Below are positions 1 through 64,000 of a stretch of DNA of 64,000 nucleotides, in pieces. Within the stretch, counting starts at the first letter, position 1. Each line of letters begins with the position of its first letter. The DNA is from Lucinisca nassula (Eukaryota > Mollusca > Bivalvia > Lucinida > Lucinidae). The position numbers and the translations under genes were made by a program. The stretch spans positions 116,275,527 through 116,339,526 of the forward strand of contig OY757017.1 in NCBI GenBank assembly GCA_963580285.1, written 5' to 3'. The notes under the pieces were generated by a model. The model did not search any database, was not told the DNA's origin, and worked only from the letters and a program-made list of their open reading frames with translations.

Positions 1-205
1 CTTAGAAGGACTAAGCCTGGCCGGGCAAAGCGGTGTGAGCCAGATCATCAAATGCATATTAGCCTTCTGGTTTCATTGGGCGGCAGGGCTTGCGATGTCA
101 TTTCATCTCAATTTCGGGTATATGTCCCACAAAACTGCAAGCAACGTCTCCAAAATGACCTAAATAGTGTTGACGGGGACGTTAAACCCCAATTCAAACA
201 AATAT
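1..205 (+). repeat. Family A retroposon, old copy
   Basis: Sense-strand copy of the commonest dispersed repeat in the window. Family A complete copies are about 300 bp: a GGCCCCCGCC start, a middle section around GTTTCATTGGGCGACAGG, and a 3' end of CAAAT(CAAA)n. This copy is cut by the window edge and diverged (it has GGGCAAAGCGGTG where younger copies have GAACCGCGGTG). Other copies are flanked by 11-18 bp target duplications, so the family moves by retroposition. I see no clear pol III A/B boxes, so SINE-like rather than proven SINE. Confidence 0.8.
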
Positions 206-866
206 TTCAATTTATGAAGAATATTATCCGTGTTTGTTGCACCTAAATTGTGCTGACTGACCGCGTTATGGTGTATCATAACCCGTGGTAAGGTGTACCC
301 TAATAAAAAATCAACCATTGAACCATCCATGTATTCAGTGGGTAGTGACAAGAACTGCGGCTGAAGCAAATACATCAATGGAAGCTCTGAAATCGCAATA
401 ACATTTAAATCACAAAATCGTGTGCACAAAAGATGTGTTACTGTCAAAAACCATTGATTGAAGTATGCTGGGGTGGGTGAAAACACATTAGATGAAAGAA
501 AAATGTTTGTGTTTTCGTTTGTAATGAACATAATTCTCTGCAACTGTATCAGTAAATGGTAATACCATTATTCTGTAGCTATGCAAATTAACCACCCTAA
601 AAGATAAGGATCTGGGCTACAATAAACCTTTTTTCTTACCGAAAATAATGCTGTGATGTCATGATTTCTGTAGCGTTCGTTGTACTCTGTCGCGTTCGTT
701 GTACTGCGGTAACCGGTGTGAATAACGACATGTAATATTTTCGATAATCCACTTGTGGATTGAATATGCAAATTAGCTAGATACGTCCTGTAACGGTACA
801 TGTGCCACGTCCTTAACGCCATCCCGTTTACTAACGGCGGAATATTGACATTTTTGTAAACAATCC
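206..866. other. No recognisable feature
   Basis: AT-rich sequence. Minus-strand open frames of 127 and 84 codons cross it but have no recognisable motif, and the first runs into the family A repeat. I see no gene here. Confidence 0.5.
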
Positions 867-868
867 TG

Positions 869-990
869 AATTTGTTTGTTTAAGAGTTTAACGGCCCAGT
901 CAACACTAATTTAGGTCATTTCTGAGCCGGTCAGTTTACGTATCCACACTTTTCCTGGACAGGCTTATACGTAAGCGTTTAACAAACAAT
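869..990 (-). repeat. Family G SINE tail fragment
   Basis: Matches the 3' half of the tRNA-derived SINE at 27848-28150 (GTTTAACGGCCCAGTCAACA, then CACTTTTCCTGGACAGGCTTATACGTAAGCG). The tRNA-like head is missing. The GTTTAACG...GTCAACAC wording also resembles the 3' part of family A, so the two may share a tail ancestry. Confidence 0.65.
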
Positions 991-1052
991 CGTGAATAAA
1001 ATGCGTTTTAAATGTCTAATGATATATAGAATCTGCATTCGTGCTCATGCAA

Positions 1053-1149
1053 TATTGAATTTATTAAACTCGTTGAGGAAAAGGGATAAAATGCTCGGCA
1101 CAGCCTCGCATTTTATCCATTTTTCTCAACTCGTTTAATAAATTCAATA
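1053..1149. repeat. Long near-perfect palindrome
   Basis: Two arms of about 40 bp, starting TATTGAATTTATTAAACTCG and closing CGTTTAATAAATTCAATA, surround a 13-nt loop. Probably a hairpin MITE or the centre of one. No open frame. Confidence 0.8.
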
Positions 1150-1274
1150 ATACAGGAACACTCATGTAAATCCTCTATGTAATGTTCATCCTTGTTAACA
1201 TCAATATGCAGAGATAGAATAGTGGGGTTTACACGCGCACATTTTATATTTGATTAACCTTCAGAAATAAACCA

Positions 1275-1456
1275 GGTGTCGTGGGTTCGATCCCGGCCTT
1301 CTTCAGACTTTCGGATAAGTCTTTAAACCGAATTGCCGTCTCCATTTGACCTTATCTGTTAGTGGGACGTAAAACTCAACCACGAACAAACTAAAAACAA
1401 AACAAACCAAAAAAAAAAAAAAAAAAAAAGAAAAAGAAAAAAAAAAACAACAACAG
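1275..1456 (+). repeat. Family B tRNA-derived SINE, 5'-truncated
   Basis: A pol III B box (GGTTCGATCCC, 1284-1294) is followed by a body seen twice more in reverse (21820-21925 and 26289-26412) and by an A-rich tail at 1385-1456. The tRNA A box is missing or lost. The A tail places the element on the plus strand. Confidence 0.75.
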
Positions 1457-2060
1457 AAAATATGCATTGGAATCACTTAACTATTTCATCGCGATATGAA
1501 CAGTGTGAATGGTAGTTCATCAGAGTGAGTAATGAACGCCAAACCTACTTAATAAAAATACCTTACAAGTGTTTTTAAGCGTATGCTTTTCTACACTATT
1601 CCCTAATTTGTCCCAGCTCGAGCAAAATACTTGTCACATAGGCGATTAGCAAAGGCTGGTGCGAGCCTTTAAGGCCCGTTTACACGACAAGATTAGTCTT
1701 TTAAGACTAGTCTTACAAGACATATCTTACATTTGAACCCTGCTATTACAATGTGGCAAATAGAACCTGTTCTATTTCAACAACATTAATCATGCCATTC
1801 CCGGCAATCAATCAGAGCAAAAGTGATTAAGGTTAATTACTTCCACATGAGGCTTCAAATTTCATTGACATTTAGCACTACATATAAAGTTGAAAAAAAA
1901 AAAATAAAGAAAAGGTGTCAAAGCAAGGAAAAATGTCATTATTCCAAAGCAGAGGTGCATCGAATGAAGGAACTATATCAAGAAGAAACACATCTCTTGA
2001 ACCAAAACTCACCTGAGTATCACATAAAAGACAGAAGGAATGACGCACTCATCAAGGGTC
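1457..2060. other. No recognisable gene
   Basis: AT-rich. It includes a small palindrome, AAGACTAGTCTT, at about 1698-1709. The 89-codon frame at 1823-2092 is lysine-rich from A-rich DNA and ends inside a MITE hairpin, so I do not call it a gene. Confidence 0.5.
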
Positions 2061-2063
2061 TAC

Positions 2064-2312
2064 ATTATTATTATTTCTGCTCCAAGCCATAGGTTGTGGG
2101 CACTTGTTAGAGCCGCTTCAGTGAAGCGATTCTAACGAGCACCCACAACCCATGTTTGAAGTGTAAAAATAAACTATTAGAAAAGTAACCATTTTGGAAA
2201 TATGAAAGAATGCGCTTTGCCACAGGGATGTGTTATCGTAAGGTTTAAGTTTTACTATATAAAATTGGGGTCCAAGGGGGGTCAACATTATAAAGTCGTG
2301 TTTTCCTGATCC
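2064..2312. mobile_element. Family C palindromic MITE
   Basis: Central hairpin at about 2088-2153 (GGTTGTGGGCACTTGTTAG against its inverse, with CTTCAGTGAAG at the tip), then one terminal region with GAATGCGCTTTGCC and GTGTTATCGTAA, then a GTCGTGTTTTCCTGAT end. It mixes the two end types of this family (subfamily 1 CATCACGAAAACACGCC; subfamily 2 CATTACGATAACACACC), so it is probably two overlapping copies. Confidence 0.75.
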
Positions 2313-2361
2313 TGGGTATTTTTGGGGGTATACATCTAGTAAATCTCTACCAAGACTATTC

Positions 2362-2506
2362 ATGTTATAGCCCTTTCGCCGAAAAATTCCCCCGCCCTGG
2401 GACCCTTTAGTTTTACATTGACTTATATAGGAAATTAAAAAAATCTTCTTCTCTGAAACCGCAAAACCCAGGTCTTTGATACTTGTTGTGAAGCTTCATC
2501 TATTGA
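2362..2506. repeat. ~160-bp tandem array, left part
   Basis: One unit of the array that resumes at 4034 (shared words: CCCTTTGGTTTTACAT, CTTATATAGGGAAA, GAAACC..AGGCCCAGG, GAAGCTTCATCTA). The reverse-transcriptase element at 2507-4033 separates it from the rest. Confidence 0.8.
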
Positions 2507-3450
2507 ACTTCATAAGAATTATACACTTTGGTCATGTCAGAAAGTGTGATGCCCTCACCTTTCTACTTGACAATATTTATATTAGATTCGGTACTAAGTT
2601 ATTTAGACAAATTGTGGGTATTCCGATGAGTACGAATTGCGCACCTCTTGTGGCTGATCTGTTCTTGTATTGTTATGAAAGAGACTTCATATTGTCGCAT
2701 TCCATTGATAACCAATCTGAAATTATTGAAGCTTTTAGCTCCACTTCTAGATATTTAGATGATTTATTAAATATTGATAATACCTATTTCGATGGTTTGA
2801 TCAGTCAGATTTACCCCCCAGAACTTCAGTTAAGTAAAGCAAATTCTTCTGATACCGAGGCCCCGTTTTTGGATTTACATCTATCTATTGTAGATGGGTT
2901 TGTTTCGTGCAAAATTTATGATAAACGCGATGACTTTGATTTTGAGATTGTAAATTTTCCTTCTTTGTATGGTGATGTTCCTCGTGCGCCATCCTATAGC
3001 GTTTATATTTCGCAATTAATTCGATTTGCTAGAGTGTGTAGTCATGTAACTGACTTCAACACTCGTAATAAATTATTAACGGCTAAACTCCTTAATCAGG
3101 GTTATCGGTACCATAAACTACGCAAAGCCTTTTCAAAATTTTATAGACGGCATTCTGATTTAATTTCAAAATTCAATATAGGACTTAAATCTCTTCTGCA
3201 ACAAGGTCTACCGGAACCCGAATTTTATGGTGACTTAGTATATAAATTCAGAAAAATATATAACCGCAATGACTTCAGCACCCAATTTCGTAAAATCATT
3301 CTTCGATATAAAAAGATTGGGTACAACATGGATGTTATACGACAGACTGCATGCATGGTAGTTAACCCAATCACGATTGGCAACTTTGCTTCCCTCTTTA
3401 ATTGCACGCCGGTGTATCAGGCCTCAGATTCTATGACGGCTCCAACGTAA
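2476..3450 (+). CDS. Reverse transcriptase fragment of a retroelement
   Basis: A 324-codon open frame with the catalytic core of a reverse transcriptase. Residues 48-51 are GIPM and residues 93-96 are YLDD, the metal-binding palm motif; downstream are FLDLHLSI and KIYDKRDDFDFEIVNFP blocks and a conserved VVNPITI near the C-terminus. From memory this family is abundant in aquatic invertebrates and its motif style is closest to Penelope-like elements; I see no GIY-YIG nuclease, so that assignment is tentative. About the first ten residues are encoded by the flanking tandem repeat: the element is 5'-truncated and the ATG is accidental. The finger region and true start are missing. No frameshift over 300 codons suggests a young copy, but it cannot be autonomous. 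Confidence 0.85.
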   Translation: MILVVKLHLLNFIRIIHFGHVRKCDALTFLLDNIYIRFGTKLFRQIVGIPMSTNCAPLVADLFLYCYERDFILSHSIDNQSEIIEAFSSTSRYLDDLLNIDNTYFDGLISQIYPPELQLSKANSSDTEAPFLDLHLSIVDGFVSCKIYDKRDDFDFEIVNFPSLYGDVPRAPSYSVYISQLIRFARVCSHVTDFNTRNKLLTAKLLNQGYRYHKLRKAFSKFYRRHSDLISKFNIGLKSLLQQGLPEPEFYGDLVYKFRKIYNRNDFSTQFRKIILRYKKIGYNMDVIRQTACMVVNPITIGNFASLFNCTPVYQASDSMTAPT

Positions 3451-4033
3451 AGGCTTAATGAGAATTAGAGAAATCTAATTCTTGGTAATGTTGGTTGGTG
3501 CCCGGTGCTCTGTCTCTGGTTGGGCCCATCGGAGTCTAACTGTTGGTTTTCTTTTGCTCCAGCATTTCAGTGGTTTCTTGCTGTCGAGTCCTCACCGTTG
3601 TCTCACCTCTGTGGTTCTTTGATTTTTTTGTGTTCACGGAGATGTTGCACTGCTGAGTTAGGAGGCCTTCATGCGGACTGAACAAATAATTTGTCTAAAT
3701 CGCGACGGAAGTAAGGGCGAGGATTGTGGCCACGTAAAATCGATTTAATCCCCCCAGTGGAAATCTTTCCACTGACCGTTCCAAGGCGGTTCTTCTGTCG
3801 CGGTTTATTTATATTGTTGTTTGTTACTTACTATGTGTATCGCTTGTGTCTTTTTATTTGTGATGGCCATGTGGCCATTTTGTGGGAAAGTAACTGTCCT
3901 TATGGCCTTCCTTTGTTTAGGTTTCCATTTTGGTCTGGTCGCTTAATGTTTGTGTTTCTTTCCCTTTGGTGTCTTTGATGGGTGGAGTAAGTTAATTGTA
4001 TCGATTCCTGATCTTTGTTTTACTTCTACTTTT
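2507..4033 (+). mobile_element. 5'-truncated retroelement inserted in tandem array
   Basis: Boundaries are read from the interrupted repeat: the unit breaks after GAAGCTTCATCTATTGAAC and resumes at CTATCAAGGTTGTTCAAA. The insert holds the reverse-transcriptase frame (to 3450) and a ~580-bp 3' untranslated region. The last ~270 bp (from GACCGTTCCAAGGCGG to CTTCTACTTTT) recur alone at 5790-6024, 60371-60626 and, reversed, 63333-63416, as expected of a retroelement copied from its 3' end. No obvious target duplication. Confidence 0.8.
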
Positions 4034-5060
4034 CTATCAAGGTTGTTCAAATGATAGCCCTTGGACCAAAAATGCCCCCGCACCGGGGCAATTTGGTTTT
4101 ACATAGACTTATATAGGGAAAGCCTTTTAAAAATCTTCTTGTCTGAAACCAGAAGGCTTAGGTGTTTGATATTTGTTATGAAGCTTCGTCTGGTGGACCT
4201 CTATCAAGATTGTTCAAATTATAGCCCTGGGGCACAAAATGCCAACGCCCTGGGCCCTTTGGTTTTGCATGACTTTTTTACATAGGGAAAACCTTTAAAC
4301 ACTTCTTGTCTGAAACCAGAAGGCCCAGGTGTTTGATATTTGATATTAAGCTGTGGACCTGTATCACTCTGGTGCCACAGATGCCCTTGCCCCGGGGTCC
4401 TTTGGTTTTACATTGACTTATATGAAGAAAATCTTTAAAAATCATCTCTGAAACCGCAGGGCCTGGTCTTTGTAATTTTGTGTGAAGATTCATCTAGCAG
4501 AACATATTCTTTCAAGTTTGTTCAGATTATAGCCCTTGGGTCATAAATGGCCCCGCCCCGGGGCCCACTGATTTTATGGTAAACCTTTGAAAAAACTTCT
4601 TGATTGAAACAAAAAGGCCCAAGTTTTTGATATTTAGAATGATGCGTCATCTGGTGGACCGCTACTATGCTGTTCAAATTATAGTCGTGGGGCGAAAGGT
4701 GGCCAAGGCCCCACCAGTTTTGCATAGGCTTATATATGGGAAACCTTTAAAAATCTTCTTCTTTGAAACCACAAGGCCCAGGTCTTTGATATTTTGCTTG
4801 AAGCTTCATGGGGGTGACCTCTACCCAGATTTTCCATAGCATAGCCCTGGGGGTCAAAATGGTCCCGTCCCAGGGCCTACCGGTTTTACATAGACTTGCA
4901 TAGGGAAAATCTTTAAATACCTTCTCGTCTGAAACCAGAAGGCCCAAGTCTTTGATATTTGGAAGGAAGCTTCCTATAGCTGCCCTCTACCAGGATTGTC
5001 CAAACTATAACCCCATGGGGTCAAAAATGGACCCGCCCGAAGCCCATAGGTTTTATATTG
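4034..5060. repeat. ~160-bp tandem array (six degenerate units)
   Basis: Units of roughly 150-168 bp, tracked by the word GAAACC..AAGGCCCAGG at about 4145, 4313, 4450, 4605, 4765 and 4930. Related units lie at 47095-47524. Short frames here are repeat-derived. Confidence 0.85.
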
Positions 5061-5065
5061 GGTTA

Positions 5066-5500
5066 AGGCTGAGTCGTTTTATCTGTGTCTGGTGCACTAG
5101 GACCTGGCCCTCAATTTGCCTAGACAGTGACATTCAAGTCAGCTCTGTATTGTCAAAGGCAACAACTGACCACTAACCACCCCTCCTCCTCCCTTTGTCA
5201 CCATGTGATAATTAGTAAGACTGAGCCGCATCATCTTCTTCTGTTGCACTAGGACCTGACTCTAAATGGCCACCATGTGTCCAGATAGTGACATAAGTCA
5301 GCGCTGTATTGTCAAGGGGAACTCATATGTCTAACATCTAATGCCATTTCTTGCAGCCCCCCCCCCCCCTCAACGATGCATTGTAAGTTAGACTGCGCAA
5401 ATTCATCTCCATGCACTAGGACATGACCCTCAATGGCCAGAAGGTGCCCAGATAGTAACATACAAGCCAGCTCTGTAGAAAAGAGCTTTTGAAAGACTTC
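5066..5500. repeat. Second tandem repeat, three ~160-bp units
   Basis: Units start near 5066, 5218 and 5390 and share TGCACTAGGACCTG..CC, CAGATAGTGACAT and AAGTCAGCTCTGTATTGTC. A poly-C run (about 5357-5370) lies in the second unit. Confidence 0.8.
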
Positions 5501-5789
5501 ATTCTCAGAAAGAACATAATCCGGAAGGAAAGTTCCATGGGTGACCCTCTGACAAAAATAGTTTCGCTCCACTAAACATAATAGTCACCAAAACGAATCG
5601 ATAAACAAGCTTTAAAATGACTTCTACTACTAAATAGGTAGACTGACTTTGAAATAATTTCACAGAAATGTTCCTTGGGTCACTTTCAACCGAAATGGCT
5701 TAAACCATCCACTCCACCTTATTTTACCTACCACTTTTTCTGTTCAATAAGGATCAGGTGAGCGATCCAGGGCCATTATGGTCCTCTTG
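5501..5789 (+). repeat. Array 3' end with terminal hairpin
   Basis: The stretch ends with a small hairpin around AGGGCCATTATGGTCCT, followed by CTTG. The same 'hairpin then CTTG or CTGG' ending closes the arrays at 15928, 41462 and 52585, a layout like the 3' end of Helitron/Helentron elements. That link is inference. Confidence 0.45.
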
Positions 5790-6024
5790 TGTTTGTTATG
5801 GTTTGTCTTTGAGTGTGTGTATAAATTATATCTTTTTTATTTTGGATAGCCAATTTTGCATTTGGCGGGTAGTAACTGTCCTTCTGGATTTCCGCTCTTG
5901 GTGTTTCCATTAGGGTCTGTTGATTCATGTTTGTGTTTCTTTCCATTTGGTGTCTCTGATGGGAGGTGTGGGTTAATTGTATCGATTCCTGATAATTGCC
6001 TTCACTTCTACTTTTATATCGTCT
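5790..6024 (+). mobile_element. Retroelement 3' tail, 5'-truncated copy
   Basis: Aligns with the 3' untranslated end of the reverse-transcriptase element (3790-4033): TAACTGTCCTT.TGG, TTTCCATT.GGTCTG, CATGTTTGTGTTTCTTTCC and ATCGATTCCTGAT follow in the same order. No coding sequence remains. Confidence 0.8.
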
Positions 6025-6224
6025 TTGCTGCCAGTCCCCTGACTCTGAAAATATAAGAGAACAGAAAACAACATACTCGTTCAATGCAAACATAAACTGT
6101 AAACTAACGAAAACAGACAGCTGTTAAACTTGCACAATGGTCTAGTCCTTGACGACTCCTCATTCTTGCAAATAAAACAATTGAACAAGTCTGTGTAATG
6201 AGCGCCCCCGTTAATTTCACTTTG

Positions 6225-6700
6225 TACAGAAAGAACTGGGGTTTACTGGGGTATGCATTACTTTCCTTATTGCAGCTTCAAGATATGGGTTGTGGGTTTT
6301 CGTTTGAACCGCATCTACGTTCTCACCAATACTCACACCTATGTTTTTGAGTAAAAAAAGGAATAATTCCTTACATTAGGAAAACACGCCTATTCAAAGA
6401 TATTGGAAATACTTTACCACCAAAAATGACAATTTTTTTCAGATAAAAATGCTTTAAATTTCATTATTTCTGCTCGCCGAGGCGGTTCTAACGAGTACCC
6501 ACAAGCTATGTTTTTGAGCAGAAATAAGAAGAATAACGTATACCCCTGTAAACCCCAGTTTTACTGTATAAAAGTGGGGTTGAAGGGGGTCAAAATTATA
6601 GAGGTGTGTTCTCGTGATGATATTCCATCAGAAGGTTAACTAATTTGGAAATGAGAAAGAATGCACTATGCCGTACGGATGTGTTATCGTAATGGGATTT
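6225..6700. mobile_element. Family C MITEs, two overlapping copies
   Basis: Left, a diverged subfamily 2 half (ACTGGGGTTTACTGGGGTATGC); then a subfamily 1 copy from GGAAAACACGCCTATTC (6381) with half of the hairpin (GGCGGTTCTAACGAGTACCC, about 6482) and its end GGTGTGTTCTCGTGATG; then a subfamily 2 terminus (GTGTTATCGTAATGG, 6681). The order suggests one copy inserted in another. Confidence 0.7.
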
Positions 6701-7616
6701 ACGTTGGTTGGCGCATCAATAATACCGAATGAATTAGGGCAATTTGCAAGCTTAATGTATTTCCCACCCTGAGAGAAACGTTAATGTTGATAAAAAGGAT
6801 CATGACATTACATACTGTAAACCTTATAGAAGTTAATGATTTTTCTGTGTAAAGTTAATTGTTTTACCTATTCTAGAAACCTAGCTAATCTCTAACCAAA
6901 ATGTCAAACCATTACAGACGTTATAAATGGAGACAACGCATCTTAAAATGGACCAGGGCAATGGAAAATATATATTTTTCCAGCATTAGCGCATATGCAA
7001 TATAAAACCAGGGTGCATACCCACTGGGCTAGAATGCAACCATTCCCATATGCACGTGCATCCATCTACTGTATTTTAAAGGCTGGTTCCACAATGTGGG
7101 TGTACACGTGGAATTGAGCCTTTACTGGGCGAATATGTCTGAAGTCACATTTTTGTGTGTGGTGGCTCATGTAGCAGACAGTCTTAGAAATACAAATAAG
7201 GCCCGGAATGTTTGACTCCTGAGAGTAACAACCACACACAAAGAAAAAAACATTGCCATTATGACATCATAGTCGGGCTATATTATCCGTTCTTGAGTGG
7301 GACTGGGAATAATATTTCCAGACGAAAAATGCGATATATTTTCGTAGTAATGCTAAAAACTGCACATTATTGCTACAGTAAATAGATCTGCCGCATTATA
7401 TCTCGTCGAGTGGATGATCAAAGTGTCACATGAGAGACATGGAGCTTCGAGTGTGATGCATTAGATCCGGGAACATCCACGAGACGAGATCCTGTGTGGC
7501 AGACTAAGTACTATAGTAACAAGTACAGATTTTACAAAAAGCTATGTCTACGCTTAGCACATAATAAATGTGAATGTCTAAAGTTATATCCCAGAAATAT
7601 ATTTTGTACAATTAAC
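6701..7616. other. No recognisable feature
   Basis: Mixed-composition sequence without long frames, repeats or RNA genes that I can recognise. Confidence 0.5.
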
Positions 7617-7862
7617 TGGGGCCAGTTGTTCAAAGCATCGTTAGCTTAACGAGCTCGTTAGCGGTCATGTTGTTAACTGTTCTAGCAAGTACAATATCAA
7701 ACATTTTGGCATTTTTGCTGAAAAAATGCGAGCAGCTTTTGCATTCGCAAAAGCTGCTCACATTTTTTCAGCAAAAATTTCAACATATTTGCCATATTTA
7801 ATGATCAAAGTTTTAACGATACGTTAACTAACGACGTCGTTAGTTTTGAACAACTGACCCCA
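7617..7862. mobile_element. TIR MITE with internal hairpin
   Basis: Ends are inverted copies: TGGGG[C/T]CAGTTGTTCAAA at the left and its complement ending GACCCCA at the right. The inside carries a nearly perfect hairpin at about 7713-7788, with GCAGCTTTTGC and its inverse around ATTC. No coding capacity and no clear target duplication. Confidence 0.85.
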
Positions 7863-7968
7863 GGTCTTTGGCAATACTCTTATTGTCAGTCTGCACACAA
7901 GAATGTCTAAAGTGCAAATGCTGTAATTTTGCCAAAACGTCATTTGTCGTTTTTAAAAAGGCATATGT

Positions 7969-8178
7969 GGAGCGCTGTGGTGCAGTGGTAAAGCATCGGA
8001 TTCGAGATCGAGAGGTAGCCGGTTCGATCCTCGCAAGCGCCATGTGTTGTGTCCTTGAGCAAGAAACGTTATCCACATTGCTTAATACTGGTTCTTACCC
8101 AGGAAAAGAGGGCCTCATGGAAGATTAGTACCAGTACTAAATGTGTTACCCTCTATAAAAAAGGTCTATTATTATATG
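7969..8178 (+). repeat. Family D tRNA-derived SINE
   Basis: The head resembles a tRNA gene: A box TGGTGCAGTGG (7978-7988), B box GGTTCGATCCT (8021-8031), and closing AGCGCC/GGAGCGCT pairing. The body ends CCCTCTATAAAA..GGTCTATTATTATA. A second copy is at 33211-33420 and a tail-only copy at 13571-13660. It is a pol III-transcribed retroposon, not a functional tRNA, because a long non-tRNA body follows. Confidence 0.88.
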
Positions 8179-8846
8179 TGCAACTTCAATATGTCTGTAT
8201 CATCTTATCAAATGGAATGCTTGAAAACTGTTGATGAAGTTAAGTAGACAACTTTCCTGTACCTTGAAGATTAACCAAAAAGTTTGCTGACGGCGAGGCA
8301 TTTTTTTTTTCAGTTCACCAGAGCTGAGCTTGGTCCGTCGTGGTCGAGAGTTTGTAGATTTATATTTTGTATTACCCTGTACAAATATGACAGCAAATAT
8401 GGGCTTGTACAAATGTGATTTGCAATTCTCTGCCAGAGCTCTGCCCGTGGGCCTCTTTTTAGTGTGAAAGTTTACACTTGTTATGGGCAGATTTTTTCTT
8501 CTAGTAAAAGCTTATACTTGTTGCATAAATACACCATGCATTGTGGGTAACTAATGGCTGTACTTCCTTGTAAAACCCACCGTCTATAATGGACGTAGAC
8601 AATTATATGTTTATTATGTACCTTTGTCCTTACAATAGAATCATGTTAATATATATCATATAAAGCCGGACACTTTGGCATCACGTTGCGTTTTGTAAAT
8701 GACGCCATCATGTTGTCCCGTCCGATTTTGCATTACAAATGGCTGTAGTTGGTGATATTTGACATGAGATTGACATTTATGCAAAGAAAAGATACATCCA
8801 AACACTACGTCATCACTCAATAATACTATTTGCCGGGAGTTACCGG
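8179..8846. other. No gene; short shared word
   Basis: No coding signal. At about 8758-8790 lies TTTGACATGAGATTGAC.TTTATGCAA, which recurs with three differences near 62441-62470, hinting at another dispersed repeat. Confidence 0.45.
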
Positions 8847-8848
8847 AG

Positions 8849-9283
8849 GTGGGTGTTACATGTGGGTGTACGGCGTCCCGCAAACCCCCATGCTGACAAG
8901 GCAACCGAGCGTGATCTCTGACAGGTGTACGGGCAGCTATGGGGTAAGGCACAAGAAAGATATCAAATGAATTATTTACAGTATCTATATAATACAACAC
9001 TAACACAAAACATCACATTTATTTGCTTCTAAAGCGCACCCACGACGTCCGTCCCGAAGGCAAAACAATGTTCTGTGCTCGGAACGGGGTGACGTGAGTG
9101 TCTACAAAAGCAGATAACAAAACAAAATAAGAAAAAGAAACAACACAAGACGCGACTGGCCAGATTATAACTTAGGTTGAACCCCCCTATCGCGCACTGG
9201 TATGAAATTGTTTGTCGACCTTGTTGTCGACCACAGGTTGATATGTATCATTTATCGATCGACGAACTTGAAGTCCCTGTAAT
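8849..9283. mobile_element. LTR-like block, left half
   Basis: Colinear with 24393-24834. Together with 15929-16264 it forms the same ~780-bp block that is uninterrupted at 24393-25170. The block starts TGTTACAT and carries a TATATAA word (about 8985 here), which would suit an LTR, but no matching CA end or target duplication is visible. Confidence 0.6.
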
Positions 9284-9400
9284 TGCACGACCCGCAGAAA
9301 AAGCGACCGACTGAAGTCGGTTTTCTAAGAGTGCCCTAAAATCACCGTGTCATTCGGTCAATCGGTCATTCTGTCAGTCTGTCAGTCTGTCTGTCCGTCC

Positions 9401-12400
9401 GTAACCCGTTTGTGAAAATTGGTGATAGTGACTTAACCGCTTGGAATATTTAAACAATTTTTGGCATACTGATAGATATCAATGAGGTCTAACCAATGAA
9501 CTTGAGAAATATAACATTCCATTTAGTATAGCCTCGCCGAGGCGAAAAATGTGAAAATTTTCGAACTGCTTCTCCTCGGAAACCGTTGGGCCGATTGAAG
9601 TCAAATTTCATATGGAGCCTCTATGGGATGGGGGAAACCAAAATTTGCTCATGGGGTCCAGGTCACATGACCAAAATGGCCGCCAAGCCATATATGGTCT
9701 TTCTGGCTGTCCGTTCCTAACCCGTTTGTGAAAATTGGTGATAGTGACTTAACCGCTTGGAATATTTCAACAATTTTTGGCATACTGATAGATATCAATG
9801 AGATCTAACCAATGAACTTGCGAAATATTACATTCCATTCAGTATAGCCTCGCCGAGGCGAAAAATCCGTAACCCGTTTGTGAAAATTGGTGATAGTGAC
9901 CTAACCACTTGGAATATTTAAACAATTTTCGGCATACTGATAGATATCAATGAGATCTAACCAATGAACTTGCGATATATTACATTCCATTTAGTATAGC
10001 CTCGCCGAGGCGAAAAATGTGAAAATTTTCGAACTGCTTCTCCTCGGAAACCGTTGGGCCGATTGAAGTCAAATTTCATATGGAGCCTCTTTGGGATGGG
10101 GGAAACCAAAATTTGCTCATGGGGTCCAGGTCACATGACCAAAATGGCCGCCAAGCCATGTTTGGTCTGTCTGTCTGTCCGTCCGTAACCCGTTTGTGAA
10201 AATTGGTGATAGTGACTTAACCGCTTGGAATATTTAAACAATTTGTGGCATACTGATAGATATCAATGAGATCTAACCAATGAACTTGCGAAATATTACA
10301 TTCCATTTAGTATAGCCTCGTCGAGGCGAAGAATCCGTAACCCGATTGTGAAAATTGGTGATAGTGACTTAACCGCTTGGAATATTTAAACAATTTTTGG
10401 CATACTGATAGATATCAATGAGACCTAACCAATGAACTTGGATGTATTACATTCTATTAAGTATAGCCTCGCCGAGGCGAAAAATGTGAAAATTTTCGAA
10501 CTCGGCTTCTCCTCGAAAACCGTTGGGCCGATTGAAGTCAAATTTCATATGGCGCCTCTATGGGATGGGGAAACCAAACTTTGCTCATGGGGTCCAGGTC
10601 ACATGACCAAAATGGCCGCCAAGCCATATATGGTCTGTCTGTCTGTCCGTCCGTAACCCGTTTGTGAAAATCGGTGATAGTGACTTAACCACTTGGAATA
10701 TTCAAACAATTTTTGGCATGCTGATAGATATCAATGAGATCTAACCAAAAAACTGGCGAAATATTACATTCCATTTAGTATAGCCTTGCTGAGGCGAAAA
10801 TACCGTAACCCGATTGTGAAAATTGGTGATAGTGACTTAACCGCTTGGAATATTTAAACAATTTTTGGCATACTGATAGATATCAATAATATCTAACCAA
10901 TGAACTTGAGAAATATAACATTCCATTTAGTATAGCCTCGCAAAGGCGAAAAATGTGAAAATTTTCGAACTGCTTCTCCTCGGAAACCGTTGGGCCGATT
11001 GAAGAAAAATTTCATATGGAGCCTCTATGGGATGGGGGAAACCAAAATTTGCTCATGGGGTCCAGGTCACATGACCAAAATGGCCGCCAAGCCATATATG
11101 GTCTGTCTGTCTGTCCGTCCGTAACCCGTTTGTGAAAATTGGTGATAGTGACTGAACCGCTCGGAATATTTCAACAATTTTTGGCATACTGATAGATATC
11201 AATGAGATATAACCAATGAACATGCGAAATAATACATTCCATTTTGTATAGCCTCGCCGAGGCGAAAAATCCGTGACCCGTTTGTAAAAATTGGTGATAG
11301 TGACCTAACCGCTTGGAATATTTAAACAATTTTTGGCATACTGATAGGTATCAATGAGGTCTAACCAATGAACTTGCGATATATTACATTCCATTTAGTA
11401 TAGCCTCGCCGAGGCGAAAAATGTGAAAATTTTCGAACTGCTTCTCCTCGGAAACCGTTGGGCCGATTGAAGGCAAATTTCATATGGAGCCTCTATGGGA
11501 TGGGGGAAACCAGAATTTGCTCATGGGGTCACATGACCAAAATGGCCGCCAAGCCATGTTTGGTCTGTCTGTCTGTCCGTCCGTAACCCGTTTGTGAAAA
11601 TTGGTGATAGTGACTTAACCGCTTGGAATATTTAAACAATTTTTGGCATACTGATAGATATCAATGAGATCTAACCAATGAACTTGCGAAATATTACATT
11701 ACATTTAGTATAGCCTCGCCGAGGCGAAAAATCCGTAACCCGATTGTGAAAATTGGTGATAGTGACTTAACCGCTTGGAATATTTAAACAATTTTCGGCA
11801 TACTGATAGATATCAATGAGATCTAACCAATGAACTTGGAAATATTACATTCCATTCAGTATAGCCTCGCCGAGGCGAAAAATGTGAAAATTTTCGAACT
11901 GCTTCTCCTCGGAAACCGTTGGGCCGATTGAAGTCAAATTTCATATGGAGCCTCTATGGGATGGGGGAAACCAAACTTTGCTCATGGGGTCCAGGTCACA
12001 TGACCAAAATGGCCGCCAAGCCATATATGGTCTGTCTGTCTGTCCGTCCGTAACCCGTTTGTGAAAATTGGTGATAGTGACTTAACCGCTTGGAATATTT
12101 AAACAATTTTGGCATGCTGAAAGAAATCAATGAGATCTAACCAATGAATTTGCGAAATATTACATTCCATTTAGTATAGCCTTGCCGAGGCGAAAAATCC
12201 GTAACCCGATTGTGAAAATTGGTGATAGTGACTTAACCGCTTGGAATATTTAAACAATTTTTGGCATACTGATAGATATCAATGAGATCTAACCAATGAT
12301 TTTGCGAAATATTACATTCCATTTAGTATAGCCTCGCCGAGGCGAAAAATGTGAAAATTTTCGAACTGCTTCTCCTCGGAAACCGTTGGGCCGATTGAAG

Positions 12401-13468
12401 TCAAATTTCATATGGAGCCTCTATTGGATGGGGGAAACCAAAATTTGCTCATGGGGTCCAGGTCACATGACCAAAATGGCCGCCAAGCCATATATGGTCT
12501 GTCTGTCCGTCCGTAACCCGTTTGTGAAAATTGGTGATAGTGACTTAACCGCTTGAATATTGGTGTATACTAAAGTATAAGATATTTTTTTGTTCTTACG
12601 ATAAGGCGCATTTATTGGGGGAACCGTTTTAAACAATTTTTGGCATACTGATAGATATCAATGAGAGCTAACCAATGAACTTGCGAAATATTACATTCCA
12701 TTTAGTATAGCCTCGCCGAGGCGAAAAATGTGAACATTTTCGGACTGCTTCTTCTCGGAAACCGTTGGGCCGATTGAAGTCAAATTTCATATGGAGCCTC
12801 TATGGGATGGAGGAAACCAACATTTGCTCATGGAGTCCAGGTCACATGACCAAAATGGCCGCCAAGCCATATATGGTCTGTCTGTCTGTCTGTCCGTCCG
12901 TAACCCGTTTGTGAAAATTGGTGATAGTGACTTAACCGCTTGGAATATTTAAACAATTTTGGCATACTGATAGATATCAATAAGATCTAACCAATGAACT
13001 TGCGAAATATTACATTCCATTTAGTATAGCCTCGCTGAGGCGAAAAATGTGAAAATTTTCGAACTGCTTCTTCTAGGAAACCGTTGGGCCGATTGAAGTC
13101 AAATTTCATATGGAGCCCCTATGGGATGGGGCTAATTAAAATTTGCTCATGGGGTCCAGCTGACGTGACCAAAATGGCCGCCAAGCCATATATGGTCTGT
13201 CTGTCTGTCTGTCCGTCCGTAACCCGTTTGTGAAAATTGGTGATAGTGACTTAACCTCTTGGAATATTTAAACAGTTTTTGGCATACCGATAGATATCAA
13301 TGAGATCTAACCAATGAACTTGCGAAATATTATATTCTATTTAGTATAGCGTCGCAGAGGCGAAAAAAAATGAAAATTTTCGAACTGCTTCTCTTCGGAA
13401 ACCGTTAGGCCGATTGAAGTCAACTTTCATATGGAGCTTCTATGGGATGGGGGAAACCAAAATTTGCA
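9401..13468 (+). repeat. Higher-order satellite array (152 + 315 bp)
   Basis: Module a (about 152 bp) runs from CCGTAACCCGTTTGTG to GCCTCGCCGAGGCGAAAAAT; module b (about 165 bp) from GTGAAAATTTTCGAACTGC to GGTCTGTCTGTCTGTCCGT. Starts of CCGTAACCC at about 9401, 9716, 9869, 10186, 10336, 10652, 10804, 11120, 11272, 11582, 11734, 12050, 12199 and 12513 give strictly alternating steps of about 315 and 152 bp: the repeat is a+b then a. After 12560 only a+b units occur. Each module b ends in a CTGT/CCGT microsatellite. Confidence 0.93.
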
Positions 13469-13660
13469 TATGTATGTGGATGCATGGCAGTTTTCGGATG
13501 TGTAGTTTAGTTCAACATTCCATACATTTGGAGACTGTATTTTGTAAATAATTTTTGTTGTCTAACTTTAAGAGGGCCACGTGGAAGATTAGTGTATAGC
13601 TAAATGTGTTTACCCTCATTGAATAAAATCGATTATTATTATTATTATTATTTTTATTAT
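13469..13660 (+). repeat. Array break with SINE family D tail
   Basis: The array stops inside module b and is replaced by unrelated sequence, then from 13571 by the 3' part of a family D SINE (GAGGGCCACGTGGAAGATTAG, then a (TTA)n tail). The second TGCACGACCCGC end begins immediately after the TTATTAT tail, consistent with insertion at a T|T site. Confidence 0.7.
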
Positions 13661-15928
13661 TGCACGACCCGCAGAAAAAGCGACCGACTGAAGTCGGTTG
13701 ATTTTCTAAGAGTGTCCTAAAATCACCGTGTCATTCTGTCATTCTGTCAGTCTGTCAGTCCGTCCGTAACCCGTTTGTGAAAATTGGTGATAGTGACTTA
13801 ACCGCTTGGAATATTTAAACAATTTTTGGCATACCGATAGATATCAATGAGATCTAACCAATGAACTTGCGAAATATTACATTCCATTTAGTATAGCCTC
13901 GCCGAGGCGAAAAATGTGAAAATGTTCGAACTCAGCTTCTCCTCGGAAACTGTTGGGCCGATTGAAGTCAAATTTCATATGGAGCCTCTATGGGATGGGG
14001 GAAACCAAAATTTGCCCATGGGGTCCAGGTAATATGACCAAAATGGCCGCCAAGCCATATATGGTCTGTCTGTCTGTCCGTCCGTAACCCGTTTGTGAAA
14101 ATTTGTGATAGTGACTTAACACCTTGGAATATTTAAACAATTTTTGGCTTACTGATAGATATCAATGAGATCTAACCAATGAATTTGCGAAATATTACAT
14201 TCCATTTAGTATAGCCTCGCCGAGGCGAAAAATGTGAAAATTTTCGAACTGCTTCTCCTCGGGCCGATTGAAGTCAAATTTCATATGGAGCCTCTATGGG
14301 ATAGGGGAAACCAAAATTTGCTCATTGGGTCCAGGTCACATGACAAAAATGGCCGCCAAGCCATATATGGTAAAAACCCTTCAAAAATAGTCTTCTCCAG
14401 AACCACTGGGCAGATTTTCACGAAACTTGATAAATAGCATCTGGGACGTAGGCCCATCATAAATTGCTAAAATGGACCCTGGGTTGACCTCGACCTGCTT
14501 TGTGCCTAGGTCAAACTTTGACACATATGCTTTTGTATTGGAAAAGTGAGAATGCATTTTATCCTGCAAACGATTCAGAATACAATACTAAAGTATAAGA
14601 TATTTTTTTGTTCTTACGATAAGGCGCATTTATTGGGGGAACCGTTTTAAACAATTTTTGGCATACTGATAGATATCAATGAGAGCTAACCAATGAACTT
14701 GCGAAATATTACATTCCATTTAGTATAGCCTCGCCGAGGCGAAAAATGTGAAAAAATGTGAAAATTTTCGAACTGCTTCTTCTCGGAAACCGTTGGGCCG
14801 ATTGAAGTCAAATTTCATATGGAGCCTCTATGGGATGGATGAAACCAACATTTGCTCATGGAGTCCAGGTCACATGACCAAAATGGCCACCAAGCCATAT
14901 ATGGTCTGTCTGTCTGTCTGTCCGTCCGTAACCCGTTTGTGAAAATTGGTGATAGTGACTTAACCGCTTGGAATATTTAAACAATTTTGGCATACTGATA
15001 GATATCAATAAGATCTAACCAATGAACTTGCGAAATATTACATTCCATTTAGTATAGCCTCGCTGAGGCGAAAAATGTGAAAATTTTCGAACTGCTTCTG
15101 CTCGGAAACCGTTGGGCCGATTGAAGTCAAATTTCATATGGAGCCCCTATGGGATGGGGCTAATTAAAATTTGCTCATGGGGTCCAGCTGACGTGACCAA
15201 AATGGCCGCCAAGCCATATATGGTCTGTCTGTCTGTCTGTCCGCCCGTAACCCGTTTGTGAAAATTGGTGATAGTGACTTAACCGCTTGGAATATTTAAA
15301 CAATTTTTGGCATACCGATAGATATCAATGAGATCTAACCAATGAACTTGCGAAATATTATATTCCATTTAGTATAGCGTCGCAGAGGCGAAAAATGTGA
15401 AAATTTTCGAACTGCTTCTCCTCGGAAACCGTTAGGCCGATTGAAGTCAACTTTCATATGGAGCTTCTATGGAATGGGAGAAACCAAAATTTGCTCATGG
15501 GGTCCAGGTCATAAGACCAAAATAGCCGCCAAGCCATATATGGTAAAAACGCTTCAAAAATAGACTTCTCCAGAACCACTGGGCAGATTTCCACGAAACG
15601 TGATAAATGGCATCTGGGACGTAGGCCCATCATAAATTGCTAAAATGCTGACCCTGGGTTGACCTTGACGTTCTTTGTGCCTAGGTCAAACTTTGACACA
15701 TATGCTTTTGTATTGGAAAATGTGAGAATGCATTTTATCTTGCAAACGATTAAGAATACAGTACTAAAGTATAAGATATATTTTTGCTCCTTACGATAAG
15801 GCGCATTTATTGGGGGAACCGTTTTAGGTCCAGGTCACATGACCAAAATGGCCGCCATACCCATATATGGTAACACTCATAAAGCTAAACGCATCCGGCG
15901 GGTCGTGCACTTCAGCTGAAGCACTGGT
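13661..15928 (+). mobile_element. Second, nested HINE-like element
   Basis: Starts with the same 5' end as at 9284 (TGCACGACCCGCAGAAAAAG) and shares the single 3' end at 15928. It carries a+b units and two copies of a further ~270-bp module (14371-14650 and 15543-15828, with CAAACTTTGACACATATGC); the tail of that module also appears alone at 12562-12632. Confidence 0.6.
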
Positions 15929-16264
15929 TTCTTCGTTTGAATCGCCTGAGTCGCCTGCAGGTTACCACCTATTTAGAATGGTCTCAGATTGACCTGTTTA
16001 TTTTTGTTACGACGTCTGTTATTGGGTTTGTCCGCCCTTGCTGGACACTAACCGACAGCGTCGTACCAGTACCTGCTGCTATTTTGCAGGGAGCAGCAGG
16101 TCACCACACATTGTTGTGCCTTTCAATATACTTTCATTGTTCCGTCACTTTGTTGTGTGAATTCGTTACAACTTGACCTGCTGCTGAATAGTGCTCGTTT
16201 TTCAGGGTTTTTATATCTACGAATACTACCGGAAAATCATGCAAACTCATATTAGCTCGCTAAG
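15929..16264. mobile_element. LTR-like block, right half
   Basis: Continuation of the block left at 9283, colinear with 24835-25170 and ending CTCGCTAAGATCGTGGCGAGG in both copies. After it the two copies diverge: here a protease-coding fragment follows. Confidence 0.65.
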
Positions 16265-16269
16265 ATCGT

Positions 16270-16428
16270 GGCGAGGAACCTTAAGTTTTCTGTAAGGCTT
16301 CTCATCCTGCCTAGTTTGAGACCTAGTTACAGTCGCAGCTGAGAAATGAGACATATCGGGAAGTTTTGATCCATCAATGTTACCGATAACCAAATCGTAA
16401 AACGTATCATCCATACACAAAGCTTCAA
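16270..16428 (-). pseudogene. LTR-retrotransposon protease, distal fragment
   Basis: Minus-strand reading, without an ATG, includes DLVIGNIDGSKLPDMSHFS and, further on, EKPYRKLKV. I recognise this from memory as the stretch after the protease in molluscan Ty3-type polyproteins. It lies on the far side of the 383-bp array from the DTG fragment (18491-18747) and reads in the same direction, so the array split one protease region. Downstream the frame is cut by the LTR-like block; no polymerase or integrase domain remains. Confidence 0.7.
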
Positions 16429-16470
16429 TTGTAGTACGTTTCCTCTGGCTTTCCTTGCCGGATCATTACA

Positions 16471-16516
16471 GGGTCACTGATGAGGCTTTATTAGCCGAAA
16501 CTACGTAGTATGGCCC
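16471..16516 (+). ncRNA. Hammerhead ribozyme, copy 1
   Basis: All conserved core parts are visible. Stem I: GGGTCA (16471-16476) pairs with TGGCCC (16511-16516), with one G-U pair. Core box CTGATGA is 16477-16483. Stem II: GGCT/AGCC with loop TTATT (16484-16496). Core box GAAA is 16497-16500. Stem III: ACTAC/GTAGT (16500-16509), with essentially no loop. The unpaired base before the cut is A16510, so cleavage is expected between 16510 and 16511. Stem I is open, so this is type I. The short loopless stem III may favour dimeric pairing between neighbouring copies, as proposed for other minimal hammerheads. Confidence 0.93.
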
Positions 16517-16853
16517 ATCTTCTTTCTTATGAATGTTTTCATTGCTCTTAAAGGAACTCATTTTTTATTTTTATTTGCCTTCACTGCAGCTGGTGTTGTG
16601 CCGTGTGGCGGCGGTAAAACGTCTCCCCGTACATCAACCATAGTGCAGTTTACATTTTACTTTTGGTCCTTTGAGATCATCGTGAATATTCTGAGAAATC
16701 AGAAATAAATCATCATTGGTTTAGACTCATTCTAGACAGGTTTTTAATTATTTGGAACCCCTTTGGATTTATATCAGTCTTTGAATCGACTGCCTATTCG
16801 AATTCGCAAAATTGTAGTACGTTTCCTCTGGCTTTCCTTGCCGGATCATTACA

Positions 16854-16899
16854 GGGTCACTGATGAGGCTTTATTAGCCGAAACTACGTAGTATGGCCC
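16854..16899 (+). ncRNA. Hammerhead ribozyme, copy 2
   Basis: Identical to copy 1 over the core; CTGATGA at 16860-16866, predicted cleavage after 16893. Confidence 0.93.
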
Positions 16900-17236
16900 A
16901 TCTTCTTTCTTATGAATGTTTTCATTGCTCTTAAAGGAACTCATTTTTTATTTTTATTTGCCTTCACTGCAGCTGGTGTTGTGCCGTGTGGCGGCGGTAA
17001 AACGTCTCCCCGTACATCAACCATAGTGCAGTTTACATTTTACTTTTGGTCCTTTGAGATCATCGTGAATATTCTGAGAAATCAGAAATAAATCATCATT
17101 GGTTTAGACTCATTCTAGACAGGTTTTTAATTATTTGGAACCCTTTTGGATTTATATCAGTCTTTGAATCGACTGCCTATTCGAATTCGCAAAATTGTAG
17201 TACGTTTCCTCTGGCTTTCCTTGCCGGATCATTACA

Positions 17237-17282
17237 GGGTCACTGATGAGGCTTTATTAGCCGAAACTACGTAGTATGGCCC
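17237..17282 (+). ncRNA. Hammerhead ribozyme, copy 3
   Basis: Identical to copy 1 over the core; predicted cleavage after 17276. Confidence 0.93.
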
Positions 17283-17619
17283 ATCTTCTTTCTTATGAAT
17301 GTTTTCATTGCTCTTAAAGGAACTCATTTTTTATTTTTATTTGCCTTCACTGCAGCTGGTGTTGTGCCGTGTGGCGGCGGTAAAACGTCTCCCCGTACAT
17401 CAACCATAGTGCAGTTTACATTTTACTTTTGGTCCTTTGAGATCATCGTGAATATTCTGAGAAATCAGAAATAAATCATCATTGGTTTAGACTCATTCTA
17501 GACAGGTTTTTAATTATTTGGAACCCTTTTGGATTTATATCAGTCTTTGAATCGACTGCCTATTCGAATTCGCAAAATTGTAGTACGTTTCCTCTGGCTT
17601 TCCTTGCCGGATCATTACA

Positions 17620-17665
17620 GGGTCACTGATGAGGCTTTATTAGCCGAAACTACGTAGTATGGCCC
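17620..17665 (+). ncRNA. Hammerhead ribozyme, copy 4
   Basis: Identical to copy 1 over the core; predicted cleavage after 17659. Confidence 0.93.
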
Positions 17666-18002
17666 ATCTTCTTTCTTATGAATGTTTTCATTGCTCTTAA
17701 AGGAACTCATTTTTTATTTTTATTTGCCTTCACTGCAGCTGGTGTTGTGCCGTGTGGCGGCGGTAAAACGTCTCCCCGTACATCAACCATAGTGCAGTTT
17801 ACATTTTACTTTTGGTCCTTTGAGATCATCGTGAATATTCTGAGAAATCAGAAATAAATCATCATTGGTTTAGACTCATTCTAGACAGGTTTTTAATTAT
17901 TTGGAACCCTTTTGGATTTATATCAGTCTTTGAATCGACTGCCTATTCGAATTCGCAAAATTGTAGTACGTTTCCTCTGGCTTTCCTTGCCGGATCATTA
18001 CA

Positions 18003-18048
18003 GGGTCACTGATGAGGCTTTATTAGCCGAAACTACGTAGTATGGCCC
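18003..18048 (+). ncRNA. Hammerhead ribozyme, copy 5
   Basis: Identical to copy 1 over the core; predicted cleavage after 18042. Confidence 0.93.
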
Positions 18049-18385
18049 ATCTTCTTTCTTATGAATGTTTTCATTGCTCTTAAAGGAACTCATTTTTTAT
18101 TTTTATTTGCCTTCACTGCAGCTGGTGTTGTGCCGTGTGGCGGCGGTAAAACGTCTCCCCGTACATCAACCATAGTGCAGTTTACATTTTACTTTTGGTC
18201 CTTTGAGATCATCGTGAATATTCTGAGAAATCAGAAATAAATCATCATTGGTTTAGACTCATTCTAGACAGGTTTTTAATTATTTGGAACCCTTTTGGAT
18301 TTATATCAGTCTTTGAATCGACTGCCTATTCGAATTCGCAAAATTGTAGTACGTTTCCTCTGGCTTTCCTTGCCGGATCATTACA

Positions 18386-18431
18386 GGGTCACTGATGAGG
18401 CTTTATTAGCCGAAACTACGTAGTATGGCCC
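18386..18431 (+). ncRNA. Hammerhead ribozyme, copy 6
   Basis: Lies in the partial last unit but is complete; predicted cleavage after 18425. With six sites the array transcript would release five full 383-nt monomers. Confidence 0.93.
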
Positions 18432-18490
18432 ATCTTCTTTCTTATGAATGTTTTCATTGCTCTTAAAGGAACTCATTTTTTATTTTTATT

Positions 18491-18747
18491 TCCCAGTGAA
18501 AAAAAGGACTATCAATGTTAATCATTGCCAAAGGATACCTTTGTGTGGATTCATCAATCAACATAACATCTGATTCCTTCCCTATTAACTGCCTTCCCGA
18601 AACCAAACTTCTCCGAACGACACAGCCTGTACACCCAGTATCTCTTAATACAACCACCTTTTTATTATTAGCCAATCCTTGTGCCGTCGGTAACCTTGCC
18701 TTTAAGAAGTAACAGACACCTTCCCTAGTTTCCTTACTACACTCCAC
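18491..18747 (-). pseudogene. Retrotransposon aspartic protease, proximal part
   Basis: Minus-strand frame with the retropepsin active-site motif DTG inside VVLRDTGCTGCVVRRSLV (about residues 32-49 of the open frame), preceded by a cysteine-containing linker. The frame runs into the 383-bp array at 18490. A T run just before the break (about 18502-18509 read on the minus strand) appears to shift the frame. The protease would process Gag-Pol inside virus-like particles. It follows Gag in the same direction. Broken by insertion, so non-functional. Confidence 0.8.
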
Positions 18748-19112
18748 CTATCCGAAATCAAAGGATCACCAACCTTTTCTTCAAAAATACTTCCAATCTC
18801 ATCACCTTTCCTAGTTACTTCCGTTTGACAAAAGCTAACCTGGCGTGCTGCGCCACGTGGTGTGCCATTATTCGTACCGCGTCTGCGAAAAGACCCTCTA
18901 AAATTACCACGACCACATGTATAACCACGACCTACATTCTGCGTATTCTCATTCTTAACCTGAGAACCTTGAGTCTCTACGCGCGTGTTAAAATTTTCCT
19001 TAACACCGCTATCCCCATCTCCAGTTGCTCCTACCTCTGCTCTATATAACTGTTTTCTGTCGAGGTTCTTAAAACATTTAATTGTTAAATGCCCCTTACC
19101 GCATATGCTACA
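18748..19112 (-). pseudogene. Gag nucleocapsid zinc-knuckle region
   Basis: Minus-strand reading contains CSICGKGHLTIKC (19112-19074), a zinc knuckle of the form CX2CX3HX4C, one residue shorter than the usual CX2CX4HX4C. A glycine/arginine-rich stretch typical of nucleic-acid-binding nucleocapsids follows. It is out of frame with the upstream Gag core; the shift lies near the run of four G (19219-19222). Confidence 0.75.
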
Positions 19113-19678
19113 CTTGATATCCGATCTACCACTCGGTTTGTTAGAGTCAACTTTGGCCTGTTTACCCTGCGCTGCGCCTCTATTATCGCGTTGCCCCTTA
19201 TTAATGCAACTAAAGACACCCCGCGCGCTTCTGCAAACAAATCTGCCTCCCTAGCCATTTCATCTAAATTACCAAACTGTTTTGGCTTCAGATGTACATA
19301 CAGTTCTCTATTACATGACTCCAGGAACTGATCCCTTGCCATGAAATCAAAGACAGCCGGAAAAGTTTTTTCTATCTTTGCCATATTAAGCCATTTTTCT
19401 AAATAACTTCTCAATCTACTACTGAACTGTATGAACTTTTCTGATTTCTCGGGCCTACTATAACGAAACTGCTTCCTAAATCCGCGCTCTGCCATGTCAA
19501 AATTCTTTAATACAGCATCCTTTAACTTATCATAATCCGCCGCATCCTCATTTGACAACCGGTCATATACATCAAGTGCGCGCCCTTTGAGCAATGCACT
19601 TAAATACGCGGCCCAAACACTCTTATCCCATTCATTAGCCGTAGAATATTTCTCAAACCTAGATAAATAACTATCCAT
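19113..19678 (-). pseudogene. Retrotransposon Gag capsid core
   Basis: Starts MDSYLSRFEKY and contains WAAYLSALLKGRALDVYDRL and DQFLESCNRELYVHL, the signature of Ty3-type Gag capsid domains (SCAN-like helical fold) that I know from molluscan elements. About 150 residues are intact before the frameshift near 19220. It would assemble the particle that packages the element RNA. Upstream, in the same frame, a TGA (19718-19720) separates it from the coiled-coil N-terminal region. Confidence 0.85.
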
Positions 19679-19717
19679 TTTATCTTTACCCTCTTCAAAA
19701 TAAGGTAACTTAGGATC

Positions 19718-20150
19718 TCAGGCATGAGCCACATTCTTAGCTTTTCGCTTTTCAAATTCTAGCTCGAGCTTCGCTCTCTGCATTTCTAATTGGTTCCTTA
19801 ATTCTTGGTGCTGTAGCTCAAACCCATGTTTTATTTGTTCTAAATGGGCCTCACTAATCTCTTTTGCCTCCCTTTCACTTTGAATGCGTGCCATTTCAAG
19901 CTCCTTATTAACATTCAACATAGCTAGTTCATGTACCCTTTCCTTTTCTTTTTCTGCCCTTTCCTTTTCCTCCCTTTCCTTTTCCTCCCTTTCCTTTTCC
20001 TCCCTTTCCTTTTCCTTTTCTTCAGACCTTAACCTTTCCAAATACCTTTGCTCTTGCCTTTCTGCCCACTCAATATCTTGCTGCACCTTAACACAATTTT
20101 GTAAATCTCTCCCCTCTTAACCTAACTCCCATTTGCATTAAACGCTCCAT
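19718..20150 (-). pseudogene. Gag N-terminal coiled-coil region
   Basis: About 120 residues of charged coiled coil with tandem EREEKEREEKE heptad-like repeats (19950-20040), ending at an in-frame TGA. The most likely original start is the ATG at 20150-20148, which begins MERLMQMG and is linked to the coiled coil by a one-base shift near 20090. Such N-terminal coiled coils precede Gag in this family. The TGA could be a decayed codon or a readthrough stop; the nearby frameshifts favour decay. Confidence 0.75.
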
Positions 20151-20590
20151 TATTGATAACGTAAATCTCATGTTACTATCAAAACCACTATAAACTGATC
20201 AGTTATGACCAGTGATGATTGAATGGGGTTAACTAAAACGTTAAGATTTGTGTTATACGCGTTAATCTAACTAAAACGTGAGTTATTTAAGCACACGCGA
20301 TTTGAAATGTCCATCACTTTCAGTAAAGTATGACGTTACGTACTGGTAGTCTAATATGACGTCATAAATTGACGAAGTTTACAGTAAAAAGCTACACCCC
20401 GAAGTTTCATCACATTACAAAACTCCGACCATAATAAATTACCATTAATGTTTCTATTTCGTCATACCTAACCTCAAGCCACAGCGTAAATATTAAAGCT
20501 ACCGTTATGTCAACGTCAGTAAATTGTTAACGTCACTACGTCAGAACCATGTGTGGGTAAGATCAATTAGTACAGATAAGCTTGTCCATT
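20151..20590 (-). promoter_or_regulatory. Retrotransposon 5' flank with CRE-like sites
   Basis: Upstream of the Gag start on the minus strand. It contains a perfect TGACGTCA (20357-20364) and several half sites (TGACG or CGTCA near 20331, 20370, 20459, 20513, 20530 and 20538), the pattern of CREB/ATF-responsive promoters. It may be the 5' LTR or leader, but I find no second LTR copy, clear primer-binding site or TG/CA ends. Confidence 0.4.
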
Positions 20591-20599
20591 TACGTGTAT

Positions 20600-20850
20600 T
20601 GTCCGCGTGACATACGCGCATTGCGTGCGTGTGAAATTATCGCGTTTCAATGCGCGGTTCATCGCGTTCATACGCGATTTCAATGCATTAAATATCAGCC
20701 AATAAAAGTGATCATTCGAAACGCGTTAGGTAAATTCAATGCGCGTTTCTGTGTGAGAGAATTTCAGCCAATAAGAATAAAACAGGTATGTGACGATAAA
20801 ACGCGTGATTGCGAGATAACACGAGCCAGTCAAGTCCTCGTTGCTTGTAT
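20600..20850. promoter_or_regulatory. CpG-rich, CCAAT-containing segment
   Basis: Dense in CGCG words within AT-rich DNA, with two CCAAT boxes (20699-20703 and 20768-20772). It resembles 23820-24085 in style. A promoter or an unrecognised CpG-rich repeat are both possible. Confidence 0.35.
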
Positions 20851-20855
20851 GTTCT

Positions 20856-20863
20856 TATGTGTG

Positions 20864-20895
<32 letters not shown>
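20856..20895. repeat. TG microsatellite and T run
   Basis: (TG)n followed by about 17 T; simple low-complexity sequence. Confidence 0.9.
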
Positions 20896-20896
<1 letters not shown>

Positions 20897-21109
20897 TTCG
20901 TTCGTGAATTAATGACATTATATAAATTGGTCTTTCTTATCAGTAGTGATTCCTTCGGAAAAACAAACACACCTACATTTTGGATTGCATAACATCTTTA
21001 GGGATAAAACTCACTTGGGGGTATTCTGAAGAATGTCGTATAGGTAGGGGACCAGGTGAGGGTAATTAGGGTGCATTTACCCTGGAATATGTAATTTACA
21101 AGCCACCGC

Positions 21110-21240
21110 TATTTACTGGATAATTGCGGCTCATCAGAACCGCCTAGTCGTGGTGTTGATGGCTGTTTCTAACTACTACCCACAATTTATGTTTGGAGCA
21201 GAAGCAGGAAAAATATTGTAGACGCCTGAAAAACACACTT
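21110..21240. mobile_element. Degenerate family C MITE
   Basis: GGCTCATCAGAACCGCC, CTACCCACAATTTATG and GGAGCAGAAGCAGGAAAAATATTG match the family in order with many changes; both ends are eroded. Confidence 0.55.
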
Positions 21241-21269
21241 TTTAACCCATATGACAATGTAATCTTCTA

Positions 21270-21440
21270 CCTTACACGTTCGGAGTGGTTCAATTTCAAT
21301 TATAAGGGTGTCAGGTATGTGTTGTTTGATGTAAGTTATACCAAAATGTATGGATTTTGAGCAAACAGTGTAGACTCAGATCAGACGCCACGTTCGAGAC
21401 GTCTTATCTGGGTCTACACTGTTTGTCAATGTCCCAAAAA
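21270..21440. mobile_element. Family F hairpin MITE
   Basis: GCAAACAGTGTAGACTCAGA (from 21361) pairs with TCTGGGTCTACACTGTTTG (to about 21425) around CAGACGCC..GACGTCT. The outer part has AAGGGTGTCAGG, which recurs inverted at the far end of the 23056 copy. Other copies: 23056-23122, 34807-34873, 57479-57546, and a split copy around 37090/37400. Confidence 0.8.
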
Positions 21441-21819
21441 GGGCCGCTAGGAGTGAAAGTTAATATCTCGACGCACACTGGTCATACTTAGTTAGTATAC
21501 AATGTTATCAATAGCACCAGCCACTTCGGCCAGGCCCGTAAGTGTGTGTGTCTGGTAGTTGTGGTGGGGGCGGGGCAATAGTAAGGTCACACTCAAAGTT
21601 TTGCAACAAAATTCCTTAATTACCACTGGCAAGTACTCGAAAATTCTTTACAAAGTAAGTTTTTTTTTGTTGGAAATTACCTTTCAGGATTATTTCCCTT
21701 ATTTCGGGCCGATCGTTATTGAGAGGAGTAGTACCCTAAGAAAGAAAATCCACCTGACTCGTTGTTGGAGTTCACATGTGGCCCGAGTGATTTGGTTCAG
21801 TTTCTATAAAACTGCGTGT

Positions 21820-21925
21820 GTGAGAGTTACTTTTACGTCCCATCAGCAACTGAGGTCATATTGAGACGGGACCTCGGTGTAAATACTCATTTAAAAAAGT
21901 CTTTAGAAGCCGGGAATCGATTCAA
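21820..21925 (-). repeat. Family B SINE, reverse fragment
   Basis: Inverse of the body at 1284-1380 (CCC.TCAGCAACTGAGGTCAT, GAGACGGGACCTCGGTGTAAA, GAAGCCGGGAATCGA). Confidence 0.7.
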
Positions 21926-22092
21926 TGACCCTTTTTTGTGAGGCATTATAAATCTGGGATATTGCACCTGAATAAATATAGAAATTAACTCGCATATGCT
22001 GGCATCACATCAAGGGCTGTCATCAGACAGTTCCATCAGACGGCATAGCTCGACTTTAAAAGTGTCATTTAGGTCATGCGCGTGGACGGACA

Positions 22093-22755
22093 TCACAGAA
22101 GCACGCCTATTCAAATATATAGAATTTCTATAAACTAAAAAAAAAAAACAAAAAAAAAAAACTGAAAATGTTCAGATCAAGAATCTTATATTTTTCATAT
22201 CTATGCTCAAAACAAAGATTTGGGTACTCGTTATAACTGCCTCGACGGTCTGATCGGTTCTAACCAGTATCAAGACTCTATGTTTTGAGCAAAAATAAGA
22301 AAAAATATACATACTCTTGTAAGCCCCAGTTTTGCGATATAAAAGTGGGGTTAACATCACGAAAACATGCCTATATAATTTTAACCCCTTTAACCCCAAC
22401 TTTATATAGAAAACTGGGGTTTACTGGGGTATATCTTATTTTTTTTTATTTCTGCTCTAAAAATAGATTGTCGGTACTCGTTAGAACCGCTCGATCAGGC
22501 GGTTCTTACAGGTACCAACAATCTATATTCTAAATATAGATTGCCGGTACTCGTTAGAACCGCCTCGATGAGGCGGTTCTAACGAGTACCAACAATCTAT
22601 ATTTTGCGCACTCGAGGCGGTTCTAACGAGTACCCAAAATCTATATTTTGAGCAGAAATAAGAAAACTATCACAATTTTTCATCTGTAAATTTTCGTGTT
22701 TCCGGCGGTAAAGTTTACAATCTATTTGTATAGGCGGGTTTTCGTACATGGACGT
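22093..22755. mobile_element. Two family C MITEs with multiplied hairpin
   Basis: A reversed, eroded copy (22093-22355) abuts a second copy that starts at the terminal CATCACGAAAACATGCC and ends near TATAGGCGGGTTTTCG (about 22745). In the second copy the central palindrome is tandemly multiplied: about two and a half hairpins between 22460 and 22650, each with CTCGTTAGAACCGC and its inverse. Confidence 0.8.
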
Positions 22756-22865
22756 GTTTCTGTGTTCAATTACCCGTAAACCCAATTTTTCTCTAAATAA
22801 AATGAGGTTTAGAGGATGTTCATAATAGGCTTGTTAACCAGATTGGAAATAGATTAAGAAAAAAG

Positions 22866-22868
22866 CAA

Positions 22869-22907
<39 letters not shown>

Positions 22908-22935
22908 ATTGCAATAAATAAATAAATAAATAAAT
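22866..22935. repeat. AAAT microsatellite
   Basis: (AAAT)n with one interruption by TTGC at about 22909-22912. Confidence 0.95.
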
Positions 22936-23019
22936 GAGCCCTTCTGTGAGTGAATGAAAAAAGGTTTATTTCTGGTCTTGACATCTTGAATAAGTGAAGA
23001 TAATGAGGTGTTATTTTAA

Positions 23020-23190
23020 CCGATTGTATTCGGAAACCATTAAATGGGGACCTTGGCAAACAGTGCAGGCCAAGATCAGACGCCACAGAACGCGGCGTCT
23101 GATCAGGGTCTGCACTATTTGCTGAAAGAAGTTCCATCAAAAATTGAATGAAAACGTAAAACTGGGCCTGACACCCCTTATATCAAAATG
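23020..23190. mobile_element. Family F hairpin MITE
   Basis: Hairpin 23056-23122: GGCAAACAGTGCAGGCC... against ...GGTCTGCACTATTTGC, with GACGCC/GGCGTC near the tip. The outer right end is CCTGACACCCCTTAT. Confidence 0.8.
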
Positions 23191-23819
23191 GAATTGTCCA
23201 ACATACAGCAATTGAAGAGTCCACTAGCATACAATCGGTTAAATACCCAGGTGCACCTGGGTGTCATAAAACTGTTGATCAATACACATCCTGCATAGGC
23301 AACATGTCATCACATACTAGAGCCCGTCTTTGGTCTGATTTCTGCACTCAAAATTCTAAAATCGCTACAGAACTGATTTTCTTAGGACAAACGCTGTTCC
23401 TTGGGTGCGATTTGTGCCTTCCTCCGAGCAAGAGTTCAGTATATTCCCATTGGTCAGCTGACACCTGTCAAATTGACAAGTGCCAGCACATTGGAGGCCT
23501 CCTGAAGAGCAGTTCATAAACTAATCCCATTTAGCGAGATGGGGGTAGTCTCTATGTGCTTTTAGCGCCCGGTTACCTTTCAAAATCTATCAAGTCAAGT
23601 CATCCTGCATTTTGGCAGTCAACTTCAATCACTATGCAGTACCTATATTTTACCATTTGCCCCGAGGCAAATTGCACAGTTTTACTGCAACTGAATATAT
23701 GGCTTGTCCATTTACTTTCATTTTCTCTGTTTCAATTTATTCTGTTTCTTGTTTGAGAAGTAATCAGATAATAATGAACAAACTTAAACAACCTAAATTG
23801 GAAGAAAAGATGTAAAACT
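23191..23819. other. No recognisable feature
   Basis: Short frames only; I see no exon signals or repeats I can name. Confidence 0.45.
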
Positions 23820-24085
23820 GGCGATAAGAGCGAAGAAGTTACGCGGTATTGATTGGTTGCTTTTGACACGCAGATGAAGTTGTATCTGCGTTATCGACAC
23901 GCAGGCCTGATTGGCTGCTCGAAAATCGCGATTTATGCGCAGTATCGCGTTTTTCATAAAGAAAATTCATTGGCTAAAATGTAATTCGCAGTTGAAACGC
24001 GTCAACTGCGCGTGCGTATCTCACGCGTTACAAACGCGAGACAAGTGAGTGTGCGCTGGCAACATAATCGCAAGCGTATCTGTAA
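23820..24085. promoter_or_regulatory. CpG-rich segment with three regularly spaced CCAAT boxes
   Basis: ATTGG (inverse CCAAT) occurs at 23852, 23910 and 23969, 58 and 59 bp apart, each followed by CGCG-type words. It may be a promoter module array or a CpG-rich dispersed repeat like 20600-20850. No recognisable downstream exon. Confidence 0.4.
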
Positions 24086-24392
24086 CTCCAATTTAACTTA
24101 GTAGAATGTCAGGTAACACAATTAAGTTTGGTCTACAAAAATTTTGTTACCAAGAAAAAGTGGGGTTTGCCTTGCCTTCCTGCTCAGAAATTATGAAAGT
24201 GTCAGTATCCATTTAGTTGAATACAAGGTTTGCACTTCATCAACGCAGGAAGGAAGACTCAAGTTAATTTCCTAATGTGGCTGTCAAGGCATTTTTTTTT
24301 TTTTTGTGAAATCGATGTTTCAGAGCATCAATGTGCTGTTCCACAGCTGGGAACACCCGCCAGAGATCAAATCCTCACTTCAATGACACCAA

Positions 24393-25170
24393 ATGTTACA
24401 TATGGGTTTACGGCGTCCCCCAAACCCCCATGCTGACAAGACAACCGAGCGTGATCTCTGACAGGTGTACGGGCAGATGTGGGGTAAGGCACAAGAAAGA
24501 TATCGAATGAATGACATGAATTATTTACAGTATCTATAAACAACAACACCAACACAAAACATCACCTTTATTTGCTTCTATAGCGCACTCACGACGTCCG
24601 TCCCGAAGGCAAAACAATGTTCTGTGCTCGGAACGGGGTAACGTGAGTGTCTACAGAAGCAAAAAACAAAACTAAATAAGAAAAAGAAACAACACAAGAC
24701 GCGACTGGCCAGATTATAACTTAGGGTGAACCCCCCACTAGTGCACTGGTGTGAACTAGTTTGTCGACATTGTTGTCGACCACAGGTTGATATGTATCAT
24801 TTATCGATCGACGAAATTGAAGTCCCTGTAACTTCTTCGTTTGAATCGCCTGCAGGTTATGACCTGTTTAGAATGGTCTCCGGTTGACCTGTTTATTTTT
24901 GTTACGACGTCTGTTATTGAGTTTGTCCGCCCTTGCTGGACACTAACCGACAGCGTCGTACCAGTACCTGCTGCTATTTTGCAGGGAGCAGCAGGTCACC
25001 ACACATTGTTGTGCCTTTCAGTATACTTTCATTGTCCAGTCACTTTGTTGTGTGAATTCGTGACAACTTGGCCTGCTGCTGAATAGTGTTCATTTTCAGG
25101 GTTTTTATTTCTATGAATACTACCGGAAAATCATGCATACTCATATTAGCTCGCTAAGATCGTGGCGAGG
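24393..25170. mobile_element. LTR-like block, uninterrupted copy
   Basis: Starts TGTTACATATGGG and ends GATCGTGGCGAGG. It is the full-length version of the block split at 9283/15929 and so acts as the empty site for the HINE insertion. Its frames are not conserved as protein. Possibly a solo LTR; the ends do not prove it. Confidence 0.6.
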
Positions 25171-26080
25171 TGAAGATACCGTCAACAATTAAAGCCAGAT
25201 AGCAAAAATCGAGTAGTTAATGGATGCGCTTTCAAATAGTATTTCCCATAGGGAAAAAATGATGAAACGACCCTTTAAATCAATGGCATGACTCCCGTCA
25301 AAACGAACACATACACAACACGTGACTGGAATGAAAATTATATATGGCATAATTAGGCAAATTTTATAGAAGTCAGCCTTATAGCGGCCCACTGTATTGT
25401 AAAACAGATCTCCACAAACCACTCATGCATACCTCGTATGATATGTGCATGACTTGTGCATGGAGCAGCACATTTGCCTACCGTATTGCACCTACACTAT
25501 TTCACTTGCACCGTCTTACCATAGGCCTACTAAAATAATTTAGATGTGCATAAACATCAGAGAGGTTTCCTCTTCCATCTCGTAACAGTGGGCAAAACAC
25601 GTCTCTGGCCGTTTATCGCCATTGTAAATGTTATTTAGCTAAACTTGTATTTTGTTTGGAATCGAAACGATAAAATTGATCTTTAAACTTTAATAATAGA
25701 CATCTCATAGCTAGTAATTATTGGTTTCTAAAAGATTTCAGGATGTTTTGATGATTAAATTACCTGCTAAACTTATGCAGGTAACAAGGCGGGACGGTCT
25801 TAATTATTTGCAATAAAAAGGCGCAAAACTAATGACTGAACACGGAAGATGCATGAATGAACTCTAAAATATATTCATCTACTCATTTAAAGTGTAATTT
25901 GATCGATTTTCTGTGACAGTCAACTAAAATTTGCCCGTTATAACAAACCTATTTACAATGTGTTTAGAAGGAACCAGGGGCTTTTTGCCAACCACGAAAG
26001 ATCGTTATCAAAAGGAAAAGTAATTTTGTACATGCGCAATGACATATAAACAAGGTCATAACATTGGATCCGTCTATGAA
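25171..26080. other. No recognisable gene
   Basis: AT-rich; a 77-codon minus frame at 25189-25422 has no motif I recognise and no supporting splice sites. Confidence 0.45.
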
Positions 26081-26280
26081 TTAATTAGTGTTTTCGCTTA
26101 TTAGATCGGTTTTTGTAAACTTCTCGTGAATTTTCGGAATCTCGCGAATGGCGACCCATTTACTGACCTCTGTGTATTGCATAACAATATCGACCTCTTC
26201 GGAAAACGGCGAAGATAAATACATGCATTCAGTCGGGTTTGAAATCATGATAATTGAAGCAATCAGTCTCATGTCAAATT
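26081..26280 (-). repeat. Diverged dispersed segment, shared with 62470-62680
   Basis: A 63-codon minus frame contains PTECMYLSSP and KWVAIREIPKI; the segment at 62475-62657 encodes a clearly related frame (PTECMYLSSP, KWVAIHEIPKI). Changes between the copies fall at all codon positions and alter many residues, so I see no sign of selection for protein. Probably part of an unnamed repeat or decayed exon copies. Confidence 0.55.
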
Positions 26281-26288
26281 GTTCGAGT

Positions 26289-26412
26289 CAGTGAGTGAGT
26301 GAGTGTTTTAGTTTAGTCCCAACAACAGCTAAGGTCATACGGAGACGGGACCTCGGTTTAAAGATTCATCCGAAAGTCTGGAGAAGCCCGGAATCAAATT
26401 ATTCGAACTATT
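26289..26412 (-). repeat. Family B SINE, reverse copy
   Basis: CAACAGCTAAGGTCATACGG, GGAGACGGGACCTCGGTTTA and GAAGCCCGGAATC mirror the 1284-1380 body. A GTGA microsatellite flanks it. Confidence 0.75.
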
Positions 26413-26460
26413 CTGTCCAATGTCACAGCAAATGTCTTCACGGATACTCTCGTTTTAAAG

Positions 26461-26640
26461 GATCATTACGATAACACACCCATACGACATGTTGCACTTT
26501 TTTCACATTTCCAAAATGGCGACCTTTCTGATGGAAATCCGTGATATTTATATATTACTTATGCTGCAAACGTGGATTGTAGGTGCTCGTTAGAACCGCC
26601 TTAGTGAGGAGGTTCTAACGAGTACCCACAACCTATGATT
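26461..26640. mobile_element. Family C MITE, subfamily 2
   Basis: Starts with the subfamily 2 terminus CATTACGATAACACACCC, then the CCAAAATGGCGACC block and the central hairpin at about 26574-26632 (GTGCTCGTTAGAACCGCC against its inverse). Right half missing. Confidence 0.8.
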
Positions 26641-26733
26641 TAGCGGTTCTACTGGTCATTCCTCGGACTTGTTCACGTGAAGGGTTATACGAAATTGGAT
26701 AACGACTGTAGGGTGATGGTGATACAGGGTTCT

Positions 26734-26985
26734 CATCACATAAACACGCCTATAAAATTTGAACCAACATTTATATAGTAAAACTGGGGTATACAGGGGT
26801 ATACCTTATTTTCTTATTTCAGCTCTGAAATATAGATTGTGGGTACTCGTTAGAACCGTCTCGATGTGGCGGTTCTAACGAGTACCCACAATCTATATTT
26901 TGAGAAATAAAAAAAAATCTCAATTTTTCATCTTAAAATTTTCATTTTATCGGCCGTAAAGTTTACAATGTATTTTCGTAATGTG
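26734..26985. mobile_element. Family C MITE, subfamily 1
   Basis: Terminus CATCACATAAACACGCCTAT, AAAACTGGGGTATACAGGGG, then hairpin 26830-26894 (ATAGATTGTGGGTACTCG and inverse). The right terminus is eroded near 26975. Confidence 0.8.
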
Positions 26986-27449
26986 TAATTTTGTGCCGGA
27001 TGACTGATAAAGTCTTTCAAAACGCAGTGAGACGTGACTGCACTTTTAATTTTGGACTCGTCCGTGTTTTAGGTTAGTCGCCATTAGTTGGTATTTTACG
27101 TTGGGCGATAAACTTTTAGTGAGATTCGTAGTGAATCGCAGTTTCCACTTGGCAACAACTTCTACATAATGGCATTATCAAAAATCTTGTTTAGATGTTT
27201 AAAAATCTGTGAAAAAAGGTATCCGAAACCTGCCTCCCCTAAAACATGGAATAGTCTTGTCAAGCTTGATCTTTGAACTCTCAAAGTTCGTTGATAAACT
27301 CTAGTAGACAGCAGTATTTTTTGTTGGGATATAATAAGATACTCGTAATGCTCGTGAAACCGTTCTGGCTGCCTCGTGTAGGCAGTTCTAACCGGTAGAC
27401 CGCGCTTTATCATATTCATAATCTGAGAACACAATCCACCAAATGCATA

Positions 27450-27830
27450 AAATCGAAAAAAAAAAAAAAATAGTAAGTGAAATAACGCCGGAGTTAACGC
27501 AAAATGTTTCCTTGCCAAAAGCAGTCAATGTCTTTCTGATTTGAGACCAAAATATTAATGGTTGTTTGTTTATTTTTTCGTTTTTGTTTGAGTTTAACGG
27601 CCGAGTCAACACTACTGGTGTATCCGTTAGACATTGTCAATAATTAAAATATTAAAGAGGTTCTATAAAGTAACCATAATATATGCTTTTGAGCATACAT
27701 ATCATATGAAAAAAACAACAATGGCAAAACAACAACAAAAAAACAACAAAAAAAAACAAAAAAAAAACAAAAAAAAAACAAAAAAACACATAAATAAAAA
27801 CAACAACAACAAATGCCAGATTAAACGAAC
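27450..27830. repeat. A-rich low-complexity DNA
   Basis: Runs of A and AAAAAC/CAACAA repeats, mainly 27700-27810. The open frame here is lysine/asparagine-rich by composition only. Confidence 0.85.
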
Positions 27831-27847
27831 AAATCTATATATAGTCA

Positions 27848-28150
27848 TTTTTGTTTATTTGTATTGGTCTTGAAAGGCCCAGTCAACAATATTTTAGGTC
27901 ATTTTTGTGCCTGTCAGTTTACCTATCTACACTTTTCCTGGGCAGGCTTATACGTAAGCGGTTAACCAGTACAGAGCACATTCTCTCGCCAGAAACTGAC
28001 AACTGCCCTCCTTTGATCAGCGGAAGGGAGAGAATGACCGTAGAAAAGATTTCGTGATCAATCTCCACGAACGAATGTTGCCGACCCTTGCAGGAATCGT
28101 TCCCGTGATCACCAGTCAGACGCGCATCCGACTGAGCTACCGAGTCCGGC
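27848..28150 (-). repeat. Family G tRNA-derived SINE with 14-bp TSD
   Basis: On the minus strand it begins at 28150 with a tRNA-like head (GCCGGACTCGGTAGCTCAGTC, including the A box) and ends with a body shared with 869-990. It is flanked by perfect target duplications TCTATATATAGTCA at 27834-27847 and 28151-28164. The B box is diverged. Confidence 0.92.
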
Positions 28151-28319
28151 TCTATATATAGTCAAACTTCGATAACTCGAACACCTTCGGAACCACGAAA
28201 TTGTGGTCGAGATAGGGGTAGTTAAAAAATACAGGGTTAATCATACTGCCAGCCTATGAGACATAATGGGGATGATTTTAGGCTATATTTTCGACTTTTT
28301 ATGAAATAAATGCATGTTC

Positions 28320-28368
28320 TGTGTATTCATTAGAATCGCCTCAGTGAGGCGATTCTAATGAATACACA
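28320..28368. repeat. Solitary palindrome of family C
   Basis: A perfect 49-nt palindrome (TGTGTATTCATTAGAATCGC and its inverse around GAGG/CCTC) without MITE ends: a lone hairpin core or an eroded element. Confidence 0.8.
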
Positions 28369-28798
28369 CACCATACCTTTTCAAGTTAAAATGAAACTAA
28401 CCTCCATAAATTAACATAAACACATGTATATTTGGAGCTATAGGGACAATTTTTTTAGGAGCCCAAGTGTGTTTTCGAATTAGCCATAGTAAACGAAGTA
28501 TCCGTTTTCCAGTTTGTGAAGTTTCACTTTACATGTAACAAAGAGTTTGATTTCACTAGGCCGTAGCTTCCAAGGAGCATAAAACGTACACATTATGCCA
28601 GATGTTTGTTTTTTGTTTTTATTTGTTTCATGCCTCTGTCGTTTGGAATTCTTTCCTTGATTGTCTACTTGGTTTGTCCATTATTATAATATGCCTCTTT
28701 ATGTCCTCCTACGTGGGCCGAAAATTCCCAATAAAAGTCTTGTATGGTCATGCCATAATGTTTGTGAGCCCTAACGCTTTTACCTGACAATATTTACA

Positions 28799-29073
28799 TT
28801 ACGGAAACATGCCTATTCAAAATACATTGAAAATTTTACCAACAAAAAATGAAACTTTTGATGTAAAAAATTCTGTTATTTTTCTTAGTACTGCACAAAA
28901 CATAGATTGTGGGTACTCGTTAGAACCGCCTCGATGAGGCGGTTCTAACGAGTACCCACAATCTATGCTTTTATATAATATAATATATACCCTCTTAACC
29001 CATGTTTTACTATATAAAAGTGAGGTTTAAAGGGGTCAAAATATATAGGTGTGTTTCTGTGATGATATATGAT
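28799..29073. mobile_element. Family C MITE with perfect 67-nt hairpin
   Basis: Termini CATTACGGAAACATGCCTAT and ATAGGTGTGTTTCTGTGATG. The hairpin at 28901-28967 has two perfect 32-nt arms and a 3-nt centre. A transcript could form a Dicer-type stem. Confidence 0.85.
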
Positions 29074-29357
29074 CATCACGAAAACACGCCTATATAGTTT
29101 TGACCTCCGCGAAACCCACTTTTATATAGTAAAACTGGGGTTTACAGGGGTAAACCTTATTTTTCTTATTTCTGCTCTAAAATATAGACAGTGGGTACTC
29201 GTTAGAACCCCCTCGATGAGGCGGTTCTAACGAGTACCAACAATCTATATTTTGAGCAGATATAAGAAAAATATCACAATTTTTCATCTTCAAATTTTCC
29301 TTTTTTTCGGCGGAAAAGTTTATTACAATGCATTTGTATAGGCATGTTTTCGAAATG
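29074..29357. mobile_element. Family C MITE, adjacent copy
   Basis: Starts CATCACGAAAACACGCCTAT (about 29083) and ends TATAGGCATGTTTTCGAAATG. It abuts the previous copy in opposite orientation; hairpin at about 29184-29252. Confidence 0.85.
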
Positions 29358-29720
29358 CTTTCTACTGAAAAGCATTCTGAAGTTATTGAAGCTTTCAGCT
29401 TTGGGTGATTTATTAAATATTCAATTTGACAATACCTACTTCGAAGGTCTGATCAGTCAAATTTACCATTCACAACTTCAATTGAATAAAGCAGATTGTT
29501 TGATACCGAGGTCCCTTTTTAGATTTACATTAATCTATTTTAGATAGCTCTGTTCCATGTAAAATTGATGGTTTTGTCAGTTTGAGCTTGCAAAGTTCCT
29601 TTCTTGGATTGTGATGTTCCTCGTGTGGCATCCTACGGTGTTCATAAATCGCAATTATTTCGGTTCGCCAGATGTGTCTAGTGTAATCGATTTAAGTACC
29701 CAGTACCTTCCTTTGGTGTC
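29358..29720 (+). pseudogene. Dead copy of the reverse-transcriptase gene
   Basis: Aligns with 2705-3060 of the plus-strand element (GAAGTTATTGAAGCTTT, GATTTATTAAATATT, GGTCTGATCAGTCAAATTTAC, GATACCGAGG.CCC). A deletion has removed the YLDD codons, and stops and frameshifts follow. It starts right at the end of the neighbouring MITE. Confidence 0.85.
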
Positions 29721-30032
29721 CCATCCGATTGATGAACATCCTATAAACCCCTGTTTTACTATTATTCGCAGGAACAGAAAAAGTTTTGCTAATGATAGGC
29801 CTATTTCAAACTCTTGAAATCCAGACCGTGTCTCCCATCTGACATTTTTTCTTCAAGTTCAAATTAAAAAAAAAATGAAAATAAATAGACACCTTCATAT
29901 GGTAACTTCTCAGTGAAGAGCAACTAAGTGAATGGATGAGAGTAAAATAAAGTTTTGAGCATAATTAATGTATTCTCAAGAGACCATCAGTGGACATAAT
30001 TCAAGAAAATTGACAGCAGTCTAAGCCAGTTA

Positions 30033-30114
30033 GTCATAAAGAGATTTCTTGACAGTAAGAATCTCCTACGTTTCGCTTCGCAGATTCTTACTTGTGAAGA
30101 AATCTCTTCATGAC
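30033..30114. repeat. Hairpin, 32-bp arms
   Basis: GTCATAAAGAGATTTCTTGA... (30033-30064) pairs with the inverse ending ...AAATCTCTTCATGAC (30082-30114) around a 17-nt loop with CGTTTCGCTTCG. Nearly perfect; likely a small foldback element. Confidence 0.85.
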
Positions 30115-30274
30115 TTCCAACCTATACTTGGATGGGAGATGTGAGGTAAAGGTACAAATGTATGCAATACTGACCATTGCCTTTTCAATGATTCCAATCA
30201 AGTGCTTATATTGTGAGCTAATTAGTCAGATGTGGCCGGTGGTATAGTATTTATCCGATTGCACCATGATAACA

Positions 30275-30760
30275 AGTCTGTGAAACGAACACCCCTTTCA
30301 TTACGAAAACATGCCTGTACAAATACGTTGTAATCTTCATCGCCGAAAAAATGACAATTTTTAGGTGAAAAAATGTGGCATTTTTCTTATTTCTGATCAA
30401 AATATAGAATGTGGGCACTCGTGAGAACCGCCTCATCGAGGCGGTTCTAACGAGTACCCGCAATCTATATTTTAAAGCAGAAATAAGTAAAATAAGGTTT
30501 ACCCCTGTAAACCCCAGTTTTACCATATAAAAGTGGGGTTCAAGGGGGTCAAAATTATATAGGCGTGTTTTCGTGATGAACCCCAGTTTATAGAGAGAAA
30601 ACTGTGGTTTACCGGGGGTATACATTATTTTGCTTATTTCTGCTTATAGACAATAGGTTGTGGGTTCTTCTAACGAGCGCCCTCAACTTACGTTTGGAGT
30701 ATAAGAGTACAAGAAAAATATTGCAAATTTTCATCGGAAAAGTAACCATTTTGGAGATAC
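30275..30760. mobile_element. Family C: subfamily 1 nested in subfamily 2
   Basis: A complete subfamily 1 copy (30299-30578; termini CATTACGAAAACATGCC and GGCGTGTTTTCGTGATG) interrupts a subfamily 2 copy that begins GTGAAACGAACACCCCT and resumes AACCCCAGTTTATAGAGAG. Confidence 0.75.
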
Positions 30761-30999
30761 ACTCAGTGGACATAAATGAGTTCCCAAAATGGCTGGCGAG
30801 AAATTGGAGAAAAATATTGTCTGAAAGATTTGCAATTTTTTACCTAATTACAAATCATACTCAAATACTAATTGGCCTATATAATTATTTAGGGTATATG
30901 TTTACATCAGCACCTAGTACAATGATGATGTCATCAGTTGCCATGGCTACGTCAGACAGCATACAGATTAGTACCTTTCTTTTGAAAAATCAGGGTAGA

Positions 31000-31522
31000 T
31001 GTACTAAAAGAGTTCTAAAATTATCAATTTCTTATCTTTTTAGATATTAATAAGTAGAAATGCTGGCATAATACTGGAGAACACTCTGATTGTGTATAAT
31101 ATTACCTAGAGGCAATACATGAGGGGAAATCTAACATGCTTTTGGATGGAACATAAATTTGTCAAAATCACCGAAAAGCAAATATTTTTGGTGATAGACA
31201 CTAAGAAAACAGACAGAAAATGGACTTGGTTTTATATTTGATTTGGGAGATATTGAATAATAGTTTCTAGCAAGAACTGTACGTTTGAATATATCTAAGG
31301 GGATTGGAGCTGCAAGGATATCCAGGAAACAATGGGCCTATTTGAACAGCCATGCACTCTTTGCGCTCCATAAAACAAGATAAAAATATGTTGTAAAATT
31401 TTGCAAAAAATATTGTTAATTAAAAGCACCATTTTGGACTATATTTTTTCAAAAGACTTCATTTGTTGCATAACAGTGACCAGTAAATTTGTCAAACTCT
31501 ATGGGTACCCCCATAAAGACAT
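31000..31522. other. No recognisable feature
   Basis: AT-rich. The 148-codon frame at 30604-31050 starts inside the MITE and has no recognisable motif. Confidence 0.45.
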
Positions 31523-31540
31523 CCATCCATCCAGATGTTT

Positions 31541-31820
31541 GTTTGTTTGATTGAGGTTTTTGTCCCCGTCAACACTGTAAAGGTCATTTTGGAGACGTTG
31601 CTTCCAATTTTGTTGGACTTTTACCAGACACTGAGATGAAATGACATCTCAAGCCCTGTCGCCCAATGAAACCAATAGGGTTTATTAGCATGGACGGTCC
31701 GCCTCGCACTGCGGTTCCTCAACAACGGTTTACCAGTACTAGTATGCGGGCCGGATTCAGCTCTGCGTGGAAGCATCATGCAGCCCATATATTTCTTCAA
31801 GACCCTACGGGCAGGGGCCT
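31541..31820 (-). repeat. Family A retroposon with 18-bp TSD
   Basis: Nearly complete minus-strand copy with a TTTG tail. Perfect target duplications CCATCCATCCAGATGTTT lie at 31523-31540 and 31821-31838, direct evidence of retroposition. Confidence 0.93.
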
Positions 31821-31838
31821 CCATCCATCCAGATGTTT

Positions 31839-32395
31839 ATCAACTGTTGATACCTACATTTCATATATTTTAAAAAAGAACTCTTTTCAATGGTTGTTAT
31901 TAAAACATTAGAGAGAGAGTGCCACTAATCTAGAGAGAAACTATACAGCCTACTTACTTATTGTTTCCACAGCAACTATTTTTCTGTCAAGGGGTAGAAT
32001 TACCCCACCCACTTCTAATAATGTACTAATTCAATTAGGAAAATGTAAACATATTTGGTTTCTCAGCTGTCCATCAAACTAAAAAGACATCTGAGTAACC
32101 AAAAGTATATACATTATAAGAGAAAATCTTAATCATTCAGAATAAGAAGAAATCTGTAAGCTAGTGCAGATTTTTGAAGCCATTTTTAAAACCACAGTAC
32201 TCTAAATGAAGAATACACCGGAGCGATGCATGGTATGATTTCTAAGAACAATTGCTATATTTGTTATTGGTAATAATTAAATAATACCACCTAGTAAACT
32301 TAACATGCATCGGATCTTTTATTTTTAAGTAATTTGATCTGGAAATGCAGTCACAAATTAACAGACACCACGACGTCAAACAGTTTCGGGAACTC
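31839..32395. other. No recognisable feature
   Basis: AT-rich sequence without a supported gene. Confidence 0.45.
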
Positions 32396-32691
32396 ATTTA
32401 TGGCCACCGAGTGTATGAAAGAATGCACTATGTTACAAGGGTGTACTATCGTAATGGGCTTTCTTGCACTGTTTCAGTTAAGGTACCGCTGCTTGATGAT
32501 TGTGCTTTCTTTATTGCTTTTCGGTGATACACACGTGTGACTAACTGCATTTTTTTCTCGTCTCCAAAATGGCTACTTTTCTGAAGACAATCCCTTAGTT
32601 TTTCTTGTTAATATTGCGAACATAGGTTGTTGGTACTCTTTAGAACCGCCTCGACGAGGCGGTTCTAATGAATACCCACAACCTATGTCTT
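32396..32691. mobile_element. Family C MITE, subfamily 2
   Basis: GTATGAAAGAATGCACTATG and GTACTATCGTAATGG at one side, CCAAAATGGCTACTTTTCTG, and a hairpin at about 32622-32688 (GGTTGTTGGTACTCTTTAG with its inverse). Interrupted at 32692 by the family A retroposon; remnant resumes at 33026. Confidence 0.75.
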
Positions 32692-32705
32692 GGAGCTACT
32701 CTTTA

Positions 32706-33011
32706 TTTGTTTGTTTGATTGCTTTGAGGTTTAACGTCCCCGTCAACACTGTAAAGGTCATTTTGGAGACGTTGCTTCCAATTTTGTGGGACTTATACCC
32801 GACATTGAGAAGAAATGACATCTCAAGCCTTGTCGCCAAATGAAACCAATAGGGTTTATTAGCTTGGACGGTCCACCTCGCACCGTTGGTCCTGGACAGG
32901 CTTAGATCCCCTAAGCGGTTTACCAGTACTAGTGTGCGGGCCGGTTTCAGCTCTGCGTGGAAGCAACATGCAGCCCAAACATTTCTGCAAGCCCCTATGG
33001 GCGGGGGCCGA
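32706..33011 (-). repeat. Family A retroposon with 14-bp TSD
   Basis: Complete minus-strand copy ending GGGCGGGGGCC. Perfect duplications GGAGCTACTCTTTA at 32692-32705 and 33012-33025. Inserted into family C MITE sequence. Confidence 0.93.
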
Positions 33012-33210
33012 GGAGCTACTCTTTAGCTACTCGAGGCAGTTCTAATGAATACCCACAACCTATGTCTTGGAGCAAAAATGAGAAAAATAAAATATAACAC
33101 TGCAAACCCCAGTATTCTCTACATAAAGTTGGGTTCAGAGGGGTATTCATCACATGGACTTATTATCGTGACGGAAGACGTAAGGTAATTGTAGTGAAAT
33201 CAGACCATTG

Positions 33211-33420
33211 CTTTGTGGTGCGGTGGTAAAGCATCGGGTTTGAGACCGAGAGGTAGCTGGTCCGTTTCCCGCAAGCGCCAAGTGTTGTTTCCTTGATAAT
33301 TTATCACCTTGCATAGTACTGGCTCCTTCCCGGAAAATAAGACCCACGTGGAAGATAAGTAATAGTACTAAATGGATTAGCCTCTATAAATAAGGCATAT
33401 TATCATTATTATTATTATTA
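33211..33420 (+). repeat. Family D tRNA-derived SINE
   Basis: Same plan as 7969-8178: TGGTGCGGTGGTAAAGCATCG head, body with CACGTGGAAGATAAG, and a (TTA)n tail. The B box is decayed (GGTCCGTTTCC). Confidence 0.88.
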
Positions 33421-33799
33421 ACTGCTGTGCTCCGTGGACTGGTTAAAGTAATAAATGCACTGGGAACCTAATCAATTTTTGTGCAGAGGGTTTGAAAAAC
33501 ATATTTTGTTCCAAACATTAAATTACGGGCACCTATTATAATGGTCTGAATATTCGTGTGTGCTCAAAACAGTATAATAAGTCTTCTCAATGATTTTGAT
33601 TGCGCATTATTGTGATGCTTCTGCTTATGCATCAGACACATTTTAAATCTTGACAGACTAATACGATGTTAATAAATCTTGCAATGAACAATAGAGACCT
33701 CACTGAATAAAGATAAAATAGGCTGTATCTTTGTGATGGTCACATGTCCCTCTCCTTTGGATTCATTGATCCCACTGCGGAATTTGAAAATATCACGTG

Positions 33800-34065
33800 A
33801 TCAAGTCCGTGAAATGAACACCATTCTAAACCCCACTTTATATAGAGAAAACTGGGATTTACAGGGGTATACATTATTTTGCATAATTCTGTTCCAAGAC
33901 ATAGGTTATGGGTACTCATTAAAACCGCCTAAATGAGGCGGTCTTAACGAGTAAAAATAAGAAAAATATCCCGAAATTTCATCAGGAAAGTAGCCCTTTT
34001 GGAGATATGAAAAAAATGCACCAGGTCGCACGGATGTGTTATCGTAATGAAAAATATCAGCGGAT
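33800..34065. mobile_element. Family C MITE, subfamily 2
   Basis: GTCCGTGAAATGAACACC start, CCCACTTTATATAGAG, hairpin at about 33900-33950 and terminus CGCACGGATGTGTTATCGTAATG. Half of the hairpin is shortened. Confidence 0.75.
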
Positions 34066-34359
34066 TTGAAAAATATCTGAGAGTCACTGTTGAGGCTTAA
34101 ATGGCCCGGGTAAAAATATACACCCTACAATTTTCTGTTTTGCGTTGTCTTCTTTCCTTCCAAAGGATTATATTTTTTCATAGAAAGCTTTTGTTATTCA
34201 TCTTATCTTTGCTTCAAAAGATAGACTTCAGTGAGGCTATCAAACGAACATCAACAAAACCATGTCATATTTCAAACAGACATAACACATATAAATGTGC
34301 AATCCAACAAGCGATCACCTCAAATACATTTTGTTCCATGAAAATGTCACCCTAATGCA

Positions 34360-34641
34360 CATCACGAAAACACGCCTATCCAATTTTGACCCCCTTGAAC
34401 CCCACTTTTATATAGTAAAACTGGGGTTTACGGGGGTAAACCTTATTTTTCTTATTTCTGCTCTAAAATATAGATTGTGGGTACTCGTTAGAACCGCCTC
34501 GATGAGGCGATTCTAACGAGTACCCACAATCTATATTTTGAGCAGAAATAAGGAAAATATCACAATTTTTCATCTCAAAATTTTCATTTTTTTTCGGCGG
34601 TTAAGTTCACAATGTATTTGTATAGGCGTGTTTTCGTAATG
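34360..34641. mobile_element. Family C MITE, complete reference copy
   Basis: 282 bp with inverted ends CATCACGAAAACACGCCTAT (34360-34379) and ATAGGCGTGTTTTCGTAATG (34622-34641) and a central palindrome at about 34469-34537 (ATAGATTGTGGGTACTCG and inverse). Best copy for defining the family. No clear target duplication, no coding capacity. Confidence 0.92.
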
Positions 34642-34799
34642 ACCAGCTCATTTCACGAGCATACATTCGTTTTGCATTTCAAGTAGCAGTTGGCGAGTTT
34701 TCTCGCGATGTTCTCTTGATCAAAGCACCGGCAGCACTGGTTGGTCGATTGTCTCCGAGTATAGGCTGAGACAAGTTTTGTTTAAGTTTTCGGTTCCTG

Positions 34800-34880
34800 T
34801 GCTTAACACAAACACTGTAGACCCTGATCAGGCACGCGTCCTGTGGCGTCTGGTCTGAGTCTGTACTGTTTGCTTAACCT
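34800..34880. mobile_element. Family F hairpin
   Basis: AAACACTGTAGACCCTGATC (from 34809) against GGTCTGAGTCTGTACTGTTTG, with GGCACGCGTCCTGTGGCGTC in the centre; arms somewhat decayed. Confidence 0.7.
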
Positions 34881-35337
34881 AAAACATGTGCCAAGTCTTG
34901 TTTTTAACACTGGCGTCACAAAAAGAAAAGCGCGACGATAACTATCGCTACCTGGATTTCGTACAAAACTGGGACACAAGCAACGTAAAAGCTAATGCGC
35001 TTAGTAACTTTGCAATCGATCCAAAATTGGTGATGTGTGTTCTTTTCAAAAACATTCCTTGAATAATAGCTGCTGACTGTCCAACAAATGATAGCTGGGA
35101 TATAACAGTTCACGTTTGCTCTAAAAGCAATTATTTCATATACAATGGAGAGATTATTCACAGAGTGAAATTTCTTTAATGTAAAATTCCCAAGACGCCT
35201 AATATAAATCGCAGTCATTGTATCAGAAGCTTTTGGAGCCTTAGTTTCACTGCCAGATGATAGAACTGCAGGAAACAATCCTATATATCTTATTCACACA
35301 AGGAACACAACCCAAGGTTTCATTATAACGAGCATAG

Positions 35338-35396
35338 CGGCGGCTGCCGAAGGCAGCCGTCGACGTCCGCCGAAGGCGGGCGTCGAGCGAGCTCGT
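35338..35396. repeat. Two adjacent GC-rich hairpins
   Basis: GGCTGCC-GAA-GGCAGCC, then CGACGTCCGCC-GAA-GGCGGGCGTCG, both with GAA loops, in a ~60-nt GC-rich island inside AT-rich DNA. Strong RNA/DNA folds; function unknown. Confidence 0.75.
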
Positions 35397-35399
35397 ATC

Positions 35400-36056
35400 T
35401 AGGTAACGCGTATCATCACAAGACACAATCTATGCAAGAAAGTTTGCTTGCGCCCAAGAACTGGCTAAAACCGGTTTTCAGGTTTCCATGTATTCCATTC
35501 AAACCATGTAATAAGTCGGGAACCAGAGCCTCAAAAATCTTATGTAACCCGTATCTCTCCCCGGTTGAATAGTGTATCGCAAGGCTGATTGGTGATTCGG
35601 TTAGTTGCAATAGCTAAAAAATCAACATTGGCGTATCAGTCAATTAATACATTTTTCTTATTTATGTGTTGGCATAAATTTGTACATTTTGTATTTATTT
35701 TTGTTGTTATTATTTATGAATAAATTATAGTGACGTCACGAGGTCGAGTCATGACTTTGGTAATGTTCTAAGCCGCCATATTTATTTCTGTCGTTTTGTA
35801 CTGGAAGCACTCGAAAAACAATGAATCTGATGATTAAATCGGGCAATCTACACGTAAGTGATCTTCAGGCTCAGAGGTGTGATTTTTTTTCTATATATTG
35901 ACCCAGCGAACGCGGCCCATGCAACAACTTGGGAAGTTCAAGCTCATTGTAGGTACATCTCGACCCCTTGTCCTTGACAAACAACAACAATAATTCTTGG
36001 TCTTTTCGCCCCGCCCATCAGGGAGCGTGGTGCTCCCATCAAGCGGAACTCGGAAT
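35400..36056. other. No gene; CRE-like motif
   Basis: A TGACGTCAC motif near 35731 precedes AAGCCGCCAT (an inverse ATGGCGG, YY1-like) near 35770. This is promoter-like, but I can support no exon beside it. Confidence 0.35.
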
Positions 36057-36058
36057 CA

Positions 36059-36460
36059 GGAGCGTGATAGCTCAGTGGTTAGTGCACTTGCCTCTGATGC
36101 TAGAGGTCCCGGGTTCGATCCCCGGCACCGGCGATAAAATTTCGGTAACTGAACACGCTCCATTGGCATCATTTGCAGTGTATTCAACCTGGAGTGTATG
36201 TAATATACACCTGCGGTAATGGTCAAAGGTGACCAACGCAGTATCAGAAGATAGATAGCAGGGATAAATGTCATAAAGTGCACCGTCCTTCGGATGGGGA
36301 CGTTAACTGGAGGCCCCCTGTGCAGGGAGAACCATCCCCTGTGCAGGTTAAAGATCCCTATCGTAATTACATGATTACTGTGTAGGCTTTCATCCTGCAA
36401 AACCTGGAGTGTATGTATAACGGTCAAATGTGACCGACGCAGTATCAGTAGATAGACAGA
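36059..36460 (+). repeat. tRNA-derived SINE with conserved central domain
   Basis: tRNA-like head 36060-36131 with A box TAGCTCAGTGG (36068-36078) and B box GGTTCGATCC (36112-36121), then a body with GTCCTTCGGATGGGGACGTTAA. The last motif resembles the widely shared central domain of eumetazoan SINEs (the 'Nin' domain, from memory). A ~45-bp stretch (ACCTGGAGTGTATGTA, ACGCAGTATCAG) is repeated at 36190-36250 and 36405-36450. Confidence 0.85.
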
Positions 36461-36665
36461 ATTGTTACTGGTGACACGTCAAATAACATTCATACACCAG
36501 AACTGAAACCGAGGAGACTTGAATTCTGCCATAGGGAACTGGAGACCACTCCCAGGAAAAATGATTGGTAGGGCTTGAGATGTCATTTCATCTTAAGTTA
36601 ATGTCTATCTATCTATTTATACTGCAGCAACCCCATTAAGAGGACTATCGTGCAGGTAAATTTTG

Positions 36666-36952
36666 TTTGTTTGTTTGATTTGAGGTTTAACGTACCCGTC
36701 AACACTAAAGATCATTTTGGAGACGTTGCTTCCAATTTTGTGGGACTTTTACCCGACATTGGGATGAAATGACATCTCAAGCCCTGTCGCCCAATGAAAC
36801 CAATAGGGTTTATTAGCATGGACGGTCCGCCTCACGCCTCAGTTCCTGGACAGGCTTAGATCCTCTAAGAGGTTTACAAGTACTAGTGTGTGGGCTGGAT
36901 TCAGCTCTGCAGGGAAGCATCATGCAGCCCATATATTTCTTCAAGCCCCTTT
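36666..36952 (-). repeat. Family A retroposon
   Basis: Minus-strand copy with (TTTG)n tail; lacks the last ~15 bp of the head (stops at CAAGCCCC). No clear duplication. Confidence 0.88.
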
Positions 36953-36999
36953 TGTTTGCAATGGAGTTTAACCGCCAAGTCAACACATTTTGTACTGAA

Positions 37000-37122
37000 T
37001 GGAATCTTCCTCCTTATATATAGCACGAGTCTATTTCAAAGTTTAGGGGTATCAGGTGTTTTCTTCAAAATCTATTTGGAACTGCCTGAATGTTTTGCAA
37101 ACAATGTAGGCCCGGACAATTT
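37000..37122. mobile_element. Family F MITE, left part
   Basis: Matches 57415-57500 (TTTAGGGGTATCAGGT.TTTCTTCAAAAT, GCAAACAATGTAGGCCC). The following family A insertion splits it; the right part is 37398-37500. Confidence 0.7.
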
Positions 37123-37397
37123 TTTTGTTTGTTTGATTTGAGGTTTAAAGTCCCCATCAACACTGTAAAGGTCATTTTGGAGACACTGCTTCCAATTTTG
37201 TGGGACTTTTACCCGACATTGAGATGGTTATGATATCTGCAGCCCAATGAAACCAATAGAGTTTATAAGCATGGACTCTCACCACTTTGCCTGGGCAGGC
37301 TTAGATCCTCTAAGTGGTTTACCAGCACTTGTGTTCGGGTTGGTTTTAGCCCTGCGTGGAAGCATCATACAGCCCATCTACGTCAAGCCCCGATGGA
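37123..37397 (-). repeat. Family A retroposon inside family F MITE
   Basis: Minus-strand copy of the older subtype (CACTTTGCCTGGGCAGG). It separates the two arms of a family F hairpin, so it is younger than that MITE. Confidence 0.85.
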
Positions 37398-37500
37398 TGG
37401 GGTCCTGATGAGACACTGTGTTCTGCGGCATCTGACCTAGGCCTGACAGGCTGTATTATTTGGCAACTACCTGTTTTGGGGTTTCCGATACAATATGGGT
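37398..37500. mobile_element. Family F MITE, right part
   Basis: CCTGATGAGACACTGTGTTC, GGCATCTGACCTAGGCCTG and the outer GGGGTTTCCGATACAATATGGG match 57496-57590. The CTGATGAG here is a decayed CTGATCAG, not a ribozyme box. Confidence 0.7.
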
Positions 37501-38163
37501 TAAAAGACCAATTTCTGTTTTTAGCTTTTAAATATACTAACCTTCTCTTTTCACACTGTACTTGTAAACCCAGTTCATCAACTCCTACACCCTTCAACAC
37601 TTGGTTTGCCGGAACCCCTCTTATGTCCCTCTCGGAGGGGTTAAGACGTATTGGAAGAAAGAAAGAAAGCACTGACTGGCTAAAAATGACCTAAATGCAA
37701 TACAACTGCTGCAATTTTTTTAACCATTGCATGCAACCCTGTGTTGGGGGGGGGGGGTTAAATTAAGAAATGCAATTTATTTTTCTGCAGTTCATGGAAG
37801 TATGAACGCAGTGGGTCCTGCAAAGTAAATGAACCCCAAAGGAGTTCATGGGGTTCATGTAAACTTTGCTAGCGACCCACTGTTGTTCATACTGTCATGA
37901 AAAGCAAAAAAAATAAAGCTTATTTTTTATATTTATATTATTTTCCCCTCATCACTGAGCGAAAAAATGCTTGTAGGGCAAACGTTTAAAGCTAAAAAAC
38001 ATTTACACGCTGTTTTTCTAGCAGAGTTGACATCATCAACGCCTGTAGAGAACAATGGTTTAAAATGACGTCACTAAAAATCATGTGATTCAATGTGTTC
38101 ATGGAAGTATGAACTTAATTTTTTTCCTATAGGTCTACATTAGACTTTACACTGGAAATGTTT
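37501..38163. other. No gene; simple repeats
   Basis: GAAA repeats near 37658, a G run near 37747-37758 and the paired word GAAGTATGAACGCAGTGGGTC / GACCCACTGTTGTTCATAC (about 37797 and 37873), a small inverted repeat. Confidence 0.5.
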
Positions 38164-38298
38164 GGGCGACAGGGCTTGAGAAGTCATTTCATCTCAATGT
38201 CGGGTAAAAGTCCCACAAAATTGGAAGCAACGTCTCCAAAATGACCTTTACAGTGTTGACGGGGACATTAAACCTCAAATCAAACAAACAAACAAACA
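38164..38298 (+). repeat. Family A retroposon, 3' half
   Basis: Plus-strand, 5'-truncated at GGGCGACAGGG, with a (CAAA)4 tail. Confidence 0.88.
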
Positions 38299-38828
38299 GT
38301 GGAAATGTGAATATTCTTAAATGAACATCCCAGATCATGGAGTACACCTTCCGTTATTTTTTTAACCCGCACAACCTCGCGTTGATGGGGCGATGATGAA
38401 AAAGATAAACATTTGTGACTACCGGCGTGGATACGCACCGAACGTGTGGAAGAAGGGTAATCACACAATTCCGCAGCATTATAAGATATAAGATTGAATT
38501 ACGCATATGTTTTAAATAAGATGCACTCAGGGGACACACAGTGTGTACCTTGTGCTGTTGCAATGGCTTACAGTTGGATATAGCATGGGTCTTGCTTGGA
38601 AACGCGACCAGCCTAAACAACTAGACAGCAGGGTTGTGCAGGTAACCGTTAAAATTACAATTGCAGCTGTATTATGTACACACCAATCCAAGGGGTATCC
38701 CAATGTTTCCTTGGAGTTCCAACAGGTGTAAAATCATTTGTCCCCGTGTTCTCACAGGTATATTGCCATGAATCTGCAGTGTACTTACAACTTTGCATTG
38801 AAACTCTGTTGGTTTCATAATTTGGCTA

Positions 38829-38949
38829 ATTGGGCGAGAGGAGCTGTCGTTTCATCTCAATGTCAGGTAAAAGTCCCACAAAATCCAAAATGACCTACAG
38901 GTATTCAGTGTTGAAGGGGATGTAGAAGCTCAAATCAATGAAACAAAAC
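38829..38949 (+). repeat. Family A retroposon, 3' half, diverged
   Basis: Plus-strand remnant (TTTCATCTCAATGTCAGGTAAA, AGTGTTGAAGGGGATGT) with CAAA-like tail. Confidence 0.75.
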
Positions 38950-39762
38950 TTTTTCACTCTTTAGCTATACATTTACCAAATATTAACATATTGGTTCGTG
39001 GACTGTTGGGGACTATACAAGTTATGGTTTGTTGGGCACATGCACTGTTGCTAAAATTACCATATGACAAGCTCTGAGTTATCCAATGTGGGATTGGGTA
39101 GCAGTGCTTATTTGCATAGTCATATAACAGGTCTGTCACTCATCACTCATGCACTCATATTATGCTTGAGCCAGAATGCACCTCTGCTAACAGCACTACC
39201 TCTGTTATGCAGATTAAAACTTTCAACAATACTTTAGGTGGTTGTCAACATATCCTGCTTAATGAATTGTATCATTTGACATGTCACCAGCAACAATTCT
39301 GATTCTGATAGAACTGACCCAACCCCAGAATGCCACCAGAACCTGACAGGATACCCTGGGGATTGTATATCACTCCAGTTATGTGGTATCTGCAGCTGTT
39401 CATTACATACACTCCAGATTTGCAGCAATGTGGATGATGCCTATAGAGTGATCATGTAATATATTACTGTAGATATCTTTGATATGGGTCGTGCACAGGG
39501 GGTTTCCAGTAAAAGTGGCATTCATTCCTGAACTGATGCCTGTGAAACATGTTCGGATATTGAAATTAATAGCCCTGCCAAGGATCAAACTCATCACCTA
39601 TACACCATCAGTACCTACCATAGGAGTGTCTGTTTATGCACCTTCTGGCTTTTAAATGCCCTCTTAAAATGCTTATTGTAACATACTGTAGCTGTAGGGA
39701 CTGAGTGGTATCTGTATATATGCCCATATAAGCCATTAGCCAGACAACCTTATTACAGAAGG
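38950..39762. other. No recognisable feature
   Basis: Low-copy-looking sequence with only short frames. Confidence 0.45.
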
Positions 39763-39776
39763 ACCTGGGGGTTCAA

Positions 39777-40091
39777 ACCGGCCCTGATAGCTCATTTGGT
39801 AAAGTGACCGCGCCGGGGAACGGGAGGTCAAAGGTTCGATTGCGGGCCCCGACGTACCAAAGTCGTTAAAAATGGCACTAGCTGCTCCTCGCTTGGTACT
39901 CAGATTTACGGGGTAGAGCTAGGACTGGTCAACCCAGTGTCAGGATAATGTGAGTGGGTGTGGTATCATGTAATGTGTCTGGGATATGAAACTTCAGTGA
40001 GGCAGCAGTATAAAAGAGAGCATTGAGCTCCCTGTCGCAACCAGACACCATCGTGATATGACTGAAAAATTGTTGAAAGCGACACACACAC
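39777..40091 (+). repeat. Family E tRNA-derived SINE with 14-bp TSD
   Basis: Head with GATAGCTCATTTGGTAAAGTG (A box) and GGTTCGATTGC (decayed B box), body with TACGGGGTAGAGCTAGGACTGG and a (CA)n tail. Perfect target duplications ACCTGGGGGTTCAA at 39763-39776 and 40092-40105. The same family lies reversed at 55256-55661. Confidence 0.95.
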
Positions 40092-40105
40092 ACCTGGGGG
40101 TTCAA

Positions 40106-40435
40106 GTTAGAAGCGAAGTCATTGTGTTTGTTACTCATATGATTTATATACATGTACAACTATGTAGAACTCATTGAAAACACTATCATGAGATGGGAGT
40201 TTGTGATCCCCAATTCCCCCACCCCCCCCCCCCACACACACACACACAACATTATTTCATTTATTTATATTAATAAAATTTGAAGCCAGTGCTCTTACTA
40301 CATGTACATTTTGTAAGTATCACAGTGTGCCATACAGTCATCGCCACTAATACATGAACATGTACATATTAAAGATAACTCGAAGGAAGAAAGCCTGTGT
40401 AATTTACTGCCTATCACTGCATTTACTATCCTATC
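40106..40435. other. No gene; C run and CA microsatellite
   Basis: A run of C and (CA)n at 40217-40248. Otherwise nothing recognised. Confidence 0.5.
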
Positions 40436-41464
40436 ACCTGCGAAGGAGTTACGGCTGTTTATTTTCTAAAAATTGTGCTATAAACCTTGTGATGCAAACT
40501 ACTTCAACATTTCTTCACTGATTCAGCTGAAACTTTGCACATGCTTTCCTTGTGAGGTGAAGGGGCGCCTAACACAATTTTCACGTTGATCCTATCGGCC
40601 CTTGATTTTCTGAAAAACGCGTTTGAAAACCTTGTGACGCAAACTACTTTTCTTCACCGTTTGAGCTGAAACTTTGCACATGCATTCCTTGTGAGGTAAA
40701 GGGATGCTTAACACAATTTTCATGTTGATCCTATCATCTCGGAGGAGTTACGGCCCTTAATTTTCTGAAAAACGCGTTCTTAAGCCTTGTGGTGCAAACT
40801 ACTTCCACATTCCTTTGACTTTTTTGTTAGATTTTTGCATATGCATTTGCAATGATATGTAGATGTGCCTAACACAAAATTCATTCTGCTCGGATGAAGC
40901 GTTTTGGAGTTATGACCCTTGATTTTCTAAAAAATGCGCTAATAATATTGTGACACAAACTACCTCCACATTTCTTCACAGATTGAGCTGAAACTTTGCA
41001 CATGCTTACCTTGTGAGGTGAAGTGGTGCCAAACGCAATTTTCAAGTTGATCCTTTCACATGCAACGAAGTTATGGCCCTTGTTTTTCTGAAAAACGCGT
41101 TTGAAAACCTTGTGATGCAAACAACTTCCACATTTCTTCACCGATTGAGCTGAAACATTGCACATGCATTCCTTGTGAGGTAAAGGGGTACCTAACACAA
41201 TTTTCACGTCGATTCTATCATCTGCTAAGGAGTTACTGCCCTTTATTTTCTGAAAAACGCATTATTAAACCTTGTGTCTCGAACTACTGCCACATTTCTT
41301 TGTCAATTTGTTAAATTTTTGCATATGCATTTGCGATGATATGTAGATGTGCCTAACAGAAAATTCATTCTGCTGGGATGAAGCATTTTAGAGTTATGTC
41401 CCTTGTTTTCCCCTCAAATTGGCTCCCATGGGTGCATTGCTCACTTATAGTGATGGCTCTTGTT
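40436..41464 (+). repeat. ~160-bp tandem array, six units
   Basis: The word TTGTGATGCAAACTAC marks unit positions near 40486, 40632, 40787, 40949, 41108 and 41273. Units share GAGCTGAAACTTTGCACATG, CCTTGTGAGGT and TTTTCTGAAAAACGCG. The array ends with the palindrome TCACTTATAGTGA (41441-41453) followed by CTCTTG, like the other arrays. Confidence 0.88.
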
Positions 41465-41724
41465 GGTTATAAAATTCTCATTCTATCATAACAGCCTATA
41501 TATAGATATGAGTTTTGTGATCAACGAACATCACGAAAACATGCCTGTATAATTCTGTACACGCATGATAACATCCAGTAAGCTTTCATAGCAATCAAAT
41601 GATCATCAGTGCTGTCATTGTGATCGATAATCAATTAGTAATCACTGAACATATTGAAGATTTGGTCATATTTTTACCTCTTGCCATAACATCTTTCTTA
41701 TCATGTGTTATACATTAGGCTACG

Positions 41725-41843
41725 GCTACTGACAACCGGTTGTCACCAGCCTGTGAGGTTACAGACAACTGGTTGTCACCAGCCTGTGAGGCTGCTGACA
41801 ACCGGCTGTCACTAGCCTGTGAGGCTGCTGACAACCAGCTGTA
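41725..41843 (+). repeat. Left minisatellite terminal repeat
   Basis: About three and a half ~38-bp units, each with GACAACCGGTTGTC (itself a palindrome) or a variant and AGCCTGTGAGGCTGC. Confidence 0.9.
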
Positions 41844-42149
41844 TAAACCTGAATTTAATAGTTTTTGAAAGTTGATTTTTTAAATCAAGTTTCTTTGTCA
41901 TTACATTTCTACTTCCGGTATTGGACCACATTGCCCCACTTCCGCTGCTCGTTCGCTGCATAAAATAGTCCAAATGAACTCTTGAAAGTTAATTTTTGAA
42001 GGCCGGCTCCGCATGGAACGTCTTTCAAAATATTTCAGTTTTCGAGACTTTTATAATATACGGATTGAATATAAATTGGCACAGAAAGACGAATTCTGAA
42101 AAGAAAACAGTACTCTGGAACTATTTTCCTACGCGCTTTTCGGTGCTAT

Positions 42150-42350
42150 TTATGAGGGAGTTCGACCATCTACCAGACCATGGTAGCGGAAGTCAAATTG
42201 TGCACGTTCTTCCCATGATTTCCATGTTGTTTCACCGGTGTGATCCAACGACGTCTGGTAGATGTTTTGTTGACTGGTACACAGACCCCCAATTTCTTGA
42301 ATAGAAGCAGTCAATTCCCGGACATTAGTGTTCGCACCTTTCGCCGACAT
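42150..42350 (-). CDS. Candidate first exon, unknown protein
   Basis: From the ATG at 42350-42348 a 66-codon frame reads to a stop at 42150. It contains NVRELTASIQEIGGLC and ETTWKSWEERAQFDF, with balanced, protein-like composition unlike the repeat-derived frames around it. Upstream on the same strand lie a palindromic CRE (42415-42424), an ATGGCGG-type word and three GGTTAACC palindromes. A weak donor (CTG|GTAGAT, near 42165) could end the exon. I do not recognise the protein and find no second exon. It could be a captured gene fragment inside the foldback element. Confidence 0.35.
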   Translation of the reverse strand: MSAKGANTNVRELTASIQEIGGLCTSQQNIYQTSLDHTGETTWKSWEERAQFDFRYHGLVDGRTPS

Positions 42351-42414
42351 CTTTGTTACGTATGGTGTGACGTATCTACCAGAGTAACCCACGCTTTAGT
42401 CTGGTTCGACCAGA

Positions 42415-42506
42415 GTGACGTCACGACACTTCCGCCATGCTAGCAGACCGCTACCAGACTGAGTTCGCTCACACTTTGGTTAACCACTGGTTAACCATGG
42501 TTAACC
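42415..42506 (-). promoter_or_regulatory. CRE and triple GGTTAACC promoter candidate
   Basis: GTGACGTCAC at 42415-42424 and three perfect GGTTAACC palindromes at 42478-42485, 42489-42496 and 42499-42506, spaced 11 and 10 bp, one helical turn each. About 65-155 bp upstream of the candidate ATG at 42350. Confidence 0.4.
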
Positions 42507-43409
42507 ACTGTTCGTGATCGAACTACCTCTATGTTTTACTCTTTCATCCCTGAGTTTCTAAACAGGACTCTTCTCGCTTTAAATATATTCTTATAGAAAA
42601 GGATTTCTGATTAGTTCACTGACAGGATGGCAAACAGTTTACATGTAGATTCTGGCGAGACGTTCTAGCTACATGCCGTCTTATCAGAATCTTCAAGGTT
42701 TGCATAGATACAGTGTATTTCTACCTCGGCGTCTGCACCGGTCTACAGGGTTAAAAGAGATAGCTTATCACAACCCTTTACTGACCTACAATTCGCCTGC
42801 TTTCGAGAGCTCTAATATTACAAAACACGTTTTCCGTACTTTAGCAAATATGAAGACACCGTTCAGAAGCAACATTCTGTGGCATCTAATCTTGTGGCAT
42901 CTAATCTATCTTAACTGTTTCCAAATGTCACAGTATTGAAACAATTGACATTTATGGGTCAATGTTTTTAGGACCAATATAGGGAAGGGCATGATGTTTT
43001 TGGTGTGTTTTTGCTGGCTTTGGGTAATTGATGCAGTGTATCTCTAGAACCAATTTAGTGGATTCTTACCACATTTGCATCAACCAGTATGTGCATCCAC
43101 TTGCATCAGTATGTGCATCATTAACTTAATGATTAAGACCTGGAAAAACAGTTACTTAGGTCTTTTGACCTTGACTTTATTTTCAAGGTCACAGGCTGCC
43201 CAAAACTGTCTTTTTTATTAGAAACACTTTGCCTCCAGAATGAATGTATGAATTATATGTCTGGTCATACTAGGTATAATCTATCACTACAATGTACCAA
43301 AATACTTGAATAGATTGTGCTGACCTTGACCTGCTGCTAGTTTATAAGGTCACACCAGTACACAGACTCCAAATTTTGCACTGTATGCTCTTATATATCT
43401 TCGAACCAA

Positions 43410-43465
43410 ATAATATGTTCTATAATACCCTTTGGAAGCAAGGAATACACCACAGAACTGGAAAA
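43410..43465. repeat. Inverted copy of 44487-44545
   Basis: AATATGTTCTATAATACCC and GGAAGCAAGGAATACACCAC are the reverse complement of sequence at 44487-44545, which lies inside an old family A copy. A short dispersed or rearranged segment. Confidence 0.65.
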
Positions 43466-44082
43466 TATGAAGTGCACATGTTTTCTGGGCCAGACTAGCT
43501 AGTTTCACTTCCAGTCAACATAATAAATAAATGCATTTTCTCATTATAAGAAACAATAACAGAGATGGTTTAGGACTGGGGATCTGAAGGTAAGCCTTAT
43601 TTGTGCTGAAGAGGGAGGGGCATACCCCTAGGTGACCAAAGGGGATACCAGGGTGATGCCATTGTCATGTGTCTCATCATAAGGAACAGCATCAATGAAC
43701 ATAAATGCTTTAGCCCTTTAGATACCACAAAAACATGCATCCAAGATTTCATCTGTCCATATTGTCTGCTGCATCTTCTTGCAAACATTTTAGAAAATAT
43801 CTTTGTAAACAGGCAAAGAGTGTGAACTCTGACCAGGCTGCACATACAGATCTGGGTTCACAAAGATGTTAACATAAATGACTTTTAAAGCTACCAGCAG
43901 ATGTTAAACAGATGACAACTGTTGTGATGGGTATCTTAAGTATTTGGGTGGGGATCTGAACAATTTAGGAGGTGTAAGCCCACACTCATAAGTGCAACAT
44001 CTGAGAACATAAAAATCAAAATAGTACAGAAATAATCTGGCCCCTGCACATCGGGGCTGGGCTGCCACAAAGAGTTGAAACC

Positions 44083-44706
44083 GACAGTACTGGAAAACTG
44101 CTTAGAAGGTCTAAGCCCGTCACCAGGCACGGCCCCCGCCTATAGGGGCTTGAAGAAGTATATGGGCTGCATGATGCTTCCACGCAGAGCTGATTCCGGC
44201 CCGCACACTAGTACTGGTAAACCGCTTAGAGGATCTAAGCTTGTCCAGGAATCGCGGTGTGAGGCGGACCGTCCATGCTAATAAACCCTATTGGTTTCAT
44301 TGGGCGACAGGGCTTGAGATGTCATTTCTTCTCAATGTCGGGTAAAAGTCCCACAAAATTGGAAGCAACGTCTCCAAAATGACCTTTACAGTGTTGACGG
44401 GGATGTTAAACCTCAAATCAAACAAAACTGTCACCAGGCAAAGTGATATATGTCAGACCGACCATGCATTATAGCCTTCAGTTCCAGTTCTGTTGTGTAT
44501 TCCTTGCTTCCAAAGGATAACCCTTTTATAGAACATATTTCATATCAATCCTACATTGGTTTCACTGGGCGGCTGGGCTTGAGATGTCATTTCATCTCAA
44601 TGTGGGGTAAAAGTCTTACAAAAAAAAAAAATGAACAAACTTCTCCAACTTAATGACCTAAATAGTGTTGATGAGGACTTAAAAACCTTTATTTAAATAA
44701 ACAAAA
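44083..44706 (+). repeat. Old family A retroposon, twice interrupted
   Basis: The old copy runs 44083-44129 and 44441-44706 (GTACTGGAAAACTGCTTAGA; later GGTTTCACTGGGCGGCTGGG). It is split by a young family A copy (44130-44429) and by the ~60-bp segment at 44487-44545. Confidence 0.75.
44130..44429 (+). repeat. Young family A retroposon with 11-bp TSD
   Basis: Complete copy from CGGCCCCCGCC to CAAATCAAACAAAAC. Perfect target duplications GTCACCAGGCA at 44119-44129 and 44430-44440. Inserted in an older member of its own family. Confidence 0.93.
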
Positions 44707-46004
44707 CTGTTACAGAAATAGATCAATGATTAGGACTCACTAGCATGAAATAAGTGAAATGCTGGAGCAAAAGAAAATCTACAGTTTCACTCTGGTGGCC
44801 TTATTTGAACTGGAGATGTGGGGCATACCCCTGGTGACCCACAGTCAGTATTACTGAATGTGTCTTATCTTAAGAATATACATGGTTTAGGGGCAGGGAT
44901 CTGAACGGTTTCTGAGATACATGCATTAAGCCTTTCAAGGAAGAGGATGTGGAATGGGGTGCATGTCCCTGGGGACCAAGGCAAGGGGACCCTTTGAAGC
45001 CCTCTTGCAAAATCTTATATCCATATTTTATCATATCCCCAAATATCAAATTAAGTCATCTAATAGTTACTGTGGACCCTTTTTGACAAAATTTTCGGCT
45101 AGTTTTTCCATGCCTTTGAAGCTGGAGTGGGTGGGGCATACCACCTGAGGAAGCCCTTTAGGTGTCAGTGACTGTGTCTTATCATAAGACAGAATTGATT
45201 TTTTCTTTTGATTTTGATTTTGTGGCCCTTTCAAGATAATTTCACTCATATAGAGCTGATCGTTAATCAGATGTGGGCGAAAACAGGTGTACCTGGAGAA
45301 AACCACCTGACCTTCTGTTGCAGAACTTGGCATCTGACATATGACCTGTACCTAGGCTTGAACCACAGCGATGAGAGACCTATTGATTACAGAGCATATA
45401 TTAAAGAAACAATATCATATATGGTTTGTAATGGGGGTCTGAATGGTTTCTAAGGGGGCATTCCCCTGGGTCCTGAGATTTCTTTTCGAGTAACAGGGTG
45501 GTCAAATATTTGACTGAGCCCATTAATCAGTATTGCAGATAATATAATGAAACAGTCTTAAGTCAAAGTTCAGAACCGTTTTTTCAGCCTACACTCAGAT
45601 ATAAACAATCCACCACTGGCCACCAGTGCTTTCATTTGTTAGATATTTTGCAGACTCGAACTTCGAAACAAACTGATAGCTACACATACTGGTATAGTTT
45701 GATTAACTGTTGGTTTTTATGGTTACTGGCAAATATGTATGTACTTTTCCATCCAAAACTTTGTTTGACACAAGAGACCATTCAGAAATAATTGTCAGAC
45801 AAACAAAAACCACAGTAAACTGTTGCAAACTGAAGACCATATCCTTCAGAACATGAAGTATTTTTTCCACATCTCAGGGTTTGAACCTGTTCTAAATCAG
45901 CTAGTATCAGCCCCAGTTTGTGATAGGATAGCAAATATAACTTAAATGTCTATTTTCAAATCATATCAAATAAAACCTTATCATTGTAAACAAGTTTTAT
46001 ATCC
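44707..46004. other. Interior of foldback element, no gene seen
   Basis: Low-copy-looking DNA with short frames only. Degenerate repeats of GGGGCATACCCCTGG(T)GACC type occur near 44820, 44960 and 45130 (and at 43617), suggesting an eroded array related to the one at 51630-52126. Confidence 0.45.
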
Positions 46005-46013
46005 GCTGGTTGT

Positions 46014-46118
46014 CAGCAGCCTCACAGGCTGGTGACAACTGGTTGTCAGCAGCCTCACAGGCTGGTGACAACTGGTTGTCAGCAGCCTCACAAGCTGGTT
46101 ACAACCGGTTGTCAGCAG
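46014..46118 (-). repeat. Right minisatellite terminal repeat
   Basis: Three to four ~38-bp units (GGTTGTCAGCAGCCTCACAG, GCTGGTGACAACT), reverse complement of the left terminus. Confidence 0.9.
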
Positions 46119-46144
46119 CCAGTTCCTATACATTACTGCGTGAT

Positions 46145-46215
46145 TTAGGACAGACAGGCCTGATCAAACAGTGTAGACCCAGAATGCATTGTCTCTTCAG
46201 GATCTGCACTGTTTG
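46145..46215. mobile_element. Degenerate family F hairpin
   Basis: GATCAAACAGTGTAGACCC against GGATCTGCACTGTTTGCC; the tip is eroded. Just outside the foldback element. Confidence 0.6.
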
Positions 46216-46339
46216 CCACTTATCCAGCCATTTTAGATACAAATTGGGTTGTAAATTATACTTATCGAACAATCAATTACTACTAAATATGGTAATCAGT
46301 TTAGGGGAATCTATTGATCGATTAATCGATTATTGGTGT

Positions 46340-46400
46340 CAGCCTTAGTAAAACTGGGGTTTACAGGGGTATACATAAATTTTCTAATTGCTGTCTGCAC
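46340..46400. mobile_element. Family C MITE fragment
   Basis: TAGTAAAACTGGGGTTTACAGGGGTATACAT only; the hairpin and ends are missing. Confidence 0.65.
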
Positions 46401-46419
46401 AGACCATCTAGTTATCCTT

Positions 46420-46665
46420 TGTTTGTTTGATTTAAGGTTTAACATCCTCGCAAACATTATTAAGGTCATTTTGGAGACGTTGCTTCCAGTTTTGGTTGGA
46501 ATTTTACCCGACATTGAGATGAGATGACACCTCAAACCCTGCTGCCCAATTAAACCAATAGGGTTTATATGCATGGATGGTCTGACTAGCACCACTTTGC
46601 CTGAGCAGGCTTATTGAACCCTCTATGCAGTTTACAAGTACTTCTGTGTGGTTGGTTTCAGATGG
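46420..46665 (-). repeat. Family A retroposon, old subtype
   Basis: Minus-strand copy with CACCACTTTGCCTGAGCAGG and GGTTGGTTTCAG; diverged, head missing. Confidence 0.8.
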
Positions 46666-46905
46666 ATGTTGGGGTGGGGGGATTGGGGTCTAGTTATCCT
46701 TTATAAATGGAACTGAGGACTTCAGCAAATGCAAACAAATTTGATTTTTCTAGTCGATAAACCCCAGACAGTTTTTTGTGGTGCAGCTGCAATGATAATG
46801 TTTTGCTTTGATATGTTCTCTGGAAGTGATTGCTTTTCCAAACATGTATCCTCCATATGTGGAATGAACACCAGGAATTGGCAGCATCTACCACCAACGG
46901 TGACA

Positions 46906-47524
46906 AGGTGAGCTTTTGGGATCACTTTTTGTCTGCGTACATGCGTAAACTTTTGCTTCAAACGACATCTCCTCCTAAACCACTGATCGGATTTTGACCA
47001 AACCTCACAGGAATGATTCATAGGTAGGCTGGTTTCAAAGTTGTTCAAATGGTTCCAGCCACAAGAGCTAAATATATATTTTTTTTACTGAAAACTTAAA
47101 ACTTAAACCCAGGTCTTCGATATTTGGTATGAAGCTTCATCTAGTGAACCTCTACCAAGATTGTTCAAATTATAGCCCTGGGACCAAAAATGCCCCCGCC
47201 CCGGGAGCCTTTGGTTTTACATAGGCTTATATAGGGAAAATCTTTGTCTCTGAAACCGCTAGGTGCAGGTCTTTCATATTTGGTGTGAAGCTTCATCTAG
47301 TGGACCTCTATCAAGATTGTTAAAATGATTGCCCTCGGGCCCTTTGATTTATCATAGGCTTATATAGGGAAAAATATTTAAATTAAAAATCTTCTCTGAA
47401 ACCACAAGGCCCAGGTATTTGATATTTGGTATAAAGCTTCATCTAGAGAACCTCTACCAAGATTGTTCAAGTTATAGCCCAGAGACCAAAATTGTCCTCG
47501 CCCTGAGGCCTTTTGGTTTTATGC
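46906..47524. repeat. ~160-bp tandem array, related to 4034-5060
   Basis: A leader (46906-47090) and three units with GAAGCTTCATCTAGTG.ACC, ATTGTTCAAATTATAGCCC and CTTATATAGGGAAAA. Interrupted by the MITE at 47525; a remnant (AAAGACTTGTATAAGGAAAA) resumes near 47822. Confidence 0.8.
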
Positions 47525-47820
47525 AACAGTCATTTGTAACCACTGCCCCCATCCCACCTACAGGGATAGCGGGAAACAATAACTTTTCACTTTTCACAGC
47601 CCTACACGTACACAGTGCAGGGTGGGGGGGGACCTGTAGAAGGTCACAATACATGTAGTTCATTCCACTGGGGGTATATTTGCATAATATCAAAACCCCC
47701 ACATTAACCCGGCACTGCAGGGGAACATTGGGGGTAACTATTCTCTTTCCCCTGCCTATCCCAGTAGGTGGTGGTGTGTGTGGGGGGGGGGGGGTGTTAC
47801 AAATGACTAGGCTAGTGCAT
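47525..47820. mobile_element. TIR MITE with AGTCATTTGTAAC ends
   Basis: Inverted ends AGTCATTTGTAAC (from about 47527) and GTTACAAATGACT (to about 47808), next to C-rich and G-rich runs that also pair (CCACTGCCCCCATCCCACC and G run 47779-47791). It breaks the tandem array; TGCA on both sides may be the target duplication. Confidence 0.75.
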
Positions 47821-47889
47821 TATAAAGACTTGTATAAGGAAAATCTCCTGTCTGGAGATCTTCTGCGTAAAAGGAGATCATAGGCAACG

Positions 47890-48283
47890 ATAAAATGCCT
47901 TATAGATATGGGCAACTTAAAAAAAAATGCAGCAAAAGTGTGATAATGGGGGTCAAATTTCAAACCAGATATATCATGATGGTTTTATCTTTTTTTTGGA
48001 CCATTGAACATCAAATGAAGTGTTTAAAAGGCAAAACCCATGAGTTTTTTTTTTAATTATTATTTTCACCATTTTTCATTACATTTTTGCAATTCCTCAG
48101 TAATCATTAGACTTGATACTTCACCAAGATTTGAAAGAAAATGTCATTTTTTTCTTCTGTAACTTTTAGTGGGTACACATATCCACCATTCTGGCCAATT
48201 TTTTCTCACTTAGTTCCACTTGAATATTTTTTTAGGGATTTTTTGCAATATTAGAGCCATATTTTTTCAAAACACACCTAATT
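47890..48283. other. No recognisable feature
   Basis: AT-rich with T runs; nothing supported. Confidence 0.45.
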
Positions 48284-48297
48284 AAGATTTTTCACAA

Positions 48298-48597
48298 TTG
48301 TTTGATTTGAGGTTTAACGTCCCCGTCAACACTGTAAAGGTCATTTTGGAGACGTCGCTTCCAATTTTGTGGGACTTTTACCCGACATTGAGATGAAATG
48401 ACTTCTCAAGCCCTGTCGCCCAATGAAACCAATAGGGTTTATTAGCATGGACGGTCCACCTCGCACCGCGGTTCCTGGACAGGCTTAGATCCTCTAAGCG
48501 GTTTACCAGTACTAGTGTGCGGGCCGGATTCAGCTCTGCGTGGAAGCATCATGCAGCCCATATATTTCTTCAAGCCCCTATGGGCGGGGGCTAAAGA
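48298..48597 (-). repeat. Family A retroposon with 14-bp TSD
   Basis: Complete minus-strand copy ending GGGCGGGGGCTAA. Perfect duplications AAGATTTTTCACAA at 48284-48297 and 48598-48611. One of the youngest copies. Confidence 0.95.
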
Positions 48598-48757
48598 AAG
48601 ATTTTTCACAAGAAAAGTGGGCAAGATATTTAAGAAAAATCTTATTCTTAGCAATATTAGAGGCATTTCAAAAACAAATGTAAAATTTCATTTGATTGTG
48701 ATAAATATTTATGATTTTAGGTGGCTTTCAAAAACATGTATATTTTCTATAAAAATG

Positions 48758-49791
48758 TTACACTTGTGACAGTTTCAGCACTGCTGTAGAATACCTAAAT
48801 TTTTCATTTCTGATCAAATACATGTTACATTTTACATATTTTGGTAATGAAAGGAAACAAAGATACGTCTCAGAAAGTAAGTCTCCAACTTCAACGGTAC
48901 TTTTAAATAAAAAATTATAGAACAGACTATCTCTATGTACAGAAGAAATATTTTTTTCCAGTATTTCACATAAAAAGTGTTTGAGTATATTATCTTACCA
49001 ATATTTATCTATGTTATGACAATTTTGATACAGTTTATTTGAAACTTAAAGTCTTGGGTACAATCTGCATTTAACAGGTACAAAATGTTACACTTGTGAC
49101 ACATTTCATCACTGAAGTTAAATGGCTACAATTTTAATCTGAGGAAAAAAGCTGTAACATACATATTAATTTTTGGATTAAACAAAGACTAGAGAACATA
49201 TGAACAAGTATTTAATGAACTTTTAACAGAACTTGTAAACAAAGCTTGTAAACAAACAATACTATAAAACTGTTGTCCTCTGCATATTGTATTTTTTTTC
49301 AGATATATCATTTTGAAACTATTGAAATATTTTGTTTTACCATCATTTATCCTTTATACCATCATTTTATAAACAATTTGTATTAAGATCAAAGCTTTAG
49401 CTACATTCATGAGGCTTAATTCGAAAGTAACTCAAAGCATTACACTTGTGACATTGTTAGTTTCAAACTTTTTAAGTCTCAAGCTCAATTTCCTGGACAA
49501 AACAGTATGGCACTCATGTATATTTTGGCAAATAAGATGACTAGACTGGATAGTAAAATTAATTCTTCCACTTTAAAGTAACTTTGGAACAAGAAACAAA
49601 TATAATAAAACAGTATAATCCAACATAGACTAGATTGTTTTCAGATTTCATTCTATTAGTGTTGAAATACATTATTGTGTCAAAGTAAATCTGTTGTCTT
49701 ATCATTTAAAATAGTTCATTTTGAGTTCAAAATATTAATACAAATCTGTAGTGTAAAAACTGAATGTCACTTGAATGTTACACTTGTGACA
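48758..49791. repeat. Four TTACACTTGTGACA motifs ~340 bp apart
   Basis: A perfect 14-mer at 48758-48771, 49088-49101, 49440-49453 and 49778-49791; steps of 330, 352 and 338 bp. Sequence between them is AT-rich and shows little remaining similarity. Either an ancient tandem array with one conserved motif, or spaced binding sites. Confidence 0.7.
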
Positions 49792-49887
49792 AATTTAGCT
49801 TAAATACTGGTTTCATTTGATCTCCTGATCTTAATGTTTTAAAATATGATTAACATAGTCTCTGAAGTGTACACTGAATTCTTTTGA

Positions 49888-49953
49888 CTTAACTAATCAT
49901 AATTGCTCTTTTGAAGGCCTCTTAACTAATCATAATTGCTCTTTTGAAGGCCT
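49888..49953. repeat. Perfect 33-bp tandem duplication
   Basis: Two identical copies (CTTAACTAATCATAATTGCT...) back to back at 49888-49920 and 49921-49953. Just downstream of the OTU-like gene on the minus strand. Confidence 0.95.
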
Positions 49954-50120
49954 CATTATCAAGATTTATTAATCAGTGACCCATGTAGGGTTATATGAAG
50001 CAAAGGCCAATATAATATATACATTTTGTTACACATCAATAAATCTTGATACTGACACCTTCAAGCAAGTTTTGTTAAATCAATCCTTTTGGAATATCTG
50101 TCTCAGTACTCTTCATTTTT

Positions 50121-50333
50121 CTACAGATTATTTCTTGATTGTTGAATCTCATGAGGTATAAATTTGAGCTTGATTCCTCGCACAGGGAGTACACTCAGCG
50201 GTGAAAGCCTCTGTATTATATCGGAATGTGGGTTGGTGCAGACATCATTTTGGCTCGGCCAGGTATAGACACTGACAGTGGGTGAAACTTCTTTCATAAA
50301 CCGTAGTGTGACTTCACTGTCAAACTTCAACAC
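50121..50333 (-). CDS. OTU-like gene, last exon
   Basis: Acceptor TATAG|GTG at 50334 gives a 70-codon exon ending at TAG (50123-50121). It contains DSEVTLRFMKEVSPTVSVY and VCTNPHSDIIQRLSPL. The phase-0 junction fits the upstream exon. The domain is not known to me; it lies C-terminal to the OTU-like fold. A possible minus-strand AATAAA (49970-49965) is about 155 bp beyond the stop. Confidence 0.7.
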   Translation of the reverse strand: MLKFDSEVTLRFMKEVSPTVSVYTWPSQNDVCTNPHSDIIQRLSPLSVLPVRGIKLKFIPHEIQQSRNNL

Positions 50334-50554
50334 CTATACAATAAAAAGTATCAATAGAGTTTGATAAAGAAATAGTGTCTTATTAAAATGCATCAACAAG
50401 TAGGCTGGTATAGACTATAATTTGATTATTAATAATTGAAGCTGATGTGTGAAAGTGAAAATATAGTAGTAAGGGAAAATACGTTTTTAATTGAAAGGTA
50501 TTTTAGAATGCATTTTTTATATTCTATTAATACTGGTAAAATATTTCACCATAC

Positions 50555-50633
50555 CTTTACTATGAACATCTTCTGGACTGTTGACCTGGTCTTGCTGGAC
50601 AGTCGTACATCTACAAAGTCCTCCTCCTTATAG
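50555..50633 (-). CDS. OTU-like gene, middle exon
   Basis: 79 nt bounded by acceptor TTTCAG|C (50634) and donor AAG|GTATGG (50555/50554). One base completes the codon split by the upstream exon (CG|C), then 26 codons follow (YKEEDFVDVRLSSKTRS...) to a phase-0 donor. Both phases match the neighbours, strong evidence for a real spliced gene. Confidence 0.78.
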
Positions 50634-51008
50634 CTGAAATGTTGAATTATAAGCTGTAAAAGCAACTGATATAGATTGTTCCTGCATGCATGTAGCCTTT
50701 AGCTTATAAATGCTTTAACACTACTTATTTTGCATTGCTTGCTTTAGTAACACACACTGTTTACAAACTCTGTCTTTTATAGCACTGCTTGCTTTCTATA
50801 TATGCACCCTTTGGTTATTAATCACCCTCTGCTTAGTGCTAGCTGGCATTAGTAACACAAAGTAAGGTGAGTGGTTTGACTGATGCACTACCATATTAAC
50901 CATTTAACCAGGCTCTGCAAGCATCATGCAACCTGGGGGTTCCGGCTAGTATAGAAATACTAGTTTGTATTAACTCCTCTATTTAGCGCTAACATTCCAT
51001 TTACTCAC

Positions 51009-51263
51009 CGTTGAGCTAGGCTAACATAGTGGTGAAGGTCAGGTAGGTATCCCAGGCGAAGAAGACCATAATGACCAGGCTCAGAAGGTGCTATCAGAAG
51101 ATCGGGCTCCTCAGCATGAGTGATGTGTAGCTTCACTTGTAGCATGTTTGCAAGGGATTGTATGCAAACATGGTCCGCATAGGTACCGTCTTAAATGGGC
51201 TATTTTTTCGACATAGCTGGTGAATAGTTCAGTCAGAAATTGCTCCATTTCTGATTGCTTTGA
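51009..51263 (-). CDS. OTU-like cysteine protease domain, C-terminal half
   Basis: Acceptor TTTTTTCAG|TC at 51264 and consensus donor CG|GTGAGT at 51009. It encodes an N-terminal helix (QFLTELFTSYVEKI), then GTYADHVCIQSLANML, VKLHIT and finally LPDLHHYVSL. The order, an aspartate loop before a helix, a short strand, and a His in HYVSL, matches OTU deubiquitinase-type domains, where that His is catalytic. The catalytic Cys box would be on an upstream exon that I cannot find. The first part is one base out of frame with the rest (near 51196-51203), so the gene is decayed here or the base call is wrong. Confidence 0.65.
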
Positions 51264-51309
51264 CTGAAAAAATACAATCTACTATCTGCCATATGATTTT
51301 AGGCCTACT

Positions 51310-52126
51310 GCTCATTTGTATTGGTGAAAAAAAAAAAAAAAATAGAAAAAAAAAAATAATTAAAAAATCATCTCCTCAGAAACTGTGTATGCTCTATGAG
51401 GCTGAGAGTTTATGAAAATATTCGTCATATTTGCCTTTACAGATTTGGTGTTTTTTATGAAATTCGGCTCTTTAGTTTGATTGCTATGGCAACTTAGATT
51501 TTCCAAAGACTTATAATGGGGAAAATTGAAAAATGGCATTAACTACAAAGCCTTTGCAGATATTTTGAAAAAAACTTTCATAGAAATGTTTCTTTAGTAA
51601 ACTTCTCTCAGCCGTTTGCTTTTGTGTCAACCTGGGGGTCCAGCAGGTTGTGCCGGGGCCATGCCTCGCCCCCAGTACTTCATAAAATGCCTTATATCTC
51701 AGAAACCTTACAGATCCCCACCCCTAAACCATATATATTCATGTTCCTTATGATAAGGTGCAAAAAGTGACACAAACCTGGGGATCCCCCCCGGATGTGC
51801 CGGGGACATGCCCCACCTCCTCCACTTCATAAAATGCCATTTATCTCAGTAACCATTCAGATCCCCACCCGTAAACCATATATATTATTGTCTCTTATGA
51901 TAAGACGCACTCAGTGACACCAACCTGGGGGTCCCCTGGGATGTGCCTGGGACATGCCCATCCCCTGCATTTCACAACAGGCCCAATATTCCAGAAACCT
52001 AACAGATCCCAACCCCTAAACGAAATATATTTTTGTTGCTTATGATAAGTTGCATTCAGTGACATCAACCTGGGGGACACCTGGGATATGCCGGGGACAT
52101 GCCCAACCCCTCCACTTCGTAAAAGG
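51310..52126. repeat. ~140-bp tandem array, left part
   Basis: Units near 51632, 51773, 51920 and 52065 share ACCTGGGGGTCC, GTGCCGGGGACATGCCC, CTCAGAAACC.TACAGATCCCCACCCCTAAACC and CTTATGATAAG. The array is interrupted by a family A copy and resumes at 52438. It occupies the place where upstream exons of the OTU-like gene would be expected. Confidence 0.88.
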
Positions 52127-52425
52127 TTGGCCCCCGCCCCGGGCTTGAAGAAATATATGGGCTGCATGATGCTTCCACGCAGAGCTGAATCCAGCCCGCA
52201 CACTAGTACTGGTAAACCGCTTAGAGGATCTAAGCCTGTCCAGGAACCGCAGTGTGTGTCCATGCTTATAAACCCTATTGGTTTCATTGGGCGGCAGGGC
52301 TTGAGATGTCATTTCATCTCAATGTCAGGTAAAAGTCCCACAAAATTGGAAGCAATGTCTCCAAAATGACCTTTACAGTGTTGACGGGGGTGTTAAACCT
52401 CAAATCAAACAAACAAACAAGCAAA
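52127..52425 (+). repeat. Family A retroposon with ~12-bp TSD
   Basis: Plus-strand copy inserted in the array. Duplications ACTTCGTAAAAGG (52114-52126) and ACTTCATAAAGG (52426-52437) differ by one base and one indel, so this insertion is somewhat older than those with perfect duplications. Confidence 0.9.
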
Positions 52426-52437
52426 ACTTCATAAAGG

Positions 52438-52590
52438 CCCAATATTCAAAAACCTTACAAATCCCCACCCCTAAACCATATAGATTCTTGTTCCTTATGA
52501 TAAGAAGCATTAAGTGGCACCAATCTGCCCCCAGTCGGCAGTGCCCCCTGAGCTCTGGTGAGCATAGTGGCCCATGGGCCACTTGTTTAA
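52438..52590 (+). repeat. Array 3' end with perfect hairpin
   Basis: The last array unit is followed by the palindrome GTGGCCCATGGGCCAC (52567-52582) and TTG. Same ending plan as 5789, 15928 and 41462. Confidence 0.6.
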
Positions 52591-52591
52591 T

Positions 52592-52930
52592 ATGAACAAT
52601 ATGGCCACCGTGCCAATATACTTGTGTACACAGATCCGTTCAAACTTCGATGGGTTTCATTTCATCTTGACTTGAACATCATTCAATATATCCCAACATC
52701 CTGCCAGTCAATGGCCGGATAGAAATAAGTTCAAAACACAAGATGATTTTTTAATACGAGTTCGGTCGCGTGAACAATATGGCCACCGTTCCCATATATC
52801 TGTGGACACAAATCCGTTCAAACTTCGATGGGCTTCATTTCATCTTGACTTGAAACATCATTCAATATATCCCAACATCCTGTCAGTCAACTGCCGGACT
52901 GAAAGTCCAAAACATAAGGTGGTGTACATA
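52592..52930. repeat. ~178-bp tandem duplication
   Basis: TGAACAATATGGCCACCGT starts both copies (52593 and 52771); both contain CAAACTTCGATGGG.TTCATTTC and CCCAACATCCTG.CAGTCAA. Confidence 0.85.
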
Positions 52931-53104
52931 TGCACATGTCATTGCTGACTCCTACAATGTCCAATCAAAATACGTCTCAAATGTCAACCAGAAAGTGTTT
53001 GTCAAAATGAGAACAATCAATTGCTTGATCTAATTTTAGAAATATTTGTCAAACTAACTTGATGCAAAGAGATTCATTAGAAGGTACTTCATACGAACTT
53101 GAAC

Positions 53105-53300
53105 AGTTTGTGTCCACAGGCGTATAAGGTAAAAACCCTTCCAAAATCTTCTCCGGAACCAATAGGCCCATTATCAGGTCAAATGTCCAAGAGTCTGCCA
53201 TGGTAAAAAAAACCCTTTAAAATCTTCTCAGAAATATAATGGCTCCATAAACTCTCAGCACTCAGGTGAGCGGCCCAGAACCACTGGTCCCCTGTTTTTT
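53105..53300. repeat. Remnant of a kinetic-style array end
   Basis: Two partial units (GGTAAAAACCCTTCCAAAATC, then GGTAAAAAAAACCCTTTAAAATC) and a terminal GGTGAGCGGCCCAGAACCAC segment like the end of the array at 5757-5789. Confidence 0.55.
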
Positions 53301-54132
53301 GTTGTTTTTTTTGTATACCTGACACGGCTCAACAGTTTCCATCAGAGTTTAAAGGTTAGTGATCTGGGGCTTAGGTGAGTTATTTTAAACAGTTTTAGAT
53401 GTACAGGACTTCACACTTGTAAATAGCTACTGTTCAAGTATACTCCAGATAGTGGTAGTTGTAGACATAGAAAGTTACAGCTGGATTCCAAAACATTGCA
53501 GCACATTTTAGTCAAGTAGTGCAAGCGGACAAGAAACCAAAAATGGGGAAAAAGAACTATATGTCAACTCACTGTCTGAAATATATTTCAGTGTCTCCTC
53601 GGTCATGGAAAAAAATAATTGTTAGTTATGGTCATGGGAAAACAGTTGTTATCGCACTGACTTCAGCTGTTAAATATTACATGCCCTCCATCTCGACGAA
53701 AATTTTCCGCGCGTTTCTGTTTGCCCACGCTCTAAAGCGTCTCCAAAGTATGCTGCAAATGGTGAATACCGTTTGCAGCCAGTGGTTCCCGTGGTAAGCG
53801 AACAGACCCAGTGATGCCCTCTGAACAACTTTGCTAGTCGAATGGTGCTATTGGCACTCAAGATAAAACATTTGGTTATTTGACACATACTACTTTAAGT
53901 TGCATCACTTGTAAAAGACAAGGCAATGTGCAAATAATTTTCGTCATAACTAAGTATTCGGCAGTTGACTTGAGGTTTCCAACTTTTGCATATCAATTAT
54001 ATACAGACATTTTGGTTTAAATATCCATCAGCTTCCTTGTGTAGTTTGCTATGCTCGTTTATAGGTAACACCTATTTTTTTCATATTAATGTTAGATTAG
54101 TTTGGTGTGATGGCAATCACATGACCCAGTTT
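53301..54132. other. No supported gene
   Basis: A 92-codon plus frame (53519-53797) and a 72-codon minus frame (53670-53888) overlap, and neither has a motif or splice signal I can defend. Confidence 0.4.
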
Positions 54133-54137
54133 CATGT

Positions 54138-54372
54138 GGGCCCCGCCAAGCGATTTTGGTACTTATCGCCTATGCGAGCAGCGAAGGTTCAGGCGAGCCT
54201 GCGCATCCGCGCAGTCTCGCCAGAACCTTTGCTGCTCGCTCATACAAGCAGTGAATCAAGAGGAACCTTCAGACAGAAAGCCATATCCCTGGCCCCTCTG
54301 AATGGCTGGGCATGCGCAGTTAAAATTTGTCATGACGGAATGCTCGAAGACCCAAATTCGCTTGGCGGGGCT
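54138..54372. mobile_element. Family H TIR MITE with CATGT duplication
   Basis: 235 bp. Ends GGGCCCCGCCAAGCGATTTT and AAATTCGCTTGGCGGGGCT are inverted copies; CATGT flanks both sides (54133-54137 and 54373-54377). Inside is a hairpin GCGAGCAGCGAAGGTTCAGG...CTGCTCGC around CCTGCGCATCCGCGCAG. A second copy in opposite orientation lies at 61462-61696. Confidence 0.9.
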
Positions 54373-54494
54373 CATGTTATTTCAGCCCCATCACGAGAAA
54401 ACGAGTCTCCGGGGTTTGTGACCATGTAGGTCAAACTAGCGACAAACGTGTATGAGCTCGTCATTTTATATACAGAAACCCCATGCATCATGAA

Positions 54495-54825
54495 AAGAAG
54501 TCTATAAAATGAACACCCCTCTAAACCCGACTTTACATAGAGAAAACTAAGGTTTACAGGGGTTGACATTACTTATTGTATTTCTGCTCCAAGACATTGG
54601 TTGTGTGTACTCGTTGGAACCGCCCCGATGAAGCGGTCCCAAGGAGCACAGGTTGTGAGTACTCGTTAGAACTGCCTCGACGAGGCGAATCTAACGAGCA
54701 CAAACCGCCTATGTTTGGAGTAAAAAAATGAAAAATATCACACATTTTTTTGCATTGGAAAAGTGGCCCTTTCAGAGAAATGAAAGAATGTACTATGTCG
54801 CACAGGTGTGTTACAGTAATGGGCA
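54495..54825. mobile_element. Family C MITE, subfamily 2
   Basis: GTCTATAAAATGAACACCCC start, GGTTTACAGGGGTTGAC, two partial hairpins (54590-54650 and 54655-54710) and terminus GTCGCACAGGTGTGTTACAG. The hairpin has been partly duplicated. Confidence 0.75.
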
Positions 54826-55245
54826 TGAATATCCAAGCGGCGAACACACAAGTGCCGATCAGACAGCGTAGGAAAATTCAGACTCTTTGTTAGAAGCTGG
54901 ATTTCTCATGGCGCAGCTCATTTTACAAGCTTGGTATTTTCATCCTCCATGACACAGAGGTGTTTTATGTCTATTTTATGAAAATGTGGCCGTTTTTTGA
55001 AAACACGTCTGTCCTTCCTATTGTCTAACTTTTGTAACGAAACGCCACAATCAATATCACTTGAACGATTCCTTGAAATGAACACCCTGCGAGCCCAAAG
55101 TTTATAATGAGAAATTCTTCTCTTGCCCTCTTGCGGCTTTTTATTTTGACTGGCGTTTCTATAGCGCCCAAAATAAAATGATCGCCAAATATAAGTGTTC
55201 ACAGGGTAGCGAGAAACGGAGCGCAGTTACTGGGTTGATGAATAT
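54826..55245. other. No supported gene
   Basis: A 94-codon minus frame (54918-55202) is present without a recognisable motif. CCTTGAAATGAACACCCTGC (about 55070) hints at another eroded family C end. Confidence 0.4.
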
Positions 55246-55252
55246 TCAAGAC

Positions 55253-55661
<409 letters not shown>

Positions 55662-55994
55662 TCAAGACGAGGGTGAACACGCCTTCTTATTTGTATACGT
55701 ATTTGCCGGAACCAAAAGAAAAGACCGGAATCTAAATCCCGCATCAAAGGCTGCAGGGGACGGTAATATTTTTGATCATGTTTTTGAAATCAAGCACTAA
55801 AGATGCGCTTTGCTCCTCGACATAAGCCTTCAATAGGCGAAATAGTAGGCTAGAAAATTCTATTCTTGCACACCTGACAAGGAAATCCGTTATTTTACCC
55901 TGGGTTAGAAATTTATGTTCTGACCCTGGTGTTCTGACCCCAAATCGAATATAATCGCGTGCTTGATAACTGCACTGGTTGATTACGACCTCGT

Positions 55995-56067
55995 ATGCGC
56001 CGTCGTTAGGTTGACGTCACAGCACGTTACGTGATGTCACCAAACATTCCTGCAGTGCCATCACAAT
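55995..56067 (+). promoter_or_regulatory. CRE-containing promoter candidate
   Basis: TTGACGTCACAG (about 56012), then ACGTGATGTCACC, 45-55 bp before ATGGCGGACGCC (56068), which resembles the YY1-type start-site motif. Locally CpG-rich. Confidence 0.35.
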
Positions 56068-56123
56068 ATGGCGGACGCCGGTAACCGAAGTGACTGCAGC
56101 ATTAAAAACCGCGCTAAGAAATG
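56068..56123 (+). CDS. Possible first exon disrupted by a TIR element
   Basis: An ATG (56068-56070) opens a frame beginning MADAGNRSDCSIKNRAKK. A 451-bp TIR element interrupts it at 56124. A possible donor is GCCG|GTAACC (56080). Too short to identify; low confidence. Confidence 0.25.
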
Positions 56124-56574
56124 CAGGGGGAACAACCTACGTCATAGCAGAGATGTCGTACCCATTTCAGAAGCGGCCATATTGGTGTAAATACGGAAAT
56201 AAAATGCTTCAAACTAGATATGTACATTACGAGTCTTCAAAAAACATACTTCAGCTGGTAACGAACAATATTTGCATCCCATCAGTGAGATATTTCCACC
56301 TTGAAACATTGAAAAGACTTCGATAGCTTCGCCACAAGATTTGAATCGGCGCTGTAAACAATGGTAGTTCCGACATCATTGCCAAATCAGCTTGTGTCGA
56401 ATTATTTAAAGAAAAGGTCACATTTCTGAGACAGATTTCAGTACGTTTGATTCTTTTATGACCTAATGCACCGACTGCGCCTACTTGTTGTGGTAAATGC
56501 CTCTTGTGTAGCCAAAGCCGGCAAACCTACGAATAGTTATGGCGTCACTGCTATGACGTAGGTAGTTCCCCCTG
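56124..56574. mobile_element. TIR element with AAATG duplication
   Basis: 451 bp with inverted ends CAGGGGGAACAACCTACGTC and the complement of CAGGGGGAACTACCTACGTC. Flanked by AAATG at 56119-56123 and 56575-56579. No transposase; the superfamily is not clear from a 5-bp duplication and CAGGG ends. Confidence 0.88.
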
Positions 56575-56593
56575 AAATGGTATGCAAGAAAAA

Positions 56594-56735
56594 TAATCCT
56601 ATATGGGTGTGAGGGGCGGATAGAAAAATCCGTCCCTCGGGATCACTGCCCGGCATCACTCGGCAAGTTTCGTGATGCCGGACAGTGACCCTTGGGACGC
56701 ATTTTTCCATCCAACCCTCACACCCATATAAGATT
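56594..56735. repeat. Long hairpin, ~65-bp arms
   Basis: AATCCTATATGGGTGTGAGG... pairs with ...CCCTCACACCCATATAAGATT; the inner arms CGGCATCACT/CGTGATGCCG close over about 12 nt. A few mismatches only. A hairpin MITE that would give a microRNA-like precursor if transcribed. Confidence 0.9.
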
Positions 56736-57410
56736 CTTATATACTCCCATGTGAAGCTATGCATGCTATAGGTCTAAGCATATTTCTGGCCTCAAGTACA
56801 GATGCGCTGTATTATGTATCTTTAGCGGTTTAACGCTAAAATTGCTATTGCCAGTTAACTGTCAATAGCCACTTCGAAATAAAATATGTGTTGACAACGA
56901 GAAAACGTACAGTATATGTAAGACTCGGATCAATGTGTTCATCCAGTCAGTCTGGACAGAGACGTCGCTAGTTGCTCTTTGAAGAGATTGTAAATAAAGC
57001 ATAACAACGGCAAAGGCTCTGGTAAGATTGCGCAGCTGGGCAGACTGATCTGGATGCTCCCTGGTTATACTTTTCTAACTGTAGGATTAATCCATCGCTG
57101 GCTCAAAAAAATGAAATTTGCTAGATTTGATTAGGGGAAACCTTTTTCCTGCAATACAGAGTGGGTGCTAGATATGGAATCAAATCTTTGCCTGAAAGTA
57201 GTTCACATAGACAAACGTTCGCAGGGTACATCGAAATTGCCTTTGCGACCATTTCTATGATTTCTTTAAAAGTGATACAACTACCATTTTGGCTTATCAT
57301 TCCTGTGGAGCTTTCTACCTCTTCGCAATCGATAACGTACGTAGTTAAGATTATGCTTAAGCCTTTTTTGTACCAAATCGAATCAACCATCTTATAGATA
57401 GCACTAGTCC
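56736..57410. other. No supported gene
   Basis: Overlapping 98-codon minus (57121-57417) and 78-codon plus (57161-57397) frames. The minus frame looks protein-like (FKEIIEMVAKAISMYP), but I see no motif or splice support. Confidence 0.35.
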
Positions 57411-57600
57411 ATCTCAAAATTTAGGGATGTCAGGTTGTGCTTTCTTCAAAATTTATTTGAAATTGGCTGAACGTTTTTGCAAACAGTGTAGTCCCTGATC
57501 AGACGCCGCGTTCTGTGGCGTCTGATCTGGGCCTGCACTGTTTGCCAGGGTACGCAATTTGGGGGTCCTGGTACAAAATGGGTTAATATTATGCTTAAGA
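57411..57600. mobile_element. Family F hairpin MITE
   Basis: Best copy: hairpin 57479-57546, GCAAACAGTGTAGTCCCTGA against GGGCCTGCACTGTTTGCC, with CAGACGCCGCG/TGGCGTCTG in the stem. Outer sequences GATGTCAGGTTG and GGGTCCTGGTACAAAATGGG. Confidence 0.85.
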
Positions 57601-58069
57601 AAAATTGATGTACCCACAGGAAAAGCAACAGTTACTTCTTTTCAAATTATCCTCTCCCCTCCGCCCCTCTTGAAAAGAGGTTTGTCTGTCTGTGTAGGTA
57701 CGATCGCTTGTGGAGGGTTCAAATCGTAGAAAAAAGGCAAAGGAAAATATAGTCTTTGCCTACCTTAAAAATTTCAGAAAATATGTATGTGGCGGATATA
57801 TCTTCTTGACTTCTTTCTTAACCCTTTCAACCCATTAGATCAGTCGACATACATTCAGAAATTCAGAGGTGAAAGGGTAAAGTGGCACGGATGCAGTGAA
57901 TTAGTGTATTACTGATGCAAAACATAAGCTTGAGGATTCTCCCATTTCTATTCTGTAATGTGCACCTCCCTTCCAAAGACAATTTACTTCACTCGCCAAG
58001 AGCTGTATGCTGATGGTAATAATAATATTTCAGTCAAACTTTGGTTGCTCTCATCACGTTAACCCCCCA

Positions 58070-58345
58070 TCTCCCGTAAACACAAGTGTGTTTAGTGAAA
58101 ACAGGGGTTTACGGGGTATTCGTTACTTTTCTTGGTACTGCTCAAAGACGTATGTTTAGGGTATTCATTAGAACCGGTTCTAACAAATAGGCGGTTCTAA
58201 CGAGCACCTATTACCTATGTTTCAAATGTACATAAGAAGAAAAATGATCACAAATTTTCACCAGGAAAATAACTTATTTTTTTTATTTATGGAAGAATGC
58301 ACTATATCACACATTTTTTTTTATCGTAATGAAACATAGATAGCT
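58070..58345. mobile_element. Family C MITE, subfamily 2
   Basis: CCCCCCATCTCCCGTAAACAC, AACAGGGGTTTACGGGGTATTC, a broken hairpin (58160-58215) and a ...TTTATCGTAATGAAAC terminus. Confidence 0.7.
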
Positions 58346-58675
58346 CGTTTACCACGACTGTTTCTGTGTCCCAAGGAAAGATATTCCCATTACTTCTGGT
58401 AACACTATATTTGGGATCGTCTTAGTTTATCTTGAACATGTATTTTATTTGTATCCATAAGGATCGTCTCGATCAGGCGATTCTAATAAGTAAAAAGAAA
58501 AACCTTTGTTTCAAAGTAAATCGAAAAGGTATTCAAGAGCGCTTTTAAGCCGGGGAATGGAAACACCTGGCAGATTTTTCCGACATGTTATTGCAAAGGG
58601 AGACAACTCTCGGGACTTCCAGTTTGCTTTAATATAAGCGCCGGCGCACTGACAAAAGCGTCCATTCTTAAAGTT

Positions 58676-58704
58676 AAGAATTTGCTCCTCAGGAGCAAAT
58701 TCTT
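58676..58704. repeat. Perfect 29-nt palindrome
   Basis: AAGAATTTGCTCCT and its exact inverse around one C. Confidence 0.9.
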
Positions 58705-59035
58705 TCCCTTAGGAGTTGACCCCTATTGACTCGAGGGCCAAAAATACTTTTGCAGGAGTTGCCTCCCCTGAAGGTGTTCCCATTCCCATGTTTGATTAAC
58801 ACTCAGTGGCTTTAACCATCCCTGCCTCGAACATACTTTCATGGTCTCAAAGGTGTTTGTGCCACTGAACTTCGACTATATATCTGGTTAGAAAATTCAT
58901 TCTCTCAGTTTCACGGCTAGACGAAGCCCACTAAAATGACGGCATACATTATGATCCCTTGTCTTCTGGCAGATGGTTAAATAATGGCGTGCTGCCGTAT
59001 CAAAAGGACCGACGTCTTTACTGCAGCAATGATGA

Positions 59036-59080
59036 TGATGACAATAATAATAATAATAACAATAATAATAATAATAACAT
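59036..59080. repeat. AAT microsatellite
   Basis: GAT and AAT trinucleotide repeats with AAC interruptions. Confidence 0.9.
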
Positions 59081-59268
59081 GGCGTCGTTGATAAGCAGTG
59101 GATAATGTCGTGTAATAAAAATCGTATGACCACACGTGTAATAACACTTTGACGGGATTAAGTAACGTCATGAAGACGTCCATATCATGTCAACAATGCA
59201 TTGTTTGTGGAAAAATGTCAAATTCAAAGGCGATAAAATCCAATTCAAAGTGGTCATATGATAAACAA

Positions 59269-59363
59269 AATCTTACACGAGTGGTCATTTCATATGAAAT
59301 TTATGAAACTCGCCAAATACTCGTTTCATAAATATCATATGAAATGACCACTCGGGTAAGATT
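59269..59363. repeat. Hairpin, ~44-bp arms
   Basis: AATCTTACACGAGTGGTCAT... pairs with ...ATGACCACTCGGGTAAGATT around CCAAATA; few mismatches. Probably a small foldback MITE. Confidence 0.88.
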
Positions 59364-59483
59364 CTCTATTAATGATAATAGTAATAATACTAACAATATT
59401 ACTATAGTTATGATACAATGAAACATTTATGACTCGAACGACGATGGCTAATTCGAACGCGATATGGAGTTCCTACTAAGCAT

Positions 59484-59655
59484 CACAAAACACGCCTATA
59501 TAATTTTTACCCCCTTCAACCCCACTTTTATAAAGTAAAACTGGGGTTTACAGGGGTAAACAGTATTTTTCTTATATATGCTTAAAAGCATAGATTGTGG
59601 GTACTCGACAGAACCGCCTCAGTGAGGCAATTCAAATGCATACACACAACGTTCT
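59484..59655. mobile_element. Family C MITE, left part
   Basis: CATCACAAAACACGCCTAT end, GTAAAACTGGGGTTTACAGG, and half a hairpin (GATTGTGGGTACTCG, 59595). The right half is lost. Confidence 0.75.
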
Positions 59656-59727
59656 TTCACTTCATAGAAGCTGAAATTTGAAACGACAACTCCCTTCCTT
59701 ATTATTATTATTATTATCTCTATTATA

Positions 59728-59791
59728 TCTTATAACTTGGTGAAAACTTTACCCTCAGTTCTTATAACTTGGTGCAAAATTTACCCTCAGT
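59728..59791. repeat. 32-bp tandem duplication
   Basis: CTTATAACTTGGTG[A/C]AAA and TTTACCCTCAGTT appear twice in a row. Confidence 0.85.
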
Positions 59792-59939
59792 TTTCCTGAT
59801 CTCAAACAAATTTCATGGTTCCAGGAATACTCGGGTCATCAATGTTTGACTGTAATAATAATGTTTCAGAGGATATTGTATCAGACCCCACAAGACAGCT
59901 TTAATAAACGAATGGGTAAACAAAATGCCAGCCAATAAA

Positions 59940-60180
59940 AAGCGACCTTTGCTTGAAATGTAAATGCTTTAATTTTTTCAAACAAGATGTCCTCCCAAAC
60001 AGACAGTCGGATTGAGGCATCGGGGCGACAAGGAAATTCAGATTTGCTAAAATGGTTTCTTTCCGATTTCCAAGAGGCGGCAAACGACATCGCCCAATCT
60101 ATAGGTCGAATTGGGCTGATACGAAATGGGAGCATTGGCGTGCAATGTGAAATTTTTTCCACTCCGTTATCCAAGATGCT
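59940..60180. repeat. Degenerate ~110-bp array, left part
   Basis: Units with CAAACAAGATGTCCTCCC, GTCGGATTGAGGC, GGGGCGACAAGGAAATTCAG and TTATCCAAGATG. Continues at 60734 after nested retroposons. Confidence 0.7.
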
Positions 60181-60733
60181 TTGTTTTTGTTTGATTTGAG
60201 GTTTAACGTCCCCGTCAACACTATAAAGGTCATTTTGGAGACGTTGCTTCCAATTTTGTGGGACTTTTACCCGACATTGAGATGAAATGACTTCTCAAGC
60301 CATGTCGCCAAATGAAACCAATAAGGTTTATTAGCACGGATGGTCCGCCTCGCACCGCGGTTCCTGGACAGACCGTTCCAAGGCGGTTCTTCTGTCGCGA
60401 TTTATTTTTGTTATGGTTTGTCTTTAGATGTTTGTGTCGCTTGTGTTTTTTTATTTTGGGTAGCCTATTGGCCATTTTGTGGGTAAGTAACTGCCCTTTT
60501 GGCTTTCCGCTGTTTGTGTTTCCATTAGGTCTGTTGTTGCATGTTTGTGTTTCTTTCCCTTTGCTGTCTCTGATGGGAGCTATGGGTTGATTTATCGATT
60601 TCTGATCATTGCCTTTACTTCTACTTAGATCCTCTTAGCGGTTTAGCAGTACTATCGCGCATGCCGGATTCAGCTGTGCGTGGAAGCATCATGCAACCCA
60701 TATATTTCTTCAAGCCTCTTTGGGCGGGGACCG
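60181..60733 (-). repeat. Family A retroposon interrupted by retroelement tail
   Basis: The minus-strand copy breaks after GGTTCCTGGACAG (60370) and resumes at AGATCCTCTTAGCGG (60627). The 256-bp insert is the 3' tail of the reverse-transcriptase family. Confidence 0.9.
60371..60626 (+). mobile_element. Retroelement 3' tail nested in family A
   Basis: From GACCGTTCCAAGGCGG to CTTCTACTT, collinear with 3773-4030. Heavily 5'-truncated, no coding sequence. GGCTT of the target seems lost at the junction; no target duplication. Confidence 0.9.
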
Positions 60734-61461
60734 TATCAAATATGCCGTCTTGAAATTATACAAACGACTACTCCACCCGAACCAAAGATCTGATTAAGCT
60801 GAAACCTAATGGGACAGGTCGTGGTATCCAAGATTACAGCCATGGTTGCCGTCATGAAATTCTTAAAACGACATCTCCTCCTGAACAAAAGTCGGATAAA
60901 GTAAAAACCTCACTGGAGGCACTGAAGTTTAATGGAGATTGAGATTCACTCAAAATCATAAAGTTCCGATTTCCATGATGGCCGCCATGATCCTTGCTGC
61001 CTGCCTGCATAAGTTTGTTTTACCTTTCTGGGAATCAGACTGTACGAGGCAGTGCAAAGCTTATATTTTTTTTTAGCTCGACGCCAGCTTATGCCGTGGA
61101 TTGTTATGTCAGCTTATGCTGTGGATTGTTGTCCGTCGTCCGTCCGTCGATAACTATTATGTACATCTCCTCCAAAACCGTAATAACTGTTGCGCTGATA
61201 CTTTGTTTGAGGCACTAGAACAACCTGAAAAATTCACAATTGCTAAAATCGTTCTATTCTCATATCCAAAATGGCGACTGTGTTGTACATCTTGAAATTT
61301 GTCAAACGATATCTTGTCGAAAGCAAAAGGTCGGCTTTAGCTGAAACTTGATGTGAGGCATAGGAGCGATACGGAGATTCAGAACTGCAATATCCAAGAT
61401 AGCCATCATTGCCGACCTGAAATTGCAAGGCATTGGTGGGAGGCATTGGGCGACTTTATTG

Positions 61462-61696
61462 AGCCCCGCCAAGCGAATTTGTGTCTTCGAGCATTCCGTC
61501 ATGACAAATTTTAACTGCGCATGCCCAGCCACTCAGAGGGGCCAGTGATATGGCTTTCTGTCTGAAGGTTCCTCTTGATTCACTGCTTGTATGAGCGAGC
61601 AGCGAAGGTTCTGGCGAGACTACGCGGATGCGCAGGCTCGCCTGAACCTTCGCTGCTCGCATAGGCGATAAGTACCAAAATCGCTTGACGGGGCCC
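61462..61696. mobile_element. Family H TIR MITE, reverse copy
   Basis: 235 bp, reverse orientation of 54138-54372: AGCCCCGCCAAGCGAATTTG ... CAAAATCGCTTGACGGGGCCC. No clear target duplication. Confidence 0.88.
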
Positions 61697-61980
61697 ATAT
61701 GATATCTCATCCCTTACCCAAACTCGGATTAAGCTAAAACGTGATGATAGGCATCATGTGCACTCATAACATTCAGATATCCAAGGTGGTTGTCATGGTA
61801 GCCCGCTTAAAATTCTTCAAACAACATCTACTCCCGAACAGAATGTCGGTTTGAACTGGTACTAAATGGGCGGCATTGGGGCGACACGGAGTTTCAGAAT
61901 CGCCTAAATTATACAAGATGGCTGCCAAGTGGGATCTTGGAAATCTTCAAACCACATCAAGTCAAACTGAGCGGAATCAT

Positions 61981-62002
61981 GGTGGGGGGGGGGGGGGGGG
62001 GG
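61981..62002. repeat. Poly-G tract
   Basis: About 19 consecutive G after GGT; possible G-quadruplex or assembly-sensitive site. Confidence 0.9.
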
Positions 62003-62440
62003 CTTTAGGGAATTTCAGACATGTTAGAACGATTCTATTCTGATATCCAAGGTGTCTTTCGCGGTAGTAATCTAGAAAATATTCAAACCATATCTGCTCC
62101 CGAAAGGCCCGTCTTATTGAATTGAAATTTGGCAGGAGGCATTTTGATGACATGGGGATTCAGGGCTGCTCAAATTGATGCATTCCGATAACGAAGATGG
62201 CAGCCACCTTGAAATACTTCAAAGTACTTGAATTGTAATTGCAGACAAACTTGTATGGTCTTTGCAGCTGAGGTGTTGTCAGTATATATCAACTTTCGCT
62301 GAGACCACAGAACGATTCGGTAGCGTGCCTTTCGCATGCTTTTTGCTTTTTTCGGGCGACCTCGTTTTCCTTCTTCCAAGGCAGCTTTGAAAGATAGTTC
62401 CGACCTGCCAAACTATACAGGGTTGTATAGTGCGAACAAT

Positions 62441-62690
62441 TTGACATGAGACTGACCTTTATGCAAGGAATAAATTAGTCAATGTTATCGCATATTACGA
62501 CGGCTTTCGTAAACTTCTCGGGAATTTTCGGAATCTCGTGAATTGCGACCCATTTACCGACCTCTATGTATTGAATAACAATATCGCAATCTTCGGGAGA
62601 CGGCGAAGATAAATACATGCATTCAGTCGGGTGTGACATTATGTTAATAGAGTTCACCAGTCTCAGGTCAATTTATTCGAAGTATATATT
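62441..62690 (-). repeat. Dispersed segment shared with 26081-26280
   Basis: See the segment at 26081. Here a 60-codon minus frame has PTECMYLSSPSPED and KWVAIHEIPKI. The upstream word TTTGACATGAGACTGACC also occurs near 8758. Confidence 0.55.
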
Positions 62691-63332
62691 TTGAGCTGAA
62701 GAGAAGTGGATTAGGTCGTAGTACCAAAGCGTTAATCCAAAATCATTAATCCATAGACAGATGGCAAATATGAATGTTCAGATCAAAAGGCGTGCTAGGA
62801 TAGTAACCATTATTTGGCAGGCAAGCTTCGCCCACCACGCCTGTCGGCCTGAACGAAGAAAAGGAGTAAATGCCGAGGAGGTATGACAAACTCGTTGTCT
62901 ATTTGGAGTGTCGTTTTCGTCTCAAAAACTAATCGTTATATAGAACACTCTCATCTGCAAAATATTTTACATGACAGTTTGGTAATTCCTCTAATACCAA
63001 TATACGTAACATTAATAAAAACGACAGATCTGGCGTCGGATCTTAAAGCAAGTGTCAGCGATCAATTTATTTAGTTTAAGGATATCAGTCATGTTGGTGC
63101 CTGCTATGTGATGAAAATATCAATCAGCATTCGAACAGTTGGAAAGTATTTTAAAAGAACCACACATATGAAGATGAACAAACAGAAATAATCAAGAAAC
63201 ATCATTATATAAATGAATATACATGTTTTGTTATTGAAGAAAAGAATAACTGACTAAATTTGAGAAGCGTTAGGGGTTCAAACAGTCAATACTGTTTGTT
63301 TATAATAATCGTAATCGTCCTTAGAGATTTGA
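62691..63332. other. No recognisable feature
   Basis: AT-rich; short frames only. Confidence 0.45.
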
Positions 63333-63416
63333 AAGTATAAATAGAAGTGAAGGCAATGATCAGGAATCGATACAGTTAACCCACTGACCCAATCAGGGAC
63401 ATCAAAGGGAAAGAAA
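63333..63416 (-). mobile_element. Retroelement 3' tail fragment, reverse
   Basis: AAATAGAAGTGAAGGCAATG, ATCAGGAATCGAT and ATCAAAGGGAAAGAAA are the inverse of the retroelement terminus seen at 3950-4033. It directly abuts a family A copy. Confidence 0.75.
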
Positions 63417-63418
63417 TT

Positions 63419-63672
63419 ATTTGTTTGATTTGAGGTTTAACGTCCCCTTCAACACTGTAAAGGTCATTTTGGAGACGTTGCTTACAATTTTGTGGGACTT
63501 TTACCCGACATTGAGATGAAATGACATCTCAAGCCCTGTCGCCCAATGAAACCAATAGGGTTTATTAGCATGGACGATCCGCCTCACACCGCGGTTCCTG
63601 GACAGGCTTAGATCCTCTAAGCGGTTTACCAGTACTAGTGTGCGGGCCGGATTCAGCTCTGCGTGGAAGCAT
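63419..63672 (-). repeat. Family A retroposon, head-truncated
   Basis: Minus-strand copy ending at GCGTGGAAGCAT; close to the consensus. Confidence 0.9.
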
Positions 63673-63756
63673 GAAACAGCACCGACATTAAGTATAACCC
63701 GTGTTTACATCACTAGGTATTCAAGAAAGTCATAGGAAGTATATTTTGGATCTAAC

Positions 63757-63945
63757 GCATTACGAAAACACGCCTATCCAATTACATTGTAAATTTTACC
63801 ACCAAAAAACGAAAATTTAATGACGAATTTTTATGATATTTAACGAGTACCCAAAATCTATATTTTAGAGCAGAAATAAGAAAAATAAGGTTTACCCCCA
63901 TAAACCCCAGTTTAACTAAATAAAATTTGGTTCAATTATTTACAC
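63757..63945. mobile_element. Family C MITE with internal deletion
   Basis: CGCATTACGAAAACACGCCTAT start; half of the hairpin is deleted (only AACGAGTACCCAAAATCTATA remains, about 63842); GGTTTACCCCCATAAACCCC near the right side. Confidence 0.75.
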
Positions 63946-64000
63946 CGTTATTTACCGCAATGCATAAGCCAATTTCTAGATGTAATTGGCATCGTTACAG

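Follow-up and report, generated by a model that had tools for sequence, protein, structure and literature searches.

What is a short tandem array doing in the middle of a protein-coding element of Lucinisca nassula, and why does every one of its units carry a hammerhead ribozyme motif? The window, i.e., the whole stretch of 64,000 nucleotides that was analysed, had earlier been read from its letters alone, and this sequence-only reading had proposed a satellite of 383-bp units, each with a hammerhead, as a candidate retrozyme. Animal retrozymes are a known class of very small mobile elements whose spread is attributed to circles of RNA. Tandem Repeats Finder, a descriptor scan and a covariance model (R1, described below) confirm both the array and the hammerhead motif in every unit. 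Tandem Repeats Finder reports a period of 383 bp, 5.4 copies and 99% matches at positions 16427-18491: the array is present as claimed, but its extent is 1-2 bp longer at each end.

16427..18491, + strand: 383-bp retrozyme unit in 5.39 tandem copies (Tandem Repeats Finder, comparison of units, array ends)
18475..18491, + strand: last copy of the U-rich tract at unit positions 132-148, the longest in the unit, at whose 3' end the array terminates; putative start of reverse transcription

The units are arranged head-to-tail, with the sixth cut after unit position 148; the two ends of the array fall at different unit positions and the copy number is non-integral. Comparison of the five full units shows that units 2-5 are identical and that unit 1 is one base off, at unit position 333. 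The near-identity is therefore as had been described, but the recent amplification read from it is not needed to explain it, because one run of reverse transcription round a single circle leaves the same result. The last base of the longest U-rich tract is also the 3' end of the array and lies 66 nt beyond the last predicted cleavage site; a second T/A-rich run occupies unit positions 313-325. The 383-bp unit, present in 5.39 copies, lies within the ~150-450 bp of the short tandem repeats expected of retrozymes. Its GC content of 38.6% is under the 50% below which animal non-LTR retrozymes stay, and in keeping with their lack of coding capacity no stop-to-stop frame on the 383-nt circle exceeds 74 aa. 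On the + strand of the unit there was one AATAAA, at position 276, and no match to the patterns tried for the A-box and B-box of Pol III promoters or for a TATA sequence. Exact-pattern scans of genome_contigs found neither the hammerhead nor a non-ribozyme stretch of the unit, and the latter also had zero matches in viral_contigs; the collections scanned cover bacteria, archaea and viruses. A literature search of titles and abstract openings returned no 383-bp hammerhead satellite, though earlier publication is still possible.

The motif CTGATGAGGCTTTATTAGCCGAAA is found at 16477+383k for k = 0-5 (16477, 16860, 17243, 17626, 18009 and 18392), which bears out the claim of six ribozymes in one orientation at exact 383-bp steps. 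In all six units the + strand is predicted to form a type I hammerhead, in register, with cleavage predicted after A16510+383k, equivalent to unit position 82:

16471..16516, + strand: hammerhead ribozyme 1, type I, predicted cleavage after A16510 (descriptor scan, covariance model R1, array coordinates)
16854..16899, + strand: hammerhead ribozyme 2, predicted cleavage after A16893 (same basis)
17237..17282, + strand: hammerhead ribozyme 3, predicted cleavage after A17276 (same basis)
17620..17665, + strand: hammerhead ribozyme 4, predicted cleavage after A17659 (same basis)
18003..18048, + strand: hammerhead ribozyme 5, predicted cleavage after A18042 (same basis)
18386..18431, + strand: hammerhead ribozyme 6, predicted cleavage after A18425 (same basis)

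Stem I (GGGUCA/UGGCCC, in DNA GGGTCA/TGGCCC) has 6 bp and is joined by the core CUGAUGA to a 4-bp stem II (GGCU/AGCC) with the loop UUAUU (DNA TTATT), after which comes GAAA; the predicted cut follows the A of the triplet GUA and precedes UGGCCC. In all these parts the anatomy is the one first proposed: a 6-bp stem I, a 4-bp stem II with a TTATT loop, and a cleavage base A before TGGCCC. The exception is stem III, which had been given as 5 bp. The pairing segment is present, but it is a perfect palindrome without a loop (DNA ACTACGTAGT, RNA ACUACGUAGU), and consequently it can form only 3 bp with an ACGU tetraloop in cis, or else a 10-bp helix between two ribozymes. Because stem III has no loop of its own in cis, single ribozymes may be slow. 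This compact ribozyme offers a choice between a 3-bp stem III in cis and a 10-bp dimer helix.

The descriptor required the core CTGANGA with GAA, an A15.1-U16.1 pair, H17, and stems I/II/III of at least 4/3/2 bp. When both strands of the 64-kb window were scanned it returned the six array sites only, and neither the scan nor model R1 gave any hammerhead on the - strand of the window. In 644 dinucleotide shuffles of the window there were four relaxed descriptor matches, none of which had stems of at least 6, 4 and 3 bp. Since the units are copies of each other, the six hammerheads count as one independent observation. By sequence and model, each unit carries the type I hammerhead expected of an animal retrozyme.

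A covariance search had been suggested as a check on the motif, a failure to score it counting as refutation, and its outcome depends on the model. At curated cut-offs, Rfam reported no hammerhead family in the window: under a permissive threshold the best score was 20.3 bits for RF00008 at all six sites, against a cut-off of 48.5 bits, and the motif alone scored 17.0 bits for RAGATH-1, against a cut-off of 56.3 bits. For comparison we assembled a control set of phage ribozymes from IMG/VR, defined as hammerheads from their sequence by core and stem pairing. Two patterns yielded 14 + 47 stretches, which a stem filter reduced to 57 distinct sequences; the 10 that share the unit's stem-loop II were held out, and of the remaining 47 five with odd geometry were dropped. 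Model R1 was built from the 42 aligned type I hammerheads that were left, all with a stem-loop II other than the unit's. It scores all six array sites at 48.8 bits (E 2.2e-10, on a rough calibration), the next site reaching 13.0 bits. The held-out phage ribozymes (n = 10) score 57.0 to 67.0 bits, and the lower score of the array sites fits their missing loop III. The pair counts in the phage set are largely a matter of construction, because this core and stem pairing had also served to select its members. Outside the core and stems, the unit retains the columns that are at least 90% conserved in the phages, namely the A before stem I and the U and A in loop II; its cleavage base is A, against C in at least 90% of the 42. 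When Rfam was applied to five phage loci, none of the 11 hammerhead-family matches reached the curated cut-off. Phage type I hammerheads are thus missed equally, which argues that the Rfam result reflects strict cut-offs rather than a faulty motif. Rfam cut-offs can miss such ribozymes, and catalogues that rely on them may undercount.

The core and stem-loop II of the unit (CTGATGAGGCTTTATTAGCCGAAAC, 25 nt) are identical in 14 IMG/VR contigs. In a BLAST comparison of the unit with all 62 phage loci, matches at E < 1e-3 were confined to the hammerhead region, and the weak matches elsewhere (best E 0.004) fell in an AT-rich stretch. The simplest reading is therefore convergence: judged from these alignments, the unit and the phages most likely arrived independently at the same good loop. 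Two observations on the phages themselves may be added. In locus L062, from the pelagivirus phage AP013542.1, positions 301-326 match the unit's core and stem-loop II over 26 bp at 96%; this match, the sole one in the phage collection, lies in a gap between annotated genes and is possibly an unannotated hammerhead. In a second phage contig (L048), ~3.3 kb (3489-6813) contain several hammerhead-like motifs and three pistol ribozymes that exceed the Rfam cut-off.

Folding predictions separate the two strands. The + strand 383-nt circle has a predicted energy of -91.8 kcal/mol (z -2.5), as good a value being found in 1 of 200 dinucleotide shuffles; the - strand circle has z -0.8, with 42 of 200 shuffles as good. 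In the + circle 62% of bases are predicted to pair, as expected of the highly self-paired circles of retrozymes, and enforcing the hammerhead in it costs 2.6 kcal/mol. Two co-folded 52-nt copies give a double hammerhead of -41.1 kcal/mol; for one copy alone the best fold (-13.4 kcal/mol) is not a hammerhead, and the hammerhead fold has -12.6 kcal/mol. In the energy-model ensemble the probability of stem I is near 0 in a 503-nt stretch. Given flanks of 0, 25, 85 and 170 nt, the unit's stem I forms with a mean probability of 0.92, 0.03, 0.04 and 0.28, compared with phage medians (n = 57) of 0.88, 0.20, 0.11 and 0.05, i.e., below the phages at 25 and 85 nt and above them at 0 and 170 nt; because the energy model ignores tertiary contacts, these probabilities do not discriminate.

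Coding sequence of an element on the - strand, which we take to be Gypsy-like, directly flanks the array on both sides:

16250..16426, - strand: downstream part of the target, where the Gypsy-like frame continues (EALCMDDTFYDLVIGNIDGSKLPD...) (reading frame; relatives)
18492..18708, - strand: target, upstream side; aspartyl-protease-like LRDTGC motif (...INIDSPFF...) (reading frame; Pfam PF13650 below cut-off)
18702..20116, - strand: decayed Gypsy-like gag region, three overlapping or adjoining open frames (SCAN-like match; homologues of the middle frame)

The match to PF13650 is 14.4 bits here and 20.8 bits in a relative (P0252), both under the Pfam cut-off of 24.3 bits; the SCAN-like match to PF02023 in the gag region has 23 bits, under its cut-off of 27 bits, and the middle gag frame has 441 homologues at E of 1e-3 or better. 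The piece bearing LRDTGC stops at the array and the protein resumes beyond it. A search with the upstream piece matched 35 proteins, of which 20 were inspected. The pattern F[F/I][T/I]GK.E, which spans the insertion point, occurs in eight of 275 collected proteins, each time as GKTE; others among the 35 end earlier or differ in frame (for example P0241, with FFHWKN in the window's frame, and P0256). In the window the array is bordered by the lysine codon AAA on one side and by the glutamate codon GAA on the other; the threonine codon between them was therefore lost, or changed if the last bases of the array belong to the target. At each end 2-3 bases can be assigned to either side, and hence the target loss is known only to be small, roughly 0-6 bp. 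No target-site duplication is present at the array ends. This does not exclude membership of the retrozymes, since the published account gives a target-site duplication of > 4 bp 'when present' (PMC7229834). We also considered the 10-bp direct repeat ATCAATGTTA (16373-16382 and 18511-18520) as a target duplication and rejected it: its copies are 44 and 19 bp away from the array, and each codes for Asn-Ile-Asp in the protein that was interrupted (INIDS, GNIDGS).

The array is very probably a non-LTR (animal-type) retrozyme locus, produced through an RNA-circle cycle, as proposed here, and a single cDNA insertion. The earlier label of retrozyme candidate was well chosen, because a type I hammerhead in each 383-bp tandem unit is the anatomy described for animal retrozymes (PMC7229834). 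What the analysis shows is the array, its motif, a predicted self-pairing confined to one strand, the site of insertion and the absence of a duplication; we infer that the array is transcribed, that its RNA is cleaved and circularised, that a circle served as template and which enzyme copied it. The array would be transcribed on its + strand, and each hammerhead would cut after the A at unit position 82, either alone or paired through a shared 10-bp helix III. The path from oligomer through hammerhead cleavage and RtcB-type closure to reverse transcription of the circle in trans would fit the published retrozyme cycle. A reverse transcriptase acting in trans would start on the U-rich tract and make more than five turns of the RNA circle; the preferred candidate in the literature is that of a Penelope-like element, and PMC7229834 likewise names the enzyme mobilising animal retrozymes as a candidate only, with Penelope-like elements as a strong one. 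The resulting cDNA would then have been inserted once, in the protease region of the Gypsy-like element, without target duplication. The 5.39 copies, the near-identical units and the ends at different unit positions all fit one cDNA made from a circle.

A more exact version of this history is possible though doubtful, and we offer it tentatively: the locus may be the frozen footprint of one circle-templated event, in which a primer ending in AAA at a cut in the Gypsy-like element paired with the UUU that ends the U-rich tract 66 nt past the cleavage site, and a Penelope-like enzyme copied 5.39 turns and joined the product without duplication. If this is true and the junction is common to other copies, it would show where reverse transcription of an animal retrozyme starts and would tie these elements to internal initiation of the Penelope type. 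A near-uniform array inside a protein-coding element gives a readable and testable insertion junction.

The last step could also have been different. A fragment of an array, or extrachromosomal circular DNA derived from one, may have entered a break in the Gypsy-like copy through end joining at microhomologies, which would account for the lack of target duplication, the little or no target loss and the 2-3 ambiguous bp at each end, and is compatible with assignment to the retrozyme family. We consider it unlikely, in view of where the 3' end lies: the unit's longest U-rich tract (132-148) finishes there, and an end anywhere in the tract is expected by chance in ~17/383 of cases. That coincidence, however, concerns one junction and was judged after the fact; one junction is insufficient, and for this reason circle-templated insertion is not to be preferred to end joining.

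A further objection is that the array could be an ordinary satellite, expanded at the DNA level by unequal exchange or rolling-circle DNA, with the hammerhead a relic that had no role in its spread. The identity of four of the five full units is also expected from unequal exchange or gene conversion, and a single locus was examined. However, the core bases, the stems and the loop bases shared with phages are all intact, the predicted self-pairing is strand-specific, and the almost clean interruption of a protein-coding element points to insertion rather than local growth. We therefore regard an ordinary satellite as improbable.

It is very improbable that the array is a pseudo-LTR, or a fragment of the tail, of some Penelope-like element. 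Such elements do carry type I hammerheads in tandem, and one of them starts reverse transcription internally, 3' of the hammerhead cut (PMC11167929). Their hammerheads are, however, minimal, without helix III or loop contacts, as described in PMC7761336, whereas the unit keeps helix III and the loop bases, has no frame longer than 74 aa, and lacks the reverse transcriptase and GIY-YIG frame that stands between pseudo-LTRs in Penelope-like elements. Plant LTR retrozymes have a type III hammerhead inside LTRs; here helix I is open (type I) and the units are head-to-tail. We give the least credence to an origin from an exogenous, viroid-like circular RNA that replicates from RNA to RNA and was copied into DNA: the predicted self-paired 383-nt circle with a hammerhead would suit it, but the other strand has neither a hammerhead nor excess self-pairing, when some members carry ribozymes on both polarities (classes other than the hammerhead being sought here through Rfam only), and retrozymes already explain tandem genomic copies in animals.

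The window has several other features. An open frame on the + strand at 2431-3450 encodes a reverse transcriptase with an RYLDDLL motif; of the 7998 candidates scored against it, 7840 reached E of 1e-3 or better. The frame itself matched no Pfam family; among its relatives one of those listed carries RVT_1 and some carry PF26215, and it may belong to a Penelope-like element. Among the 120 relatives listed, two come from metagenome-assembled genomes of Candidatus Thiodiazotropha. This bacterium lives in lucinid clams, and the two matches are probably clam DNA in symbiont assemblies, in keeping with a bivalve host. Tandem Repeats Finder also reports a complex satellite with periods of ~468, 320 and 152 bp at 9398-15544, in which neither the descriptor scan nor model R1 found a hammerhead. 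Rfam gives 35.1 bits (model positions 8-63) to a partial tRNA-like sequence on the + strand at 36068-36125, perhaps a SINE head. Two similar-looking 33-bp tandem repeats with many TGGTGACAA and TTGTCA words are found at 41724-41836 and 46006-46120.

We can finally set the retrozyme array beside known systems. By the published description, it resembles animal non-LTR retrozymes in having one type I hammerhead in each of its tandem units, which measure a few hundred bp, GC below 50%, no long frame and a predicted self-paired circle (PMC7229834). Further traits that characterise the published class are the absence of an LTR, primer-binding site or polypurine tract, many dispersed genomic copies, and self-cleavage with unit-length linear and circular RNA in tissue. 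The retrozymes of Mytilus galloprovincialis are 350-390 bp long with type I hammerheads, have been found as circular RNA, are circularised by RtcB in vitro and belong to a class with species-specific unit sequences (Cervera and de la Pena 2020, PMC7229834). The class is known, and the 383-bp family is probably a new member of the animal retrozymes. The mussel hammerheads, in that account, lack most of the loop-loop contact bases, whereas the unit keeps the bases conserved in phages. The palindromic stem-loop III, which permits a double hammerhead, recalls by description the hammerheads of newt and axolotl satellites and of Aedes repeats (PMC3088659); those of Aedes have a 10-bp helix III in the same source, and newt and viroid ribozymes act as dimers according to PMC3088659 and PMC6155905. 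Unlike the axolotl ribozyme, whose stem III is given as 1-2 bp in PMC7229834, the unit has 3 bp and a tetraloop in cis. With Penelope-like elements such as PAc of the anole it shares the hammerhead, the tandem arrangement, an internal start of reverse transcription (putative here) and an AT-rich target (PMC11167929). In PAc the hammerhead cut lies 26 bp into the reading frame and reverse transcription starts 111-118 bp into it (PMC11167929), i.e., ~85-92 nt past the cut, as compared with the 66 nt past the cut at which our array ends. It differs from these elements in its 383-bp unit without a long reading frame and in its complete helix III. With the phage type I hammerheads (L001-L061) it has in common the core and stem-loop II, the same in 14 contigs, and the A before stem I; unlike the unit, the phage hammerheads are not in one-unit tandem arrays, and their stem III carries a loop.
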